In this document: positions 1 through 64,000 of the stretch, in pieces
Numbering within the stretch: position 1 is the stretch's first letter
How the letters are laid out: each line of letters begins with the position of its first letter
Source: Salinicola avicenniae
GTDB lineage: Bacteria; Pseudomonadota; Gammaproteobacteria; Pseudomonadales; Halomonadaceae
DNA: 64,000 nt
Reading direction: 5' to 3'
NCBI RefSeq assembly: GCF_023736115.1
Contig: NZ_JAKQZC010000004.1
Location: 310,001-374,000, forward strand
Made by a program: the position numbers and the translations under genes
Notes under the pieces: model-generated
What the model was told of the DNA's origin: nothing
Databases searched by the model: none
Seen by the model: the letters and a program-made list of their open reading frames with translations, nothing else

Positions 1-1410
1 CAGTATCACGGCGTGTTCAAGGAAAATCTGCGCGCGCATCTGCAGGCGATCGACAAGGCGATGATCGATTGCATCGCCGCCTGCGGCGACGTCAATCGCA
101 ACGTCATCTGCAGTGCCAACCCGCACCGCTCCCAGATTCACCGCCAGGTCTACGAGCTGAGCCACGCGATCAGCGATCGACTACTACCCAGCACCCGTGC
201 CTATCACGAGATATTTCTCGGCGAGGAACGCGTGGCCGGGGGCGCCGAAGAACGTGAAACGGTGTCGAGCAAGCGTGATGCCGAAGCCGAGGGCGATCCT
301 CGAGAGCCGCTCTATACGCGCCACTATCTGCCGCGCAAGTTCAAGGTTGCATTGGCAATCCCGCCGGAGAACGACGTCGATCTGTTTGCCCACGATGTCG
401 GCTTTATCGCCCACGTCGAGAATGGTGAACTCGACGGGTTCACCGTCTGCATCGGCGGCGGCATGGGGATGACTCACGGCGAGCCCTCCACCTTTCCGCG
501 ACTTTCCGACCCGATCGGCTACTGCACGCCGGAAGCCGTGCCCGCGGTCGCCGAGGCGATCATGCTGACCCAGCGCGACAACGGCAATCGCCGCGACCGC
601 AAGCAGGCGCGGCTCAAGTACACCGTCGAGTCCATGGGGCTCGACGCCTTCAAGGCTGAAGTGGAGTCGCATCTTGGTGAAGCGCTGGCGCCGGCGCGTG
701 AGTATCACTTCGCCGACAACGGCGATCGTCTCGGCTGGATCGAGGGCGACGACGGGCTTTGGCACTACGGCCTGTTCGTGCAGAACGGGCGAATCGCCGA
801 CTTCGATGACGGCCCGCAGCTACGCAGCGGCCTGCGCGAGATCGCCGAAACCCACGATGGCGACATCGTGCTCACCACCAACCAGAACCTGATCGTGACT
901 CAGGTGCCTGCGACGAAGCGCGAGGAGATCGACGCCATTCTCGATCGTCATCGGGTCGTCGCCGATCACTCACGGCTGCGGCGCAGTGCCATGGCCTGCG
1001 TGGCATTCCCGACCTGCGGTCTGGCGATGGCCGAAAGCGAGCGCTATCTACCGTCACTGATCGACAAGCTCGATACGGTGATGAATGAGGCGGGACTCTC
1101 GGATGACGCCATCACCGTACGCATGACCGGTTGCCCCAACGGCTGTGCGCGCCCTTATTTGGCCGAAATCGGTTTCGTCGGCAAGGCGCCGGGGCACTAT
1201 AACCTCTATCTCGGTGGCGGCTTCAGCGGTCAGCGCCTCAACAAGCTCTATCGCGAGAACATCGACGAAGCGACGATCCTCGGCGAACTCGAACCGCTGA
1301 TTCAGCGCTACGCCGCCGAGCGTGAGACCGGCGAACCGTTTGGTGACTTCGTCATTCGTACCGGCGTGATCAAGGAGACCACCGCTGGGCGAGCGTTTCA
1401 CGACGCCTGA
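1..1410 (+). CDS. cysI: Sulfite reductase hemoprotein subunit (5' end outside window)
   Basis: Catalytic subunit of assimilatory sulfite reductase, which reduces sulfite to sulfide in the cytoplasm using siroheme and a [4Fe-4S] cluster. The frame is open from the first base, and 469 codons are present. The cluster cysteines lie at codons 333, 339, 378 and 382 of the visible part, in motifs CVAFPTC and CPNGC. Their spacing (6, 39, 4) is exactly that of E. coli CysI C434/C440/C479/C483, so about 101 N-terminal residues lie upstream of the window. The C terminus is complete at the length expected from E. coli. No cysJ or cysH is visible, so the electron donor cannot be named. Confidence 0.95.
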   Translation, partial: QYHGVFKENLRAHLQAIDKAMIDCIAACGDVNRNVICSANPHRSQIHRQVYELSHAISDRLLPSTRAYHEIFLGEERVAGGAEERETVSSKRDAEAEGDPREPLYTRHYLPRKFKVALAIPPENDVDLFAHDVGFIAHVENGELDGFTVCIGGGMGMTHGEPSTFPRLSDPIGYCTPEAVPAVAEAIMLTQRDNGNRRDRKQARLKYTVESMGLDAFKAEVESHLGEALAPAREYHFADNGDRLGWIEGDDGLWHYGLFVQNGRIADFDDGPQLRSGLREIAETHDGDIVLTTNQNLIVTQVPATKREEIDAILDRHRVVADHSRLRRSAMACVAFPTCGLAMAESERYLPSLIDKLDTVMNEAGLSDDAITVRMTGCPNGCARPYLAEIGFVGKAPGHYNLYLGGGFSGQRLNKLYRENIDEATILGELEPLIQRYAAERETGEPFGDFVIRTGVIKETTAGRAFHDA

Positions 1411-1565
1411 GCCCCAGGGTTTCTGGAAACGGCAATGTCGATACCGAATTCTCTTTGGCGGACCCCCGTTTTTCTGTGTAAAACTTTCTTCGCGATAAGT
1501 GGCACGGTATCGGCAAGGGTCGATGGCGCGAAATGCGGGTTCGAAAGGTCGACGAGGAGAAGAGC

Positions 1566-2291
1566 ATGGCGCAACGGCGTGTGGAAGCGGTCGAGCGAGC
1601 ACTCACACTGCTGGAAGCCTTTTCGGCGCAGCGTCCGGCGCTGACCTTGACCGAGCTGTCTCAGGCGACCGGATTCTACAAAAGCACGATCCTGCGGCTG
1701 ATGGCGTCGCTCGAGCACTACGGCTATGCCGTTCGCGACGACCGGGGTGTCTACCACATCGGCCCGGCTATCGCGCGGCTGGCGCCACTGGCGGCGGAAG
1801 ACGACAGCCTGGAGCGCCTCATGCGACCGGTGCTGATCGCGCTGCGTGACGCCACTGCGGAAACCGCTGCCTTCCATACACTCGACGGTCGGCAGCGCCG
1901 CTGCTGTCTCGTCGAGATCGGCCGGCGCGAGATGCGCCATTATCTCGAAGCGGGAGCGGTATCCGATCTAGCGCAGGGCGCGATCGATCGCGCTCTGCAG
2001 GCGTCGGAAGCGTCCGGCGAAGTCTTCGTCGAGCGAGACGCGGGCTGTGCCGGTCTCGCCGTGCTGGCGGTCGGCGTTCATGCGCCCGACGGACGCCCCC
2101 TAGGCGCGCTGACGCTCTCCGGCGTGACGCCACGCTTCGTCGACGAACCCGGGGGCGAGCTTACCGCCGCGCTGAAGTCGCAGCTCGCGGCGCTGGCCAA
2201 TCACTGGCCGGCGGGAGACAGTACTCGACTCATGCCCCGTGTCGACTCGACGACCGGTGATGTCGCGCAGGTTTTTTGCCTCGAGGACTAA
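1566..2291 (+). CDS. IclR-family transcriptional regulator
   Basis: A 241-residue IclR-type regulator. The N-terminal winged helix-turn-helix (about residues 5-65, with LTLTELSQATGFYKSTILR) is followed by the effector-binding domain. I chose ATG 1566 because GAGGAGA lies 5 bases upstream. An in-frame ATG at 1533 lacks such a site. It stands alone, 155 bp after cysI and 63 bp before rluF, so its target is unclear. IclR proteins usually control carbon-compound catabolism, and the glycolate operon 1.3 kb away is only a positional candidate. The domain is short at the C terminus compared with many IclR proteins (about 250-270 residues). Confidence 0.85.
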   Translation: MAQRRVEAVERALTLLEAFSAQRPALTLTELSQATGFYKSTILRLMASLEHYGYAVRDDRGVYHIGPAIARLAPLAAEDDSLERLMRPVLIALRDATAETAAFHTLDGRQRRCCLVEIGRREMRHYLEAGAVSDLAQGAIDRALQASEASGEVFVERDAGCAGLAVLAVGVHAPDGRPLGALTLSGVTPRFVDEPGGELTAALKSQLAALANHWPAGDSTRLMPRVDSTTGDVAQVFCLED

Positions 2292-2354
2292 CGGATCCTC
2301 GGCGGTTTGCGACACACTTTGGGTTTTCCACGACGTTTTTTGGTGTTTGACGCT

Positions 2355-3497
2355 ATGTCGCTTCGACAATCGACCCGCATCAACAAGTACATCAGCGAAA
2401 GTGGCATGTGCTCCCGACGCGAAGCGGATCGCTTCGTCGAGCAGGGCAATGTCTGGATCAACGGGCGGCGGGCGACGACCGGCGATCAGGTCGTACCGGG
2501 GGATCGGGTCAAGGTCAACGGTCAGGAGATCGAGCCGGTGGAGGCGGACGATTTCGTCCTCATTGCGCTCAACAAGCCGGTTGGCATCGTCAGTACCACC
2601 GAGTCGAGCGAGAAGGACAACATCGTCGATTTCGTCGGCCACGGGGCGCGCATCTTTCCCATCGGCCGGCTGGACAAGGACTCAGAGGGGCTGATCTTTC
2701 TCACCAGCAACGGCGATCTGGTCAACAAGATCCTGCGCGCCGACAACAACCACGAGAAGGAATATCGGGTGACGGTGAACAAACCGATCACCGACGCCTT
2801 CATCACGGGCATGCAGAGCGGTGTGCCGATCCTCGGCCAGGTGACCAAGCGCTGCCGGGTCGAGAAGGTCTCGACCTTCGTCTTCACCATCACGCTGGTG
2901 CAGGGGCTGAATCGTCAGATTCGCCGTATGTGCGAGTACTTCGGCTTCGACGTCACCCAGCTCGTGCGAACCCGGATCATGAACGTGTCGCTCAAGGGGC
3001 TGGCACTGGGCGATTGGCGCGATCTCACGCCGAAGGAGATCGATGGCATTCTTGCGCTCACCCAGCAGTCCGAGAAGACGACCGACAAGCGTCAATCACC
3101 CCGCGCCAACAAGTCGGGCACGAAAGCCGGGGCGAACGGCGCCAATCGCGGGCGAGGCAAGTCCTCGACGGCCGCCAAGCCCGGCGGCGCGAAGCCCGGT
3201 GGTACGAAGCACAAGCCGCCTCGCGCTGGCAGTCAGGGCGGCCCGACCGGGCGGCAGGCGGCGAAGTCGGGTACGGCGGCGACGGGGAAACCGAAGCTGA
3301 AGCCGAAGGGCCAGCCGCTGGTCAAGGGCAAGTCCGCATCGTCGAAACCGGGTAAGCCCTCATCGTCGAAACTGGGGAAGTCCTCGTCACCGAAATCGAG
3401 TAAATCCTCATCGCCGAAATCGGGCAAGCCCGAGGGGCGCGGCAGCGGCAAATCGCGCGCCGGCCACGCCACGCAGGGTCGTAACAAGAAGCGGTGA
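2355..3497 (+). CDS. rluF: 23S rRNA pseudouridine synthase, RluF type, with long basic tail
   Basis: Isomerises uridine to pseudouridine in 23S rRNA (U2604 in E. coli). An S4 RNA-binding domain (residues about 7-55) precedes the RsuA/RluB/E/F catalytic domain. The catalytic aspartate in GRLDKDSEG is D107, the same number as in E. coli RluF, which supports the ATG at 2355 rather than the TTG at 2307. E. coli RluF is 290 residues; this protein has 380. From about residue 240 it continues as a Lys/Ser/Gly/Pro-rich, probably disordered tail, ending in an 8-residue repeat (SKxGKxSS-like) encoded by four 24-bp units. The tail may add RNA affinity (inference). Confidence 0.9.
3339..3434 (+). repeat. 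24-bp coding tandem repeat, 4 copies, in rluF
   Basis: Four consecutive 24-bp units (3339-3362, 3363-3386, 3387-3410, 3411-3434) encode [24 protein letters not shown] and SPKSGKPE. Units differ at several third positions, so the array is not brand new. It stays in frame inside the basic C-terminal tail. Confidence 0.85.
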
Positions 3498-3579
3498 GGC
3501 AGCACCGGTCCGACGAGAGCCGTCGCGGGTCACCAGACGGCCGCCGGATCCATGGCGGCGTCATCGGCGCATCGTGGAC

Positions 3580-3981
3580 TCACACGATTGTCGCGGCGCC
3601 CGCCTTGGCGACTTGAACGTCCTGATCCGGCTTCACCCCCGAGACGCCGACGCTGCCGATCAACTGGTTCGCGTGCATCACCGGCACGCCGCCGGCGAGC
3701 AGCGCGCTCATCGGCGCGGTCACGAACGCGGTGCGGCCGTTGTTGATCATCTCTTCGAAGACCTGGGTCTCCTTGCGCCCGATAGCGGCATTGCGTGCCT
3801 TTTCGGTGGCGATGGCGGCGCTGTTGGGCGAGGCGCCGTTCAATCGGCGCAGGCCCAGCAGATGGCCGCCATCGTCGCAGACGGCGATCGTGACCGCCCA
3901 GCCCTGGGCATCGGCTTCGGTCTGGGCGGTATCGAGAATGGCGTTGACCTCGTTGAGCTCGAGGACGGCTTTAGTCTGCAT
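3580..3981 (-). CDS. glcG: GlcG/HbpS-family protein
   Basis: A 133-residue GlcG/HbpS (DUF336) protein, recognised by the family pattern around EKARNAAIGRK and the Gly-rich segment ALLAGGVPVM plus IGSVGVSG. Members are small oligomeric proteins that sit in glycolate operons or bind haem/corrinoids; the role in glycolate oxidation is not firmly established. Translation starts at the ATG at 3981. The open frame extends farther upstream, but that part is low-complexity and lies inside glcF. The glcF stop codon overlaps its start by 11 bp, so the two are probably translationally coupled. It is the last gene of the operon and convergent with rluF. Confidence 0.85.
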   Translation of the reverse strand: MQTKAVLELNEVNAILDTAQTEADAQGWAVTIAVCDDGGHLLGLRRLNGASPNSAAIATEKARNAAIGRKETQVFEEMINNGRTAFVTAPMSALLAGGVPVMHANQLIGSVGVSGVKPDQDVQVAKAGAATIV

Positions 3982-5335
3982 GGGAACGGTGCTCCGTGTC
4001 GGAAGGGGCGGCATGGCGATCGGTGGATTGGCGATTGGCGGATCGGTGTTCGTTGGATTGGCGTTCGCTGGCGTCGGTCGTGTCATCGAGGGCCTCGTCG
4101 ACCAGCTCGATCCAGTGGCGTACCCGGGTGCGGCCGGCACTCTCGAGATGGCTCTGGCAGCCAATATTGGCGGTTACGATGGTCTGCGGCGCCTGCGCCT
4201 CGAGCGCGTCGAGCTTGTTGTCGCGCAACTGGCGCGCCAGTGTCGGCTGGGTGATCGAGTAGGTGCCGGCGGAGCCGCAGCAGAGGTGGGCGTCCTGCAC
4301 CGGGACGAGCGGAAACCCCAGCCGCGTGAGCACGCCTTCCACCGCGCCGCCGAGCTTCTGCGCGTGCTGCAGGGTGCAGGGGCAGTGAAAGGCCAGCCGC
4401 TGACGTGAGTCCGCCGGGGCCAATGGCAGGTTCTCCAGCGGCTCGTCACGCAGTACCTCCACCAGGTCCTTCGTCAGCTCGCTGACACGACGGGCCTTCG
4501 CCGCATACTCTGGATCGTCGGCCAGCATCTCGCCGTACTCCTTGACGAAGGCGCCGCAGCCGCTGGCGGTCTGGACGATGGCTTCGACCCTCGCGTCGCC
4601 CTCTTTTTCGATCATCGGCCACCAGGCGTCGATATTGGCGCGCATGCGCGCGCGGCCCGTGCGCTGGGCGTTGAGGTGAAAGTCGATCGCGCCGCAGCAG
4701 CCCGCCTCCTGGGCGGCGCGCACGCCGATCCCCAGCCGGTCCAGCACGCGCGCGGTGGCGTCGTTGGTCTCGGGCGCGAGCCCGGGCTGAACACAGCCCT
4801 CGAGAATCAGCATCTGCCGCTGATGGCGGTCGGGGTCGGGACGGCGATGATCATGGGGATGGCGTGGTGGAATCTTGGCGCGCAGCACGTCCGGCGCCAG
4901 CGGTCGGAAGGTCTGGCCCAGCGCCAGCAGCGCCCGGAAGCGTTCCGGCTCGACCAGCGCGGTGCGCAGCCCCAGGCGCAGGGCGCGCTCGGCAGGCCGG
5001 CGCCCGACGCGTGTCTCGAGCTCGGCGCGGCCGATATCGAGCAGCTTGTGGTACTCGACGCCGGAAGGACAGGTGGTTTCGCAGTTGCGGCAGCTGAGAC
5101 AGCGGTCGAGATGCAGCTGGGTCTCGCGGGTCACCTGATCGTCGTCCGGTTCGCTTTCCAGCAGCTCTTTGATCAGATAGATGCGCCCGCGTGGGCCATC
5201 GCGCTCGTCGCCGAGTAGCTGGTAGGTCGGGCAGGTGGCGTTGCAGAAGCCGCAGTGCACGCAGCTGCGCAGGATGCGATCCGCTTCGCGGATCTGCGGC
5301 CTGGCGCGGGCGCTTTCGGAAAAATGCGTTTGCAT
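3971..5335 (-). CDS. glcF: Glycolate oxidase iron-sulfur subunit
   Basis: The 454-residue electron-transfer subunit of membrane-associated glycolate oxidase (GlcDEF), which oxidises glycolate to glyoxylate. Two ferredoxin-type [4Fe-4S] motifs are seen at C25/C28/C31/C35 and C80/C83/C86/C90, followed by two CCG domains (GCCGAID and LCCGSAGTYS) typical of heterodisulfide-reductase-like subunits. The last roughly 45 residues are an odd hydrophilic tail rich in Ser, Arg, His, Asn and Asp, encoded by degenerate GGATTGGCG-type repeats. This tail is not part of the usual family. The gene lies 9 bp after glcE and overlaps glcG. Confidence 0.93.
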   Translation of the reverse strand: MQTHFSESARARPQIREADRILRSCVHCGFCNATCPTYQLLGDERDGPRGRIYLIKELLESEPDDDQVTRETQLHLDRCLSCRNCETTCPSGVEYHKLLDIGRAELETRVGRRPAERALRLGLRTALVEPERFRALLALGQTFRPLAPDVLRAKIPPRHPHDHRRPDPDRHQRQMLILEGCVQPGLAPETNDATARVLDRLGIGVRAAQEAGCCGAIDFHLNAQRTGRARMRANIDAWWPMIEKEGDARVEAIVQTASGCGAFVKEYGEMLADDPEYAAKARRVSELTKDLVEVLRDEPLENLPLAPADSRQRLAFHCPCTLQHAQKLGGAVEGVLTRLGFPLVPVQDAHLCCGSAGTYSITQPTLARQLRDNKLDALEAQAPQTIVTANIGCQSHLESAGRTRVRHWIELVDEALDDTTDASERQSNEHRSANRQSTDRHAAPSDTEHRSHAD

Positions 5336-5344
5336 GGGCGCTCC

Positions 5345-6457
5345 CTACCAGCCGGCGTATAGCCGGCCGGGATTGAAGATGGCATCGGGGTCGAGATTTG
5401 CCTTGAGCCGGCGGTGATACTTCTCCAGGACCGGCGGCAGCGGTGTAAACGGCGCGTTTTCACTGCCGCAGGGGCTGAAGCGCGTGGCATGGCCGCCCGC
5501 GGCAATGGCCGCTTCCTGGATCGCGGCGTCGGGTTCCGCGCTCCTGAGCCAGCACTGGGCACCGCCCCAGTCGACCAGCCAGTCGCCCTCGAGCGGCGGA
5601 CGTCGGGCGCGTAGCGGTAGCGAGAGACGCCACAGCGGGCGCGCGTCCGCCGCGGCGAAGAACGCGAGGCGCTGTTCGCGCAGGTCCTGCCAGTAGTCGG
5701 CGGCTTCCGCCTCGCCGCCGAGGCGCTGACGGGTCGCCTCGACCGAGCGCTCGCCGCCTTCCAGGCGCACGTGGAGGACGCCGTCGTGAAACGCCGCGCC
5801 GGTCAGCGGCAACGGCTCGCGTCCCCATTCGCACAGGTGCTGGCGCGCGGCGTCGGCGGCCATTTCTAGTCTCAGGCAGGTCGAGGCGGTCGGTTTGGGT
5901 AACACCTTGAAGGAGACCTCGGTCAGCAGGCCGAGCGTGCCTTGGGCGCCGACCATCAGGCGCGAGAGATCGTAGCCGGCGACGTTTTTCATCACCTCGC
6001 CGCCGAAACGCAGGGCCTTGCCCTCGGCGGAGATCAGACGAATGCCGAGCACGAAATCGCGCACGGCGCCGGCCCACGGGCGGCGCGGCCCGGAGAGGCC
6101 GGCGGCGACCATGCCGCCGACGGTGGCCGCAGCGCCGAAATGCGGCGGTTCGAACGCCAGTTGCTGATTGTTGTCGGCGAGCGTTTGCTCGAGCGCGGTC
6201 AGCGGCGTGCCGGCGCGTGCGGTCGCGACCAGCTCGACCGGGTCGTAGTGGACGATGCCGCGGTGCCCCGTCGTCGACAGGGTGTGATGCGCCGATACGT
6301 GGCGCCCGTAGAAGGCTTTGGTATCGCCGCCGACGATGCGCAGCGTTTCCCGCGCCTGGGCGGCCCGACGTACCGTCTCGCAGAGCGCTTCGGTGGCGTC
6401 GTGGCCGGCATCGTTGTCGCTGCCGGCCGCCGGCCGCGGGAACTCGAGTTCGGGCAT
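5345..6457 (-). CDS. glcE: Glycolate oxidase FAD-binding subunit
   Basis: The 370-residue second flavoprotein-like subunit of glycolate oxidase. It has a truncated FAD_binding_4 (PCMH) domain: RIVGGDTKAFYGR near residue 41 and AAATVGGMVAAGLSGPRRPWAGAVRD near residue 107. An AGGAG ribosome-binding site precedes ATG 6457. It follows glcD by 61 bp and precedes glcF by 9 bp in the same operon. E. coli GlcE is about 350 residues, so the length fits. Confidence 0.92.
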   Translation of the reverse strand: MPELEFPRPAAGSDNDAGHDATEALCETVRRAAQARETLRIVGGDTKAFYGRHVSAHHTLSTTGHRGIVHYDPVELVATARAGTPLTALEQTLADNNQQLAFEPPHFGAAATVGGMVAAGLSGPRRPWAGAVRDFVLGIRLISAEGKALRFGGEVMKNVAGYDLSRLMVGAQGTLGLLTEVSFKVLPKPTASTCLRLEMAADAARQHLCEWGREPLPLTGAAFHDGVLHVRLEGGERSVEATRQRLGGEAEAADYWQDLREQRLAFFAAADARPLWRLSLPLRARRPPLEGDWLVDWGGAQCWLRSAEPDAAIQEAAIAAGGHATRFSPCGSENAPFTPLPPVLEKYHRRLKANLDPDAIFNPGRLYAGW

Positions 6458-6518
6458 GACATCGCTCCTGAAGGTGAATCGCCGGGCGGAGAGCGCTCAG
6501 CCCGGACCTGGCCGAAAC

Positions 6519-8018
6519 CTAGAACCGGGGCAGCTCGGGATGCGCGAGCTGGCCGTGGTGTACATGCATGGCGCCGAACTCGGCGCAGCGCGCCAGTGTC
6601 GGTATGTTCTTGCCGGGATTGAGCAGGCGGTGCGTGTCGAAGGCCGCCTTCACGACATGGAAGAAGGTGATCTCGTCATCGGCGAACTGGCTGCACATCT
6701 GGTTGAGTTTCTCGCGGCCGACGCCGTGCTCGCCGGTGATACTGCCGCCGGCCTCGACACACAGCTCCAGAATACGCCCGCCGAGCGTCTCGGCCGTTTC
6801 CAGCTCGCCGGGCAGATTGGCATCGAACAGGATCAGCGGATGCAGGTTGCCGTCGCCGGCGTGGAAGACGTTGGCCACGCGCAGGCCGTACTCCGCGGAG
6901 AGCGCGGCAATCCCCTTCAGCACCCGCGGCAGTTCGCGGCGGGGAATCGTGCCGTCCATGCAGTAGTAGTCCGGCGACATGCGCCCGACGGCGGGGAAGG
7001 CGGCCTTGCGTCCGGCCCAGTAGCGCTGGCGCTCCGCATCGTCGCGGGCGAGCTGGATATGCGTGGCGCCGGCGGCCTGGAGAATGGCGCGGACACGGTC
7101 GCAGTCGGTCTGGACATCGGCCTCGACGCCGTCGAGCTCGCACAGCAGGATCGCCTCGGCTTCGACCGGATAGCCGGCGTGGACGAAGTCTTCCGCCGCG
7201 CGGATCGCCAGGTTATCCATCATTTCCAGTCCACCTGGAATGCAGCCGGCGGCGATGATGTCGCCTACCGCGCGACCGGCACGTTCGACATCGTCGAAGC
7301 AGGCCATCAGCACGCGGGCGACTTCGGGGTTCGGCAATAGGCGGACGGTGACTTCGGTGATGACGCCGAGCATGCCCTCGGAGCCGGTGAACAGCGCGAG
7401 CAGGTCGAAGCCGGGCGCATCCAGCGCCTCGCTGCCGAGTACCATGCGTTCGCCTTCGATGGTGACGATCTCCACGCGCAGCACGTTGTGCACGGTCAGG
7501 CCGTACTTGAGGCAGTGTACGCCACCGGCATTTTCGGCGACGTTGCCGCCGATCGAGCAGGCGATTTGCGACGACGGGTCCGGCGCGTAGTAGAGGCCAT
7601 GCGGCGATGCCGCCTCGGAGATCGCCAGGTTGCGCACGCCGGGCTGCACCCGAGCGAGGCGTGTATCGGCATCGAGCTCGAGAATGCGGTTGAAGCGCGA
7701 CATGACCAGCAGCACGCCCTTCTCCAGCGGCAGTGCACCGCCGGAGAGCCCGGTGCCGGCGCCGCGGGTGACGACCGGCACGTCGTGCTCGTGGCAGACG
7801 CGCATCAGCGATTCGACCTCGCTCAGCCGGCTCGGCAGGGCTGCCAGCAGCGGCAGGGTGCGATAGGCGGAGAGACCGTCGCACTCGAACGGGTGCAGAT
7901 CCTCCTCGCGATCGAGCAGCGTGAGGTCCGGGGCGGCGGCGAGAATCGCCCGCTTCAGCGCGGTGCGGTCGACGGCGGTGATCTCGCCATCGAGACGCTC
8001 GTCGTAAAGCAGTGACAT
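6519..8018 (-). CDS. glcD: Glycolate oxidase catalytic flavoprotein subunit
   Basis: A 499-residue FAD-linked (S)-2-hydroxyacid oxidase that carries the catalytic site of the GlcDEF complex and converts glycolate (often also D-lactate) to the 2-oxoacid. The FAD-binding PCMH domain shows PVVTRGAGTGLSGGALPLE (residues about 82-100). The C-terminal FAD-oxidase domain has GDGNLHPLI and the conserved GSITGEHGVGREK. The start at 8018 has GAGGAG in the leader. It lies 132 bp downstream of the permease gene and heads glcDEFG. Confidence 0.95.
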   Translation of the reverse strand: MSLLYDERLDGEITAVDRTALKRAILAAAPDLTLLDREEDLHPFECDGLSAYRTLPLLAALPSRLSEVESLMRVCHEHDVPVVTRGAGTGLSGGALPLEKGVLLVMSRFNRILELDADTRLARVQPGVRNLAISEAASPHGLYYAPDPSSQIACSIGGNVAENAGGVHCLKYGLTVHNVLRVEIVTIEGERMVLGSEALDAPGFDLLALFTGSEGMLGVITEVTVRLLPNPEVARVLMACFDDVERAGRAVGDIIAAGCIPGGLEMMDNLAIRAAEDFVHAGYPVEAEAILLCELDGVEADVQTDCDRVRAILQAAGATHIQLARDDAERQRYWAGRKAAFPAVGRMSPDYYCMDGTIPRRELPRVLKGIAALSAEYGLRVANVFHAGDGNLHPLILFDANLPGELETAETLGGRILELCVEAGGSITGEHGVGREKLNQMCSQFADDEITFFHVVKAAFDTHRLLNPGKNIPTLARCAEFGAMHVHHGQLAHPELPRF

Positions 8019-8150
8019 GGTCCTCTCCTCATGTGCGCGTGTCGCCCGGCGGCGCTCCGCAACCGGGCGCGGCGATGAACGATCGGCGCCCCCGTCTCCA
8101 TCACGGCTGTTGCGGTCACGGCCGTGAGGATCCGGAGCGCCGGAGCCGGC

Positions 8151-9848
8151 TCAGCCGCCCATCAGCGGGTCACGGAAGCCGAGTACGTAGAACGCCAGCA
8201 GGCCAATGACGCCGGCGAAGAGGCAGTAGTAGAGCGTCGGCAGGATCGTCTTGCGCAGCGTCGTGCCCTCGCGGCCCAGCAAGCCGACCGTCGCCGAGGC
8301 GGCGACCACGTTGTGGATGGCGATCATGTTGCCGGCGGCGGCGCCCACGGCCTGCAGCGCGACCATCATGGCGGTGGAGACGCCGAGCACTTCGGCGACG
8401 TTGAACTGGAACGCCGAGAGCATCAGGTTGGAGACGGTGTTGGAGCCGGCGATAAAGGCGCCCAGGGCCCCGACGGCGGGCGCGAACAGCGGGTAGATCT
8501 GGCCCACACCGTCGGCCACCAGTTGGGCCATGGCGACCGGCATCGAGACCAGATCGGACTCGTTGACGCCGGAGTTGATCAGGATGCGCACCATCGGAAT
8601 GGTAAACAGCAGCACGAAGCCAGCGCCGAAGATCGTCTTCGAGGATTCGGCGAAGGCTGCCTTCACCTGCGGCGCGCGCATGCGGTGGAGGAAGATCGTG
8701 CAGATGACCGCGATCAGAATGATGCCGCCGGGCAGGTAGAGCCACTGGACGCTACCGGAGATGCCCGCTTCGCCGAGAATGTCGCTCCAGCCGGTGCTGA
8801 CCGAAGAGAGCGCCGCCTTGACCGACGGGACGGTGCGCGAAATCACCAGCAGCACGGCGACGATGACATAGGGCATCCAGCCCATCAGCGTGGAGATCGG
8901 CGCGCGACCGGCGACATCCTCGACCTTGATTTCGATCTTGCCGAGCCACTCCGAGGGCCACTGCGAACGCTCAGGGAAATCCCAGGTATCCTTCGGCAGC
9001 AGGAAGCCCTTGCGCGCGGCGGGTACCACGATCGCCAGGCCGATCAGGCCGCCCAGCAGCGAGGGGAATTCCGGTCCCAGAAAGACGCCGACGAGCATCG
9101 ACGGCACGACGAAGCAGGCGCCGACGAAGAGCGCGAACGGGGCGATGGAGAGGCCCTCGGTCCAGGAGCGGTTGGCGCCGAAGAAGCGCACCATGACGGT
9201 CACCAGAATCAACGGCATGAACACGCCGATGATGCCGTGGGTCACGACGACCTCCGAGGTGATCAGGCGGAAGTAGGTCTCCCAGCTCGAGCCGTCCGCG
9301 GCCAGCTGCTCGGCGATCGCGGACTGGTTCACCCCGCCTGTGACACCGACCACGATCGGGGTGCCGACCGCGCCGAAGGAGACCGGCGTGGACTGCAGCA
9401 TCATGCCCACCACCACCGCCGCCAGTGCCGGAAAGCCGAGCGCGACCATCAGCGGGGCGGCAACCGCGGCTGGAGTGCCGAAGCCGGAGGCGCCCTCGAT
9501 GAAGCAGCCAAACAGCCAGGCGACGATCAGCGCCTGCACGCGGCGGTCCGGGCTGATACCGGAGAAACCGTTACGGATCGCCATGATCCCACCGGAGTGC
9601 TTGAGCGTGTTGAGCAGCAGAATCGCGCCGAAGATGATCCACAACAGCGACACGGTGAGGATCAGACCCTGCAGGGTCGAGGCGAGCACGCGGGTGCCGG
9701 TCATGTCCCATGCCAGCAGTGCGACCAGCACCGCGACAATGAATACGATCGGCATCGCCAGGCGTGCCGCCATGCGAAATCCGATCAGCAACACCCCCGC
9801 CAGTATCAGAGGCAGGAAGGCTAGCAGTGACAGCAGTGTCTGATTCAT
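8151..9848 (-). CDS. LctP-family glycolate/L-lactate permease
   Basis: A 565-residue LctP-family secondary transporter (LldP/GlcA), with 12 or more hydrophobic helices starting with [21 protein letters not shown]. coli has two such paralogues, GlcA next to glcDEFGB and LldP next to lactate genes. Position directly upstream of glcDEFG makes glycolate the best guess, but lactate cannot be excluded from sequence. The ATG at 9848 follows an AAGGG site. The frame runs 53 codons farther upstream, but that part lacks membrane-protein character. A FadR-type operator lies about 160 bp upstream. Confidence 0.9.
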
Positions 9849-10008
9849 GTCGAAAGCCCTTGCGTCGTTATTGTGAGCCCGGATCGCCGTGGCGGGCGCC
9901 CAATCGCCCTGGCGAAGGGAAGGCGCGTGCGCTGATGCGGCCTTCACGAGCGTGCGGCGATTGCCCGGAAGATAACCAGCGCCACGAGAGGTGCCAACGC
10001 TGGACAAT

Positions 10009-10019
10009 TGGTCTGACCA
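10009..10019. promoter_or_regulatory. FadR-subfamily GntR operator (PdhR/LldR/GlcC type)
   Basis: TGGTCTGACCA is a perfect 11-bp palindrome that fits the TGGTnnnACCA core bound by PdhR, LldR, GlcC and relatives. It is flanked by AAT on the left, and a further AGACCAA half-site lies at 10024-10030. It sits in the 390-bp divergent region between the glycolate permease gene and the GST gene, about 160 bp upstream of the permease start. The rest of 9849-10238 shows nothing else I can name. No GntR regulator is encoded in the window. Confidence 0.55.
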
Positions 10020-10238
10020 GATAAGACCAAGGTGGAGACCGGTGGGATAACGAGCTGAGAGGAAAGGCTAATTTGGCAAAGCGAGGGGGGATTGAGGTAC
10101 GGCGTGTCGATCGTTGCTGCGACTAATGGACGGCTAGCCTATGTGCACTCAGGAGGTGGGATTCGTTTGACGTCGAGCACTACGCTTGCACATGCTGCGA
10201 CGACACCCGAAACCTTGATGACATCGGAGAAGAGTGAC

Positions 10239-10949
10239 ATGAGCCGCAAGATGTTCGATCTGTGCGGCCGCGATGAGCGGCTGCGTTTCTCGCCCTACTG
10301 CTGGCGGGTGAAGTACGCGCTGGCGCACAAGGGGCTCGACTGCGATTTCATTCCTTGGAAGTTCACGGACAAGGACGCAATCGCGTTTTCCGGGCAGTCG
10401 AAAGTGCCTGTGCTGGTGGATGGCGACACGACCGTCACCGACAGCTACGAGATCTTTCGCTATCTCGACCGGGTCTATCCCGAGCGGCCTCTGCTGGGCG
10501 GCGATGTCGCCGAGGCGCGGGCACGATTCTTCAAGTTCTACGCCGAGCGCTCGCTGGCGCCGGGCGTGATGCGCACGATTCTGATGGACGTGTTCAACGC
10601 CGTGCATCCCGAGGATCGCGACTACTTCCGTACTTCCCGCGAGAAGGCCTTCGGTCGCACGCTCGAGGAGATGCACTCGCCGAGTCAGGGGCTCTCGATG
10701 CTCGACCGCGCGCTGGAGCCGATGCGCGGGCGTCTGGATGAAGCGCCGTTTCTGGAAGGCGACGCGGCCGGGGCGAGCGACTATCTGGTCATTGGCGTTT
10801 TCCTGTGGGCACGAGTCTGCTCCGCGGCGGATCTCGTCTCCAACGCCGATCCGGTCTACGCCTGGTATCACCGCATGCTCGATCTGCATGGCGGCCTCGG
10901 GCGCAACGCGACGCGCCTCGTCGATATCGACGGTGGTTACGGCGGATGA
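10239..10949 (+). CDS. Glutathione S-transferase-like protein
   Basis: A 236-residue cytosolic GST-fold protein. The N-terminal thioredoxin-like domain (residues about 1-80) contains SPYCWRVKYALAHKG as the expected glutathione-site segment, KVPVLVDGD (cis-Pro) and DSYEIFRYLDR. The rest is the all-helical C-terminal domain. ATG 10239 is preceded by GGAGAAGAG; an upstream ATG at 10218 is less well placed. Reaction and substrate are unknown. The closest general class is the beta-etherase/LigE-like GSTs, a weak guess. It is convergent with the dehydrogenase gene at 10996. Confidence 0.8.
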   Translation: MSRKMFDLCGRDERLRFSPYCWRVKYALAHKGLDCDFIPWKFTDKDAIAFSGQSKVPVLVDGDTTVTDSYEIFRYLDRVYPERPLLGGDVAEARARFFKFYAERSLAPGVMRTILMDVFNAVHPEDRDYFRTSREKAFGRTLEEMHSPSQGLSMLDRALEPMRGRLDEAPFLEGDAAGASDYLVIGVFLWARVCSAADLVSNADPVYAWYHRMLDLHGGLGRNATRLVDIDGGYGG

Positions 10950-10995
10950 TGGCCCGGCCCCGAGCGCCAAGGCGCGTCAATCCGATTGCCGAGAT

Positions 10996-11976
10996 CTAGG
11001 CGCTGGCTGACGTTGGCCGGGCCGCTTCGACAAACTCCCTGACCTGACGAAACGCGGTCGTGAAGTAGCGCTCATAGGTGTCGCGCTCGACGAAACCGAG
11101 ATGCGGCGTCGCGAGCACGCGGGGATGATGCTGATAGGCGCGGGCGCCATCGGGTTCGTTCTCGAAGACATCCAGCGCGGCGCTACCCGGGCGGCCGGCA
11201 TCCAGGGCATCGAGCAGCGCGCCGGGGCGTATCAGCTCGGCGCGACTGGTATTGACCAGCAGCGCATCGGCGCGCATGGAGGCAAGGTCGGCGGCACCGA
11301 TCATGCCGCGTGTCTCGGCGTTGAGCTTGAGGTGTAGCGAGACGATGTCACTGCGCGCCAGAAACGCCTGCCGGTCGGCGATATAGTCGATCTCCTGTTC
11401 GAACGCGCGGCCCGCGCTGGATTCGCGGCCGTGGGCGATGACCTGCATGCCGAAGGCTTTCCCGTAGTCGGCCACCCGAGAGCCGATCTTGCCAAGCCCC
11501 CAGATGCCCAGCGTGCGGCCGCTGAGGGCATGACCCAGCGATTCGGTTTCCAGCCGGTCGGTGCTGCGTTGCCACTCTCCCTGGGACTGTCGTGCTAGAT
11601 AGCTTCCCAGACGTCGACAACCCGCCAGGATCAGCAGCCAGGTCAGCTCCGCCGGCGCCGTGGGCGAGCCGCTGCCGTCGCGGACAGCGATCCCCAGATC
11701 GTCGCACGCCTCAAGATCGATTGCCGAGGACAGTCGTCCGGTCTGCACGATCAATCTGAGCTTGGGGAGCTGCGCCAAAATCTCGCGAGTCAGCGTCGTG
11801 CGCTCGCGAATCAGGATCACCGCATCGCTATCGGCGAGTCGGGCGGGCAGGCTGGCGGCCTCGAGATGATTGTGCTCGACGTCGAGACGGATATCGCTGC
11901 CATCCAATGTGTGCGCGGCATCGAGAAAGGCGCAGCAGCCCTGATAGTCATCCAATACCGTGACCGTGAACGACAT
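10996..11976 (-). CDS. D-2-hydroxyacid dehydrogenase family protein
   Basis: A 326-residue NAD(P)-dependent D-isomer-specific 2-hydroxyacid dehydrogenase. The Rossmann motif GLGKIGSRV lies near residues 152-160. The catalytic triad is visible as Arg in NTSRAEL, Glu in FENEP and His in PHLGF. It interconverts a D-2-hydroxyacid and a 2-oxoacid in the cytoplasm; the substrate is not evident. AGGAGG precedes ATG 11976. The spot near glycolate genes hints at glyoxylate/hydroxypyruvate chemistry, but this is only an inference. Confidence 0.87.
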   Translation of the reverse strand: MSFTVTVLDDYQGCCAFLDAAHTLDGSDIRLDVEHNHLEAASLPARLADSDAVILIRERTTLTREILAQLPKLRLIVQTGRLSSAIDLEACDDLGIAVRDGSGSPTAPAELTWLLILAGCRRLGSYLARQSQGEWQRSTDRLETESLGHALSGRTLGIWGLGKIGSRVADYGKAFGMQVIAHGRESSAGRAFEQEIDYIADRQAFLARSDIVSLHLKLNAETRGMIGAADLASMRADALLVNTSRAELIRPGALLDALDAGRPGSAALDVFENEPDGARAYQHHPRVLATPHLGFVERDTYERYFTTAFRQVREFVEAARPTSASA

Positions 11977-12163
11977 GAGCACCTCCTGAGCAATTGGCGG
12001 ACAAGGATGCGCGCCATTTTCGGCAGCGTAGCCCAACGCCGTCTGAGCGGCGACCGGGGATTGTCAGTGTCGAGGTATCTCGAACGTCGTCAGGGGCGCA
12101 AGCGGTGAGGGGCAAGATTTCAGGCATAAAAGATAGCGTGGTAACTAATAGTGGTGTAAATTG

Positions 12164-12180
12164 CTTAAGCCAATCTTAAG
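12164..12180. promoter_or_regulatory. PmrA/BasR-like box
   Basis: Two CTTAAG hexamers separated by exactly 5 bp (CTTAAG-CCAAT-CTTAAG) match the PmrA/BasR box, YTTAAK-N5-YTTAAK. The box lies 52 bp upstream of the predicted start of the LPS-kinase-like gene at 12233, in an AT-rich leader. GATATC at 12198-12203 could act as a -10 element. The same bases also form a near-perfect inverted repeat (TTGCTTAAG/CTTAAGTAA, 12161-12183), so a different dimeric regulator remains possible. Confidence 0.45.
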
Positions 12181-12232
12181 TAATACCGAGACCTGCCGAT
12201 ATCGCTGGGTCTTCAACGAAGCGAAAATCCCC

Positions 12233-13318
12233 ATGCTTGCCATTTCTCTCTGCCTGCCGGTCAGCCTGCAGGCGCCGATCGACGATGTCGTGACCGCCGG
12301 GCGCTCTGCCGGCGACTGGCGGCTCGGTGACGCTGCCGTCGGGACAGTCGCGCTGCAATTGAATGCGGTGCTGGCCAACGACGCGTTCGAGGTGCCTGGC
12401 GTCGAGGTCCTGCGCCGGCGCAAGGGCCGCACGGCGATGCGGGTCTCGTCGGAAGGCGGCCAGTTCTTCGCCAAGCGCATTGAACTGCGGCCACTGCGCA
12501 AGCGTGTCGGTGCGGCACTCGGCGTTCAGAACCGGTTGTTTGGCTACGATCACGGCGTTGCGGAGCTCGACAATACGCTCTATGTCGCGCGCACGACCGG
12601 GCAGGCCGTGGCGCCGCTGGCGCTCGGCACTTTCCGGCGTCACGGCTTGCCACAGGCACAGGTACTGATCCAGCCATGGCTAGAGGGGTATCTCACGCTG
12701 GGCGATGCGTGGCAGCAGGCCGATACGGTCGGTCGACGTCGTCTGCTGGATGAGGTCCAGTGTCTGATACGTCGTTTTCATCAGGTCGGCCTCTGTCATC
12801 TGGACTTTAACCCGACCAACGTGATGGTCGCGGCCGATGATCCCGGCGAGATGAAGGTGATCGACTGCGCGCGACTGATTCGCGATGTGCCGCGCCCGGA
12901 TATTGCCTCCGCGCTGCAGGTCGGCAAGATGCTGCGCAGTCTCTACGGCCGACACGAAAGCGAGCTGCCAACCCGCCTGAATCAGGCGCGAGAGATGCTG
13001 GCCTTCGTGACCGACAGCCCGGTGAGTGCCGAGCAGGATGCCCTGCTGGTCCTGGCACTGCGCTATCAGCTGAGCAAGACGATCTCGATCCGGCGCCTGG
13101 TGCGCGCGACCGGAAGCCTTGATCTACGCAGCCTCGAGGTACGCGCCCTTCGCTCCTACAAGAACGCCGCGCTGCGAGGGTGCCCGGAGGTTTCGCAGGT
13201 GCTGGCCGCGCTGCCTTCGGCCGGCACCCGCGTCGCCGCGACGTCTTCGGCTGCCCAGCGCGCGGAGGAAGCGGCCATGGCGCATTGCGATAGCGGGCCA
13301 GGCCCGGCACGACGCTAG
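12233..13318 (+). CDS. Lipopolysaccharide kinase (WaaP/Kdo kinase)-like protein
   Basis: A 361-residue protein with a eukaryotic-like kinase fold of the LPS heptose/Kdo kinase type. The catalytic loop HLDFNPTNVM (HxDxxxxN) is followed by MKVIDCAR in the position of the DFG metal-binding segment. QFFAKRIE carries the probable ATP-binding Lys. Family members phosphorylate inner-core LPS sugars on the cytoplasmic face of the inner membrane. The ATG at 12233 has no strong ribosome-binding site; a TTG at 12161 would overlap the PmrA-like box. The C-terminal about 100 residues are poorly conserved. It stands alone, not in an LPS cluster. Confidence 0.75.
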   Translation: MLAISLCLPVSLQAPIDDVVTAGRSAGDWRLGDAAVGTVALQLNAVLANDAFEVPGVEVLRRRKGRTAMRVSSEGGQFFAKRIELRPLRKRVGAALGVQNRLFGYDHGVAELDNTLYVARTTGQAVAPLALGTFRRHGLPQAQVLIQPWLEGYLTLGDAWQQADTVGRRRLLDEVQCLIRRFHQVGLCHLDFNPTNVMVAADDPGEMKVIDCARLIRDVPRPDIASALQVGKMLRSLYGRHESELPTRLNQAREMLAFVTDSPVSAEQDALLVLALRYQLSKTISIRRLVRATGSLDLRSLEVRALRSYKNAALRGCPEVSQVLAALPSAGTRVAATSSAAQRAEEAAMAHCDSGPGPARR

Positions 13319-13386
13319 GGCAGCGGTGTCGCTAGCCTTGGGCTTTATCCGAAAGCGACTGCGTTCGTCGACGTTTCCGCCCGCGC

Positions 13387-14190
13387 CTAATCGTTGCGCT
13401 CCAGGAACTTGCGCACGCGTTCGGTGCTGGGGTTGGTGAAGAAGGTTTCCGGGTCGGCCTTCTCGATGATCAGCCCTTTTTCGAGGAATACGACCTGATC
13501 CGACACGGCGCGCGAGAAGGCCATTTCGTGCGTCACGATGACCATTGTGTAGCCTTCGGCCGAGAGATCCTTGATCACCGCCAGCACTTCGCCGACCAGC
13601 TCCGGATCGAGTGCCGAGGTGGGTTCGTCGAACAGCATCACTTCCGGCTGCATGGCGAGTGCTCGGGCAATCGCGACGCGCTGTTTCTGGCCGCCGGAGA
13701 GCGTGTTGGGATAGGCATCCATCTTGTGCGACATGCCGACTTTCTCGAGCAGTGCGCGGGCATGGGTCTCGGCTTCGTGTTTCGATTTGCCGAGCACGTG
13801 GATCGGCGCTTCGGTCACGTTATGCAGCACGTTGAGGTGCGGCCACAGATTGAAGCCCTGAAATACCATGCCGGTCTTGGCACGTACCCGTGCGAGCGCT
13901 TTCACCGACATGGCGCGGCCCTCGTCGGTCATGCCAATGCGTTCTCCGGCTATGTGGATACTGCCGCGCTCCGGCTGCTCCAGCCAGTTGATGCAGCGCA
14001 ACAGCGTCGATTTGCCGGAGCCCGACGAGCCCAGAATGGTGACGACGTCCCCCTTCTTGACCTCCAGATTGACGTCACGCAGCACCTCGACGTCATCGAA
14101 GCTCTTCGACAAATTGCGGATGGCGACCGCGGTCGCGCCGCTTCGGTCGTTCTCGCGGTGGCCGGCTGTGGACGGGTTGGCATCAGGCAT
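13387..14190 (-). CDS. Amino acid ABC transporter ATP-binding protein
   Basis: A 267-residue ATPase of the polar amino acid (HisP/GlnQ) class, which drives the importer encoded upstream. Walker A GSSGSGKS, Q-loop in FQGFNLWPHLNV, signature LSGGQKQR and Walker B VMLFDEPT are all intact. ATG 14190 overlaps the stop of the permease gene by 8 bp. The frame stays open to 14223 inside the permease gene, but GAGGAT before 14190 favours this start. Last gene of the SBP-permease-permease-ATPase operon. Confidence 0.93.
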   Translation of the reverse strand: MPDANPSTAGHRENDRSGATAVAIRNLSKSFDDVEVLRDVNLEVKKGDVVTILGSSGSGKSTLLRCINWLEQPERGSIHIAGERIGMTDEGRAMSVKALARVRAKTGMVFQGFNLWPHLNVLHNVTEAPIHVLGKSKHEAETHARALLEKVGMSHKMDAYPNTLSGGQKQRVAIARALAMQPEVMLFDEPTSALDPELVGEVLAVIKDLSAEGYTMVIVTHEMAFSRAVSDQVVFLEKGLIIEKADPETFFTNPSTERVRKFLERND

Positions 14191-14848
14191 TGTCGAATCC
14201 TCGCTTGGCGCTGAAGCGCCCACACTGTTTGATGATGACTTCCATGACCACGCTCACGGCCCAGTAGAAGCCGATGACGACGATAAAGGCTTCGGTGGGG
14301 ATGAAGTAGGTTCCCGACAGGCTGTTGGCGGCGGCCGTCAGCTCGCGCACGGTGATGATGACCAGAAAGGCGGTGTCCTTGAGCGCATAGATGAGCTGAT
14401 TGCCCAGCAGTGGCCGGGTCTGCATCACGATCTGCGGCAGGATCAGGCGAAAGAACATCTTGCCCTTGGTGAAGCCGTGCGCCTTGGCGGCTTCGACCTG
14501 CCCGGGCGGGAAGGTGATGCGGCTGCCGCGAAAGATTTCGCCGATATAGCAGCCGTGATAGACCGCCAGCGCACCGACGCCGGCCCACCAGGCATCCAGC
14601 CGGATGCCGAAGCTCGGCAGCCCGTAGTAGAGCAGATAGGCCAGAATCAGGAAGGGCAGCATGCGCATGCCGTCGATGAAGACGCGCAGTGGCACGGTGA
14701 GCCGGGGTCGGCTGCCCTCAAGCAGGTAGAGCAGAGCGCAGCCGATCACGAAGGCGACGCTGATGGAGAGACCGAAGATCTCCATCGTGCGCAGGAAGCC
14801 GACCCAGAACTGATCGCGGGCGCTCCAGAGTATTTCCCAGTTGCTCAT
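14183..14848 (-). CDS. Amino acid ABC transporter permease
   Basis: A 221-residue HisM/GlnP-class inner-membrane permease. The EAA-type loop is visible as QVEAAKAHGFTKGKMFFRLILPQ, the contact point for the ATPase. Five or so transmembrane segments begin with FGLSISVAFVIGCALLYLL. It follows the other permease gene by 21 bp, and its stop overlaps the ATPase start. Confidence 0.92.
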   Translation of the reverse strand: MSNWEILWSARDQFWVGFLRTMEIFGLSISVAFVIGCALLYLLEGSRPRLTVPLRVFIDGMRMLPFLILAYLLYYGLPSFGIRLDAWWAGVGALAVYHGCYIGEIFRGSRITFPPGQVEAAKAHGFTKGKMFFRLILPQIVMQTRPLLGNQLIYALKDTAFLVIITVRELTAAANSLSGTYFIPTEAFIVVIGFYWAVSVVMEVIIKQCGRFSAKRGFDNA

Positions 14849-14869
14849 GCGTTGTCCTCTGTCGCTTGC

Positions 14870-15511
14870 CTAGACGGCCAGCCGATTGGCTTGCCGTTCG
14901 GCGATTCGCTGCAGCCAGACGAGGCAGCCGATCACGGCCATGTAGAGCACGCAGGCGACGAGAATCGGCGGCAACGGCTCGTAGGTCACGGCGGAAATGC
15001 GATTGGTCACCCGGGTCAGGTCGACGATGCCGATGACGGCAATGGCCGGGCTACCCTTGATCAGGAAAGACATTTCGTTGATCAGGCCGGGCAGACTGGT
15101 GATCACCATCTGCGGCAACATGATGCGCCGAAAGGTGATCCACGGCGTCATGCCGGCAGCCATCGCCGCTTCGCGCTGATCGCGGGAGAAGTTGCGAAAG
15201 GCGCTGCGCCAGATTTCGGCGTTGAAGGCGGTGGTGTTGAGCGTCAGCGCCAGGATCCCGGCGACATTGCGATCGAGATTGATGCCAAACGTCGGTGCGC
15301 TGAGAAAGATGAACAGGGTCAGCGTCACCAGTGGCGTGGCGCGGGCCAGACTGGTGTAGAGCACCAGGATCTGGTCGACGACGGGAATCTTGGCGATTCG
15401 AATCAGGGCGATGATCAGTCCGGCGACCACGCCCAGCGCGATGGAGATGCCTGAAATCCAGACGGTCGTCCACGCGCCTTCCAGCAGCATTTGCCAGGCA
15501 CTGGCGTTCAT
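14870..15511 (-). CDS. Amino acid ABC transporter permease
   Basis: A 213-residue partner permease of the same class. Its EAA loop is QREAAMAAGMTPWITFRRIM (residues about 131-150). The membrane segments start with AWTTVWISGISIALGVVAGL. It comes after a 92-bp gap from the binding-protein gene; that gap contains a strong stem-loop, which suggests unequal expression of the binding protein and the membrane parts. Confidence 0.92.
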   Translation of the reverse strand: MNASAWQMLLEGAWTTVWISGISIALGVVAGLIIALIRIAKIPVVDQILVLYTSLARATPLVTLTLFIFLSAPTFGINLDRNVAGILALTLNTTAFNAEIWRSAFRNFSRDQREAAMAAGMTPWITFRRIMLPQMVITSLPGLINEMSFLIKGSPAIAVIGIVDLTRVTNRISAVTYEPLPPILVACVLYMAVIGCLVWLQRIAERQANRLAV

Positions 15512-15545
15512 GGTGGTGGCTCCATGGGGCGATCAGGCGGGGAGG

Positions 15546-15566
15546 CGCCGCGGGTTGCCCGCGGCG
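15546..15566 (-). promoter_or_regulatory. Intercistronic stem-loop after binding-protein gene
   Basis: A perfect 9-bp GC stem (CGCCGCGGG / CCCGCGGCG) with a 3-base loop and no U-tract lies between the binding-protein and permease genes. It is probably an mRNA-stabilising or attenuating hairpin that keeps the binding-protein message more abundant. Confidence 0.65.
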
Positions 15567-15603
15567 TTGGCACGCAGGCCGGATGACCGGCCCGCGTGGC
15601 GCA

Positions 15604-16497
15604 TCACATGTTGCTGAACTGCAGCTCGTGGAACTGATCGACGCTGGTCAGCGGTTCGGTCGGCAGGTCCGGGAAGGCCTCGCCGAACCACTTCTCCTGC
15701 AGCTCGGCCAGCTTGCCGCTTTCGCGCATCTCGTCGAGGAAGCCGTTCATGTAATCGAGCAGTTCCGGGCTGCCCTTGGGGATCGGCCAGGAGACGTAGC
15801 CCGGGCCGGAAACCGCAGGGCCCTTGGCGAAGACGTCCGGCTTGGAGGCCACTAGCGTGTTGGCCGGGACGGCGGAATCGATGACGAAGTCCAGGCGGCC
15901 GTTGGCCAGATCGGCAAAGGCTTCCGGATAGGACTCGTACTGGACGACTTCGCCCATTTCTTCACCCTGCTCGCTGAGCATCTTCTCCAGCTCCGGCAGG
16001 CGCGAAAGCAGTACGCTGCCCGCCTGCACGCCGACGGTCTTGCCGCCGAGGTCGGCGACGTCGCTGATGCTGTCGTCGTCGGCGCGTTTGATCGCGAAGT
16101 GCTGTGCGGAGGCGTAGGGCGCGGTGTAGTTGAACACGCGCAGGCGCTCGTCGGAGACGGAAGCGCCGGTGAGCGCCATGTCGTACTGGCCGGTGGACAC
16201 TGCGGCGAGCAGGCCGGTCCAGGGCAGGATCTCCTGACGCACCTCGAAGTCGGCGTAGTCTCGGAGTTCTTCCAGCATCTCGGCGTTGAAGCCGACGGCA
16301 TTGCCGTCTTCGATGTAGTTGAACGGCGAGTAGTTGTCTTCGGTCGCGACGCTTAGATAGCCGCGGCTCTCGACCTCGGAGAGATCGGCGGCGACGCTCG
16401 ACAGCGAGAACGATAGCAGCGTGCCGGCGACGGCGGCCGCGATCAGCTTCGAGAAACGACGAGAGTGCGAAGTGCTACGGGTTGTCAAACGCATCAT
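15604..16497 (-). CDS. Amino acid ABC transporter substrate-binding protein
   Basis: A 297-residue periplasmic binding protein of family 3 (SBP_bac_3). The Sec signal peptide (about residues 1-37, ending SLSSVAA) is followed by GYLSVATEDNYSPFNYIEDG and VGFNAEMLEEL, the usual start of lobe 1, and later WTGLLAAVSTGQYDMALTG. Residues around YDMAL and SGPGYVSWP would line the ligand site. Ligand unknown; this family takes polar amino acids, opines or compatible-solute-like amines. AAGGGTG precedes the start. First gene of the four-gene operon. Confidence 0.9.
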   Translation of the reverse strand: MMRLTTRSTSHSRRFSKLIAAAVAGTLLSFSLSSVAADLSEVESRGYLSVATEDNYSPFNYIEDGNAVGFNAEMLEELRDYADFEVRQEILPWTGLLAAVSTGQYDMALTGASVSDERLRVFNYTAPYASAQHFAIKRADDDSISDVADLGGKTVGVQAGSVLLSRLPELEKMLSEQGEEMGEVVQYESYPEAFADLANGRLDFVIDSAVPANTLVASKPDVFAKGPAVSGPGYVSWPIPKGSPELLDYMNGFLDEMRESGKLAELQEKWFGEAFPDLPTEPLTSVDQFHELQFSNM

Positions 16498-16862
16498 GAA
16501 TCACCCTTGCGTGTTGTTGTTGGTCATACTGCGAGTTGAACAACGCTGGTCATGCACCGTGGGGCCAGCGCTATCTATTGATTGTTCTTGGATAGGTATG
16601 GCTGCCGAACCCGATGGCGGTCGCGTCTGGGCTCCGGTGATTCCACCCTAAAGAATCGGGCGCGCGGGACTATAGAGCCAGTTGGCGGGCAACGGCTGGC
16701 CAGATAGGGAGGCCAATATCAGCGTGGTGCACGATGGGTGGGAACGGTGGAAAAGTGCACTGAAATGGGGCATCGAGTCGCCCGATCGTCGCGCGTTCAC
16801 GGACTATCGGCGTGGTCGAGCGCCCTCAGCATGTTGAGGCGATCGGGGTACTGAAAGGCAGA
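16498..16862. other. Intergenic leader upstream of amino acid ABC operon
   Basis: No gene is supported here. It must carry the promoter of the minus-strand ABC operon. I see a direct repeat TGGTCAT (16521-16527 and 16547-16553) and an imperfect hairpin CGCTGG/CCAGCG (16544-16549, 16565-16570) in the leader, but no convincing -35/-10 pair. Confidence 0.4.
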
Positions 16863-16900
16863 GCCATCAGCGTGTCGAAAGGTCGCCATCAGCGTGTCGA
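16863..16900. repeat. 16-bp direct repeat covering the end of the COG0523 GTPase gene
   Basis: The 16-mer GCCATCAGCGTGTCGA occurs at 16863-16878 and again at 16885-16900, 22 bp apart. The second copy contains the last codons and stop of the minus-strand GTPase gene, so the gene end has been duplicated just downstream. Confidence 0.8.
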
Positions 16901-17833
16901 GAGCGCCTCGAGTGCCGCGATCAGCGCCTCGTAGGTGGCGCCGGCGAAGCCGATGCCGACCAGCTGGCCACTGCCCGGGCGCGGGGTGCTCGGGGTCCAG
17001 TCGGCCTTGTCACCGCTCCACTGGAAGACGTAGTGGCGGCCATCCGCCTGCAGAAAGCCCTTGGCGCGGGCCAGACCGTCCGCATGGGCGGTCAGCAGCG
17101 CGTCGAGTTCCTGGCGCTGCAGGGTGGCGGGCAGGGTGATGGCGAAGCGCTGCCATGCCGGGTCTTGCTCGGCCGGGCGATAGACCGGCCTGGCGGGCGG
17201 TTGGGGCGTCGAGATCTGGCGGTCATCGCGGGTCGTGCCCGCCTCGCGATCGGGGTTGAATGGCGCTGTCCAGAAACGGCTGGCGTCGGGATTGAGAGCG
17301 GCAAGGCGTTCTTGCAGCTGCCGCTGCGCCGAGTCGTCGAGGGCGTCGCCACGGTTGCAAAAGAGCTCGTTGGCGGCGGTGATCTGCGCCGCGACCAGGT
17401 CGCCGACACGGCGGTCGGCGAGGCGTGTTGCCAGCGAGGCGAGGTCGACCAGGGTGACAATCCGCGCGAGATGATACTGCCGGGCGACGCGGATCAGGTC
17501 GGCGATACGCGTCGGTCTGGCCACGCCGCTGGTCTCGATCAGCACGTGGCTCGGCGGCTCGGGCCAGCGGGCGATGCGCGACAGCTGCGTGCCCAGCTCG
17601 TCGCTGAGCGAGCAGCACAGGCAGCCGCTGCTCAGCTTGAGCAGGCGGTCGCCCTTGTAGTCGATCAGCTCGGCGTCGACGTTGATGGCGCCGAAGTCGT
17701 TGACCAGTAGCAACGTGCCTGGCGCCACGCCGTCGCGCAGGTGCGCGTTGAGCCAGGTGGTCTTGCCGGCGCCGAGATAGCCTGCGATCAGGGTGACGGC
17801 GATCGTCTCGGCCGTGGATGACGCCTCAGTCAT
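16889..17833 (-). CDS. COG0523 (CobW/YjiA/ZigA class) GTPase, putative metallochaperone
   Basis: A 314-residue G3E-family GTPase. Walker A GYLGAGKTT spans residues 18-26 and the metal-binding CxCC motif (GCLCCS) has C71, C73 and C74. A C-terminal CobW_C-type domain follows. Family members load Zn, Co or other metals into client proteins using GTP. ATG 17833 overlaps the amidohydrolase stop by 8 bp, so the GTPase is translationally coupled to a metal-dependent hydrolase. The hydrolase is the obvious candidate client (inference). No Zur-box was recognised upstream of the operon, and the His-rich stretch of some zinc chaperones is absent. Confidence 0.85.
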   Translation of the reverse strand: MTEASSTAETIAVTLIAGYLGAGKTTWLNAHLRDGVAPGTLLLVNDFGAINVDAELIDYKGDRLLKLSSGCLCCSLSDELGTQLSRIARWPEPPSHVLIETSGVARPTRIADLIRVARQYHLARIVTLVDLASLATRLADRRVGDLVAAQITAANELFCNRGDALDDSAQRQLQERLAALNPDASRFWTAPFNPDREAGTTRDDRQISTPQPPARPVYRPAEQDPAWQRFAITLPATLQRQELDALLTAHADGLARAKGFLQADGRHYVFQWSGDKADWTPSTPRPGSGQLVGIGFAGATYEALIAALEALSTR

Positions 17834-19454
17834 TGGCGAAGAGGCGACCGCCCACCATCGTCGCGACGACGCCGATCTCGGGCAGCCGGTCCAGCGACAC
17901 CTCGCGCGGGTCCTCGTCGAGGATCGCCATGTCGGCGAACTTGCCCACCTCGAGGCTGCCGATGCGGTCATCGAGCCTGAGCGTGTAGGCCGCATCCAGC
18001 GTGATCAGCTTCAGCGCGCGCTCGACGCTGAGTGCCTCCAGCGGGCCGAGGACCTCGCCGCTGGCGGTGCGCCGTGCGACGGCACACCAGGCGGTGAACA
18101 GCGGTGCCAGCGGCGTGACCGGGGCATCGCAGTGGGCCGCGATGGGAATGCCGAGACGGTCCGCCGAGGCCAGCGGTTCGAGTCGCTGGCTGCGTTCGTG
18201 GCCGAGCGTGCGCTGGCGGTGGATGTCGCCCCAGTAGTAGAGGTGGTTGGCGAACATGTTGAGGCAGACGCCGAGGCGCGCGGCGCGCTTCATCTGCGCC
18301 TGGTTGATGATCTGGCAGTGCTGCAGGGTGTGGCGATGATCCGGCCGTGGCCACAGTTCCAGCGCCGATTCGATGGCGTCGAGCATCAGATCGACCGCTT
18401 CGTCGCCGTTGGTGTGGATATGCAGCTGCAAGCCGGCCTGGTGATAGCGCTGGACGATCTCGGTCAGCCGCTCCGGCTCGGCGTTCCACATGCCGTTGGG
18501 GGTGCCGTCATGATAGCCGGGCCAGTTGAGCCGGGCGGTATAGCCCTGGATCGAGCCATCGGTCATCAGCTTGACCAGCCCGAAGTGCAGCTTGTCACTG
18601 GCATGGACCTTTGCGTCCAGCAGCCGTTCGATGCCGTCGTCCGGCGTGTAGGTGAGCGCGCTCATGGCCGGCGCGAGACGCATCGGCACGTCGTCGCGAT
18701 TGCAGGTGTCGCGCATGTTGGCGACGCCGGTATCGCTCAGCGGATTGTAGAGATCGGTCAGCGTGGTAACGCCATGACGTTGGGCGATCCGCGCATAGCG
18801 CTCGAGCGTAGCGGGCTCGCTGCCGCGATCGAAGAGGTCGATATTCAGGTTGTCGAAGATGGCGAACATCGCCGCCATCTCGCGCAACTCGCCGTTGGGT
18901 CGGCCATCCTCGAAGGTCATCACGCCCTCGATATCCGCCTGTGTCTCGAGGCCGGCGCGCGACAGCATGGCGCTGTTGACGGTCATCATGTGCAGGTTGG
19001 CATGGAGGATGACGATCGGCCGCTCGCGATCGACGCCATCGAGCTCCTCGCGGGTCAGGCGACGGGTCGGGAAGTAGATCGGGTCGAAGCCCCAGGCGAT
19101 CAACGGCTCGCCAGCGGGCAGCGACGCGGCCTGGGCGCTCAGGTGGCGCTGCAGTGCATCGATATCGGTCAGGCCCGGCCAGGTCTCGCCGGTGGGGTCG
19201 GTGCGCGAGAAGTAGCCAGCATAGGCGTACTCCCAGAGCACGCCCTCCAGCGCATGGCTGTGGCCTTCGACGAAGCCGGGCAGGATCACCTTGTCGGCAA
19301 AGCGCTCGTCGAGTTCGTAGTCGCCCAGATCGGCCAGTGTCTCCAGCGAGCCCACGCCAAGGATCCTGCCATCGCGGACGGCGACGTGGGTCGCCTCCGG
19401 TTGCGACGGGTTCATCGTCAGAATGCGGCGGGCGACATAGATGCGGTGGCTCAT
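17826..19454 (-). CDS. YtcJ-like metal-dependent amidohydrolase
   Basis: A 542-residue amidohydrolase_3 (YtcJ/N-substituted formamide deformylase-like) enzyme with a TIM-barrel. The HxH metal motif (GHSHALEG) is at H65/H67, with further ligand candidates in LHIHTNGDEAVD and in HCDAPVTP. No signal peptide, so cytoplasmic. Substrate unknown; the upstream dicarboxylate/glutamate-type carrier suggests an N-acyl or amide compound carrying a carboxylate. Its ATG overlaps the carrier stop by 4 bp (ATGA), and its own stop overlaps the GTPase start by 8 bp. Confidence 0.85.
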   Translation of the reverse strand: MSHRIYVARRILTMNPSQPEATHVAVRDGRILGVGSLETLADLGDYELDERFADKVILPGFVEGHSHALEGVLWEYAYAGYFSRTDPTGETWPGLTDIDALQRHLSAQAASLPAGEPLIAWGFDPIYFPTRRLTREELDGVDRERPIVILHANLHMMTVNSAMLSRAGLETQADIEGVMTFEDGRPNGELREMAAMFAIFDNLNIDLFDRGSEPATLERYARIAQRHGVTTLTDLYNPLSDTGVANMRDTCNRDDVPMRLAPAMSALTYTPDDGIERLLDAKVHASDKLHFGLVKLMTDGSIQGYTARLNWPGYHDGTPNGMWNAEPERLTEIVQRYHQAGLQLHIHTNGDEAVDLMLDAIESALELWPRPDHRHTLQHCQIINQAQMKRAARLGVCLNMFANHLYYWGDIHRQRTLGHERSQRLEPLASADRLGIPIAAHCDAPVTPLAPLFTAWCAVARRTASGEVLGPLEALSVERALKLITLDAAYTLRLDDRIGSLEVGKFADMAILDEDPREVSLDRLPEIGVVATMVGGRLFAND

Positions 19455-20854
19455 GACGGATTCGGCTCCTGCAGTGAGGCATTCGAGGCGCCCCGGCTAC
19501 GCTGCCACTTCAGCAGCAGCGGTACGCAGACCAGCATCAGCAGGAAGTAGCCGCCGAAGATAGCCAGATACTGCCAGGCGCTCAGGGTCGGCGCGATCGG
19601 CGCGATGAAGAACAGCGTCGGGATGTTGACCACGATAATCGCGATATTGAAGAACGCCAGCTCCTTGGGCACCGAGGTGCTGAAGTCCGCGTCCAGCATG
19701 CGCAGCAGCAGCAGGCCGGTACCGGTGGAGCCGCAGCAGCAGCCGAAGGCGGTGACCGAGCGCTCGGGGCCAAGCCGCCCGCTGAGACGGCCGATGGCCA
19801 TGGCACCGAGGAACGTGACCAGGGTCACGGCAACGGTGACGATCGCGATCGGCACCAGCAGAGCGGCCAGCACGGCGATCTGGATGCTCATCAGCGTGGC
19901 GACGACCATGAAGTCGACCGAGCCGCTGGTGATGCGCTTCAGGGTATCGTCGTCGACCTTGTCGGCCCAGCCGCAGCGGTCGATCACCAGGCGCATCAGC
20001 ACGCAGACCGTCAGGCCGTGGATGAAGAACAGGTTGTAGCTGAAGAAGACCGTCAGCACCTGATTGCCCTCGACCAGCGGCTGCATCACGGTAAGCCAGA
20101 CGTAGGTGATGACATAGGCCAGGCCGAGCAGGCCGAGATGCCAGGCGAGCGAGTCGACGGTGCCCGAGTGTGATACCTGCTTGCCTGCCGAGGGGCGGGA
20201 CGTCGGCTTGTGGAAGCCGGCGATGAAGTCGTCGTCCAGGGTCGATTCGCGATTGGCGTTCATGCCGCGCTTGAGGAAATAGCGCGCGGCGGGCACGCCG
20301 ACGACGAAGGCGGCGACAAAGCCGAGCGAGGCGAAGATGACACCCACCTGCGCCGCGTTGGCGATACCGTAGTCGTTCTCCCAGATGGTGCCGTAGGTCA
20401 GCGCCTGACCAGGCCCCTGGGTAAAGCCGTGGGTCACGATGGCGCCGAGCAGCGGGCTCAGGTCGCTGCCGCTGAGCAGGTCGTAGCCTGCCATCAGGGC
20501 ATAGCCGATCACCGCCTGGGCGCCGAGGCTGGCGGTCCAGATCAGCGTCAGCCACAGCCCGCCGCCGAGAATGCCCTGCTTGGCCTCGCCGGCAGCGGGT
20601 TTGGGGCTACCGGTCAGACACAGCGACATGAAGCTCAGCGTGAAGAAGTGGAAAGCCAAGGGGGTGAAATCCGACGGTCCATACCCGGGGATCCAGCCCA
20701 GCGAGAGCAGCGCGAAGCCGATGACGCCGGCCACGATGCTGCCGGGAATCAAGCTGGCGCGCAGAAAGCCGAGGCGGCTGCGCAGCAGGCTGCCGATGAC
20801 CAGCAGGCCGGCCAGCAGCGCAAAGGCGATCACGCCATGAAAGGTGCTGCCCAT
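19451..20854 (-). CDS. GltS-like (ESS family) sodium:carboxylate symporter
   Basis: A 467-residue inner-membrane carrier with about 10-12 helices in two halves. Each half has a glycine-rich re-entrant-like loop: VTHGFTQGPGQALTYG (near residue 145) and GCCCGSTGTGLLLLRML (near 365). This internal symmetry is typical of the GltS (glutamate:Na+ symporter) superfamily. It is longer than GltS (about 400 residues) and diverged, so glutamate should not be assumed. First gene of the carrier/amidohydrolase/GTPase operon. The run of three cysteines in the second loop is unusual. Confidence 0.75.
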   Translation of the reverse strand: MGSTFHGVIAFALLAGLLVIGSLLRSRLGFLRASLIPGSIVAGVIGFALLSLGWIPGYGPSDFTPLAFHFFTLSFMSLCLTGSPKPAAGEAKQGILGGGLWLTLIWTASLGAQAVIGYALMAGYDLLSGSDLSPLLGAIVTHGFTQGPGQALTYGTIWENDYGIANAAQVGVIFASLGFVAAFVVGVPAARYFLKRGMNANRESTLDDDFIAGFHKPTSRPSAGKQVSHSGTVDSLAWHLGLLGLAYVITYVWLTVMQPLVEGNQVLTVFFSYNLFFIHGLTVCVLMRLVIDRCGWADKVDDDTLKRITSGSVDFMVVATLMSIQIAVLAALLVPIAIVTVAVTLVTFLGAMAIGRLSGRLGPERSVTAFGCCCGSTGTGLLLLRMLDADFSTSVPKELAFFNIAIIVVNIPTLFFIAPIAPTLSAWQYLAIFGGYFLLMLVCVPLLLKWQRSRGASNASLQEPNPS

Positions 20855-21363
20855 GATGTGTAGTCCTCGTAATTGACGTTGTTGTCGGCGATGGCGTCAT
20901 GCCCGGCATTGGCATTGTGGTCTTGGGCTGACGCGCGGCAATCGGTTTTCGGGACCCGAGGCTCGATCGACTCTGGCATCGATGCGGGTCTCGTTGTCGG
21001 TGTTGTCGGTACTGTTATTAGGCACTGTCCGATTAGGTACTGTCCGGGGCGTCGTTGTGGGCACTGTCCTGAGCATTGCCCTGGGCGTCGGCCCAGGTCT
21101 GGCCCCGCTCAGGCTCTGGCCTGTCGGCCTGGCTGTCATGGCCGACGTGCCACCTCCAGTCGAGATGGCAATCATACTAAAGTTAGAGATACAGACCTCT
21201 ATAGGACAGATCGCGTGCACCGCCGGGACAGTTGTTTGCCGTGCAAACGATCCAACGGCGTGGGCTCCATGGGTGAAAAGGGGTGGCGGCAGTGAAATCC
21301 ACGGACGAATGGCGTGAATCTTGCAAGGATGGGGCATGCAGAGAATTGCTGTGGGAGTGCACC
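20855..21363. other. Divergent intergenic region, GltS-like carrier / MocR regulator
   Basis: Half a kilobase without a supported gene; open frames here look like noise. It holds degenerate GGCACTGTCC repeats (best pair 21017-21046) and an inverted repeat TAGAG-N8-CTCTA (21184-21188, 21197-21201) in an AT-richer patch that could serve the regulator promoter or autoregulation. Confidence 0.45.
21017..21046. repeat. 15-bp tandem duplication
   Basis: ATTAGGCACTGTCCG (21017-21031) is followed directly by ATTAGGTACTGTCCG (21032-21046), one mismatch. A further GGGCACTGTCC-like copy occurs near 21059-21069. Confidence 0.8.
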
Positions 21364-22824
21364 ATGCTCGATCATCATTTTCATCTCGACTTCGATGCGC
21401 CGCGCGGTCTGCAGGAGCAACTGCGCGAGGCGCTGCTGGCGGCGATCCACACCGGCACGATCCCGGTGGACGAAGCTTTGCCTTCCTGCCGCAAGCTGTC
21501 GCTGCAGCTTGGCGTGTCGCGCAATACCGTGGCGCTGGTCTACGAGGGACTGGTCGAGGATGGCTATCTGGTCAGTCGTCCGCGCAGCGGTTACTACCTG
21601 CATGATGCCTATCATGGCGCCGATGCACTAGAAACGCCGGTATCGATGCGCGACGAGGTTGTCGATGCACCACTATGGGGCAATCGCTTTACGCATCGTC
21701 CCAGCCACCTGCAGGGCGTCCTGCGCCCCAGCAACTGGATGCACTACGAGTTTCCGTTCGTCTATGGCCAGCTCGATACGCGGCTGTTCCCGCTGGAGCA
21801 GTGGCGCGAGTCCTCGCGTCAGCTTCTGGGCGGGCGCCGTGACCGCCACTGGCTGGGTGACCGCTATGACCAGGACGATCCGATGCTGATCGAGCAGCTG
21901 CGCACACGCGTGCTGCCCAAACGAGGGATCCATGCGCGCAGCGACGAGATCCTGATCACGCTGGGGTCGCAGAATGCGCTATTCCTGATCGCGCAGTTGC
22001 TGTTCGACGCCCGTACCCGCGTCGCGGTGGAGAATCCCGGCTATCGCGAGGCGGCCAATGTCTTCCTGCGCCAGGGCGCGCAGCTGAGCTATCAGGCGAT
22101 CGATGCGGAGGGCATGTGTCTGGATGCGGGCGCCACCGGTAGCGACTATCTCTACGTGACGCCCAGCCATCAGGGGCCGACCGGTGTCACCATGAGCCAG
22201 GCCCGGCGCGAGGCGCTGATCGAGCAGATCCAGCAGCGCGATCAGATCGTGCTGGAGGACGACTACGATGCGGAGGTCAACTTCGACCGCCACGCCTTGC
22301 CGGCGCTCAAGGCAAGCCGCGCCGGCTCGCGCGTGATCTACATGAGCAGCCTGTCCAAACCGCTGTCGCCGGGTCTCCGGCTCGGCTATCTCGTGGCCGA
22401 TGCCGAGCTGATCGACGAGCTGCGGGCGCTACGACGACTGATGTATCGCCATCCGCCTTCCAGCCTGCAGCAGCAGGTGGCCCAGTTTCTGTCTCAGGGA
22501 CATTACGATCGCTATCTGCGGCTGTTCGCCGAGGAGATGTCTCGACGCTGGGAGGCGATGGACACCAGCCTGCGTCGCGAGCTGCCGATGTGTCGCCGTG
22601 TCGGCGGCGATCATGCCAGCGTGTTCTGGCTGGAGGCGCCGGAAACGGTCGATACCCAGCGGCTGGCGTGGCAGGCGGCGCAGCACGGGGTGCTGATCGA
22701 GCCCGGCTTCCAGCACTTCTTCGATCGCGTGCCGCCACGCAATTTCATGCGCCTCGGCTTCGGCGCGATCGACGTGGAGCGGATCGGCCCGGGCATCGAG
22801 CGTCTGGCACGCGCCTTCGGCTGA
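21364..22824 (+). CDS. tauR: MocR-family regulator (GntR wHTH + aminotransferase domain), TauR-like
   Basis: A 486-residue MocR/GabR-type regulator. The GntR winged helix (residues about 10-80, with LPSCRKLSLQLGVSRNTVALVYEGLVEDGY) is joined to a fold-type I aminotransferase domain, with PLP lysine expected in SSLSKPLSPGLRLGYL and EDDYDAE as the Asp partner segment. GGGAG lies before ATG 21364. In the Chromohalobacter salexigens taurine cluster a regulator sits next to tpa, isfE and isfD; the same neighbourhood here makes taurine response likely. The symbol is by context; domain assignment is certain, ligand is not. Confidence 0.82.
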   Translation: MLDHHFHLDFDAPRGLQEQLREALLAAIHTGTIPVDEALPSCRKLSLQLGVSRNTVALVYEGLVEDGYLVSRPRSGYYLHDAYHGADALETPVSMRDEVVDAPLWGNRFTHRPSHLQGVLRPSNWMHYEFPFVYGQLDTRLFPLEQWRESSRQLLGGRRDRHWLGDRYDQDDPMLIEQLRTRVLPKRGIHARSDEILITLGSQNALFLIAQLLFDARTRVAVENPGYREAANVFLRQGAQLSYQAIDAEGMCLDAGATGSDYLYVTPSHQGPTGVTMSQARREALIEQIQQRDQIVLEDDYDAEVNFDRHALPALKASRAGSRVIYMSSLSKPLSPGLRLGYLVADAELIDELRALRRLMYRHPPSSLQQQVAQFLSQGHYDRYLRLFAEEMSRRWEAMDTSLRRELPMCRRVGGDHASVFWLEAPETVDTQRLAWQAAQHGVLIEPGFQHFFDRVPPRNFMRLGFGAIDVERIGPGIERLARAFG

Positions 22825-22860
22825 GTGACGGCCGGCCGCCGCCGCTCCCCCCCATAACGA

Positions 22861-22892
22861 CAGACCGCCGTGCCCGACGGCACGGCGGTCTG
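22861..22892. terminator. Bidirectional terminator between tauR-like and tpa-like genes
   Basis: Perfect 14-bp inverted repeat (CAGACCGCCGTGCC / GGCACGGCGGTCTG) with a 4-base loop between two convergent genes. It is followed by ATTGTT on the plus strand and by TCGTTAT on the minus strand, so U-tracts are short. Confidence 0.75.
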
Positions 22893-22954
22893 ATTGTTCC
22901 CCACGATGGTTCACCGTGACGCGCCTGAACCAGACGCGTCACGGACGCATCCGA

Positions 22955-24262
22955 TCAGCGGTAGGCGCCGAGCACCTCGTCGAGAATCGACAGGCCCTGT
23001 TCGACTTCCGCTTCGCTGATGATGCAGGGCGGCACCACGTGGATACGGTTCTCGACCACGAACGGCAACAGGCCCTTGTCGACCATCGCGCCCTTGATCT
23101 TTGCCATCTCCGCAGGCGGCAGCGGGGCACGAGTCTCGCGATCGCTGACTAGTTCGAGCGCATGGAAAACGCCGACGCCACGGGTTTCACCGATCACGGC
23201 ATGCTTGTCGGCAAGCTTTCTGAGGCCGCTGGCGAGCACGCCATTACCCACACGATCGGCATTTTCGACCACGCCCTCTTCTTGCATCGCGTCCAGCGTG
23301 GCCACGATCGCGGCCATGGCCAGCGGGTGGCCGGAGTAGGTGAGGCCGCCGTAGAACATGTTGTCGTCGAAGTGGCGGCAGATGGCCTCGGAGACCACCA
23401 CGCCACCGGCCGGTACATAGCCCGAGTTGACACCCTTGGCGAAGACGATCAGATCCGGTTTGACGTTGAAGTGCTCGAATGCGAACCAGCGGCCGGTGCG
23501 GCCGAAACCGGCCATGACTTCGTCGAGAATCAACAGGATGCCGTACTGATCGGCCAGCTTACGTACGCCTTCCATATAGCCCTTGGGCGGAATCAGCATA
23601 CCGGCGGTCCCGGGGATCGACTCGAGCAGGATCGCGGCGATCGACTGCGGCCCCTCGCACTCGATGACCCGCTTCAGATGTTGCAGGGCACGCTCGCACT
23701 CTTCGGCTTCGTTGCCCGCCCAGAACTCGGTTCGGTAGAGGTACGGATTGAAGAAGTGCGCGTGGCCGCGCGAGAACTCGTTGGGAATACGACGCGGGTC
23801 GCCGGTCGCGGCGATCGCGGCGCCGGTATTGCCATGGTAGGAGCGATAGGCGGAGAGAATCTTGTCGCGCCCGGTCATGCTGCGGGCCATGCGGATGGCA
23901 TTCTCGTTGGCGTCGGCGCCGGCGTTGGTGAAGAACACCTTGCTGAAACCGGCAGGCGCGCGCGCCAGGATGCGCTTGGCCGCTTCGCTGCGCGCGAGGT
24001 TGGCATGCGCCGGCGCTACGGTGGCCAGCTGCTCGGCCTGGGCCTGGATCGCGGCGACGACTTTCGGGTGCTGATGGCCGATGTTGGTGTTGACCAGCTG
24101 GCTGCTGAAGTCGAGATACTCCTTGCCGTCGTAGTCCCACATCTTGCAGCCACGGCCGCCGGCGATGACCAACGGATTGAGGTTGCCCTGTGCCGACCAG
24201 GAGTGGAAGACATGCTGGCGGTCGAGCTGACGGACGAAGTCGTTGGTCATGCTGTCGTTCAT
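22955..24262 (-). CDS. tpa: Class III aminotransferase, probable taurine:pyruvate aminotransferase
   Basis: A 435-residue PLP enzyme of the omega-amino acid:pyruvate class. D247 (LILDEVMAGFGRTGRW) and the Schiff-base lysine K276 (VFAKGVNSGYVPAGG) are in the expected places. In the taurine pathway it converts taurine and pyruvate to sulfoacetaldehyde and alanine. The substrate call relies on the neighbouring exporter and sulfoacetaldehyde reductase-like SDR; the sequence alone would also allow beta-alanine or other omega-amines. ATG 24262 has AGGA upstream. The frame stays open a further 58 codons over repetitive DNA that is unlikely to be translated. Confidence 0.78.
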   Translation of the reverse strand: MNDSMTNDFVRQLDRQHVFHSWSAQGNLNPLVIAGGRGCKMWDYDGKEYLDFSSQLVNTNIGHQHPKVVAAIQAQAEQLATVAPAHANLARSEAAKRILARAPAGFSKVFFTNAGADANENAIRMARSMTGRDKILSAYRSYHGNTGAAIAATGDPRRIPNEFSRGHAHFFNPYLYRTEFWAGNEAEECERALQHLKRVIECEGPQSIAAILLESIPGTAGMLIPPKGYMEGVRKLADQYGILLILDEVMAGFGRTGRWFAFEHFNVKPDLIVFAKGVNSGYVPAGGVVVSEAICRHFDDNMFYGGLTYSGHPLAMAAIVATLDAMQEEGVVENADRVGNGVLASGLRKLADKHAVIGETRGVGVFHALELVSDRETRAPLPPAEMAKIKGAMVDKGLLPFVVENRIHVVPPCIISEAEVEQGLSILDEVLGAYR

Positions 24263-24280
24263 GGCAGGAGTCCTGTTGTT

Positions 24281-24344
24281 GTGGAGCCGGTGTGGAGCCG
24301 GTGTTATGGAAACGGAGTGGTGGAGCCGATGTCGTGGAACCGGG
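24281..24344. repeat. 11-bp tandem/interspersed repeat (GTGGAGCCGGT)
   Basis: GTGGAGCCGGT is exactly duplicated at 24281-24291 and 24292-24302. Variant copies lie at 24320-24330 (GTGGAGCCGAT) and 24334-24344 (GTGGAACCGGG). It begins 19 bp upstream of the tpa-like start codon. Confidence 0.8.
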
Positions 24345-24555
24345 GCCGGCGCCGATACTGAAACCCGTACGGCGACACCGGCCGACGTGCCGGAAAGCGG
24401 CCCGTGCGTCGGGTCGGGTGCGATCCTCCCTGGCATCGGGCGGTCGATCGCGAATGAAATCAGAGTAGGGGGCCGGCGGGCGTTCGCGTAGAGCCAGAAT
24501 CGATTGTCTCTCGTGACAGCGGGGGATGCGGTGTCAGCGTCGGTCGGTTGGTGGC

Positions 24556-24599
24556 GTGGTTGTAGCGTAGTTGTGGCGTAGTTGTGGCCTGATTGCGGC
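24556..24599. repeat. 11-bp tandem repeat, 4 copies (GTAGTTGTGGC)
   Basis: Units at 24556-24566 (GTGGTTGTAGC), 24567-24577 and 24578-24588 (both GTAGTTGTGGC) and 24589-24599 (CTGATTGCGGC). The two middle units are identical and the outer ones are degenerate. The period is about one helical turn. Confidence 0.8.
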
Positions 24600-24669
24600 C
24601 CGCCGACTCGGGTGATGTCTCGTCGCGCTGATCGATCTGGCTCTACCCGGCGCCCCCGGCGCTGACTAA

Positions 24670-26307
<1,638 letters not shown>

Positions 26308-26346
26308 GCCAGCCCTGGCCGTGCCCGTCACGGTACACGGCTTAAA

Positions 26347-26386
26347 AACGACATCGCCCCGGCCAGCTGGCCGGGGCGATGTCGTT
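26347..26386. terminator. Terminator shared by isfD-like and gcd genes
   Basis: A perfect 40-bp palindrome (two 20-bp arms, centre AGCT at 26365-26368) between convergent genes. On the minus strand it is followed by TTTTTAAG, so it is a good Rho-independent terminator for the glucose dehydrogenase gene. On the plus strand it has no proper U-tract. Confidence 0.85.
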
Positions 26387-26404
26387 GAGGGGCCGGTCTC
26401 CGAC

Positions 26405-28954
26405 TCAGTCGGTGGTCTCTTCCGGCAGGGCGTAGGCAATCACATAGTCGCCGGTCGGTGTCTCCATGAAGTGGTGGCCGGTGGCGACGATCACCACGTA
26501 TTGGCGTCCATCCGCTTCATAGACCATCGGGTTGGCCTGGCCGCCAGCGGGCAGCGGTGCCTGCCACACGGTTTCGCCGCTCTCAATGTCGATGGCGCGG
26601 ATCAGGTCGTCGGTGGCTGCGGCAATGAAGATCAGACCACCGGCGGTGACGGCGGAGCCGCCGTTGTTGGGCGTGCCGATGTCGATCGGCAGGCCGGAAC
26701 GGATGCCCCAGGGCCCGTTGGCGCGCGCGGTACCGAGTGGGCGATCCCACAGCGTATCGCCGCTGGCCAGATCGATGGCGCGGATGTGACCGTACGGCGG
26801 CTGCTTGCAGAGCAGCCCGGTGTAGGGCACACGCCAGCCGGCGTTGACGTTGATCGCGTAGGGCGTGTTGGCCTGCGGATCGCCGGCACCTTCGGCGCCG
26901 CCGCTATCCTGCTCGAGCTCCTCACGCGGCACCCAGCCACGCTCGTTGGCGACATCGCGCGGCACGAACTCGTTGTAGTTGGGCATGTCGTTGTAGTTGG
27001 CGATCATGACGCCGCGTTTGGGATCGATCGCCACGCTGCCCCAGTCGGAGCCGCCGTTGTAGCCAGTGTACTGGACCCATGGCTGCTCGGCGGTCGGCGG
27101 CGTGTACATGCCTTCCCAGCTGGCCTGGCGATACTGGATACGGCAGAACAGCTGATCGAAGGGTGTCATGCCCCACATGTCCTTCTCGTCGATATCCGGC
27201 TGGCGCAGGGTGGCGTAGTTCGAGAACGGCTGTGTTTCGCTACGCTGCTCCGGTTCGGCCCCTCCCTGCGGCACCGCGCGCTCTTCGGCGCCGCCGCCCA
27301 AGAGCTCGCCGGTTTCGCGATTGAAGACGTAGATCTCGCCCTGCTTGGTCGGCATCACTAGCGCCGGTACCTTGCCGTCTCCGGTGGGGAAGTCGATCAG
27401 CGTCGGCTGCGAGCCCGGGTCGTAGTCCCAGACGTCCTTGTGCGCGGTCTGGAAGTGCCACTTTGGCAAGCCGGTTTCGACATCGAGCGCGATCATCGAG
27501 CTGGCCCACTCGTTCTCTTCCGGCGTGCGCGAGCTGCTCCAGTAATCCGCCGCGCTGTTGGCCATCGGCAGGTAGACGAGCCCCAGCTTGCTGTCGCCGG
27601 CGGCGGTCGTCCACATGTTGGGCGAGCCGCGAACATAGGTCTCGTCGCCGGTCAGTGGCTCGCTGCGATCCGGACGGCCGGCATCCCAGGCCCACAGCAG
27701 TTCGCCGGTTTCGACGTCGTAGCCCTTGATCACGCCGGAAGGCGGATAGCGACGCTGGCCATCGAGTACCTGGTGGCCAGTCACCAGCACGCCACGTACC
27801 ACGACAGGGGCGGAGTTGATGGAGACGTAGCCCGGCGGCGTCTCGCCCATGTTGCGCTTGATATCGACCTGGCCATTGTCGCCGAAGCCGGTGCAGGGCT
27901 CGCCGGTCATGGCATCGACCTCGACCAGGCGGCCGTCGAGCGTCCCGGAGATGATGCGCGCCTGGCAGTTCTGATCGCGGTTGGTGGCAACGTCGGTCGC
28001 CTCGGCAGCTGAAGTATCGTTCTGCTGATCGTTGCTCTCGGTCGTGTCGCTGTTGGCGACCTCCATGCTGGCGTCGTCGGCCGAGGAGGCGTCGCCGTCG
28101 TCGGCGGTTTCCGGTACCTCGTAGTAGGTCACGCCGCGGCAGGCCGCGGTGTAGGGAACCGCGTCTTCGGAGACCTGCGGGTCGTAGCGCCAGTTCTCTT
28201 CGCCGGTGGCGGCATCCAGAGAGATCAGGATATTGCGTGATGTGCAGAGGAAGACGTTATCGCCGATCTTGAGCGGCGTGGTCTCCGCGCCCCAGCGGTG
28301 ATCGAGCAGGTCGCCGGTGCGGTATTGCCAAGCCACTTCCAGGTTCTCGACGTTATCCGGTGTGATCTGCTCGATCGGCGAGTAACGCGTGGCCGCCGAA
28401 TCACGCCCGTAGGCGCTCCAGTCGCCGTCAGCCGGGACGTCGGCCGGTTGCGCATCGCCGACGTCGGTCGACAGCGAACGGTCGGCGACCGCGGGCACCG
28501 GATCGAACTGCTGGTAGCCGCGTCCCGGCAGGAAGGCCAGCGCGCCTGCAACCACCAGGCCGAGGAAAAGGACACCGGCAGTGGCGAATCCGGCCTTGCG
28601 CGAGGGGCCTCCGGCGAGCGCCGGTGAGACCAGCGCGACCAGAATCGCAAGGATCAACATGACATCGAGACGCGGGATCCAGCGCCAGTAATTGAGCCCT
28701 GACTCCCAGGCGCTCCACAGGAAGGTGCCGATAAAGACGATGGCGAAAATCCACAGTCCGGAAGGCTTGCCGCGCAGTAATTGAATGCCGGACAGCAGTG
28801 TCAAAACGCCGGCGATCAGGTAGTACCAGGAGCCGCCAAGCACGGCTAGATAGACGCCGCCGGCTGCCAGTATCAGGCCAATCAGCGTGAGTAGGATGCC
28901 GACAATCCTGGCCAGCAGTTGCCCGCCGCCGCCGGCGGATAAAGATGAGGCCAC
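26405..28954 (-). CDS. gcd: Membrane-bound PQQ-dependent glucose dehydrogenase
   Basis: An 849-residue quinoprotein. Five N-terminal membrane helices (about 15-38, 42-60, 66-83, 98-113, 122-143) anchor a periplasmic PQQ beta-propeller that oxidises aldoses to lactones and passes electrons to ubiquinone. PQQ-repeat segments such as DAATGEENWRYD, YDVETGELLWAWD and IDIESGETVWQAPLP are visible. GTG 28954 is preferred since AAGGGAGA lies just upstream; ATG 28990 would add 12 residues. An acidic, Asp/Ser/Thr/Asn-rich insert at about residues 283-327 interrupts the propeller, an unusual feature perhaps linked to salt. No PQQ synthesis genes are in the window. Confidence 0.92.
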   Translation of the reverse strand: MASSLSAGGGGQLLARIVGILLTLIGLILAAGGVYLAVLGGSWYYLIAGVLTLLSGIQLLRGKPSGLWIFAIVFIGTFLWSAWESGLNYWRWIPRLDVMLILAILVALVSPALAGGPSRKAGFATAGVLFLGLVVAGALAFLPGRGYQQFDPVPAVADRSLSTDVGDAQPADVPADGDWSAYGRDSAATRYSPIEQITPDNVENLEVAWQYRTGDLLDHRWGAETTPLKIGDNVFLCTSRNILISLDAATGEENWRYDPQVSEDAVPYTAACRGVTYYEVPETADDGDASSADDASMEVANSDTTESNDQQNDTSAAEATDVATNRDQNCQARIISGTLDGRLVEVDAMTGEPCTGFGDNGQVDIKRNMGETPPGYVSINSAPVVVRGVLVTGHQVLDGQRRYPPSGVIKGYDVETGELLWAWDAGRPDRSEPLTGDETYVRGSPNMWTTAAGDSKLGLVYLPMANSAADYWSSSRTPEENEWASSMIALDVETGLPKWHFQTAHKDVWDYDPGSQPTLIDFPTGDGKVPALVMPTKQGEIYVFNRETGELLGGGAEERAVPQGGAEPEQRSETQPFSNYATLRQPDIDEKDMWGMTPFDQLFCRIQYRQASWEGMYTPPTAEQPWVQYTGYNGGSDWGSVAIDPKRGVMIANYNDMPNYNEFVPRDVANERGWVPREELEQDSGGAEGAGDPQANTPYAINVNAGWRVPYTGLLCKQPPYGHIRAIDLASGDTLWDRPLGTARANGPWGIRSGLPIDIGTPNNGGSAVTAGGLIFIAAATDDLIRAIDIESGETVWQAPLPAGGQANPMVYEADGRQYVVIVATGHHFMETPTGDYVIAYALPEETTD

Positions 28955-29022
28955 CGTATTCTCTCCCTTGAATATCGATCTTTTTGGCATGGCGCCAACG
29001 GCGTCGCGATGGCGCAGGGTTG

Positions 29023-29039
29023 TGCGACAAGGTGTCGCA
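29023..29039. promoter_or_regulatory. Inverted repeat TGCGAC-N5-GTCGCA
   Basis: Perfect 6-5-6 inverted repeat about 70 bp upstream of the glucose dehydrogenase start; a candidate regulator site. The binding protein is unknown. Confidence 0.45.
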
Positions 29040-29090
29040 TATCTTCATGGTAGACCCAGACAAGGCGTTAGGCGAGGCATTGGCGCCAAT

Positions 29091-29119
29091 CTGTCAGCGT
29101 CCTGCAGGTACGCTGACAG
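29091..29119. promoter_or_regulatory. Inverted repeat CTGTCAGCGT-N9-ACGCTGACAG
   Basis: Perfect 10-bp arms with a 9-bp spacer that is itself nearly palindromic (CCTGCAGG). It lies midway between divergent promoters. It could be an operator or a leader hairpin; no U-tract follows, so a terminator is unlikely. Confidence 0.5.
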
Positions 29120-29273
29120 GGGCATGCGGTCAACGTTTGTCGATATACCTTTATTGAAAGAGGGTTTAATAGGGTTTTGGTCTTTGTTACGGTGTAAAAG
29201 CGACGCCATCGACGAGGAAAATTATCGAGATTGAGCCAAACGCCTTCAAATTCGTAAGCAAGGGAACAATAAC

Positions 29274-30614
29274 GTGAATTCCTATAAAATCTTCAAGTCC
29301 TTGGGTATCACCTTGGGCTTATTGACTTGTGCGCCGGGGGCATTTGCCCAGTCGACGCAGGACAGTGAAACCATCCAGCGACGTCTGGATGCATTGCAGC
29401 AGGAAGTCCAGCAGCTGCGTCAGCAGCTCGCCGATCAGCAGACGACTCAACAGGCCTCGACTGCGGAAACTCGCGAAATGGCCGAGGAAAATCGCTCGTT
29501 ACTGGATGAAGTCGGTACGCCGCAGTTCAGTGGTCTGGTCGAACTGGGTTATACCTTCAACGACTGGAACGAGGCTGACAAGGACACCACGGGGGATGTC
29601 GATTTCGGCAAGTTCATCCTCGGCATGTCCGGCGGCGAGGGGGACCTCTCCTACTCCTTCCAGTACCGCTTCTATGATGGCTATGACTTTCTGCACCATG
29701 CTTGGGCGGCCTATCAATTCGGCGACAACGATAGCGTCAAGCTGGGGCTTTTCCAGACGCCGTTCGGCAACATGGATTACGGATATCTCAGCTTTTACGG
29801 CACGCTGCCCTATCTGGCAGGCTTCAATGACAACCAGAACGCCGGGATCTCGTGGGAGCACAGCCAGGGCGCCTGGGATACCTCGCTGGCCTTTTTCAAG
29901 AGCGATCAGCTGGGCGATTCCAACGATCATTATGGGGCCAACGCTGTCGGCATGACTGGCACCGCTACCTATGATGCCAATGGCGACTTGATCGATCGTG
30001 GTAACCAGGGCAATACCGAAGAGAACCAGCTTGCGGCCCGTATCGCCTATACCTTCAATGACGGGACCGACTACACTACCGAGGTGAACCTGTCGGCCAA
30101 GGGCGGTCAACTCTACAACAACCAGACCAACGACAGCGGCGATAGCTGGGCCGTGGCTGCCGGCCTGAACGGCAACTACGGCAACTGGACGACCCTGCTG
30201 CAGGCGACCACCTACGAGTTCAATGCCGAGAACCCTGACGAATCGGTCTCCGGCATCTCCGACAATGCGGTGGAAGTCGGCTCGTTCGGTTTCAACTTCC
30301 TGATTCCGGCCGAAGCGCAGATGTACTCGGCGAGTCTCGGTTACAGCATGGATGTGAATTGGGGTGCCGTCGATAACCTCTTCTTCTATAACGACTTCAG
30401 CTATATCGATCCGACCGATGATTATTCGGCAATCAACGGTGGCTTCGGCGATATGGATGATCCGATGCTCAACGATCTGGGTGTGAAGGTCACGGCCGGC
30501 CGCTACTACGCCTGGTTCGATGTCATCACGTCCAAGAATGCGCTGAACTACATCGGGCCGGTCGACGACAACTGGCATACCAGCTTCCAGAGTCATTTCG
30601 GCATCACCTACTGA
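29274..30614 (+). CDS. Outer-membrane porin with N-terminal coiled coil
   Basis: A 446-residue outer-membrane beta-barrel protein. Signal peptide (residues 1-25, ending GAFA), then a coiled coil (about 30-75, TIQRRLDALQQEVQQLRQQL) that may trimerise or touch the periplasm, then alternating amphipathic strands ending in a C-terminal aromatic (FGITY). It is very acidic, as halophile porins are. It resembles OprP/DcaP-like porins in layout; the permeant is unknown. Divergence from glucose dehydrogenase suggests sugar or gluconate passage (inference). The start is GTG 29274 after AAGGGAACAATAAC. Confidence 0.8.
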   Translation: MNSYKIFKSLGITLGLLTCAPGAFAQSTQDSETIQRRLDALQQEVQQLRQQLADQQTTQQASTAETREMAEENRSLLDEVGTPQFSGLVELGYTFNDWNEADKDTTGDVDFGKFILGMSGGEGDLSYSFQYRFYDGYDFLHHAWAAYQFGDNDSVKLGLFQTPFGNMDYGYLSFYGTLPYLAGFNDNQNAGISWEHSQGAWDTSLAFFKSDQLGDSNDHYGANAVGMTGTATYDANGDLIDRGNQGNTEENQLAARIAYTFNDGTDYTTEVNLSAKGGQLYNNQTNDSGDSWAVAAGLNGNYGNWTTLLQATTYEFNAENPDESVSGISDNAVEVGSFGFNFLIPAEAQMYSASLGYSMDVNWGAVDNLFFYNDFSYIDPTDDYSAINGGFGDMDDPMLNDLGVKVTAGRYYAWFDVITSKNALNYIGPVDDNWHTSFQSHFGITY

Positions 30615-30641
30615 TCGCTCGCTCGATGGCCTTCGTCGCAA

Positions 30642-30674
30642 CGCCCCGCTCGGACTTTCCGGCGGGGTGTTTTC
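30642..30674 (+). terminator. Rho-independent terminator of porin gene
   Basis: Stem CGCCCCGC / GCGGGGTG (one G-U pair), 12-base loop, followed by TTTTC, 27 bp after the porin stop. Confidence 0.75.
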
Positions 30675-30962
30675 GTTCCGGGAGATGGCTGAAGACCCGC
30701 GCTGGCGGCCTGTCCGGGGTTGCGCAGGAGATTCCAGCGACGAACGTTGGGCCGTTCGGTCGCGTTTAAACAGCGCTGATTGCAGGGCCGTTGTCGGCAA
30801 ATAGTTGTCGTATATTTTATACAAAAGGCATAGTGTCGAAATGTAACATCGCATGGCAGGATGACCTGTCGCCGAGTGTGACAGGTCGACCCGGAAGGGC
30901 GCAGCGCCCGTCCCCTTTGCAGTTCGAACAATCACAAATGCGCTGAAGGGAGAAGTTGCTGT
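30675..30962. other. Leader region of LIV-type operon
   Basis: No gene. An AT-rich patch at 30796-30840 (TTGTCG at 30805-30810, palindromic GTATATTTTATAC at 30810-30822, CATAGT at 30829-30834) is the likely promoter zone for the ABC operon, but the exact -35/-10 choice is uncertain. Confidence 0.4.
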
Positions 30963-32087
30963 ATGAGTCAATTCCGCAATCTCATTGTCTCCACCGCCTT
31001 GCTTGGCCTCTCGGTCAGTTCGCTGGCGATGGCCCAGGAGCCCCCCATCACGCTGGGCGTGCAGGTGCCGACCACCGGGTCGGAAGCCACCTACGGCCAG
31101 GACATGTTCAACGCCATGCAGCTGGCCGCCGAGGAGATCAACGCCGCCGCGGGCGGCCTGCTGGACGGGCGTCAGATCGAGTTGGTGACCGGTGATTCGG
31201 CCTGCGATCCGCAGCAGTCGGTCAACGCCGCCAGTCGGCTGGCCTCGCGCGAGGTGGTTGGCGTGGTCGGCGGCTACTGTTCGGGCGCGACGCAGCCGAC
31301 GCTCAAGACCTACGGCGACGCCAACATTCCTTTCGTGATCGTGGCGGCCAACTCGACCCAGTTGATTCCCGCTAACCCCGGCAACGCGGTGATGATCAAC
31401 TCTACCGGTGACGATCAGGCCAAGACGGCGCTCGACTTCTTCGAGGGCAAGGGCATCGAGAGCCTGGCGATCGTCAATCAGGGGGATGCCTACTCACAGG
31501 ATCTGGCCAACTTGACGCGCGACGCCTGGACCGAAGCCGGACACGAGGTTGCCGCGTTCGAGTACGTCAACAAGGGTGAGCAGGATTTCTCCGCGCTGGT
31601 CAACAAGATCCGCGGTTCCGGCGCCGATGCGGTGTTCTGGACCGCCTACTATGCCGACGGCGGCCTGCTGGTTCGTCAGCTGCGTCAGCGCGGCTTCCAA
31701 GGCACGATTGCCGTGGGCGACGGCTCCAATTCACCGAAACTCTTCGATATTGCCGGCCAGGCCGCCGAAGGCGTCTTTGCCTTCTCCAACCCTACGGCCG
31801 ATTTCCTGCCGGCCGCCGAACAGTTCATCGCCGACTACGAAGCCGAGTTCGATAGCGCGCCGGGCCCCTACGCGCCGCTCGCCTACGATGGCCTGCAGCT
31901 GATGGCCTGGGCGATCGGCAAAGCCGGTTCGACCGACGCCGACGCCATCATCGAGGCGCTCAACAGCGCCGACGGCCAGGAGTGGTTGGCGGGCCCGATC
32001 TCCTTCACGCCGCAGCATACGCTGGCGCGCAGCAACTTCGTCGTGCTCGAGGGGCAGGGCGGCCGGTGGACGCGCTACGCGCCCTAG
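30963..32087 (+). CDS. Branched-chain amino acid-type ABC transporter substrate-binding protein
   Basis: A 374-residue periplasmic-binding protein of the LivK (Peripla_BP_6) family. Signal peptide about residues 1-24 (ending LAMA), then TLGVQVPTTGSEATYGQDMFNAMQLAAEEIN, the classic LivK opening. VGGYCSGATQPTLK and SSAYYADGG-like WTAYYADGGLL outline the ligand pocket. Ligand could be a branched-chain amino acid, amide or other small organic. First gene of a five-gene operon; followed by a 123-bp gap with a hairpin. Confidence 0.9.
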   Translation: MSQFRNLIVSTALLGLSVSSLAMAQEPPITLGVQVPTTGSEATYGQDMFNAMQLAAEEINAAAGGLLDGRQIELVTGDSACDPQQSVNAASRLASREVVGVVGGYCSGATQPTLKTYGDANIPFVIVAANSTQLIPANPGNAVMINSTGDDQAKTALDFFEGKGIESLAIVNQGDAYSQDLANLTRDAWTEAGHEVAAFEYVNKGEQDFSALVNKIRGSGADAVFWTAYYADGGLLVRQLRQRGFQGTIAVGDGSNSPKLFDIAGQAAEGVFAFSNPTADFLPAAEQFIADYEAEFDSAPGPYAPLAYDGLQLMAWAIGKAGSTDADAIIEALNSADGQEWLAGPISFTPQHTLARSNFVVLEGQGGRWTRYAP

Positions 32088-32104
32088 GCGCGTGGCAGCC
32101 TCGT

Positions 32105-32120
32105 CGGGGCAGAAGCCCCG
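32105..32120 (+). promoter_or_regulatory. Intercistronic stem-loop after LivK-type gene
   Basis: CGGGGC-AGAA-GCCCCG, 6-bp stem with a 4-base loop, no U-tract. It is in the same place (after the binding-protein gene) as the hairpins at 15546 and 52075. Confidence 0.55.
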
Positions 32121-32210
32121 GTTCGACATCGGAATTCGCGGGCGGTATGCGGCGACAGGCCGTGGCCGCTCGCTCCGATGGCCGCTCAAGCTGTCCAGAG
32201 ATGCTCACTC

Positions 32211-33125
32211 ATGACCTGGTATGACTCCCTGCTGCAGCAGCTCGTCGACGGGCTGGTGCTGGGCGCCTTCTATGCCCTGGTGGCCCTTGGCTACACCATG
32301 GTGTTTGGTGTCATCAAGCTGCTCAACTTCGCCCACGGCGATCTCTACATGACCGGCGCCTTCGCCGGGTTCGGTGGCCTCTCGCTGGTCTCCGGCGTCC
32401 TCGGCGCCGGCTGGCTCGGCATCTTCGTCGCCATGCTGCTGGCGATGCTGGCGGTGGGCTGTCTCGGTGTGGTGATCGAGCGCGTCGCCTACCATCCGAT
32501 GCTGGGCGCGCCCAGGCTCTCGATCCTGATCACCGCACTGGCGGTCTCACTGGTGCTACAGAACGCTGCGCTCTCGTTGACCGGCGGCCAGTACACCGCG
32601 TTCCGGACGGATCTCGGCTTCGGCGGGCTCAATCTCGGCAACCTGTTCCTTTCCTACAACCAGATCGTGCTGGTGGCCACGGCTGGCGTGCTGATGATCG
32701 CGCTGGAGCTGTTCGTCTCGCGGACCGCTTACGGTCGCGCCATGCGCGCGGTGGCGATCGACAAGGAGATGTGCCGGATGCTCGGCATCAATGTCTCCGC
32801 GGTGATCGCCGTGACCTTCTTCATCGGCTCGGGCCTGGCGGCGGCGGCCGGCACCATGGCCGGCGCCTATTACGGCAGCATCTGGTACTTCATGGGCTTT
32901 CTGATCGGGCTGAAGGCCTTTACCGCGGCGGTGATCGGCGGTATCGGCAGCATCACCGGCGCGATGCTCGGCGGGTTGATTCTCGGTCTGCTGGAGTCCT
33001 TCGGTACGCATATCCCGTTCATCGGCAGTGAATGGAAGGATGTCTTCACCTTCTCGATCCTGATCCTGGTGCTGGTACTCAAGCCCACCGGTCTGCTGGG
33101 CAAATCCGAAGTGGAGAGGATGTGA
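32211..33125 (+). CDS. LivH-type ABC transporter permease
   Basis: A 304-residue inner-membrane permease of the branched-chain amino acid class, about eight helices. The N-terminal LVDGLVLGAFYALVALGYTMVFGVIKLLNFAHG and the GGIGSITGAMLGGLILGL loop are hallmarks. ATG 32211 gives the standard N terminus; upstream in-frame codons would only add a short non-membrane stretch. Its stop is 1 bp before the LivM-type start. Confidence 0.92.
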   Translation: MTWYDSLLQQLVDGLVLGAFYALVALGYTMVFGVIKLLNFAHGDLYMTGAFAGFGGLSLVSGVLGAGWLGIFVAMLLAMLAVGCLGVVIERVAYHPMLGAPRLSILITALAVSLVLQNAALSLTGGQYTAFRTDLGFGGLNLGNLFLSYNQIVLVATAGVLMIALELFVSRTAYGRAMRAVAIDKEMCRMLGINVSAVIAVTFFIGSGLAAAAGTMAGAYYGSIWYFMGFLIGLKAFTAAVIGGIGSITGAMLGGLILGLLESFGTHIPFIGSEWKDVFTFSILILVLVLKPTGLLGKSEVERM

Positions 33126-33126
33126 C

Positions 33127-34140
33127 ATGAGCGACTCATCGAACCCACGCCCCTCGCCCCCAAGATCTTCCTCTCAACGCGAACCGGAAGCGCGGCGGCC
33201 ATGGCAGCGCCTGATCATCGCTTTCGAGTCGCCCGGGCCGCGGCGCGCGCTGCAGGCCACTATCGTACTGCTGCTTATCGTGATGCCGTGGATCTCCAGT
33301 CAGTACACCACCGTCATTCTGACCAACGCGCTGCTCTACGTCGTGCTCTGTCTGGGGCTCAATATCGTGGTTGGCTACGCGGGGCTGCTCGATCTCGGCT
33401 ACGCCGCGTTCTTCGCCGTCGGTGCCTATACCGTCGGTATCCTGACCCAGCAGTTCGGGGTCAATTTCTGGGTCGCGATTCCGTTCGCGCTGGTCGCGGC
33501 GGCGATCGCCGGGATCATCATCGGCGGTCCGACGCTGCGCCTGCGCAGTGACTATCTGGCGATCGTCACCCTCGGCTTTGGCGAGATCGTGCGCTTCACC
33601 GCGCGCAACCTGGAGATCACCGGGGGCGCCAGCGGGCTGTCGCATATTCCGGAGCCGTCGCTGTTCGGCTGGCGGATCGATAGCGCGATCGACTTCTACT
33701 ACGTCTTCGTGGTGCTGGCGATTCTGGCCTATGTCGCCAGCCAGCGGTTGTTCGATTCGCGGCTGGGGCGCGCCTGGCTCTACGTGCGTCATGACGAGGA
33801 TGCCGCCGAGGCGATGGGGATTAACCGGGTCCGGATCAAGCTGGCGGCCTACGTCATCGGCGCGATCTTCGGCGCCATCGGCGGCATCTTCTTCTCGGTC
33901 AACCTGGGCGCTATCTCTCCGGAGAGTTTTAGTTTCCAGCAGTCGGTACTGATTCTGCTCGCCGTGGTGCTGGGCGGCATGGGCAAGATTCCCGGCGTGA
34001 TTCTCGGTGCCTTCATCGTGGTACTGGGCCCGGAGCTGCTGCGCGAATTCGATACGCTCAGGTTGCTGATCTTCGCCGTCCTGCTACTCGCGATCATGCT
34101 GTTTCGGCCGAGCGGGATCTGGCCGGAAAAACGCGCCTGA
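33127..34140 (+). CDS. LivM-type ABC transporter permease
   Basis: A 337-residue partner permease, starting with a 40-residue polar, Pro/Arg/Ser-rich cytoplasmic extension before the first helix. Family segments seen: LNIVVGYAGLLDLGYAAFFAVGAY, LAIVTLGFGEIVR and VLGGMGKIPGVILGA. GTGACATG joins it to the preceding gene, so it is likely translationally coupled. Confidence 0.92.
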   Translation: MSDSSNPRPSPPRSSSQREPEARRPWQRLIIAFESPGPRRALQATIVLLLIVMPWISSQYTTVILTNALLYVVLCLGLNIVVGYAGLLDLGYAAFFAVGAYTVGILTQQFGVNFWVAIPFALVAAAIAGIIIGGPTLRLRSDYLAIVTLGFGEIVRFTARNLEITGGASGLSHIPEPSLFGWRIDSAIDFYYVFVVLAILAYVASQRLFDSRLGRAWLYVRHDEDAAEAMGINRVRIKLAAYVIGAIFGAIGGIFFSVNLGAISPESFSFQQSVLILLAVVLGGMGKIPGVILGAFIVVLGPELLREFDTLRLLIFAVLLLAIMLFRPSGIWPEKRA

Positions 34141-34151
34141 GGAGATCCACC

Positions 34152-34928
34152 ATGCTGCTACGACTCCAACAGGTCGCCCTGAGCTTCGCCGGCAACACCG
34201 TCCTGCACGATGTCGACTTCGGCGTCGAGCCCGGTCGCATTCAGAGCTTGATCGGGCCCAATGGTGCGGGCAAGACCTCGATGTTCAACGTCATCACCGG
34301 CTTCTATCGCCCGCAGCGCGGCGACATCACCTTCGATGGCGAGCGCCTGGTCCGCCAGGAGCCGCATCGCGTCACGCAGATGGGCATTGCGCGCACCTTC
34401 CAGAACGTTCGTCTGTTCCGCGAGATGTCGGTGCTCGAGAACGTGATGGCCGGGCAGCACTGTCGCTCCCGTGCGGGGGCGCTGTCGGCGATTCTGCGGC
34501 TGCCGAGCCAGCGCGCCGAGGAGCAACGGATTCTCGAGACGAGTCTTGCCTGTCTCGATTTCGTCGGCCTGCTCGAGCACCGGGACCGGCTGGCGACCAA
34601 CCTCGCCTACGGGCATCAGCGGCGGGTGGAAATCGCCCGGGCACTGGCGACCGAGCCGCGACTGCTGCTGCTCGACGAGCCGGCGGCGGGGCTCAACAGC
34701 GGCGAGAAGCAGTCGCTGATCGGATTGATCCGACGGATCCGCGACGAGCGTGGCGTTTCCGTGCTGCTGATCGAGCATGACATGAGTCTGGTCATGAACG
34801 TGTCCGAACGGATCAGCGTGCTGGATCACGGCAGACTGATCGCCGAGGGCGCGCCGCAAGCGGTGCAGAACTACCCGCGGGTGATCGAAGCCTATCTGGG
34901 GCAGGACGACGAGGAGCTGACATGGTGA
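34152..34928 (+). CDS. LivG-type ABC transporter ATP-binding protein
   Basis: A 258-residue ATPase. Walker A GPNGAGKT, the LivG feature FQNVRLFREMSVLENVM, signature region NLAYGHQRRVEIARAL (degenerate, as usual for LivG) and Walker B LLLLDEPAAGLN are present. GGAG precedes ATG 34152. The 3' end overlaps the next gene by 7 bp. Confidence 0.92.
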   Translation: MLLRLQQVALSFAGNTVLHDVDFGVEPGRIQSLIGPNGAGKTSMFNVITGFYRPQRGDITFDGERLVRQEPHRVTQMGIARTFQNVRLFREMSVLENVMAGQHCRSRAGALSAILRLPSQRAEEQRILETSLACLDFVGLLEHRDRLATNLAYGHQRRVEIARALATEPRLLLLDEPAAGLNSGEKQSLIGLIRRIRDERGVSVLLIEHDMSLVMNVSERISVLDHGRLIAEGAPQAVQNYPRVIEAYLGQDDEELTW

Positions 34929-35701
34929 AGGACGCGAGGCCACCGACGGTGGCGGAGACGGCCACCGAGCGCCCCGGGCGAGTCCGTCTACGGCTGCGCG
35001 AAATCGAGGCCTTCTATGGCCAGATCCAGGCGCTGCGCGGGATTTCGCTGGACGTGCACGAGGGCGAGATCGTCACCGTGCTCGGCAGTAATGGCGCCGG
35101 CAAGTCGACAACGCTGAAGACAATCTCGGGGCTGGTACGGGCCCGGCAGGGCGAGGTCGAGCTGGAGGGAGAGTCGATCACCCGGCTCGCGGCGCACGAG
35201 ATCGCGCGTCGGGGCGTGGTGCACGTGCCCGAGGGGCGGCGCATCCTGCGCGGGCTGACGGTGCAGGAGAATCTCGAACTGGGCGCCTTTACGGTCAAGG
35301 ACCCGGCGCTGCGCCGGCAGCGACTGGAGGACGTCTACGCACGCTTTCCCATCCTGCACGAGCGCCGCCATCAGGACGGCTCGCTGCTCTCCGGGGGGCA
35401 GCAGCAGATGCTGGCGATGGGGCGGGCGCTGATGCATGGCCCCAGCGTCATGCTGCTCGACGAACCCTCGATGGGACTGGCGCCGAAGCTGGTCACCGAG
35501 ATCATGCGCATCGTCAAGCAGCTCAACGAGGCGGGAACGACGATTCTGCTGGTGGAGCAGAACGCCCGGCTGGCGCTGCGTCTGGCGGACTATGCCTACG
35601 TGATCGAGAACGGCGAGATTCGCCTGCACGGTGCCGCCGCAACGCTGCGCGAGGACGCCTCGATCATCAAGGCGTATCTCGGCCTGGGCGAAGAGAGCTA
35701 G
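34922..35701 (+). CDS. LivF-type ABC transporter ATP-binding protein
   Basis: A 259-residue ATPase with Walker A GSNGAGKS, signature LSGGQQQML and Walker B VMLLDEPSMGLAP. The N terminus has about 20 extra polar residues before the core. Last gene of the LIV-type operon. Its TAG stop (35699-35701) overlaps the TAG stop of the convergent FUSC gene in one CTAG palindrome, leaving no room for an intergenic terminator. Confidence 0.92.
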   Translation: MVKDARPPTVAETATERPGRVRLRLREIEAFYGQIQALRGISLDVHEGEIVTVLGSNGAGKSTTLKTISGLVRARQGEVELEGESITRLAAHEIARRGVVHVPEGRRILRGLTVQENLELGAFTVKDPALRRQRLEDVYARFPILHERRHQDGSLLSGGQQQMLAMGRALMHGPSVMLLDEPSMGLAPKLVTEIMRIVKQLNEAGTTILLVEQNARLALRLADYAYVIENGEIRLHGAAATLREDASIIKAYLGLGEES

Positions 35702-37761
35702 TTGCCTACCGGTTCGGGGCGGTGATCCGGCTTGATATGAGGGCGCTCGGCCATGATGCGGCCGAGGCGTTCCAGTGCCAGTGTCAGGCGCTCGATCAAC
35801 CCCTCCAGCAGGACGCGCCGGTCGGCAGGCACATTGCCGTGATCGGCGATCGCGGCTTCGAGCTTGTGACCGGCCTCGCGGATGCCCGTCGGCTGATGGC
35901 CGTTGGCGCTTGCCTCGAACCCCTTGGCCAGTGCACTTAGCAGCTGGCGATGCGCGCGTCGAACCAGTGGATGGGGGGCGTCGTCGAGACGCGCACGCAG
36001 GCGTAGGACGGCACTGCCGACATCGAGCCCGGTCAGTCCGAGAATGAACAGGTGACGCTGGTCCTGCGGCAGCATGTCGTCGTGCTGGGCCAGTTGCAGC
36101 ATGCGATCCGCCATGTGGCCGCTGAAACGGCTCTCCGCGTCGCTCACCGAACGCCGCGGGAGATGATGGATATCTCTCGAGATGGCGCGAATCAGCCGTC
36201 GCCGCCGCAGGCGCGTGCCGAGCCCCGGCAGCAGCCGGAATCCCATCACCACGCAGCTCAGGCCGATGATCACGGCGACCGCCCGGTTGGCAAAACTGTC
36301 GAACGAGAAATCCATGTCGTTGCCGGGCATCGTCAGCAGGATGTTGAAGATGGTGAAAGCCAGGCAGTAGCCCATGGTCGCGGGATTGGTCGCGCCCATG
36401 AGGCCGAGAAACAGTGGTGTGCCGAAGAGCATGGCCAGCATCGGAAAGCTATTGGCTTGGGAGAGCAGGACGTGGCCGAACAGAAAGGCGCTGGGAATCG
36501 CCGCTAGCATACCCTTGTAGAACATCATGGTGATCGCCACCGGATTGTCGCGGCTGGCGAAGAACGATGAGAACAAGGTGCCCAGCAGCAGCGCGATCAT
36601 GGCGCTGTTCCAGGCAGTCAGAATCCAGAATATTGCCAGGCTGCCGAACACCAGCCCCGAGCGAAGGGCATTGATGCCGGCGGCCAGGTGATCGCGATGC
36701 CAGGCGAGCGAAGTCGAACGCAGGTTGTAGCGCCCGGGTGAGGCGATCGCCTCGCGCGCGTCGAGCATCACCATGGCGTGACCGATCGCTTCGCGCAGAC
36801 CAAGCCGTATCCGCCGGTCGAGCGGGGCCATGCCCGCTTCATCGCTTTCGTGAACCAGATGGCGCAGTGACTGCAGCTCCTTGCGCGCCTTGGGCACCCC
36901 CTTGACGTGCTCCGCCTCGCGAAACCCCTGCGCCACGCGCTGCGAGACGTCGAGACTGCGCGAGGAGAGCCGATCGGCGTGGTCGTGCATCAACTGGTGA
37001 AGCGCTTGCAGCGTGGCCAGGAAACGCAGGGTGCGCCGGGTCAGCACGTGGGTGGCGCGTACGCGCCCGGGCCCTTCGGGGCCCTCGAAACGTGCCGCCT
37101 GGCTATCGGTCTCGAGCGTCGTCAGGGGGCCGAGGCTGCCGCGCAGGGCCTTCTGCATGGCGGGTATGTCGTCGCTGGCCTCCAGTCGCAGGGCGGCGTT
37201 CTCGAATGCTTCGTTGACCACGTTGTCCGCCTGGGTCGCCAGGTGTCGGCCGACGTGGGTTGGCCAGAGCAGCGAGCTGACGAGCGTGGCGCAGATCGCG
37301 CCGAGACCCAGTTCCGACAGGCGGGCGATCGCGATATCGAAGATGCCGCCGGGCGAGCTGCCATTGGAGATCACCACGATCAGCATGGCGGTGACAGCGG
37401 CCATCAGACAGCCGTAGGTGTAGTTGTTGCGCCACAGCGAGCCGACGTAGGTGCACAGCATGATCCACGCGGTCAGCGTGATCAGCGCCGGTACCCGCGC
37501 CTGGGCGAACAGCGCCATGATGATGATGCCGGCCAGCGCGCCGGTCAGCGTGCCGCCAATCTGGCAGATCCCCTTTTCGATCACCATGCCGCTCATTGGG
37601 CGGACCTGCAGGAACGCTGCCGAGATCAGCGCCCAATAGGGGCGATCCAGGTCGAACCAGAGCGCCAGATAGAGCGCGATCATCATCGCCAGCGTGGTCT
37701 TGATAGCGAACTTGACCGCTGTTGCGCTCGGCGTCAGATAGGTCTCGATCAGCGGCGGCAT
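35698..37761 (-). CDS. FUSC-family efflux protein (AaeB-like)
   Basis: A 687-residue inner-membrane protein with two blocks of helices, each followed by a cytoplasmic helical domain, as in AaeB (p-hydroxybenzoate efflux) and other FUSC proteins. Start FAIKTTLAMMIALYLALWFDLDRPYWALISAAFLQVRP is the family signature. With the HlyD-like and DUF1656 partners upstream it forms an aaeXAB-like exporter for aromatic acids or similar weak acids. It begins 5 bp after the HlyD gene. Confidence 0.87.
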   Translation of the reverse strand: MPPLIETYLTPSATAVKFAIKTTLAMMIALYLALWFDLDRPYWALISAAFLQVRPMSGMVIEKGICQIGGTLTGALAGIIIMALFAQARVPALITLTAWIMLCTYVGSLWRNNYTYGCLMAAVTAMLIVVISNGSSPGGIFDIAIARLSELGLGAICATLVSSLLWPTHVGRHLATQADNVVNEAFENAALRLEASDDIPAMQKALRGSLGPLTTLETDSQAARFEGPEGPGRVRATHVLTRRTLRFLATLQALHQLMHDHADRLSSRSLDVSQRVAQGFREAEHVKGVPKARKELQSLRHLVHESDEAGMAPLDRRIRLGLREAIGHAMVMLDAREAIASPGRYNLRSTSLAWHRDHLAAGINALRSGLVFGSLAIFWILTAWNSAMIALLLGTLFSSFFASRDNPVAITMMFYKGMLAAIPSAFLFGHVLLSQANSFPMLAMLFGTPLFLGLMGATNPATMGYCLAFTIFNILLTMPGNDMDFSFDSFANRAVAVIIGLSCVVMGFRLLPGLGTRLRRRRLIRAISRDIHHLPRRSVSDAESRFSGHMADRMLQLAQHDDMLPQDQRHLFILGLTGLDVGSAVLRLRARLDDAPHPLVRRAHRQLLSALAKGFEASANGHQPTGIREAGHKLEAAIADHGNVPADRRVLLEGLIERLTLALERLGRIMAERPHIKPDHRPEPVGN

Positions 37762-37766
37762 GGCGA

Positions 37767-38792
37767 TTACGGTGACGTGGCCGGGGTGGCGTCGCCATTG
37801 TCGGCGTTGCCAGCCGTGTCACCGGACTGGGCGTGCTGTGTCGGCAGCCGGTCAGCCTCGCCATTCGCCGGCGAGGCCGTGGTCGCTTGCGAGGGGGGCC
37901 GTTCGACGCGCGTGGCCTCGTCTTTTCCGGTGTCGGCACTCGCGTCGACGCGCACCGTCGCGGTCATGCCGGCGCTGAGCAGGGTGTCGTCGGGCACGTC
38001 GTCGAGCGTGATGCGCACCGGGATGCGCTGCGCCAGCCTGACCCAGTTGAAGGTCGGCTGCACCTGCGGCAGCAGCTGATTGTTGAGACTGGTGTTGGTG
38101 TCGGCGATACCGCGACCGATGCCGGCCACATGGCCGCGCAGGTGAGTGTCGCCGTTCATGAGGATGACGTCGACGGGCGCGCCGACCTCGATCGACGACA
38201 TCTTGGTCTCCTCGAAATACCCCATCACGTAATACGAGTCCGACTGCACCAGCGCCATGACCGGATTGCCCTGGTTGACGTAGTTGCCGGCCGCCAGCTG
38301 CAGGTTGAGCACGTGGCCATTGATCGGAGCGACGACCCGCGTGCGCTCGAGATCGAGTCGGGCCGCCGCCAGATCGGCCTGCGCCTGCTTGAGATCCGCC
38401 GCCGCCACCTTGCTGTTGATCTGCGCGATCTGACGGTCCTCTTCGCTGATCGAACGATTGCTCAACTGATTGCGCCGACGGGCCTCGGTCTGGCGCAGCT
38501 GCAGCGTGGCCTCGCGGTTTTCCACGGTGGCCTCGGCCTGTTCCAGTGCCGCCTGATAGCGCGCGTCGTCGATCTCGAACAGCACATCTCCCTGGCGAAC
38601 CCGGTCGGTGTCGTTGACGTTGAGCGCACTGACCCAGCCGGAGACATCCGGCGCGATGGTGACCACCTCGGCGCGGACGCGGGCGTCGCGTGTCCAGGGT
38701 GTATACAGATAGTAGTTCCACAGCCATAGGCCGGCCGCCACGGCAATGGCGACGACGACGAGGGTCAGCAGGATTCGGAGCGAATGGCGCAT
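37767..38792 (-). CDS. HlyD-family periplasmic adaptor (AaeA-like)
   Basis: A 341-residue membrane-fusion protein: one N-terminal helix (about 8-28), biotinyl-lipoyl domain halves around VRQGDVLFEIDDARYQAALEQAEA and VVAPINGHVLNLQLAAGNYVNQG, an alpha-helical hairpin between them, and a beta-barrel. The last 55 residues are low-complexity (Thr/Ser/Ala/Asp). It bridges the FUSC pump to an outer-membrane channel not encoded here. Start codon overlaps the DUF1656 stop as TGATG. Confidence 0.88.
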   Translation of the reverse strand: MRHSLRILLTLVVVAIAVAAGLWLWNYYLYTPWTRDARVRAEVVTIAPDVSGWVSALNVNDTDRVRQGDVLFEIDDARYQAALEQAEATVENREATLQLRQTEARRRNQLSNRSISEEDRQIAQINSKVAAADLKQAQADLAAARLDLERTRVVAPINGHVLNLQLAAGNYVNQGNPVMALVQSDSYYVMGYFEETKMSSIEVGAPVDVILMNGDTHLRGHVAGIGRGIADTNTSLNNQLLPQVQPTFNWVRLAQRIPVRITLDDVPDDTLLSAGMTATVRVDASADTGKDEATRVERPPSQATTASPANGEADRLPTQHAQSGDTAGNADNGDATPATSP

Positions 38793-39010
38793 CAGGAACT
38801 CTCGAGCAGTACGGTCAGCAGAAAGGTGATACCGGCGGTGAAGAGCACGAACAGGGAGATATCGAACCAGGCTTCATACCACAGGGCACGCTGGCCGATC
38901 AGCCAGTGCAGCAAGGTCCGCGTCACGACGGTGGCGACGAAGCCGAGGATGGCATAGAGCAGCAATGGGCTGACGAGAATCCCGCCAACGGCAATTTCCT
39001 GAAGACCCAT
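38792..39010 (-). CDS. DUF1656 small membrane protein (AaeX-like)
   Basis: A 72-residue inner-membrane protein with two helices (about LVSPLLLYAILGFVATVVTRTLL and FDISLFVLFTAGITFLLTVLL), typical first gene of aaeXAB-type sets. ATG 39010 is preferred because AGGGA lies upstream; ATG 39031 would add seven residues. Function of the family is unknown. Confidence 0.8.
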   Translation of the reverse strand: MGLQEIAVGGILVSPLLLYAILGFVATVVTRTLLHWLIGQRALWYEAWFDISLFVLFTAGITFLLTVLLESS

Positions 39011-39121
39011 ACCGTCCCTGTGGGTAGTCATTGGAGTCGAAGAGGCGGCTGATACTAGCACGCGCCCGAAAGGCTGTCAGACAGCGCCGGCGGGCGGCGT
39101 GTGCCTCCCGCTTCGGCAAGT

Positions 39122-40057
39122 CTAGCTGGAAACGGCGAGTTCGGGCGCGGGCGTGATCGCGGATTTCCACGCCTCGGGTACGGCGTGCCGCAGTTGCTCG
39201 AGTAGCGCCACGATCTTGCGTGGCTGATGGCCGTAAGGGTAGAGCAGCATGATGGGCTGGGCCGGGGCCTGCCAGTCGGCGAGACAAGGGACCAGCGACC
39301 CCGGGTGATGGCGCAGGCGTGTCTGCGCCATCCAGTGCGGCATCAGACCGAGCCCCTGACCGCGGGCGATGGCATCGGCATGCAGCACCATCTGGTCGAC
39401 CTGCAGTCGAGAGGTCGAGACCGGTAGCGGGTGCTCGCCGTAGTCGGGATGGTGAAGCATCACCCCTCTCTCGGCGTCGCCGAGGCGATCGATCCAGCGA
39501 TAGTGGCGCAGATCGCGCGGGTGGTGGGGCGTGCCATGGCGCTTCAGGTGCTCGGGGCTGGCATAGATGCCATAGGTGAGCCAGCCAAGGCGCTCCTGGC
39601 GCAGGCCGCATTCACCGACCTCACCCAACCAGACATGAACGGCACTCGCATCCGGGGCGACCGGCGGCGCCGGCAAGTTGCGCAGGGTGATTCGTGCCTG
39701 CGGATGTCGGGCCAGAAAATCTTCCGCTTGCCGCGCCATCCAGCCGCGGGCGAGCGCCGAATGCACGGCGATGATCACCTGGCCGCTCACTTCGGCGCGC
39801 AGGTCGTCCAGCGCCAGATGGCTGCGTTCGGCAACGCGCAACATTTCCTGGGCGTAGTCCAGAAACAGGCTACCCGCTTCGGTTGGCAGCAGCCGGTTGG
39901 CCTGACGCCGCAGCAGCGGCTGACCCAGCTGTGTCTCGAGATGGGCGATACGCCGGCTCAGGGTCGACTTGGCTACACCCAGGCGTCGTGCGCTTAGGGT
40001 CAGGCTGCCACTGCGCATGACCTCGGTGAAGGTCGCCAGGGCTTCGAGATCGTACAT
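39122..40057 (-). CDS. LysR-family transcriptional regulator
   Basis: A 311-residue LTTR. Winged HTH at residues about 4-62 (FTEVMRSGSLTLSARRLGVAKSTLSRRIAHLE), followed by the periplasmic-binding-like effector domain. GAGGAG lies 9 bases before ATG 40057; ATG 40081 has no such site. It lies just upstream of the DUF1656/HlyD/FUSC genes in the same orientation, so it probably controls the pump, as AaeR does for aaeXAB (inference by position). Confidence 0.87.
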   Translation of the reverse strand: MYDLEALATFTEVMRSGSLTLSARRLGVAKSTLSRRIAHLETQLGQPLLRRQANRLLPTEAGSLFLDYAQEMLRVAERSHLALDDLRAEVSGQVIIAVHSALARGWMARQAEDFLARHPQARITLRNLPAPPVAPDASAVHVWLGEVGECGLRQERLGWLTYGIYASPEHLKRHGTPHHPRDLRHYRWIDRLGDAERGVMLHHPDYGEHPLPVSTSRLQVDQMVLHADAIARGQGLGLMPHWMAQTRLRHHPGSLVPCLADWQAPAQPIMLLYPYGHQPRKIVALLEQLRHAVPEAWKSAITPAPELAVSS

Positions 40058-40210
40058 GCGTTGCCGCTCCTCAAGAAGCATCGGTCCATTCGGCGTGGTC
40101 TGCGTTAGGCGACCGCGCCGAATGGCCGTGACGGGCTGGAATCGATTTGGCGTTGCGCATCGCGCAACGCGCTGTCTCGCAACGTTACCAGAAGAATATG
40201 GAAGAATCTA

Positions 40211-40232
40211 AATGATAAATATTCGTATTAAA
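40211..40232. promoter_or_regulatory. Fur-box-like AT-rich site
   Basis: AATGATAAATATTCGTATTA matches the 19-bp Fur consensus at about 11 of 19 positions in two overlapping registers. It sits 57 bp upstream of the TonB receptor gene, where an iron operator would be expected. Confidence 0.35.
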
Positions 40233-40288
40233 TTTCTCGGCCGTGAGAAATCGCCCCGTTCGAGGGCTTGTTCTACAAGGGAACCTCC

Positions 40289-42256
40289 ATGACGTTGTCA
40301 ACGCCAATCCGCCTTTCCTCTCTGGCGCTCGCGGTGGCTGGCGCCGCCGGCTTTGCCGCACCTGGCCAGGCCGATGAGTCGCTCGACCCGATGGTCGTCA
40401 CCGCCGCCGGCTATGCTCAGCAAGTCGCCAGCGCGCCGGCCTCGATCAGCGTGGTCTCGCGCGAGCAGTTGGAAGATCATCAGTATCGCGATGTCACCGA
40501 TGCGTTGCGCACCGTTCCGGGCGTCATCGTGACCGGTGGCGGGGCGGGATCCAGCGGCGCCGACATCAGCATTCGCGGTATGCCGGCCCAGTACACGCTG
40601 ATTCTGGTCGACGGCCGTCGCCAGTCGACTCGCGAGACGCGGCCCAACGGCAGCGCAGGCTTCGAGCAGGACTGGTTGCCGCCGCTCCAGGCGATCGAGC
40701 GGATCGAGGTGATTCGCGGGCCGATGTCGACACTCTACGGCTCCGATGCCATTGGCGGTGTCATCAATATCATCACGCGCAAGGTGGCCGATGCGTGGCA
40801 CGGCAACCTGCAGGTCGATGCCACGATTCAGGAAGACAGCGATTCCGGCAATGAACAGCAGACTCAGTTTTACGTCTCCGGCCCGCTCAAGGAGGGCCTC
40901 CTCGGCCTGCAGGTAAATGGCCGCTATTCGACGCGGGAAGAAGACCACATCATCGATGGCTACGAGGAGAAGGAGCTGCGCAACGGCACGGCGCGCCTGT
41001 CGCTGACCCCGAGCGAGAATCACGACTTCACCTTCGAGGCCGGGCGCACCGAGCAGGAGCGTCAGTCCCGCGTGGGCGTTTCGGCTTCCGAGACCGGCTG
41101 CCGCGGGCCGTGCGAAAGCTCCGACAACGATTTCAGCCGTGAGCATTTTGCTGTCACGCATACCGGACGCTGGGGTATCGGTACCAGCGACTCCTACATC
41201 CAGCGCGAGACAGCAGAGAACAAGTCCCGCGACATGGAGATCACCAATACGGTGGCCGATTCGCGCCTGGTGATGCCGTTCGCCGCGCATATCCTGACCG
41301 TCGGCGCCAACTACGAGAAGCAGGAGCTGGACGACGGCAGCAGCAACGATCTCGATACCGGCGTCGACAGCGTCGAGGTCTATCAGTGGGCGCTATTCCT
41401 CGAGGACGAGTGGTTCCTGACCGACGATTTCTCGCTGACCGGCGGCGTGCGCATGGATGACAACGAGAACTTCGGCACCCACTACAGCCCACGCCTCTAC
41501 GGTGTCTGGAGCATGACGCCGAACTGGACGCTCAAGGGTGGGGTTTCCTCCGGCTATCGCTCGCCCGCACTGCGCGAGATCACGCCGGGCTGGGGCCAGG
41601 TCAGCCGCGGCGGCAATATCTACGGCAACCCGGATCTCGAACCCGAGACCTCGCTCAACCATGAGCTGGGGCTGGTCTACAGCGGCGACGACGGCATGAG
41701 CGCCAGCGCCACGCTGTTCTACAACGAGTTCGAGGACAAGATCACCCGCGTCGGCTGCCCGATCGATGTTTGCACCGACGGGGCCAACAATTTTGGCGCT
41801 GATCCGACCTATCGCATCAACGTCGACGAGGCGGTGACCCAGGGCGTCGAGCTGTCGCTGGCCATGCCACTCACCGACACGCTGTCGCTCAACTCCAGCT
41901 ACACCTTTACCGACTCCGAACAGAAGTCCGGCGAGTACGAGGGCAAGCCGCTGACCAAGCTGCCGCGGCATCTGGCGACCGCGACGCTTGACTGGGATCC
42001 CAGCGGCCGCCTCAGTGGCTGGTCGCGCGTCACCTATCGCGGCGAAGAGAGCGAGCCGACCGGCGGGCGCTCTGCGAGTTCGCTCAAGGCGCCGTCCTAC
42101 ACCTTCGTCGATGCCGGCGGCAGCTGGGAAATCGCGCCCCAGGCCAGTTTCCTGTTCGGTGTCTACAACCTCTTCGACAAGGAAGTGGACTACGACGACT
42201 ACGGCCTGACCGAAGACGGTCGCCGCTATTGGGTCGGCATCAACCTCGAGTTCTGA
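40289..42256 (+). CDS. TonB-dependent siderophore receptor
   Basis: A 655-residue outer-membrane receptor. Signal peptide (about 1-30), TonB box/plug start DPMVVTAAGYAQQ, plug motif IRGMPAQYTLILVDGRR and RIEVIRGPMSTLYGSDAIGGVINIITR, then a 22-strand barrel with NPDLEPETS and C-terminal Phe (NLEF). The plug resembles FepA/CirA/BfeA catecholate receptors, so a catecholate siderophore is the leading guess. ATG 40289 follows AAGGGAACC. First gene of a five-gene iron-siderophore uptake set. Confidence 0.9.
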   Translation: MTLSTPIRLSSLALAVAGAAGFAAPGQADESLDPMVVTAAGYAQQVASAPASISVVSREQLEDHQYRDVTDALRTVPGVIVTGGGAGSSGADISIRGMPAQYTLILVDGRRQSTRETRPNGSAGFEQDWLPPLQAIERIEVIRGPMSTLYGSDAIGGVINIITRKVADAWHGNLQVDATIQEDSDSGNEQQTQFYVSGPLKEGLLGLQVNGRYSTREEDHIIDGYEEKELRNGTARLSLTPSENHDFTFEAGRTEQERQSRVGVSASETGCRGPCESSDNDFSREHFAVTHTGRWGIGTSDSYIQRETAENKSRDMEITNTVADSRLVMPFAAHILTVGANYEKQELDDGSSNDLDTGVDSVEVYQWALFLEDEWFLTDDFSLTGGVRMDDNENFGTHYSPRLYGVWSMTPNWTLKGGVSSGYRSPALREITPGWGQVSRGGNIYGNPDLEPETSLNHELGLVYSGDDGMSASATLFYNEFEDKITRVGCPIDVCTDGANNFGADPTYRINVDEAVTQGVELSLAMPLTDTLSLNSSYTFTDSEQKSGEYEGKPLTKLPRHLATATLDWDPSGRLSGWSRVTYRGEESEPTGGRSASSLKAPSYTFVDAGGSWEIAPQASFLFGVYNLFDKEVDYDDYGLTEDGRRYWVGINLEF

Positions 42257-42376
42257 GACGCCCCGATTACCGCGTCGATGCTGCCGACTAGGTGTCATCG
42301 ACATCAACCGCACTACTGACCATCAATCCGGCGCCGTGCAGAGGCGGTGCCATCTCGACGGAAAAGGGAAATTGTC

Positions 42377-43309
42377 ATGCAGTTGCGTTCTCTACGCCCT
42401 GGTATTTCACGATTCGGCGCGGCGCTGATGCTGTTCGCGCTGAGCGGCGTGCTCACGACCGCCCAAGCGCGCACGCTGGACACCGCCTATGGCGAGGTCG
42501 AGATCGACGGTCAGCCGACACGGGTGGTCACGCTTTACGAAGGGGCACTGGATACCGCGCTGACCGCTGGCGTCACGCCGCTCGGTGCGGTCGCGACGCG
42601 CGGCGGTGAAGGCGTCGCCGCCTATCTGGGCGATGCGGCGGCGGGCATCGATATCGTCGGTACCGCCCGCGAGACCAACATGGAAGCGGTTGTCGCCCTG
42701 CGTCCGGATCTGATTCTCGCCTCGTCGCGCCTGTCGCAGGCACAGTACGAGCTGCTTTCACGCCTGGCGCCGACCATCGTGCCGACGACCGAGGGGTTCG
42801 AGCCGGATGCCTGGAGGGACGAAGCACGCCTGTTCGCCAGTGCGCTGGGACGGGAAGCCCCGGTAGACAAGGCGCTTGAGGAGATTGATAATCGTTCACA
42901 CTCTCTCGCCGCACGCCAGCCGCGGACGGCGCCCGAAGTGACGCTGGCGCGCTGGATGCCGAACGGGCCGATGGTGATGTCCACGCGGCTGTTCGCCACC
43001 GGCATGCTGGCCGCCGCCGGTTTCACGGTCGAGGATGGCGGCGTGGTCAACGAGGGCCGGCCGCACAGCGATCCGCTAAGCCTCGAGAACCTGGCGCGCA
43101 TCGACAGCGACTGGCTGTTCCTCGCCACGCTCAACGACGAGGGCGACGCGGCGCTGGACGCCGCCCGGCAATCGCCTGCCTTCGCGCGCCTCGACGTCGT
43201 CCAGCGTGATCGGGTCGTTCCCGTGGATGGTCAGCTATGGACCAGCGCCTCGGGGCCGATCGCGGCTTCCCGCGTGCTCGATGATATCGAAGCCGCCATG
43301 GCGCAATGA
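42377..43309 (+). CDS. Iron-siderophore ABC transporter substrate-binding protein
   Basis: A 310-residue class III (helical-backbone) binding protein. Signal peptide 1-32 (ending AQA), then TAYGEVEIDGQPTRVVTLYEGALDTALTAGVTPLGA, the FecB/FhuD-type opening. NMEAVVALRPDLILAS is the second family landmark. AAGGGAAA precedes ATG 42377. It delivers ferric siderophore to the two permeases downstream. Confidence 0.9.
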   Translation: MQLRSLRPGISRFGAALMLFALSGVLTTAQARTLDTAYGEVEIDGQPTRVVTLYEGALDTALTAGVTPLGAVATRGGEGVAAYLGDAAAGIDIVGTARETNMEAVVALRPDLILASSRLSQAQYELLSRLAPTIVPTTEGFEPDAWRDEARLFASALGREAPVDKALEEIDNRSHSLAARQPRTAPEVTLARWMPNGPMVMSTRLFATGMLAAAGFTVEDGGVVNEGRPHSDPLSLENLARIDSDWLFLATLNDEGDAALDAARQSPAFARLDVVQRDRVVPVDGQLWTSASGPIAASRVLDDIEAAMAQ

Positions 43310-43334
43310 TTCGGACTGACAATGACTGATTCCC

Positions 43335-44348
43335 GTGGCTGACCTGGCTGCCCCGCAACGATACCCGCTGCCCCGGCTGATGCTGGGGCTGCTGCTTTGT
43401 CTCGCGCTTATGACGTTGGCGAGTCTGCTTTTCGGCGCTGGCGATGTCGGGCCTGCTGCCGCCTGGTCGGTGCTGACCGGAACCGGTGGCGAGGAGGCAC
43501 GATTTGTCGTCGAATCACTGCGTGCGCCGCGCACGGCGGTCGGTATCGGTGTCGGCATGGCACTGGGCGTTGCCGGCGCCCTGATTCAGGCGGCGGCGCG
43601 CAACCCGCTGGCCGAACCGGGGCTACTCGGCGTCAGCGCCGGTAGTGCCCTGGCGGTGGCCATCGCGCTGGTGCTGGGCGCCAGCGCCGCCACGCTGCGC
43701 GTCTCGGTAGCGCAGCTGGGGGCGCTGGCTGGTTGTCTCTTCGTGCTGGCGGTGGCTCGACTCAACGGTGTCGGCGGCGATCCGGTGCGGCTGGTGCTTG
43801 CCGGTGCCGTGCTTTCCGGCCTGCTGGGCGCGCTGACGTCGCTGATTCTGCTGGTCGACCAGCGCTCGGCCGACGAAATTCGCTTCTGGATCGTCGGCAG
43901 CCTGGCCGGACGCCGTCTCGATGACCTGCAGTCGATGCTGCCGAGTCTGGCGGCGGCCGGCGCGCTGACCCTGGCCGTGGCGCGACCGCTGGCCGCGCTG
44001 GCGCTGGGAGAACGGGTCGCGGTCGGGCTCGGCCATCGGCCGCGGCTGGTCCGGTTGCTGACGGTCGTGGCCGTGGCGCTGCTGGTCGGTGCGGCGACCG
44101 CCGTTGCGGGGCCAATCGCCTTCGTCGGTCTGGTGGTGCCGTTCGCAGCGAGGGCGTTGGCCGGGCCGGATATTCGCCGTTCACTGTGGCTGGCGTTGCC
44201 GCTGGGGCCGATCCTGGTACTGGGCGCGGACGTGCTGTCGCGACTGTTGGTGGCGCCCTCGGAGATGCCGCTCGGGGTTATCACGGCACTGGTCGGCGCG
44301 CCGGTGCTGATTGCGGTCGTCCGCGCACATCGGCTGCCAGCGGTGTAA
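43335..44348 (+). CDS. FecCD-family siderophore ABC permease
   Basis: A 337-residue inner-membrane permease with about ten helices. FecCD features: VVESLRAPRTAVGIGVGMALGVAGALIQAAARNPLAEPGLLGVSAGSALAV-type segment in the first third, and GPIAFVGLVVPFAAR in the last. I use GTG 43335; ATG 43380 is too deep in the first helix. It is followed after 4 bp by the second permease. Confidence 0.9.
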   Translation: MADLAAPQRYPLPRLMLGLLLCLALMTLASLLFGAGDVGPAAAWSVLTGTGGEEARFVVESLRAPRTAVGIGVGMALGVAGALIQAAARNPLAEPGLLGVSAGSALAVAIALVLGASAATLRVSVAQLGALAGCLFVLAVARLNGVGGDPVRLVLAGAVLSGLLGALTSLILLVDQRSADEIRFWIVGSLAGRRLDDLQSMLPSLAAAGALTLAVARPLAALALGERVAVGLGHRPRLVRLLTVVAVALLVGAATAVAGPIAFVGLVVPFAARALAGPDIRRSLWLALPLGPILVLGADVLSRLLVAPSEMPLGVITALVGAPVLIAVVRAHRLPAV

Positions 44349-44352
44349 TGTC

Positions 44353-45459
44353 ATGAAGACTCGAATGCTCTCTCTGCCTCAGTGGCGCGCTCGACGCGCC
44401 GACGCCGTGCCGGCACCCCAGGGCACCTGGCGGCTGGCGGCGCGTATCAGCGGTCGCGATCTCTCCCTGCTGGTCGACCGTCGGGCGGCGCTGGCCAACC
44501 TCGGCCTGTGCCTGGCACTCGCCGTTGTGGCGCTGCTCTCGCTGTGTCTCGGCAGTCTACCGCTAGATCCGCGCACGGCGCTCAATGGGCTGCTCGGCCA
44601 GGGCGATGTCATGGACGTCTTCGTGGTCCAGGCGCTGCGGCTGCCGCGCCTGGCCGCGGGGCTTGCCACCGGCGCGGCATTCGCGCTGGCCGGCTGCCTG
44701 ATGCAGACGCTGGCGCGCAACCGCCTGGCGACGCCTGGCATCGTTGGCATCGACAACGGGGCCACGGCTTTCGCGGTCGCCTCGGTGATCGGTGTCGGTA
44801 CCAGTCTCGCGCCGCCACCGATGGCGCTGGTCGGTGCGGCGACCGCGACCGCCGTGACCTTCGCGCTAGCCAGCGATATCGGCACCCGCGGTTATCGTTT
44901 CATCGTTGCCGGCATCGGCGTAGGTGCTGTCTTCGGTGCGCTGACGCAACTGATGATGGCGCGAGTGGCGATCGATGCCGCTAATGCGGCCTATCCCTGG
45001 ACCGTGGGCAGCCTCAACACGCGCGACGCGTCAGCGGTACTTTGGCTCTCGGCGGGTCTGCTGGTGGCCTTTGTCGGGGCGGCCGGGTTATCTCGGGCGA
45101 TGACGGTGTTGCGTTTCTCCGATGCGGTGGCGCGCGGGCTTGGCTATCGCGTCAAGGCGTGCCGTTATCTGGCGCTGGCGATTGCCGTTGGCCTGACCGG
45201 GTTGGCGGTGGCCGTGGCGGGGCCGGTCGGGCTGGTGGCGCTGATCGGACCGGAGATCGCACGCCAGCTGTCGTCGCCGCGAGGCGTGCCCCTGACGGCG
45301 TCGGTGCTTGCGGGCGCTCTGGTGATGACCGCCGCGGATCTGACCGGGCGCCTGCTGCTGGCGCCGATCGAGGTGCCGGTGGGCATCGTCACGGCGATTG
45401 TCGGCGCACCCTTTCTACTCTGGATCCTGCTGCGTCCCTCGTCGAGGTTTGTTTCATGA
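44353..45459 (+). CDS. FecCD-family siderophore ABC permease
   Basis: A 368-residue partner permease. A roughly 50-residue polar N-terminal region precedes the first helix. QALRLPRLAAGLATGAAFALAG, LARNRLATPGIVGIDNGA and AGPVGLVALIGPEIAR are the diagnostic segments. The stop codon at 45457-45459 is the first base group of a 14-bp tandem repeat that fills most of the gap to the ATPase gene. Confidence 0.9.
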   Translation: MKTRMLSLPQWRARRADAVPAPQGTWRLAARISGRDLSLLVDRRAALANLGLCLALAVVALLSLCLGSLPLDPRTALNGLLGQGDVMDVFVVQALRLPRLAAGLATGAAFALAGCLMQTLARNRLATPGIVGIDNGATAFAVASVIGVGTSLAPPPMALVGAATATAVTFALASDIGTRGYRFIVAGIGVGAVFGALTQLMMARVAIDAANAAYPWTVGSLNTRDASAVLWLSAGLLVAFVGAAGLSRAMTVLRFSDAVARGLGYRVKACRYLALAIAVGLTGLAVAVAGPVGLVALIGPEIARQLSSPRGVPLTASVLAGALVMTAADLTGRLLLAPIEVPVGIVTAIVGAPFLLWILLRPSSRFVS

Positions 45460-45512
45460 GCGTCCTGTTGTGAGTGTCCTGTTGTGAGTGTCCTGTTGTG
45501 AGTGTCCTGTCA
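45457..45512. repeat. 14-bp tandem repeat, 4 copies (TGAGTGTCCTGTTG)
   Basis: Units start at 45457 (TGAGCGTCCTGTTG), 45471 and 45485 (both TGAGTGTCCTGTTG) and 45499 (TGAGTGTCCTGTCA); a degenerate fifth follows to 45526. Each unit begins with TGA, and the first TGA is the permease stop codon. The array ends 13 bp before the ATPase start. Confidence 0.9.
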
Positions 45513-45525
45513 TGAGTTTCACGGT

Positions 45526-46341
45526 ATGAATGCCCCCTTAGAATCGGCGGCGCCGCTCGCGGCCAGCCAGCTCTCCCTGAGTTACGGCCACGGGCGCACG
45601 CGTCGCCGGGTGATCGAGGCGCTTGACCTGACGCTCCCGGCTGGGCAGGTGACGGCCATCGTCGGGCCCAACGGCTGCGGCAAGTCGACCCTGCTGGCGA
45701 GCCTGTCGCGGTTGCACGCGCCGGATGCCGGCGCGGTACTGCTCGACGGGCGTGATATCCAGCGCCTGCCGGCCCGGGAGATGGCTCGCCGCCTGGCGCT
45801 GCTGCCGCAGGAGACACAGGCGCCGGAAGGGCTGACGGTGGCCGAGCTGATCCGCTTCGGGCGTCAGCCGCATCAGGGCCTGTTCCAGCAGTGGTCGGCG
45901 GAGGACAAGCGGATTGTCGATGCCGCACTGACCGCCGCGGATCTTCACGCCTTGGCGGATCGCCCGCTGGATGCCATGTCCGGCGGCCAGCGCCAGCGTG
46001 CCTGGATTGCCATGGCGATTGCCCAGCAGACGCCGTTACTGCTGCTCGATGAGCCCACTTCCGCGCTCGATCTGGGGCATCAGCTCGAGGTCTTCGAGCT
46101 GATCCGGGCGCAGGCTGCCGCGGGCAAGACGCTGGCCATGGTGGTCCATGACCTGGTCAGCGCCTGCCGCTATGCCGACCATCTGGTGGCGATGCTCGAC
46201 GGCCGCATCATCGCCGCCGGGCCGCCGCGCGAGATCGTCAGCGAGGCGCTGGTGGGCGAACTCTACGGTATCGCTTGCACGTTGATCGAGGACCCAGCGA
46301 CCGGTAGCCCGGTGCTGACCAACCTGCGGCCGCTGCGTTAA
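45526..46341 (+). CDS. Siderophore ABC transporter ATP-binding protein
   Basis: A 271-residue FepC/FhuC-type ATPase. Walker A GPNGCGKS, Q-loop LLPQETQAPEGLTV, signature MSGGQRQRAWIAMAIAQ and Walker B LLLLDEPTSALD are intact. ATG 45526 directly follows the tandem repeat and has no clear ribosome-binding site (ACGGT only), so translation may depend on coupling through the repeat. Convergent with the diguanylate cyclase gene, 16 bp apart. Confidence 0.92.
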   Translation: MNAPLESAAPLAASQLSLSYGHGRTRRRVIEALDLTLPAGQVTAIVGPNGCGKSTLLASLSRLHAPDAGAVLLDGRDIQRLPAREMARRLALLPQETQAPEGLTVAELIRFGRQPHQGLFQQWSAEDKRIVDAALTAADLHALADRPLDAMSGGQRQRAWIAMAIAQQTPLLLLDEPTSALDLGHQLEVFELIRAQAAAGKTLAMVVHDLVSACRYADHLVAMLDGRIIAAGPPREIVSEALVGELYGIACTLIEDPATGSPVLTNLRPLR

Positions 46342-46357
46342 GCGGTTCGTCGATCGC

Positions 46358-47989
46358 CTAGGGTGACGCGATATCGTCGCTTTCGGCAGGCGCCGCGCGA
46401 TGTAGCGGGCGGTTTCGAGGTATCGGCATCGTCTCGATACAGCAGCGATTGCGTCCTTCGTGCTTGGCGCGATAGAGCGCCCGGTCGGCGCGCGTCGCCA
46501 GTTGTCTCAGACTTTCTCCCCACACATGCTGGGTAACGCCGATGCTGATGGTGATCGTCAGCGGTGTGTGCTCGAGCTCGACGATGGGGGAGTCGGCCAT
46601 AGCCGCTCGCAGTCGCTCGCCAACGATGGCTGCCCTGTCCAACGCCGTCTCCGGCAAGACGACCGCGAACTCCTCGCCGCCGATACGTCCAGCAAGAGAC
46701 GCATCGCGCAGCGTGTCGCGCAGCCGTTCGGCCATGGCGCGGAGCACCTGGTCGCCGACGGGATGCCCCCATTTGTCGTTGATGTTCTTGAAGTGGTCGA
46801 TGTCGATCAGCAGCAGGCTCAGTGGCGTATGGCGCTTGGCGTGCATCTGGCGGATCGTCGCCCTTAGCAGTGCGCGCCGGTTACAGAGGCCGGTCAGGGC
46901 ATCGGTCGAGGCGAGCGTCTGCAGCTTCTGTTCCATCTGCTTGCGCCGGGTGATGTCCAGGCTCCAGATCAGCCACGCGGATTGTGCGTTGACCTGTAGT
47001 GGCCGGGCGCTGATCAGGGCCCAGTAGGGTGCGGCGGGTGCCAGCCTGGCTTCGATCTGATGCAGTGCTTCGCCGGCGTCGAGTCGCGATACGAGCTGCC
47101 GGTAGTCTTCCGGGGTGACGAACAGCGCCTCGAGCTGGAAATCTTCGAGGCGAGTGGCATGGGCGCACGCCAGCAGCCTGTCGCTGGCATAAAACACCCG
47201 CCGTTGGTCGGCGCTGATCAAGGCCGCCTCGCTGGGTGTCGATTCCAGGATCGTGCGCAGCAGCGTCTCGCGTTCATGCAGCAGTTGGGTGCGGCGCTGG
47301 ACCCGGCGTTCGAGCGAGCCATTGAGCGCTTGCAGGGCATCCGCGAGTCGCCGTGAGCGGCGCTGGCTACTCAGGATCTTGAGCGCGAGGACCAGGCACC
47401 CCGTGGCCAGCAGGACCAGCATCCCGGTGAGCCAGTGAAAAGTCCGTTGTAGCGATTGCCGCTCATGGTCGAGCTTGGCGGCAACGGCGATGTTAGAGAC
47501 CACGATCACATCGTGCGCGGGGCGCAGCTCGTCGGGAAGCGTGCGCAGCATCTCCTGCGCTACCACGCGTGCCGCGCCTTCCTTCTGCCAGTCGAGTGCT
47601 GCCATCCAGCGCTCGCTGCGCCGGTCGAGGCGTTCGATGGTAGCGGCGATTTCGGGTCGCGGCTCCGGCAGGTAGTCGAAGACCCGCGTATGACGGAACG
47701 GATCGAGCGTATTGCGCATGACGCCCAGTGTCAGGATCAGTCGGGCGGCATCGGCTTCGCCGGCTTCGACTCCCCGGGCGGTCGTCTCGAGGCGCTGCAG
47801 CTGGTTGTAGAGCTGATATGCCTGCCAGACCTCGGTGTGCAGGCCGGGGGCCGCGTACTCGTCGCTTTTCTTGGAGATCAGCGCTAGCCCCGCCAGGGCA
47901 GCCACAATCAGCGCGGCGGCGAGGGCGATCAGGGCAATGATCGGCCAGCGACGATGAGTGGCCGCGCTCGACGGCGGGGAGCCACTCAC
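46358..47989 (-). CDS. Membrane-bound diguanylate cyclase (GGDEF)
   Basis: A 543-residue protein: helix 1 (about 15-38), a helical periplasmic sensor, helix 2 (WLTGMLVLLATGCLVLALKIL), a coiled coil, a PAS-like region, and a GGDEF domain with active-site GGEEF. It makes cyclic-di-GMP. The inhibitory I-site RxxD is replaced by RDAS, so product feedback may be lost. The start is ambiguous: GTG 47989 overlaps the upstream stop (GTGA) and is preferred; GTG 48016 would add nine residues. The upstream gene encodes a periplasmic PruR-like protein, a plausible ligand-binding partner for the periplasmic domain. Confidence 0.88.
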   Translation of the reverse strand: MSGSPPSSAATHRRWPIIALIALAAALIVAALAGLALISKKSDEYAAPGLHTEVWQAYQLYNQLQRLETTARGVEAGEADAARLILTLGVMRNTLDPFRHTRVFDYLPEPRPEIAATIERLDRRSERWMAALDWQKEGAARVVAQEMLRTLPDELRPAHDVIVVSNIAVAAKLDHERQSLQRTFHWLTGMLVLLATGCLVLALKILSSQRRSRRLADALQALNGSLERRVQRRTQLLHERETLLRTILESTPSEAALISADQRRVFYASDRLLACAHATRLEDFQLEALFVTPEDYRQLVSRLDAGEALHQIEARLAPAAPYWALISARPLQVNAQSAWLIWSLDITRRKQMEQKLQTLASTDALTGLCNRRALLRATIRQMHAKRHTPLSLLLIDIDHFKNINDKWGHPVGDQVLRAMAERLRDTLRDASLAGRIGGEEFAVVLPETALDRAAIVGERLRAAMADSPIVELEHTPLTITISIGVTQHVWGESLRQLATRADRALYRAKHEGRNRCCIETMPIPRNRPLHRAAPAESDDIASP

Positions 47990-48507
47990 GGCAGCCGGAG
48001 CTCGCTCAGTTGCCACACGGTGCGGCTGTAGTAGGTTCGCTCGTGGAGCTCGGGGTGGCTGGCGTAGGGGTACATCAGGACCAATGGGCCGTAGGCATCC
48101 ACGGCCAGATAGTGTCCGTTACGACGGTAGGCTACGATCGGGTCGTAGCGCTCGAGGTCCTGACGTGGGATCACGTCGCTGTAATCATCCAGGCCGACCG
48201 CGAGCAGGCGCGCCGGAGGCGGTATCGGCAGCGTAGCCATCAGGCGGGCTAGCGAAACGCCGTACCAGCTTGCCTCGGGGTTATGCGTGTCGGGGATCGA
48301 GCCATGGACCTCTCTGCCCGGCAGTGCCTCGAGCGCCTCGAGCGTCAGCGTCTCGCGCGTATTGCCAGCGGCATCGACGATCCGCAGCAGCGGCATATCG
48401 GTCGGATAGGGCGGTTCATCGGCATCGGCGAGCGCCGAGACGGCGAAAAGCCCCGAAAGGACGAGCAACAGGAGGTACCGGAGGCCTCGGAAGAGAAGTC
48501 GTGGCAT
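47986..48507 (-). CDS. Periplasmic molybdopterin-oxidoreductase-fold protein, PruR-like
   Basis: A 173-residue exported protein. Signal peptide about 1-27 (LLLLVLSGLFAVSALA), then a small domain of the sulfite-oxidase/YedY molybdopterin-binding fold (LTLEALEALPGREV, SWYGVSLARLM, ARLLAVGLDDYSDVIP, GPLVLMYPY). The cysteine that ligates molybdenum in true enzymes is absent; there is no Cys in the mature part. This fits the pterin-binding PruR type, which regulates a cyclic-di-GMP enzyme in Agrobacterium. The stop overlaps the diguanylate cyclase start. Confidence 0.75.
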   Translation of the reverse strand: MPRLLFRGLRYLLLLVLSGLFAVSALADADEPPYPTDMPLLRIVDAAGNTRETLTLEALEALPGREVHGSIPDTHNPEASWYGVSLARLMATLPIPPPARLLAVGLDDYSDVIPRQDLERYDPIVAYRRNGHYLAVDAYGPLVLMYPYASHPELHERTYYSRTVWQLSELRLP

Positions 48508-48590
48508 GAGAGCTGTCTCGATATTTTTAGCCTTATCGGCAGCGGTGCCGGTTTTCTGGATCTTTGGCCGACATCCGATGAGATGGTCTA

Positions 48591-49049
48591 TCAGGCATTG
48601 TCGTCACTGCCCAGCACGCGTGAGAAACGTACGATCTCGGTATTGCGATTGGCCCAGCCCAGATGCTGCCAGAAACGGTGAGCCGCGTGGTTGTCGGCCA
48701 GCGTATCCAGATGCACTTTTTCGATGCCAATGTCGTAGAGCGCGTTCAGCGAGCGCTCGACCAGGGTCCGCGCCAGCCCCTGCCCGCGATAGGCCGGATC
48801 GACCATGACGTGCTGGAGGTAGCCGCGGCGGCCATCGTGGCCGGCCATGGCACAGCCGACGATCTCGGCGCTATCCGGCAGGCCGGCAACGAAACTCAAG
48901 TCGGGGTTGCGCTCGAGATAGCGCCGCGTGGCCTCGAAGCCGTCGGCCGTGCGCAGGACCACGCCAGGCGTACGCTGCATCATAACGATAAAGGCCGGGT
49001 GGTCATCGAGGGTCATCGGTCGGATATGAGGGATCGCGGGGGCGGTCAT
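48591..49049 (-). CDS. GNAT-family N-acetyltransferase
   Basis: A 152-residue GNAT. The acetyl-CoA loop is DPAYRGQGLARTLVERSL (motif A), preceded by the beta-4 strand YLQHVMV, and motif B is DNHAAHRFWQHLGW. Substrate unknown. Start overlaps the stop of the DMT transporter gene by 4 bp (ATGA), so the two are coupled; a small-molecule exporter plus acetylase pair would fit detoxification of an amine or amino acid (inference). Confidence 0.85.
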   Translation of the reverse strand: MTAPAIPHIRPMTLDDHPAFIVMMQRTPGVVLRTADGFEATRRYLERNPDLSFVAGLPDSAEIVGCAMAGHDGRRGYLQHVMVDPAYRGQGLARTLVERSLNALYDIGIEKVHLDTLADNHAAHRFWQHLGWANRNTEIVRFSRVLGSDDNA

Positions 49050-49915
49050 GCACGGGATTCCTGGATGCGGGGGCGGCGAAAGCGAATATTGATCACGGCC
49101 AGGCCGGCAATCACCATGAGCCCGCCGAGTATCTTGGCCAGCCCGAGCGGATCATCGAGCAGCCAGACGCCGAGTATGACAGCAAATACCGGCATCAGCA
49201 GCGTCAGCGGCACCACGCGGCTGACCGGGTGTTTCTGCAGCAGCCAGTACCACATGCCGTAGGCGGCGATCGATGACATCAGCGCGGTGTAGACGACTGC
49301 GCCCCACCCGGTCCAGCTCGCCTGGGCGAGCGCCTGCCACTGGTTGTCCTCGAGCAACGCGCTGCCGAGCGCCACCAGCGGAATCGCGAACAGCGACAGC
49401 CAGCCGGTCATGGTCAGCGGGGGAATGGGCGGTGCCAGCTTGATGATCATGGTCGAGGCGGCCCAGAAGAAGGCGCTGGCCAGCAACAGGGCGGTGCTGG
49501 CCGGGGGCGGCAGCGAGGGCCCTCCGGCCAGCACCACCACACCGCCGAACGCGAGCGCCAATCCGGTCAGGCGGCGGACGCCGAGTTTCTCCTTGAGAAA
49601 GATCGCCGCGAGCAGCGTGGCGAATGGCGTCCCCATTTGTACCAGCAGCGCGCCAGTGCCGGCTTCCGCTTCCTTCAGGCCCAGAAACAGCAGCGGAAAG
49701 TGCAGGCCGCCGAAGGTCACCGACAGCAGCAGAATCCAGGGCAACTGGCCGCGGGTCAGGCGCGTGAACGGCACGATCAGCAGCGCGACCAGCGCGAAGC
49801 GCAGCGTCGTGACCAATAGCGGCGGGAGGTCCTCGATGCCGACCTTGATCACGATGATGTTGAACGCCCAGATGGCAATGACGCCAAGGCCGATCAGCAG
49901 GTGCTTGAGAGGCAA
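49046..49915 (-). CDS. EamA-family DMT exporter
   Basis: A 289-residue drug/metabolite transporter with ten helices in two EamA repeats (first helix HLLIGLGVIAIWAFNIIVIK; second repeat from ASTALLLASAFFWAASTMIIK). The start is likely TTG 49915: it has ACGGAG 9 bases upstream and puts the first helix at the N terminus. An ATG at 50095 would add 60 Arg-rich residues that do not look natural for this family and would overlap the divergent DUF192 gene. Probable amino acid or metabolite efflux. Confidence 0.85.
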   Translation of the reverse strand: MPLKHLLIGLGVIAIWAFNIIVIKVGIEDLPPLLVTTLRFALVALLIVPFTRLTRGQLPWILLLSVTFGGLHFPLLFLGLKEAEAGTGALLVQMGTPFATLLAAIFLKEKLGVRRLTGLALAFGGVVVLAGGPSLPPPASTALLLASAFFWAASTMIIKLAPPIPPLTMTGWLSLFAIPLVALGSALLEDNQWQALAQASWTGWGAVVYTALMSSIAAYGMWYWLLQKHPVSRVVPLTLLMPVFAVILGVWLLDDPLGLAKILGGLMVIAGLAVINIRFRRPRIQESRA

Positions 49916-50093
49916 GTTGTCGCTCCGTCTCGTGAAAAGGAGGCGGCGGCCCTTTCTCGAGCGCGCCGCGCTGGCAAGCCGGCGCGCGGCACGGCACGAT
50001 AGAGTAGCGTGAAACGGCGGGAAATTCCGAGTGCGATGCCGCCAGGCCTCGCCGGTCTGCGCACGTCGATTCATCAGCCTTGGGGAATGCATC

Positions 50094-50615
50094 ATGCAGG
50101 GAGCGAAAAGTCACGGCCGTCGCCGGTGGGGTAGGCAACGGCCGCTCGCGCGGGTTGTCGGCGTGCTGGTGCTCGCGGGTCTGGCCGCGGTGGCGCAGGC
50201 GGCAAAGCCCGCGCCGGAGATCGAAGCGGGACGGCTGACCGTCGCCGGCGAGCACGTATTGCAGATCGAGGTCGCGCGTACCGCCGAGGCGCGCGCGCGC
50301 GGCCTGATGGAGCGCGACTCGCTGGCCGACGACGCGGGTATGCTGTTTGTCTACGCCAGCGACCAGCCGGCGACCAGTGCCTACTGGATGTATCGCACGC
50401 GAATTCCGCTGGATATCGCGTTTGTCGATGGTGACGGCGTGATTCAGTCGCTCAAGACCATGCCGCCCTGCCGGGCGGAACGTTCGGCGGCGTGCCCGAT
50501 CTATCCGGCCGGGGCGCCATTTCGAGCGGCGCTTGAGACCAATGCCGGCTATTTCTCGGCGCACGGTGTAGACGTCGGTGACCGAATCACGCTTGACGCG
50601 TGGCTTTCTCACTGA
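50094..50615 (+). CDS. DUF192 exported protein
   Basis: A 173-residue protein with a signal/anchor (about 20-36, ARVVGVLVLAGLAAVAQA) and a DUF192 domain: ARTAEARARGLMERDSLADDAGMLFVY, YWMYRTRIPLDIAFVDGDGVI and a C-terminal VGDRITL. The family is widespread and uncharacterised, small beta-rich. ATG 50094 follows GGGGAATG. It carries two cysteines (PCRAERSAACPIY) that could form a disulfide in the periplasm. Confidence 0.85.
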   Translation: MQGAKSHGRRRWGRQRPLARVVGVLVLAGLAAVAQAAKPAPEIEAGRLTVAGEHVLQIEVARTAEARARGLMERDSLADDAGMLFVYASDQPATSAYWMYRTRIPLDIAFVDGDGVIQSLKTMPPCRAERSAACPIYPAGAPFRAALETNAGYFSAHGVDVGDRITLDAWLSH

Positions 50616-51049
50616 CGACTCGCGGGGCCGGCGTGTCATGACATGGGGGGGCCAGTCCCGCGCGGGAGGCCAGGCCTGGCGATCATTCTCGCCGTGCATG
50701 AGATATGCGAATAACGAGACTTGAGAGTTTGCCGATGGCAATTTTTCAGCCACGGCAAGGTCGGCAAGAAATGCCCGCATGAAGCGGCTGCTTCCACTGT
50801 CGCTCACGACAGTGGCGGCGCGCCGAAGTGGGCGGTGTCTCGGGGATCGGGCCTGGCATGGGCCGGCCTCTGTTTCTCGCCGCGCCGTCACGCTATATGA
50901 TGGCGCGCCGTCAGGATAAGCTATGTTGCATAAAGTGAGGTGACGGGCGTGGTGCGAAATCATCAACAACCCTGACGCACGCCAAGCGCTCGTTTGCACG
51001 GGGTCGGGGAGACCGACCACACAATAAACGGTAAATCCGAGGTATGCGC
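50616..51049. other. Intergenic region upstream of TAXI-TRAP genes
   Basis: No gene. It contains a perfect hairpin at 50794-50815 and an AT-richer stretch at 50893-50940 that probably includes the promoter of the TRAP operon. Confidence 0.45.
50794..50815. promoter_or_regulatory. Inverted repeat CCACTGTCG-CTCA-CGACAGTGG
   Basis: Perfect 9-bp stem with a 4-base loop, no U-tract after either arm. Could be a Rho-independent-like hairpin, an operator, or a structured leader of the TAXI gene. Confidence 0.5.
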
Positions 51050-52024
51050 ATGAAACGCCAGGCATTAACCGCCGCTGTACTCTCCTCCGCCCTGCTGGGT
51101 GCCACCGTGGGCGCCACGCCGGCGATGGCCCAGGAGCAGCAGTACATCACCATCGGGACCGGTGGCCAGACCGGTGTCTACTATGTCGTTGGACAGTCGA
51201 TCTGTCGCATGGTCAACCGCAGCGCGGAAGAGACCGGCATTCGCTGCAACGCGCCCTCCACCGGTGGTTCGGTCGCCAACATCAACGGCATCAAGTCCGG
51301 CGAGCTGAACATGGGCGTGGCGCAGTCCGACGTCCAGTACAACGCCTACAACGGCGAGGCCCAGTTCGACCAACCGATGGAGAACCTGCGCTCCGTCTTT
51401 GCCGTGCACGGCGAGCCGCTGACGATCCTGGCGCGTCAGGACGCCGATATCCATTCGCTCGACGACCTGCAGGGCAAGCGTGTCAACATCGGCAACCCGG
51501 GCTCCGGCCAGCGCGCCACCATGGAAGTGCTGATGGATGCCAAGGGCTGGGATACCAGCGTTTTCTCGTTGGCCTCCGAACTCGGGGCGGCCGAGATGGC
51601 ATCCGCCCTGGCCGACAACAACATCGATGCCATGGCCTACGTGGTTGGTCATCCCAACGGTGCCATCCAGGAAGCGACCACCACGGTCGATGCCAACCTG
51701 GTGCCGCTGGACGGACCGGTCGTGCAGGAGCTGGTCGATGCGCATCCGTACTACAGCATGTCCACGATCCCGGGCGGCATGTACGAGGGTAACCCGGACG
51801 ACGTCGAGACCTTCGGCGTGCGCGCCACCTTCGTGACTTCGGCTGATGTCGACGACGAAGTGGTCTATCAGGCGGTCAAGGCAGTCTTCGACAACTTCGA
51901 TCGATTCAAGCGTCTGCATCCGGCGTTCGCCAACCTCGAGCCGGAAGACATGATCAGTAACGGTCTTTCCGCGCCGCTTCACGACGGTGCCAAGCGCTAC
52001 TATCAGGAACAGGGCTGGCTGTAA
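51050..52024 (+). CDS. TAXI-type TRAP transporter solute-binding protein
   Basis: A 324-residue periplasmic receptor of the TAXI family. Signal peptide about 1-27 (ending TPAMA), then ITIGTGGQTGVYYVVGQSICRMVNRSAEETGIRC and ASTGGSVANINGIKSGELNMGVAQSD-type segment, hallmarks of TAXI proteins. ATG 51050 has GAGGT 8 bases upstream; ATG 51044 is too close to it. TAXI systems take organic acids or amino acids such as glutamate; the ligand here is unknown. Confidence 0.92.
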   Translation: MKRQALTAAVLSSALLGATVGATPAMAQEQQYITIGTGGQTGVYYVVGQSICRMVNRSAEETGIRCNAPSTGGSVANINGIKSGELNMGVAQSDVQYNAYNGEAQFDQPMENLRSVFAVHGEPLTILARQDADIHSLDDLQGKRVNIGNPGSGQRATMEVLMDAKGWDTSVFSLASELGAAEMASALADNNIDAMAYVVGHPNGAIQEATTTVDANLVPLDGPVVQELVDAHPYYSMSTIPGGMYEGNPDDVETFGVRATFVTSADVDDEVVYQAVKAVFDNFDRFKRLHPAFANLEPEDMISNGLSAPLHDGAKRYYQEQGWL

Positions 52025-52045
52025 GCGTCCCCGGGACCTGTTGCC

Positions 52046-52104
52046 GCCGGCGGGTGTACACCCGTCGGCTGGTCGGCGCGGTGGCTGTTTCCAGCCGCCG
52101 CGCC
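52046..52104 (+). promoter_or_regulatory. Double stem-loop between TAXI and TRAP permease genes
   Basis: First hairpin 52046-52069: GCCGGCGGGTGT / ACACCCGTCGGC with one G-U pair. Second hairpin 52075-52104: 13-bp stem GGCGCGGTGGCTG / CAGCCGCCGCGCC with one G-U pair and loop TTTC, followed by TTTG. Likely attenuates or processes the transcript so that the receptor is made in excess. Confidence 0.7.
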
Positions 52105-52205
52105 TTTGAATCGGCCCCCGGGTCGTTTTCCTCCCCGGCCGCGACCGCCAGGCGATGTTGCCCACCTCGACACTCGCCGACCGGTTGCCCTGTCAGGATC
52201 TACCC

Positions 52206-54803
52206 ATGACGGACAACAAGACTTCTGGCCCCGATCAGGCCGTGCTGGATGAACTCGCTGCCGCCGATACCGGTGGGCGCAAGCTGAGCGGGTTTCCCAA
52301 CCGACTGCTGCTGAGCGTCGCGGCGCTCTGGTCGCTGTTCCAGCTCTGGATTGCCTCGCCGCTGCCGTTCGTGTTCGGCTTCGGTGTCTTCAGCGCCACC
52401 GAGGCGCGCTCCATTCATCTCTCCTTCGCCGTGTTCCTGGCCTTCATGGCCTATCCGGCGCTCAAGCGCTCGCCGCGCGAGCGCATGCCGATCCAGGACT
52501 GGGTGATGGCGCTCGTGGCGGCGTTCTGCGCCTCCTATCTCTACGTTTTCTACGATCAGCTCGCCAGTCGTCCCGGTGCGCCGATCCTGCAGGATGTCAT
52601 CGTCGGTATCGTCGGCATCGTGCTGCTGCTCGAGGCGTGTCGCCGTTCGCTCGGCCCGCCGCTGACGATCATCGCGCTACTCTTTCTGATCTATTCGCTG
52701 GCCGGCCCCTACATGCCGGGCTTTCTGGCGCATCGCGGCGTCAGTCTCTCCGGTCTGGTCAACCACCAGTGGCTGACCACACAGGGCGTCTTCGGCATCG
52801 CGCTCGGCGTGTCGACCAGCTTCGTGTTCCTGTTTGTGCTGTTCGGCGCACTGCTCGACAAGGCCGGCGCCGGCAACTATTTCATCAAGGTTGCCTTCTC
52901 GCTGCTCGGCCACTATCGCGGCGGCCCGGCCAAGGCGGCGGTGGTCTCCTCAGGGCTGACCGGTCTGATCTCCGGCTCTTCGATCGCCAATACCGTGACC
53001 ACCGGTACCTTCACCATTCCGATGATGAAACGCGTCGGCTTCAGCGCGACCAAGGCGGGGGCGGTCGAGGTTTCCTCGTCGGTCAACGGGCAGATCATGC
53101 CGCCGGTCATGGGCGCGGCGGCCTTCCTGATGGTCGAATATGTCGGGATTCCCTATATCGAGGTGATCAAGCACGCCTTCCTGCCGGCAGTGATCTCCTA
53201 CATCGCACTGCTTTATATCGTCCATCTCGAAGCCATGAAGGCGGGCATGCGCGGGCTGCCCAGCGGTAACCCCCAGCGTCCCTGGCTCAACAAGATCATC
53301 GGCTTCCTGACCGGGCTGGTCGGTATCATGGCGCTGGCGCTGGTCGTCTATTACGGCATCGGCTGGCTCAAGCCGGTGCTCGGCGAGGCTGCCCCCTGGG
53401 TGATCGGTGGCGGTGTGGCGCTTGTCTATGTCGGGCTTCTGAAGCTGGGTGCCAACTACCCGGAGCTTGAGGTCGACGACCCTAACCAGGAGGTCACCAA
53501 GCTGCCGCGAACCAAGCCCACCGTGCTGGTTGGGCTGCACTATATCCTGCCGGTCGTGGTGCTGGTCTGGTGTCTGATGGTGGAGCGTCTCTCGCCCGGG
53601 CTGTCGGCCTTCTGGGCCACCGCTTTCATGATCCTGATCATTCTCACCCAGCGGCCGATCGATGCTTACTTCCGCGGCAAGAGCGATTTCGTGGCGGACG
53701 CCCGCCGAGGTGCCATCGATCTGTGGGAAGGGTTGATCGACGGAGCGCGCAACATGATCGGTATCGGCATCGCCACGGCGACGGCGGGTATCATCGTCGG
53801 CGCCGTGGCGCAGACCGGGGTCGGTCTGGTGCTGGCGGATCTGGTCGAAGTGCTGTCGATGGGCAACCTGCTGCTGATGCTGTTGCTGACCGGCATCCTG
53901 AGTCTGATTCTGGGCATGGGGCTGCCGACCACGGCCAACTACATCGTGGTGTCCGCGCTGCTGGCGCCAGTCATCGTCCAGCTGGGCGAGCAGAACGGGC
54001 TGATCGTGCCGCTGATCGCGGTGCATCTGTTCGTGTTCTACTTCGGCATCATGGCGGATGTCACGCCACCGGTCGGGCTGGCCTCGTTCGCGGCGGCAGC
54101 GATCTCCGGCGCCGATCCGATCCGGACCGGTTTCCAGGCGTTCTACTACAGCCTGCGGACCGCGGCCCTGCCGTTCCTGTTCATCTTCAACACCGACCTG
54201 CTGCTGATCGACGTCGATCTCTGGCACGGCATCCTGATCTTCATCGTGGCGACCTTTGCCATGCTGATCTTCGCCGCCGCCACCCAAGGCTTCATGCTGG
54301 TGCGCAGCCGATGGTACGAAAGCCTGCTGCTGCTGCTGGTCGCGTTCACGCTGTTCCGTCCGGGTTTCTGGATGGATATGGTTGACGCGCCTTACGAGAC
54401 GATGCCAGCGACGCAGTTCGAGCAGGCGCTGGGCGAACTCGATCCGGACGATCATCTGATGGTGCGAATCGATGGGCTCGATGCCTATGGCGCGCCGACC
54501 AGCTTTGTCATGCAGGTGCCGGCCACCGAAGGCGAGACCGGCAGCGAACGCATGGCGAGCCTGGGGCTGCATCTGATGCAGGAGGATGGCCAGGTGCTGG
54601 TCGATATGACCGACTTCGGCAGCCAGGCGGAGAAACTGGGCTTCGATTTCGACCAGCAGATCGTCGAGGTGCGCGTGCCGCGTGATCAACTGCCGAAGGA
54701 GTTGATGTGGATCCCGGCGCTTCTGCTCTTCGGCCTGATCGTCTTGCTGCAGCGACGACGACGCGAACCCGGACTCGCAGAAGGCACCACCGCCGCGTCT
54801 TGA
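52206..54803 (+). CDS. Fused TRAP transporter permease with DUF3394 C terminus
   Basis: An 865-residue inner-membrane protein joining the small (4-helix) and large (12-helix) TRAP subunits, as is usual for TAXI systems. Landmarks: SSGLTGLISGSSIANTVTTGTFTIPMMKR and SLILGMGLPTTANYIV. The last roughly 170 residues, after the transport core, form a DUF3394-type periplasmic domain closed by one more helix (LMWIPALLLFGLIVLLQ). ATG 52206 follows AGGAT. It works with the TAXI receptor in Na+- or proton-driven uptake. Confidence 0.92.
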   Translation: MTDNKTSGPDQAVLDELAAADTGGRKLSGFPNRLLLSVAALWSLFQLWIASPLPFVFGFGVFSATEARSIHLSFAVFLAFMAYPALKRSPRERMPIQDWVMALVAAFCASYLYVFYDQLASRPGAPILQDVIVGIVGIVLLLEACRRSLGPPLTIIALLFLIYSLAGPYMPGFLAHRGVSLSGLVNHQWLTTQGVFGIALGVSTSFVFLFVLFGALLDKAGAGNYFIKVAFSLLGHYRGGPAKAAVVSSGLTGLISGSSIANTVTTGTFTIPMMKRVGFSATKAGAVEVSSSVNGQIMPPVMGAAAFLMVEYVGIPYIEVIKHAFLPAVISYIALLYIVHLEAMKAGMRGLPSGNPQRPWLNKIIGFLTGLVGIMALALVVYYGIGWLKPVLGEAAPWVIGGGVALVYVGLLKLGANYPELEVDDPNQEVTKLPRTKPTVLVGLHYILPVVVLVWCLMVERLSPGLSAFWATAFMILIILTQRPIDAYFRGKSDFVADARRGAIDLWEGLIDGARNMIGIGIATATAGIIVGAVAQTGVGLVLADLVEVLSMGNLLLMLLLTGILSLILGMGLPTTANYIVVSALLAPVIVQLGEQNGLIVPLIAVHLFVFYFGIMADVTPPVGLASFAAAAISGADPIRTGFQAFYYSLRTAALPFLFIFNTDLLLIDVDLWHGILIFIVATFAMLIFAAATQGFMLVRSRWYESLLLLLVAFTLFRPGFWMDMVDAPYETMPATQFEQALGELDPDDHLMVRIDGLDAYGAPTSFVMQVPATEGETGSERMASLGLHLMQEDGQVLVDMTDFGSQAEKLGFDFDQQIVEVRVPRDQLPKELMWIPALLLFGLIVLLQRRRREPGLAEGTTAAS

Positions 54804-55159
54804 ATCGAACGGTCGGCCTCCGGCTGGCCTCTCGTTTCGACAACCGACGGCCGTCAGCGATGACGGCCGTTTCTTTTGGCCACTCGCCTCCGATGGGCGT
54901 CGAGAGAGAGGCGACTCAGGGCGATTCCCGGTCGCGCGGCCGACGATCATTCCCCCTACAGCGTCCTGCTCCGCGTCGGCGAGCACGCCAGACATGACGC
55001 CGCCCGCCGCCATCGCTTACTCTCTGTCAGGTCACCGCGGCGTCGACTGGCTTACCTTCGAGCGCCGCGTGCCCGTCCGCAACTCGCCCAGCGGCTGTGT
55101 GATCGCCACGTGCTTGCCGGCGACAGGCGCCGCTATCGCCCTCGGTTACAGGAATCGGC
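54804..55159. other. Intergenic region TRAP permease / MOSC gene
   Basis: Begins with a strong terminator (54847-54877). The rest shows no gene or recognisable site; open frames here have no family features. Confidence 0.5.
54847..54877 (+). terminator. Rho-independent terminator of TRAP operon
   Basis: Perfect 10-bp stem ACGGCCGTCA / TGACGGCCGT, loop GCGA, followed by TTCTTTT, 44 bp after the permease stop. Confidence 0.9.
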
Positions 55160-55948
55160 ATGCCTCGACTGTCTTCTCTTCATCGCTATCCCATCAAGTC
55201 CACCGCCGGCGAGTCACTCACGCAGGCCGAGGTTGCCGAAGAGGGGCTGGTCGGCGACCGCCGCTTCATGGTGGTCAAGCCGGACGGCACTTTTCTGACG
55301 GCCCGAACGCATTCCCAGCTGCAGCGGGTTCGGGCCATTTTCGATGGCACGCGTCTCACGCTCACACACGACGCTTTGCCGCCGCTCGACGTCGATCGTG
55401 CCGAATTCAGCGGCGTCCCCCTGAAGACCGAAGTCTGGGGCGATGCCTTTACCGCGACGCTTGTGCACGCTTCGCTGGACGACTGGTTCTCGCAGGTGGC
55501 GGGGGAACCCGCGCGACTGCTCTGGGTCGGCGAGCGATCGCCGCGCTACCGCGACAACCTCGGGGTGCGTGTCAGTTTTGCCGATGGCTATCCGCTGCTG
55601 CTGATCTCCCAAGCATCGCTGGAGGATCTCAATGCGCGTACCGACGGCAGCCACGTGATGGCGCAGTTTCGCCCCAATTTGGTTGTCGACGGCACCCTGC
55701 CGTATGCCGAGGATACCTGGCAGCGTATCCGGATCGGAGAGGTGACCTTTCGCGTCGATGCTCCCTGCGCGCGCTGTGCGATGGTCACGGTCGATCCTGC
55801 CAGCGGCGAACGCCGCACCGACAAGGAGCCGCTCAAGACGCTGGCCGGCTATCGACGCGGTGAGCGCGGGAAGGTCTACTTCGGCCAGAATCTGGTGGCT
55901 GAGAATACCGGCTGGATTCGGGTCGACGATCCGCTGGTGATTATCTAA
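55160..55948 (+). CDS. MOSC-domain protein (YcbX-like N-terminal + MOSC)
   Basis: A 262-residue MOSC protein. The MOSC_N beta-barrel comes first (LHRYPIKSTAGESLTQAEVAEEGLVGDRRFMVV), then the MOSC domain with the PLP-lyase-like Cys motif APCARCAMVTVDP and FGQNLVAENTGWIRVDD. Relatives (YcbX, mARC) use molybdenum cofactor to reduce N-hydroxylated compounds. YcbX of E. coli carries an additional C-terminal 2Fe-2S ferredoxin domain; this protein lacks it. ATG 55160 follows AGGAAT. Confidence 0.88.
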   Translation: MPRLSSLHRYPIKSTAGESLTQAEVAEEGLVGDRRFMVVKPDGTFLTARTHSQLQRVRAIFDGTRLTLTHDALPPLDVDRAEFSGVPLKTEVWGDAFTATLVHASLDDWFSQVAGEPARLLWVGERSPRYRDNLGVRVSFADGYPLLLISQASLEDLNARTDGSHVMAQFRPNLVVDGTLPYAEDTWQRIRIGEVTFRVDAPCARCAMVTVDPASGERRTDKEPLKTLAGYRRGERGKVYFGQNLVAENTGWIRVDDPLVII

Positions 55949-55993
55949 CCCCCTTCTGTTATCGACTTCTCGACCCGTCAACATGAATCGTCA

Positions 55994-56021
55994 ATGAACG
56001 TTACCAGCGAATAATGTTCAT
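55994..56021. promoter_or_regulatory. Inverted repeat ATGAACGTT-N10-AATGTTCAT
   Basis: Arms of 9 bp with one mismatch, in the AT-rich region after the MOSC gene. The size and form fit a dimeric regulator site; the binding protein is unknown. It might equally be part of the MOSC transcript end, but no U-tract follows. Confidence 0.35.
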
Positions 56022-56211
56022 TCACACTGGATTCCAGAAAGGGTTTTACTCATTCATGTTGGCGTCAGGTTATCCTCTTCTCTGTTACATTAAATTTTAT
56101 TGAATTAACGATGTTTTTGGCGTTTCAGCCAAGCGGTTAACAAGGCTTTCATATGTCATTCATGCGCGAGTCCGGCTCGGCGTATTCGCTCTCATATAAC
56201 GGCCATTCGAG

Positions 56212-56243
56212 GCGCTTTTCCAGCGCTTTTCCAGCGCTTTTCA
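56212..56243. repeat. 11-bp tandem repeat, 3 copies (GCGCTTTTCCA)
   Basis: GCGCTTTTCCA at 56212-56222 and 56223-56233, then a copy missing one C (GCGCTTTTCA, 56234-56243). Lies about 300 bp upstream of the carbonic anhydrase gene. Confidence 0.85.
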
Positions 56244-56544
56244 CGGTTTTACAGCGCGATAGCTTGACTCGCCCTTAGCCGGGGGCCTATCGCATGACAG
56301 TTATAGGTCAACATACAATCACGTTCGCTTACAAAATTTGCTGTTAGCAAATCGGTTTTTCCTTGTTCGCTTTTCCACTTCCCTTTACGACTTTAATCGA
56401 AGCCTGAACCGCCGCGACACGAACAGGAACGTTACGAATCCGGCAGGGGTTATCGAGTCGCCGATGTCAGGCATTCATTGCGTTGCCGCGGCATTGGCCA
56501 ATCGCGACATTCTCATTCGATAAAGCATAAAGGGAGTGCTGGAC

Positions 56545-57216
56545 ATGCAATTCTTCGATCGCTTGATGCTCGAAAATCGAGCCTGGGCCGATGAGATGGA
56601 GGCCGCCGACCCCGGCATCTTCGAGAGATTGCACGAAGGGCAGGCGCCATCGGCACTGTGGATCGGCTGCTGCGACAGCCGTGTACCGGCCGAGCAGATC
56701 TGCAACGTCAAACCGGGTGAACTGTTCATCCATCGCAATATCGCCAACCTCGTCCACGAGACCGACGACAACGCCGTCAGCGTGCTCGAATACGCTCTCA
56801 ACGCGCTGAAGGTCGATCACATCATTGTCTGCGGACATCGCGGTTGTGGGGGGATACAGGCCGCGGTAAGCGGCGGCGAGGCATTGGCGGCGCTGCCGAG
56901 CGTCGAGCGCCATCTGGCCCCGGTCAAGCAGCTGGTGGTCGAGCGTAGCAAGGAACTTGAGTCGTTTTCCCGGCTCGGCGACAAGGTCGACCACGTGGTC
57001 GAGCTCAATGTGACCGCGCAGGTCGAGAGGCTGGCGCGCATGCCGCTGGTGCAGGAGGCATGGGCCGCGCGCCGTCGCCCGACGCTGCGTGGCTGGGTCT
57101 ACGATCTCGCGAGTGGTCGGCTCGAGGAGGTCTGTCGGCGGCAGATCGACGAGACGAGTCAGCGTGCCGACGCGGGCGCAGACGACAGCCAATGGCGGCA
57201 GGCCGTGGCCGGCTGA
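56545..57216 (+). CDS. can: Beta-class carbonic anhydrase
   Basis: A 223-residue zinc enzyme interconverting CO2 and bicarbonate in the cytoplasm. Zinc ligands and the catalytic Asp-Arg dyad are C42, D44, R46, H98 and C101 (CCDSRVPAEQ, CGHRGCGG). These are the same numbers as in E. coli Can, which also supports ATG 56545. AGGGAG lies 8 bases upstream. The following SulP gene is 42 bp away on the same strand, so the two probably form an inorganic-carbon uptake pair. Confidence 0.95.
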   Translation: MQFFDRLMLENRAWADEMEAADPGIFERLHEGQAPSALWIGCCDSRVPAEQICNVKPGELFIHRNIANLVHETDDNAVSVLEYALNALKVDHIIVCGHRGCGGIQAAVSGGEALAALPSVERHLAPVKQLVVERSKELESFSRLGDKVDHVVELNVTAQVERLARMPLVQEAWAARRRPTLRGWVYDLASGRLEEVCRRQIDETSQRADAGADDSQWRQAVAG

Positions 57217-57258
57217 CGAGCGTTACCGCCCGAGACTCATGGATTCGAGGACACGACA

Positions 57259-58827
57259 ATGACGACATCGACACACGACAACGGTACGACGCTTTCCCTA
57301 AGACACCTGCCGCGGGATCTTCCCGCTGGCATCGTCGTTTTCCTGGTCGCCATTCCGCTTTGCCTGGGCATCGCATTGGCCTCGGGGGCGCCGCCCATCG
57401 CTGGCCTGGTGGCGGGCATGGTCGGGGGGCTCATCGTGACAGTGTTCAGCGGTTCGGCGCTCTCCGTCAGCGGCCCGGCAGCGGGCTTGACCGTGATTGT
57501 GCTTGAGGCGATCGCCGATCTTGGCAGCTTCGCCGCCTTTCTGGTAGCGGTGATCCTGGCGGGCTGTCTGCAGCTGCTGATGGGGATCTTCAAGCTAGGC
57601 CGCATCGGTGCCTTTGTGCCGACGTCGGTCATCAAGGGCATGCTGGCAGGGATCGGTTTGATTCTGGTGTTGGGACAGTTCCCGATGGCCCTGGGGCATC
57701 CCCTGAACGACATGCCGGCCATCACCGAGCCGGCGGCGCTTTTCAGCGGCGTTTCGCCGCTGGCGATCGGTATCGCGCTGTTCAGCCTGGCGCTGCTGGT
57801 ACTGTGGGAGCGTCCAGCGATCAAGCAGCATCGTGTGCTGTCGCTGGTTCCCGGGCCGCTGCTGGTCGTGCTCGGCAGTATCGCCATCGATCGTCTTGTC
57901 GGCGGTGCCTTGCCAGCGTTGGCCCTGGGTGCAGAGCACCATGTGCAGCTTGGCGGTCTGGCCGGCCCCGGCGACCTGGTCGCGCAACTGACGCATCCCG
58001 ACTGGGCGATTCTCGCCAACCCGGCGGTCTATACCGTCGCGTTGACCATCGCGATCATCGCCAGCCTGGAGACGCTCCTGAGCCTCGAGGCGATCGACAA
58101 GCTCGATCCGCTCAAGCGGCATTCTCCGCCGCATCGTGAGCTCAAGGCGCAGGGAATCGGCAACATGGTCTGCGGATTGGTCGGCGCGCTGCCGGTGACC
58201 GCCGTCATCGTACGCAGCTCGGCGAATGCCGGCGCCGGTGGCCGGACGCGACTCTCGAGCATGATCCACGGCGGGCTTCTGCTGGTCAGCGTGGCGTTTC
58301 TGGCCATGTGGCTGGAGCTGATTCCGTTGGCGACGCTGGCGGCGATTCTACTGCATACCGGCTACAAACTCGCGCGGCCGGCGCTCTTCGTATCGCAGTA
58401 TCGTGAAGGCAGACGACGCTTCGTGCCCTTTACCGTCACCGTGGTGACGATTCTGGCGACGGATCTGCTGATGGGTGTGCTGGTCGGGCTGGTTTGCAGC
58501 CTCTATTTCCTGCTCAAGTCCGGCTATCGCTCGGCGATTGCCTGTACGCGACGCGGCGATCACGTGCTGCTCAAGTTCCAGCAGGATGTCTCGTTCCTGA
58601 ATCGCGAGGAGATGCGCCAGTGTCTCGACACGGTGCCGGACGGCGGTGAGTTGATTCTCGATGCCAGAGGTGCCAACTACGTCGACCCCGACATCCGTGA
58701 GGATATCCAGGCGTTTATCGCGCAGGCGCCCGAGCGAGACATCGTCGTGGAGTTGCGCGACATGGAGGGCCGCTCCGGCACCTATGGGCCGGAGGCGCCC
58801 GCCGACGGGATGGCGCGCGCCGTCTGA
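57259..58827 (+). CDS. SulP-family anion transporter, probable bicarbonate
   Basis: A 522-residue SLC26/SulP protein: core of about 12-14 helices (start LPAGIVVFLVAIPLCLGIALASGAPP; VSGPAAGLTVIVL), then a C-terminal STAS-like cytoplasmic domain (VLLKFQQDVSFLNREEMRQ ... ELILDARGANYVDPDIREDIQ). SulP members carry sulfate, bicarbonate, dicarboxylates or others; coupling to carbonic anhydrase argues for bicarbonate or CO2-linked transport, as in known CA-SulP gene pairs and fusions. The substrate is inferred from context only. Confidence 0.85.
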   Translation: MTTSTHDNGTTLSLRHLPRDLPAGIVVFLVAIPLCLGIALASGAPPIAGLVAGMVGGLIVTVFSGSALSVSGPAAGLTVIVLEAIADLGSFAAFLVAVILAGCLQLLMGIFKLGRIGAFVPTSVIKGMLAGIGLILVLGQFPMALGHPLNDMPAITEPAALFSGVSPLAIGIALFSLALLVLWERPAIKQHRVLSLVPGPLLVVLGSIAIDRLVGGALPALALGAEHHVQLGGLAGPGDLVAQLTHPDWAILANPAVYTVALTIAIIASLETLLSLEAIDKLDPLKRHSPPHRELKAQGIGNMVCGLVGALPVTAVIVRSSANAGAGGRTRLSSMIHGGLLLVSVAFLAMWLELIPLATLAAILLHTGYKLARPALFVSQYREGRRRFVPFTVTVVTILATDLLMGVLVGLVCSLYFLLKSGYRSAIACTRRGDHVLLKFQQDVSFLNREEMRQCLDTVPDGGELILDARGANYVDPDIREDIQAFIAQAPERDIVVELRDMEGRSGTYGPEAPADGMARAV

Positions 58828-58886
58828 AGCGCATGACCGCAACACCGTTCTTCTGGGCCGCCGTCGCTGATTTTGGCGGCGTGGCC

Positions 58887-58910
58887 TGACTCCTCGCCTG
58901 ATTCCTCGCC
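58887..58910. repeat. 12-bp tandem duplication
   Basis: TGACTCCTCGCC (58887-58898) directly followed by TGATTCCTCGCC (58899-58910), one mismatch, between the SulP stop and its terminator. Confidence 0.75.
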
Positions 58911-58912
58911 AC

Positions 58913-58947
58913 GGCCACCGCCCGCTTTCCCGGACGGTGGCCTTTCT
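58913..58947 (+). terminator. Terminator of carbonic anhydrase-SulP operon
   Basis: Outer stem GGCCACCG / CGGTGGCC with an inner CCG/CGG pair and a T-rich loop, followed by TTTCT. It touches the 3' end of the convergent GNAT gene. Confidence 0.7.
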
Positions 58948-59395
58948 AGGTCAGCATTTTCCGCAGGTAGACCCGATCAAGGCCGCGCTCCCGGGCGTGG
59001 TGCGTCTCGACGTAGCCATAGTGGCGGTAGATCGCACGATTCTCGTGCATCTGCTCTTGGGTATAGAGCGTGATGCTGCCCAAACCGAGTTCGCGCGCAC
59101 GCTGCTCGGCGAGCTGCATCAGCCGTCGCCCGATGCCGCGGCCCTGGTGGCCGGGGGCGACGGCGACGTTATCCAGCAGCAGCGTGTCGTCGTGCGGGAT
59201 CAGCACCAGCAGGCCACCGATAGCTTCGTCGTCCAGCAGCAGGGTGACGTAGCCCGCGGCGATATAGGCTGCATAGTCGTCGCGCATCGGCCCGGGCACG
59301 GTGCCGATGCGCTCGACGTAGTGGCCGTAGGCGGCGTTGACCAGTGCTTCGACCCGGGGACGGTCGGCGGCTGTCGCGAGACGCAAGGTGATCAT
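58946..59395 (-). CDS. GNAT-family N-acetyltransferase
   Basis: A 149-residue GNAT. Motif A is VAVAPGHQGRGIGRRLMQLAE (Q/RxxGxG loop) after the strand TLLLDN, and motif B is ENRAIYRHYGYVE. Substrate unknown. ATG 59395 overlaps the stop of the PhoD-like gene as ATGA, so translation is coupled. The frame continues upstream as a long open stretch inside the phosphatase gene, but this has no family features. Confidence 0.85.
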   Translation of the reverse strand: MITLRLATAADRPRVEALVNAAYGHYVERIGTVPGPMRDDYAAYIAAGYVTLLLDDEAIGGLLVLIPHDDTLLLDNVAVAPGHQGRGIGRRLMQLAEQRARELGLGSITLYTQEQMHENRAIYRHYGYVETHHARERGLDRVYLRKMLT

Positions 59396-61359
59396 GTCGG
59401 CTCCGGTGCGAAGGGGGTATCGGTGTCGTCGGCACCCAGCTGCACGATCTCGTCGGGCGAGCCTTCCGGCGTCAGCCGGACATGGCCGATCCCGGCGCGG
59501 TTCCACAGCCGTTCGCCGTGGGCGGCCCGTTCGGGACGAAACGGCTCGATCAGCATGCGTCGACGCTTGGTCAACACATTGAGTGGCGACCAAGGGGCGT
59601 AGAGCCAGCGGTTGAGACGGTCGAACACGTCGAGCAGGGTATCGGGGAAGGTATTTTTCAGGCCGCTGCTGGTGACCTGCCACATTCTGGGGGCGTGCTG
59701 GCGCTGACGAATCGTGATGGCATAGACAAACGAATAGTGCACGTCGCCGGAGAGGATGACGTATCGCTGCGGCGTGCGGCTGTGGCGCAGGATGTTGAGC
59801 ATGGTGCGTGCGGCGCCGGGATGCGCCATCCAGTTCTCGGCATCCACCATCAGCGGTTTGCCGAACCAGGTGAAGAGGCGCTGGATGCCTTCGATCAGCT
59901 TGACGCCGAAGATCGGCGCCGGCGAAACGATGACGACCGACGACTGCCCGAGCAGGTCCTGCTGGAACTCGCTCAGCGCCTCCCAGTCCATCAGGCCGGA
60001 GGGGCGGTGCGGGTGACGTTCGCTGCGCCAGCGGCGGGTGCGGGTATCGAGCACCACCAACCGGGGCTCGACGTCGAGCGTGTATCCCCAGCCGGTAAAA
60101 CGCAGCAGGTCGGTGATTAGCCGATCCTGCGCCTCGCCGTCGAGGTTGCCCTCGGGGCTGCCGGTCGCCAGCCAGCGCTGGCAGTGCGCGAGCGGTTCGC
60201 GCAGCCCGTCGGGGTCGTTGCCCCAGCCCTGGCACAGCAGATAGGCGATCAGTGCATTGCCCACGATCCGGCGCGAGAACGGGTGACCGTAGACCGCGTG
60301 CTCCCAGGCGGCGGTCAGGTTCCAGTCATCGGTAATGTCGTGATCGTCGAAGATCATCAGCGTCGGCAGGTGGGCAAGCAGGCGGGCAACCTGGGGTAGT
60401 CCGGCGACGAAGGCATCGATGTGCTGCTGCTCCGCGTGGTAGCGCGCTTGCTCGTCCGCTTCGAGCGTCGGCGGCTCGACTGCGATCAGCGACCACGGGG
60501 TCGGCGACCAGACCAGCAGATACATCGCCATCACCTCGGCGCAGGTGATCAGGTGGTTATCGGCACTGGCGGTGGTGAAGATGGGTTTGCGCACCCCGCC
60601 GAAGAACTTGTCGCGTAGCGCCTCGGTGGATTCGACCGCAGGCAGCAGTTCGTCGCGGTGATAGTAGGTCTCGTCGCGGGCATAGAGTTCGCGACCGGAG
60701 GCGATCTCGGTCCCTTCGAGACTCTCGTCGTAAAGTCCGAGACGGGCAATCAGCGCATGAATCGCCCTGAGCATGGGGCCGGCGACATCGTCGGCGTAGA
60801 TCTGGTCGCCGGTCAACAGCAGGGCGGCCGGTCGCTGTGTGGCCTCAGCCTGTCGCTCGGCAAGCCAGCGATCGGCGCGCACGAGCCCGTCCGGTGCCGG
60901 GCAGTGCGGCTTGCGGCAAGACCCATGGAGCAGGTCGTCGTGACGCGCGCGCAACACGAAGTTGGGCAGCGTCTCAGCGGTGTAACAGAGCCCCGGCCCC
61001 CAGTCGCGCATCGAGCGCCATTCCGCGGCGTTTCCCTGCTGGGCGGTGTCTCCCTGCTGGGTGGCCGAGTCGCGATCAACCGCCTCCCTGATCGCCAGGT
61101 CGTAGTGAATCCGACGGTCCTGCGGCAGCGCCTCCGCCAGCGTCAGATCGATCAGGTGAAGCCAGGCCCGTTCACCGATGCGCAGGCGGGTCGTCGCCTC
61201 CTCGAGCCCATGTGTCGTCGAGCTATCGGCCGTGAGCGTCAGCTGCAGGGCGAGCGGGCGACTGGTGACCAGCCACAGCACCAGACGACGCGGTGTGGCA
61301 CGACGCAGGATCGGGCCGGCGATAACGGCGGGTAGGTCGGCGAGACGGGAATCATCCAT
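59392..61359 (-). CDS. PhoD-like metallophosphatase family protein
   Basis: A 655-residue protein of the alkaline phosphatase D (PhoD-like) superfamily. Metal-site motifs in order: LLTGDQIYADDV, MIFDDHDITDDWN and ILSGDVHYSF. A roughly 130-residue N-terminal domain precedes them. No Tat or Sec signal is seen, unlike secreted PhoD, so it is probably cytoplasmic; the substrate may not be a simple phosphate ester. Residues near 110-120 carry a duplicated QQGDTA/QQGNAA from an 18-bp repeat (61033-61066). The start is ATG 61359; TTG 61386 is an alternative. Coupled to the GNAT gene downstream. Confidence 0.78.
   Translation of the reverse strand: MDDSRLADLPAVIAGPILRRATPRRLVLWLVTSRPLALQLTLTADSSTTHGLEEATTRLRIGERAWLHLIDLTLAEALPQDRRIHYDLAIREAVDRDSATQQGDTAQQGNAAEWRSMRDWGPGLCYTAETLPNFVLRARHDDLLHGSCRKPHCPAPDGLVRADRWLAERQAEATQRPAALLLTGDQIYADDVAGPMLRAIHALIARLGLYDESLEGTEIASGRELYARDETYYHRDELLPAVESTEALRDKFFGGVRKPIFTTASADNHLITCAEVMAMYLLVWSPTPWSLIAVEPPTLEADEQARYHAEQQHIDAFVAGLPQVARLLAHLPTLMIFDDHDITDDWNLTAAWEHAVYGHPFSRRIVGNALIAYLLCQGWGNDPDGLREPLAHCQRWLATGSPEGNLDGEAQDRLITDLLRFTGWGYTLDVEPRLVVLDTRTRRWRSERHPHRPSGLMDWEALSEFQQDLLGQSSVVIVSPAPIFGVKLIEGIQRLFTWFGKPLMVDAENWMAHPGAARTMLNILRHSRTPQRYVILSGDVHYSFVYAITIRQRQHAPRMWQVTSSGLKNTFPDTLLDVFDRLNRWLYAPWSPLNVLTKRRRMLIEPFRPERAAHGERLWNRAGIGHVRLTPEGSPDEIVQLGADDTDTPFAPEPT
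61033..61066. repeat. 18-bp in-frame duplication in PhoD-like gene
   Basis: TCCCTGCTGGGCGGTG (61033-61048) recurs as TCCCTGCTGGGTGGCC (61051-61066), 18 bp apart, giving QQGDTA-QQGNAA in the protein on the minus strand. Confidence 0.75.
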
Positions 61360-61443
61360 GCAGCGGTCGCGGTGGGCTCCGGGCAACGAATCAAGAGGTT
61401 CCGGTCAGCATACGTGAGCCGGTGGTTGCCGGCCACGGCGGCG

Positions 61444-62427
61444 TCAATCGCGCCGCTTGAGCGTGCGCTCGATGACCTCGAGGCCCGGCGTGTATTCGCC
61501 TCGCACCGCCTGCAGCGCGTGCCTCAGCGCCTGTTCGGCGACCCGATCGTGATCCTGCGGCAGCGAATTGACCCGGCACGGCAGAAAATCGAGCAGACGG
61601 TCGTCGCCGAACGTGGCCAGGCGCAGCGACGTGGGTAGCGGCGACTGCGCCAGCAGAATATCCAGCAGTCCGTCCATCAGCGTATAGGAGGCGGTGACGA
61701 TGGCGTCGGGCAAGCGGTCTTCGGCCATCAGCTGTCGGAACAGGGCAGTGCCGCTGTCGCGATCGTAGCGTTCGCCGCTCAGACAGCGGAAACGAGACAG
61801 TGCCAGCGTCTCGACCGCATCGAGAAAGCCGCGCCGGCGCTCCACCGAGATCGACAGGTCGGGTACCGCATCCAGCCACACCACGTGGTTGACGTTCTCG
61901 ACCAGCACCGAACGGGTCAGCGTCTCGCCGGCGGCACGGCCGTTGGTGACCACATTGATGAAACGTGCCGGATCGAGAGGCCGGTCGATGGCGATGATCG
62001 GCAGCCCCTCGGCCAGCAGGCGCGGATAGAAGGTGTCTTCCGGCGGCAGGCTGCTGGCCACCAGCAGGGCATCGCAGCGCTGCGCGCGCAGCGACAGCGC
62101 CACTTCGCGCTCGCTCGCCGGATCATCGTCGGAGCCGGCGATCAGCAGCTGGTATCCCTGGCGCCGTGCGCCGTGCTCGAGTCGCTTGGCCAGGCGCGCG
62201 TAGCTGCCGTTCTCCAGGTCCGGCACGATCAGCCCGAGCGTGCGGCTGTCGCCACCACGTAGCGCCGCTGCCTGCGCGTCGATGCGATAGTCGTGGGCCC
62301 GCGCGATCTCGAGCACCCGCGCCACGGTCGATTCGCTGATGCGTCGCGCCCGCGCCTGACCGTTGAGCACGTAGCTGGCGGTGGTCCGCGAGACGCCGGC
62401 CAGGCGCGCGATGTCGGCGAGCTTCAT
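61444..62427 (-). CDS. fruR: LacI-family regulator, Cra/FruR-like
   Basis: A 327-residue LacI-type repressor. The HTH is MKLADIARLAGVSRTTASYVLNGQ, with the Cra-like ISESTVARVLEIARAHDYR hinge approach, then a sugar-phosphate-binding domain (TLGLIVPDLENGSYARLAKRLEHGARRQGYQLLIAGSDDDP). Divergent from the fructose PTS gene fruB, the usual place of FruR, which responds to fructose-1-phosphate. The long intergenic space holds one Cra-like operator. Confidence 0.88.
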   Translation of the reverse strand: MKLADIARLAGVSRTTASYVLNGQARARRISESTVARVLEIARAHDYRIDAQAAALRGGDSRTLGLIVPDLENGSYARLAKRLEHGARRQGYQLLIAGSDDDPASEREVALSLRAQRCDALLVASSLPPEDTFYPRLLAEGLPIIAIDRPLDPARFINVVTNGRAAGETLTRSVLVENVNHVVWLDAVPDLSISVERRRGFLDAVETLALSRFRCLSGERYDRDSGTALFRQLMAEDRLPDAIVTASYTLMDGLLDILLAQSPLPTSLRLATFGDDRLLDFLPCRVNSLPQDHDRVAEQALRHALQAVRGEYTPGLEVIERTLKRRD

Positions 62428-62875
62428 GCAAGGTTCCTTGTGCAGCAGTTCCAGTTGCCGTGGCTTCAGGGGCTGACGTCCGCGAGGACGAGCGCAAACG
62501 AAAGACTTGATCGGGCGCGCGTTGCGCGTTGCCTGGCGGAGTCACCATACCCTGTGAGGCCGGCATGGCACACACGATTTTCGTCGTTTCTCGTCGCGGT
62601 ATTCCCCCGGCTGTTACCGTCGCCAAGGCCGTGCGTCGAAGGTCTAGCTTGTCAAAGTGACGCGCAGCGGCGACGATAAGGATACTTTAGGTGACACGAT
62701 TCAGCTTGCGTTGGCAAGGGCTCCGTTAGGTCATGTCCGCTACGCTGTCTCGGTGTGCCGTCGGCGGCATCGAACCCGCCACGAAGCCGCGTGATGGCTC
62801 CGATTGACCATCACGAGCGGGGCGGTCTCAGGATCGTGACGACCAGGCCGACTTTATGACCAGGAGAGAGCGCCC
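62428..62875. other. Divergent control region fruR / fruB
   Basis: 448 bp with no supported gene. The Cra-like operator is at 62692-62703. TTGTCA at 62649-62654 could be a -35 element of fruB, but no well-spaced -10 is clear. The first 220 bp show nothing I can name. Confidence 0.5.
62692..62703. promoter_or_regulatory. Cra/FruR-like operator
   Basis: TGACACGATTCA, preceded by GG, fits the Cra consensus RSTGAAWCSNTHHW at every position but one (C for A at the fourth base of TGAA). It lies 173 bp upstream of fruB, in the divergent region with the fruR-like gene. Confidence 0.5.
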
Positions 62876-64000
62876 ATGTTGACCCTTCAGCCGCAGGATG
62901 CGGCACTAGACTGCCGTGCCGACGACTGGCAGGACGCGTTGAATCAGGCGGCCGCGTCGCTGCAGGCCGCCGGTCTGGTCGAGTCCGGCTATCGCGATGC
63001 GCTGCACGCGCGCGAGGCCCAGGGTTCCACCTTTCTCGGCAGCGGCATCGCGATTCCCCATGGCACCCCGGAGAGCCGTGATCGTATCTACCGCACCGGC
63101 GTGCGCCTGCTGCAGTTTCCCGAAGGCGTCGAATGGCACGACGGCAACCGCGTCCATCTGCTGGTGGCCATCGCCGCGTCCAGCGACGAACACCTGGACG
63201 TGCTGCGTCGACTGACCCACGTGCTTGACGACGAGAGTGTTGCCGAGCGCATCGCCGGCGCCGACAGTGCCGAGACGATGATCGGACTGCTCGACAAGCC
63301 CAAGGTCCGTGCGCGCCTCGATGCCGACACGCTGTGTCTCGGATTTCCGGCGCGCGATCGTTTCGAGCTGGCGCTGGCGGCCGCCGCACGCCTGCGTCAG
63401 GCCGGCTGCGTCGACGCCGGTTTCGTCGCGGCGATCAACGAACAGGAGCCGGTCGCGCTGGGGCAGGGTCTGTGGCTGGTGAGCGCGGCCGCTGGTGTGC
63501 ATCAGCCGGCCCTGTCGCTGGCCACGCCCGAGCGCGCCTTTACCGGCTCGCGCGGCCCGGTCAACGGCGTGTTCTGCGTGGCGGCCCAGGGCGATGCGCA
63601 CGGTGAGCTGCTGGTGCGGCTGGCCGAGCTGCTTGATGGCGGCCAGGCGGAGGCGCTTGTCGACGCCGATGCCGACGGCGTGCTGGCACGGCTGTCCGGC
63701 GAATCCAGTCAGTCCGAGACGGCCCGCGTCACGCTGCTCAACGCTCATGGCCTGCACGCGCGCCCGGCCAAGATTCTGGTGCAGGCGGCGCGCGAGCAGT
63801 CGGTGCCGGTCCGGGTCCGGCTGCTCGAGGGCGCGGCCGAGACGGTCTCGGCCGCGAGCCTGACCAAGGTGATCGGCCTCGGCGCCCGGCGTGGTCAGAC
63901 GCTGGTTTTCTCCGCCGAGGGCGAGGGCGCGTCGGCAGCGCTGGCCACCATGGTGCACGCGGTGGAGGCGGGGCTTGGCGAGTCGGTGCGGCCGCTCTCG
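62876..64000 (+). CDS. fruB: Fructose PTS multiphosphoryl transfer protein (3' end outside window)
   Basis: The first 375 codons of a PTS fusion. EIIA-Fru comes first with active His62 (IAIPHGTPESR). A second EIIA-like or linker module (about 150-275) is followed by an HPr domain with active His294 (NAHGLHARPAK) and the segment ASLTKVIGLGARRGQTL. Relatives continue into an Enzyme I domain, expected beyond the window. It passes phosphate from PEP to the fructose-specific EIIBC, yielding fructose-1-phosphate. AGGAGAG lies 7 bases before ATG 62876. Confidence 0.92.
   Translation, partial: MLTLQPQDAALDCRADDWQDALNQAAASLQAAGLVESGYRDALHAREAQGSTFLGSGIAIPHGTPESRDRIYRTGVRLLQFPEGVEWHDGNRVHLLVAIAASSDEHLDVLRRLTHVLDDESVAERIAGADSAETMIGLLDKPKVRARLDADTLCLGFPARDRFELALAAAARLRQAGCVDAGFVAAINEQEPVALGQGLWLVSAAAGVHQPALSLATPERAFTGSRGPVNGVFCVAAQGDAHGELLVRLAELLDGGQAEALVDADADGVLARLSGESSQSETARVTLLNAHGLHARPAKILVQAAREQSVPVRVRLLEGAAETVSAASLTKVIGLGARRGQTLVFSAEGEGASAALATMVHAVEAGLGESVRPLS

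Follow-up and report, generated by a model that had tools for sequence, protein, structure and literature searches.

Denger et al. in 2011 reportedly described the naaST genes of an N-acetyltaurine pathway in Cupriavidus necator H16. In Ruegeria pomeroyi, according to the available portion of PMC4334477, naaS encodes an N-acetyltaurine amidohydrolase and naaT a protein annotated as "Metallochaperone, putative" (SPO0658/SPO0657), in the gene order naaT, naaS, naaR, naaA, B, B', C, C'; from this order and the gene names we infer that naaS belongs to COG1574 and naaT to COG0523. The same order was found in three annotated Paracoccus plasmid loci and, by ORF map, in locus L145. COG523 and COG1574 are also listed in the TauR/TauR2 regulons in the available portion of PMC5320631, and the substrates of one YtcJ-family relative include taurine-conjugated bile salts (PMC13081902). 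Here we compare these systems with an operon in a 64-kb stretch of Salinicola avicenniae DNA (the window). The first-pass annotation of the window had known of no described system in which this carrier and a YtcJ-class enzyme go with a COG0523 GTPase; naaST and the TauR-regulon listing show that a YtcJ-class enzyme paired with a COG0523 protein is already described, and the claim of novelty is rejected. Titles and abstract openings in the COG0523/CobW/HypB, amidohydrolase and symporter literature did not describe the operon, and the link to the published pair came through taurine.

The operon lies on the minus strand and consists of a GltS-like (ESS, Glt_symporter) carrier of 467 aa (19451-20854), which is the first gene and the proposed amide importer, a YtcJ/COG1574-class metal-dependent, NaaS-like amidohydrolase of 542 aa (17826-19454), and a COG0523/CobW-type, NaaT-like GTPase of 314 aa (16889-17833). 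As in naaST, the COG1574 gene is directly followed by the COG0523 gene. Gene overlaps of 4 and 8 bp had been claimed earlier, and both are exact on rechecking the coordinates: the carrier end and hydrolase start share ATGA, and the hydrolase end and GTPase start share ATGACTGA. The GTPase ATG is at 17833, and its reading frame stays open up to 17995.

A carrier-based scan confirmed 106 loci, the best 80 of which were kept and scored for hydrolase and GTPase by tblastn (>60 bits). The three genes occur in the same order and on the same strand in 46 of these best 80 of 106 loci, including L046, where frame breaks divide the hydrolase. Many of these loci are closely related to the window, 19 having carriers of at least 79% identity. 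Within the same 80, one cassette is cut by a contig end (L065), and Vibrio comitans (L076) has the carrier and hydrolase, with no GTPase match found on the 17-kb stretch. At L081, the hydrolase-GTPase pair lies apart from the carrier and on the opposite strand. No hydrolase was found on the fetched stretch, in some cases a short contig, in 31 of the best 80. Among the 46 rows beginning at L036, 31 have an estimated carrier/hydrolase offset of -4 bp, and overlapping cassette genes are kept in Halomonadaceae, Pseudomonas, Oceanimonas, Thauera, and Alcaligenaceae. In most pairs, the Walker A codons of the GTPase start 20 to 83 bp past the hydrolase stop; the outliers are L056 (333 bp), L125/L145 (124 bp), L024/L133 (212 bp), L134 (214 bp), the distant loci L213 (185 bp) and L214 (248 bp), and L046 with its broken hydrolase frame. 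Some locus gene maps rest on simple ORF selection rather than on a gene caller, and the Salinicola genome set and the named Salinicola carrier loci are partly the same genomes and so are not independent.

The hydrolase-GTPase pair is more widely spread than the three-gene set, its adjacency extending across three proteobacterial classes and holding in 15 of 16 genomes checked in which the best hydrolase match was at least 45% identical (the exception is G687). Across the genome draws and the carrier loci, the GTPase accompanied every hydrolase of at least 44% identity except L076 and the contig-cut L065, and none of those at 43% or less. We nevertheless rejected a sharp identity limit for the pairing, because plasmid records from Mesorhizobium, Cupriavidus, and Persicobacter (the last by coordinates only) have adjacent GTPases at 34 to 36% hydrolase identity; the limit is therefore not general. 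The operon is real and widely conserved in bacteria. The survey of gene neighborhoods that the first-pass annotation had called for thus found the genes side by side in other genomes, which supports its view of them as one unit for uptake, hydrolysis, and metal loading, and its interpretation as a whole is partly supported.

The hydrolase matches Pfam Amidohydro_3 at 245.2 bits (cut-off, 29.7), and H65, H67, H155, K295, H347, H379, and D443 are invariant in all 55 aligned rows. The HxH, Lys, His, His, and Asp ligands of the YtcJ/Amidohydro_3 group are all present on a TIM-barrel fold; the AlphaFold2 model (mean pLDDT, 96.0) has its best PDB matches in 3igh (Z, 34.5) and 3icj (Z, 33.7), and the protein is probably a dinuclear zinc-type amidohydrolase. 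Foldseek and VIA-align returned many deaminases and hydrolases at lower scores, indicating no substrate. Identity between the hydrolase and its Burkholderia and Paracoccus counterparts is only 48 to 52%, and in a quick tree (four rows dropped) its clade adjoins one of loci with naa-like gene order, a placement that the very long branch of L212 may disturb.

The GTPase matches Pfam cobW at 115.4 bits (cut-off, 20.7) and CobW_C at 32.0 bits (cut-off, 22), and its model (mean pLDDT, 86.5) is closest in the PDB to YjiA. It has the Walker A motif (GYLGAGKTT), GCxCC (as GCLCC), Walker B Glu, and C-terminal domain of COG0523 (G3E) proteins, together with LIETSG; the intact NKxD motif that PMC2770081 gives for these proteins is replaced by NRGD. 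For the tree and motif counts we used 93 GTPase rows, counting identical first 120 residues once, excluding frames of <180 aa, and adding L046 to the partners by hand because frame breaks split its hydrolase. Arg replaces the Lys of NKxD in 48 of 48 rows of the clade that holds the window GTPase, and the Asp is kept in only 13 of 48, whereas the Lys is kept in 42 of 45 remaining rows (27/29 other COG0523 rows and 15/16 other partners). In a tree of 82 of the 93 rows (11 near-duplicates removed), the partner GTPases stand apart from 27 of the 29 other COG0523 rows, and those 27 form one supported clade. The window GTPase derives from COG0523 and probably functions in the same way, departing from that family in NKxD. 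Identities as a nitrile hydratase activator or cobalamin CobW were set aside, the CobW score being far below its cut-off.

The carrier matches Pfam Glt_symporter at 65.1 bits (cut-off, 26) and reaches only 46.1 bits against the gltS equivalog TIGR00210 (cut-off, 310.75), so the gltS model lends no support to glutamate uptake. It has no PDB relatives at E ≤ 1. An unusual Cys triplet pointed out earlier is present (FGCCCGSTG, residues 370 to 378) and by analogy with GltS may lie within a re-entrant loop. It is not special to the operon but belongs to the carrier family: C372 and C373 occur in all 46 aligned carriers and C374 in 36, with Thr in the other 10, and the motif FGCC[CT]G[ST]TG is family-wide, also occurring in carriers without a nearby hydrolase. 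Among carrier relatives without the hydrolase, some MAG loci are syntenic with one another, and the few neighbor genes inspected held no pointer to taurine. Since 31 of the best 80 of 106 carrier loci show no hydrolase, the association is not obligatory for the carrier; related hydrolase-GTPase pairs adjoin ABC, TRAP, or SSF uptake genes, and the carrier is one among several uptake solutions for them.

Divergent from the operon is a gene for a TauR-like, MocR-family regulator (GntR plus aminotransferase fold; 21283-22824, plus strand), whose true start may lie downstream of the annotated GTG. It is the best match in its own genome to the MocR at the Shinella tau operon (325 bits versus 155 for the next). 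MocR relatives 44 to 46% identical to it adjoin the cassette in eight Halomonas/Billgrantia loci, and at L208 a 44% identical MocR lies beside xsc. A direct repeat, CTGTC-N17-CTGTCC, with a 22-bp period (21204-21231, minus strand) lies between the carrier promoter and the divergent MocR promoter and is a probable operator. It is the sole exact match in the window (0.05 expected), and where carriers are at least 79% identical, 19 of 19 loci have the 28-bp span ahead of the carrier gene, 4 of them with CTGGCC as the second box. With a looser pattern the window yields five matches, including one (21040-21069, plus strand; span, 30 bp) that shares this intergenic region. The CTGGACYTAA site published for TauR has neither an exact occurrence nor a close pair in the window. 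Convergent with the MocR gene is a class III aminotransferase gene (22955-24436, minus strand) that matches PRK06062 at 743.6 bits (cut-off, 472); the nearest solved structure is taurine:2-oxoglutarate aminotransferase 6jix (387.5 bits; next, 250.5), and the true start is probably internal, as matches begin at about residue 60. Downstream of the operon, also on the minus strand, are the genes of an amino-acid ABC transporter: a family 3 solute-binding protein (15604-16497), two permeases (14183-14848 and 14870-15511), and an ATPase (13387-14223). The solute-binding protein is a neighbor in the window's close group and was not seen in L036, L045, and L046.

Taurine genes recur near the pair in other genomes. 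Of 74 distinct stretches that carry the pair (86 minus 12 short duplicates, L116-L119, L121-L127, and L129), 12 have homologues of the taurine dehydrogenase proteins TauX/TauY nearby, recognized from the Sinorhizobium and Shinella gene order tauABC-NTF2-FAD-xsc-pta; these 12 are from Halomonas, Billgrantia, Thauera, Caballeronia, Variovorax, Cupriavidus, and one further genome. The TauY-like protein has no PDB relatives at E ≤ 1e-10. Xsc lies near the pair in Caballeronia and at L130, xsc/pta genes adjoin some related pairs, and in Burkholderia multivorans the pair is followed by a TauD-like dioxygenase and a taurine-type ATPase, both under their cut-offs. Outside Salinicola, Xsc was found in 4/7 pair-bearing versus 22/389 other genomes, 4/4 versus 17/364, and 2/4 versus 5/75 in draws that partly overlap and hold related genomes; in the class draw, three of the four pair-bearing genomes are from one genus and one match is a fragment under the cut-off. 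In Salinicola itself, Xsc is absent from 18 of 18 genomes (E ≤ 1e-150), 16 of which have the hydrolase; TauY matches are at most 34% identical over the full length (37% over 127 residues) versus 56 to 66% for TauY beside pairs, and in the window's close group, 19 loci in all, neither TauXY nor Xsc was found on the stretch. In this genus, taurine would therefore serve at most as a nitrogen source or be used by an unknown route.

The first-pass annotation had left the substrate unknown. From the taurine context of the pair and the match to naaST, the latter as far as the source is available, a taurine amide is the best candidate, and we infer substrate, transport, metal transfer, and regulation as follows. 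The GltS-like carrier would import an N-acyltaurine, most likely N-acetyltaurine, which the YtcJ-class enzyme would split into the acid and taurine; the COG0523 protein would load or guard the metal site of that enzyme alone; the TauR-like MocR, read outward from the shared intergenic region, would control the operon through the direct-repeat operator; and the nearby class III aminotransferase would take the amino group off taurine. As an account of the whole, we consider such a NaaST-type taurine-amide utilization unit under TauR-like control probable. Weighing against it are the missing Xsc in Salinicola, the MocR and the carrier where naa loci have a LysR naaR and naaABC genes, the 48 to 52% hydrolase identity, and the lack of a published-type TauR site in the window. 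The account points to taurine-amide use by some halophilic Halomonadaceae and offers a branch of the ESS carrier family a candidate function.

The same machinery might act on another substrate, either an N-acyl amino acid or a different omega-amino compound; N-acyl forms of beta-alanine, GABA, homotaurine, or one of the common amino acids would be examples. The taurine genes would then be close by only because similar amines are handled by related enzymes and regulators. By cluster, six loci have M20 N-acyl-amino-acid amidohydrolases (TIGR01891) close to the pair, and a PRK09061-like deacylase (under its cut-off) and a piperidine-6-carboxylate dehydrogenase (L079, over its cut-off) lie near further pairs, hinting that some members of the family act on other substrates; Pseudomonas and Caballeronia loci with GABA-permease-like genes that score under the cut-off, a serine-pyruvate-type aminotransferase in one Pseudomonas locus, and the lack of a detected Xsc in the window's genus point the same way. 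However, TauXY, Xsc-Pta, and TauD-like genes recur in several lineages, Xsc is enriched with the pair, and N-acetyltaurine is the published assignment for naaS in the same gene order, according to the available portion of that source, so that we regard another substrate as possible but doubtful. It is improbable, and the least probable of the readings considered here, that the carrier moves glutamate or dicarboxylates by symport, has nothing to do with the hydrolase substrate, and owes its place in the operon to something else. Its ESS/Glt_symporter membership and the 31 of the best 80 of 106 carrier loci without a nearby hydrolase would fit, but the gltS equivalog score, the gene overlaps kept across the five groups named above, and the SSF, ABC, or TRAP uptake genes near other pairs argue against it.

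We also think it unlikely that the GTPase is merely co-expressed, serving a wider zinc/cobalt economy or having become a non-GTPase metal-binding partner. The changed NKxD of its clade would be consistent with this, as would the role of COG0523 proteins elsewhere in general zinc homeostasis (PMC2770081), the V. comitans hydrolase without an adjacent GTPase, and a bile-salt enzyme of the superfamily that carried metal after production in E. coli, for which the available portion of PMC13081902 names no dedicated chaperone. Against it stand the adjacency to the hydrolase in three proteobacterial classes with overlapping or nearly touching frames, the separate tree group, and the retained CXCC, Walker A, and Walker B Glu. 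A more speculative elaboration, to which we give slightly less weight than to mere co-expression, is a one-client COG0523 clade without the canonical guanine-recognition motif (NKxD changed to NR, the Asp often gone), in which an NTPase for metal insertion, loosened or altered in the nucleotides it uses, would have a CobS/CobT-like second part in some lineages and a GltS-like importer would have been swapped in on the taurine-amide pathway; CobS/CobT-like AAA+/VWA genes do neighbor the cassette in some lineages. Many COG0523 proteins are without an identified client enzyme, and the genome context here suggests one across three proteobacterial classes. Because a client is suggested, the likely reaction is a simple, assayable two-product hydrolysis, and natural controls exist (hydrolases that have or lack a neighboring chaperone gene, chaperones bearing NKxD or NR), metal delivery by a COG0523 protein to one enzyme becomes directly testable.

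Compared with known systems, the hydrolase shares the kinds of metal ligand, the carbonyl-polarizing His, and the fold with MetalloBSH and other YtcJ enzymes (PDB 3icj, 3igh); the available portion of PMC13081902 describes MetalloBSH, unlike the window enzyme, as secreted and with an extra C-terminal domain, and describes no metallochaperone partner for it. The GTPase shares Walker A, GCxCC, Walker B Glu, and CobW_C with the COG0523 metallochaperones (YjiA, CobW, YciC/ZigA, and the nitrile hydratase activator) but forms its own tree group, belongs to a clade with altered NKxD, and falls below the ZigA, PRK11537 (YjiA-type), and CobW equivalog cut-offs; the carrier likewise shares the Pfam family of the GltS sodium/glutamate symporter (ESS) and scores far under the gltS cut-off. 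Like the window, R. pomeroyi has amidohydrolase and putative metallochaperone genes beside a regulator and an uptake system, with tpa and tauABC a few genes off (PMC4334477, available portion). The window differs in having a GltS-like carrier in place of naaABB'CC' and a MocR in place of the LysR-type naaR (a LysR gene adjoins many sister cassettes), a hydrolase sharing about 50% identity with those of naa-like loci, a GTPase with Arg in NKxD, and a genus without xsc. In the available portion of PMC5320631, COG523 and COG1574 fall within one MocR-controlled taurine regulon, as they would here, and the gammaproteobacterial TauR regulons comprise tauABC, tpa, and an amino-acid ABC transporter, resembled in the window by the tpa-related aminotransferase and amino-acid ABC transporter that flank the operon. 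The pairs listed there go with oppABCDF, gabP, or TRAP, a GltS-like carrier not being among them, and the CTGGACYTAA direct repeats of those promoters give way in the window to a different conserved direct repeat. A GltS-like carrier together with naaST was likewise not found in the titles, abstract openings, and text passages covered. The core pair is already known from other bacteria as naaST, the uptake protein and the changed nucleotide-binding motif being variations on it; what looks new is the GltS-like uptake carrier, the Arg-for-Lys GTPase clade, the conserved repeat with its 22-bp period, and the CobS/CobT-like neighbors.

The genes for a GltS-like carrier (19451-20854), a YtcJ-class amidohydrolase (17826-19454) and a COG0523-type GTPase (16889-17833) lie on the minus strand, and Pfam matched the family that the first-pass annotation had assigned to each. 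Its claim of a three-gene set with short overlaps agrees with both the coordinates and the shared bases: carrier and hydrolase share 4 bp (ATGA), and hydrolase and GTPase share 8 bp (ATGACTGA). The carrier scored far under the cut-off of the gltS equivalog model, as did the GTPase against the cut-offs of the CobW, ZigA and PRK11537 models. Searching named genomes with only the carrier as query confirmed 106 loci, and among the best 80 of these, which were retained, the carrier-hydrolase-GTPase order is kept in 46, from Salinicola, Chromohalobacter, Kushneria, Halomonas, Billgrantia, Pseudomonas, Marinobacterium, Pontibacterium, Oceanimonas, Zobellella, Thauera and Paenalcaligenes as well as beta- and alphaproteobacterial MAGs. 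The estimated carrier/hydrolase offset is -4 bp in 31 of the 46 rows, and the Walker A codons lie, with few exceptions, 20-83 bp past the hydrolase stop. The trio is a real, conserved operon. The hydrolase was not found on the fetched stretch in 31 of the 80 carrier loci; among the 34 without the full order, one (L065) is cut by a contig end. Vibrio comitans (L076) has carrier and hydrolase with the GTPase not adjoining, making it a natural test of the need for a chaperone, and in L081 the hydrolase-GTPase pair stands apart from the carrier on the opposite strand. In Halomonas olivaria (L046, 9401-11024) the hydrolase is spread across more than one reading frame, through either decay or sequencing errors, while carrier and GTPase are open.

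The core of the operon is the hydrolase-GTPase pair. Hydrolase-first draws comprised 97, 369 and 398 genomes, and when PF02492 genes were looked up in the 16 whose hydrolase match reached 45% or more, a COG0523 gene was directly downstream on the same strand in 15, the exception being G687 (hydrolase 45%). No GTPase-motif frame was found within 1.2 kb of nine YtcJ relatives at 30-34% identity; this identity limit is not strict, because adjacent pairs at 34-36% exist in plasmid records. When 82 GTPases were placed in a tree, 29 of the COG0523 rows were not partners (GTPases adjoining a hydrolase); 27 of these make up a single supported clade that excludes the partners, and the other two (L163 and L190) are on a long branch. 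Besides its cassette, genome G001, from the window's genus, has another two pairs, L131 and L134 (58% and 56%); in L134 the partner was called as two pieces (about 10132-10635), a possible frame break. An M20-family N-acyl-amino-acid amidohydrolase lies near the pair in L071 (called by TIGR01891) and in L132-L135 and L079 (called by cluster), accompanied in L132-L134 by an SSF symporter.

The first-pass annotation was aware of no described system with this carrier and a YtcJ-class enzyme; this novelty falls, since the pair appears both as naaST and in TauR regulons. In the accessible part of PMC4334477, Ruegeria pomeroyi SPO0657 is naaT ('Metallochaperone, putative'), SPO0658 is naaS ('N-acetyltaurine amidohydrolase'), SPO0659 is naaR (LysR) and SPO0660-0664 are naaA, B, B', C and C'; annotated Paracoccus plasmids and, by its ORF map, L145 share the gene order listed there. 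In excerpts of PMC5320631, 'COG523- and COG1574-family proteins' belong to TauR regulons of Comamonadaceae, where gabP and oppABCDF accompany them, and to TauR2 regulons, alongside tauE, oppABCDF and TRAP transporters. In passages of PMC9870897, PMC8027193 and PMC4809877, naaS, naaT or the transporter serve as markers of N-acetyltaurine use, and the last terms naaT a catabolic metallochaperone gene. The core pair is already known from these descriptions. The experimental paper on naaST is reportedly Denger et al. 2011.

Related pairs also have taurine genes beside them. On a Caballeronia NK8 plasmid the pair occurs with xsc, pta and genes for an NTF2-like protein and an FAD oxidoreductase; because the same NTF2-FAD gene pair lies between tauABC and xsc-pta in Sinorhizobium and Shinella, we identified it as TauXY. 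TauXY is the taurine dehydrogenase feeding Xsc (PMC5320631, in part). Of 74 distinct stretches bearing the hydrolase-GTPase pair, 12 had homologues of both TauX and TauY near it; in the window's close group (carriers at least 79% identical) the count was 0 of 19. L130 has Xsc and Pta near the pair, and downstream of the GTPase in Burkholderia multivorans come a TauD-like dioxygenase and a taurine-type ATPase, neither of which reaches its cut-off. With the window's genus left out, Xsc was present in 4/7 pair genomes versus 22/389 others in draw one, 4/4 versus 17/364 in draw two (three of the four being one genus and one match a fragment under cut-off) and 2/4 versus 5/75 in draw three; p values are indicative only, because the draws overlap in part and the genomes are related. 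In Cupriavidus sp. P-10 (L214, 2554-7978) a distant (35%) pair has TauXY-like genes as well as a cupin next to it and represents a second lineage sharing the pair and TauXY theme.

H65, H67, H155, K295, H347, H379 and D443 are invariant across 55 aligned hydrolase rows. The structure model (mean pLDDT 96.0) best matched 3igh (Z 34.5, 3.8 Å over 466 residues), then 3icj (Z 33.7), both uncharacterised Pyrococcus hydrolases. A metal-dependent amidohydrolase with YtcJ-family matches splits taurine-conjugated bile salts and, as far as the available text of PMC13081902 goes, shares like kinds of metal ligand and a carbonyl-polarising His with the window's enzyme. R308, present in 43/44 rows of the pair-rich group and 1/11 others, is a candidate for binding the substrate anion.

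Divergent from the operon is a MocR gene (21283-22824), which in this genome scores highest against the MocR that neighbours the Shinella tau operon (325 bits versus 155 for the next). Between them, a direct repeat, CTGTC-N17-CTGTCC (21204-21231, 22-bp period), has no other exact match in the 64-kb window (expectation 0.05) and precedes the carrier with the same 28-bp span in 19/19 close-group loci (L036-L052, L077 and L080), the second box being CTGGCC in four; L045 and L046 keep it though MocR is not adjoining. Relaxing the pattern yields five hits across the window, of which one more falls in the same intergenic region, on the other strand. The published TauR site, from which this repeat differs, was not found in the window. 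Convergent with MocR is a class III aminotransferase whose closest solved structure is a taurine:2-oxoglutarate aminotransferase (387 versus 250 bits). Downstream of the operon is an amino-acid ABC transporter, a component also listed for gammaproteobacterial TauR regulons in the available part of PMC5320631. Against a taurine role, Xsc was found in 0/18 genomes of the window's genus and TauY matches there were no better than 34% over full length; the simplest idea is that taurine would serve here as a nitrogen source only. Two further features were noted: GCCATCAGCGTGTCGA occurs twice, 22 bp apart (16863-16900), just before and across the GTPase gene end, and a membrane-bound PQQ-dependent glucose/quinate/shikimate-type dehydrogenase (26405-28990; TIGR03074, 955 bits) shows no link to the operon.

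The operon is best read as serving putative taurine-amide hydrolysis, with putative metal loading dedicated to it, and this reading is reasonably probable. It departs from known naaST in its uptake gene, a GltS-like carrier where Dpp/Opp-type ABC, TRAP or SSF genes occur elsewhere, and in the NKxD motif of the GTPase. Arg replaces Lys in 48/48 partners whose hydrolase shares at least 56% identity with that of the window, and only 13 of these retain the Asp, including the window's (NRGD), whereas Lys is present in 15/16 other partners and 27/29 other COG0523 rows. From work on Ras, a Lys-to-Arg change at this place is expected to weaken nucleotide binding. An intact NKxD is a mark of the G3E family in the accessible text of Haas et al. 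(PMC2770081). A third difference is a CobS/CobT-like AAA+/VWA gene pair, which may be a second metal-insertion part. It lies no more than about 7 kb from the cassette in five loci of Halomonas/Billgrantia, three of Pseudomonas and one of Caballeronia (L055, L062, L053, L056, L057, L060, L067, L072 and L199; three lineages, three arrangements); in the eight named genomes searched, no CobT match other than the cassette-side gene reached E<=1e-20, and its score of 242-273 bits is well short of the 759-bit cut-off. The variations, chiefly the changed nucleotide-binding motif of a chaperone whose client is likely, make the operon worth a bench test; as a whole, it is a variation on the known naaST-type system, not a new kind of system.
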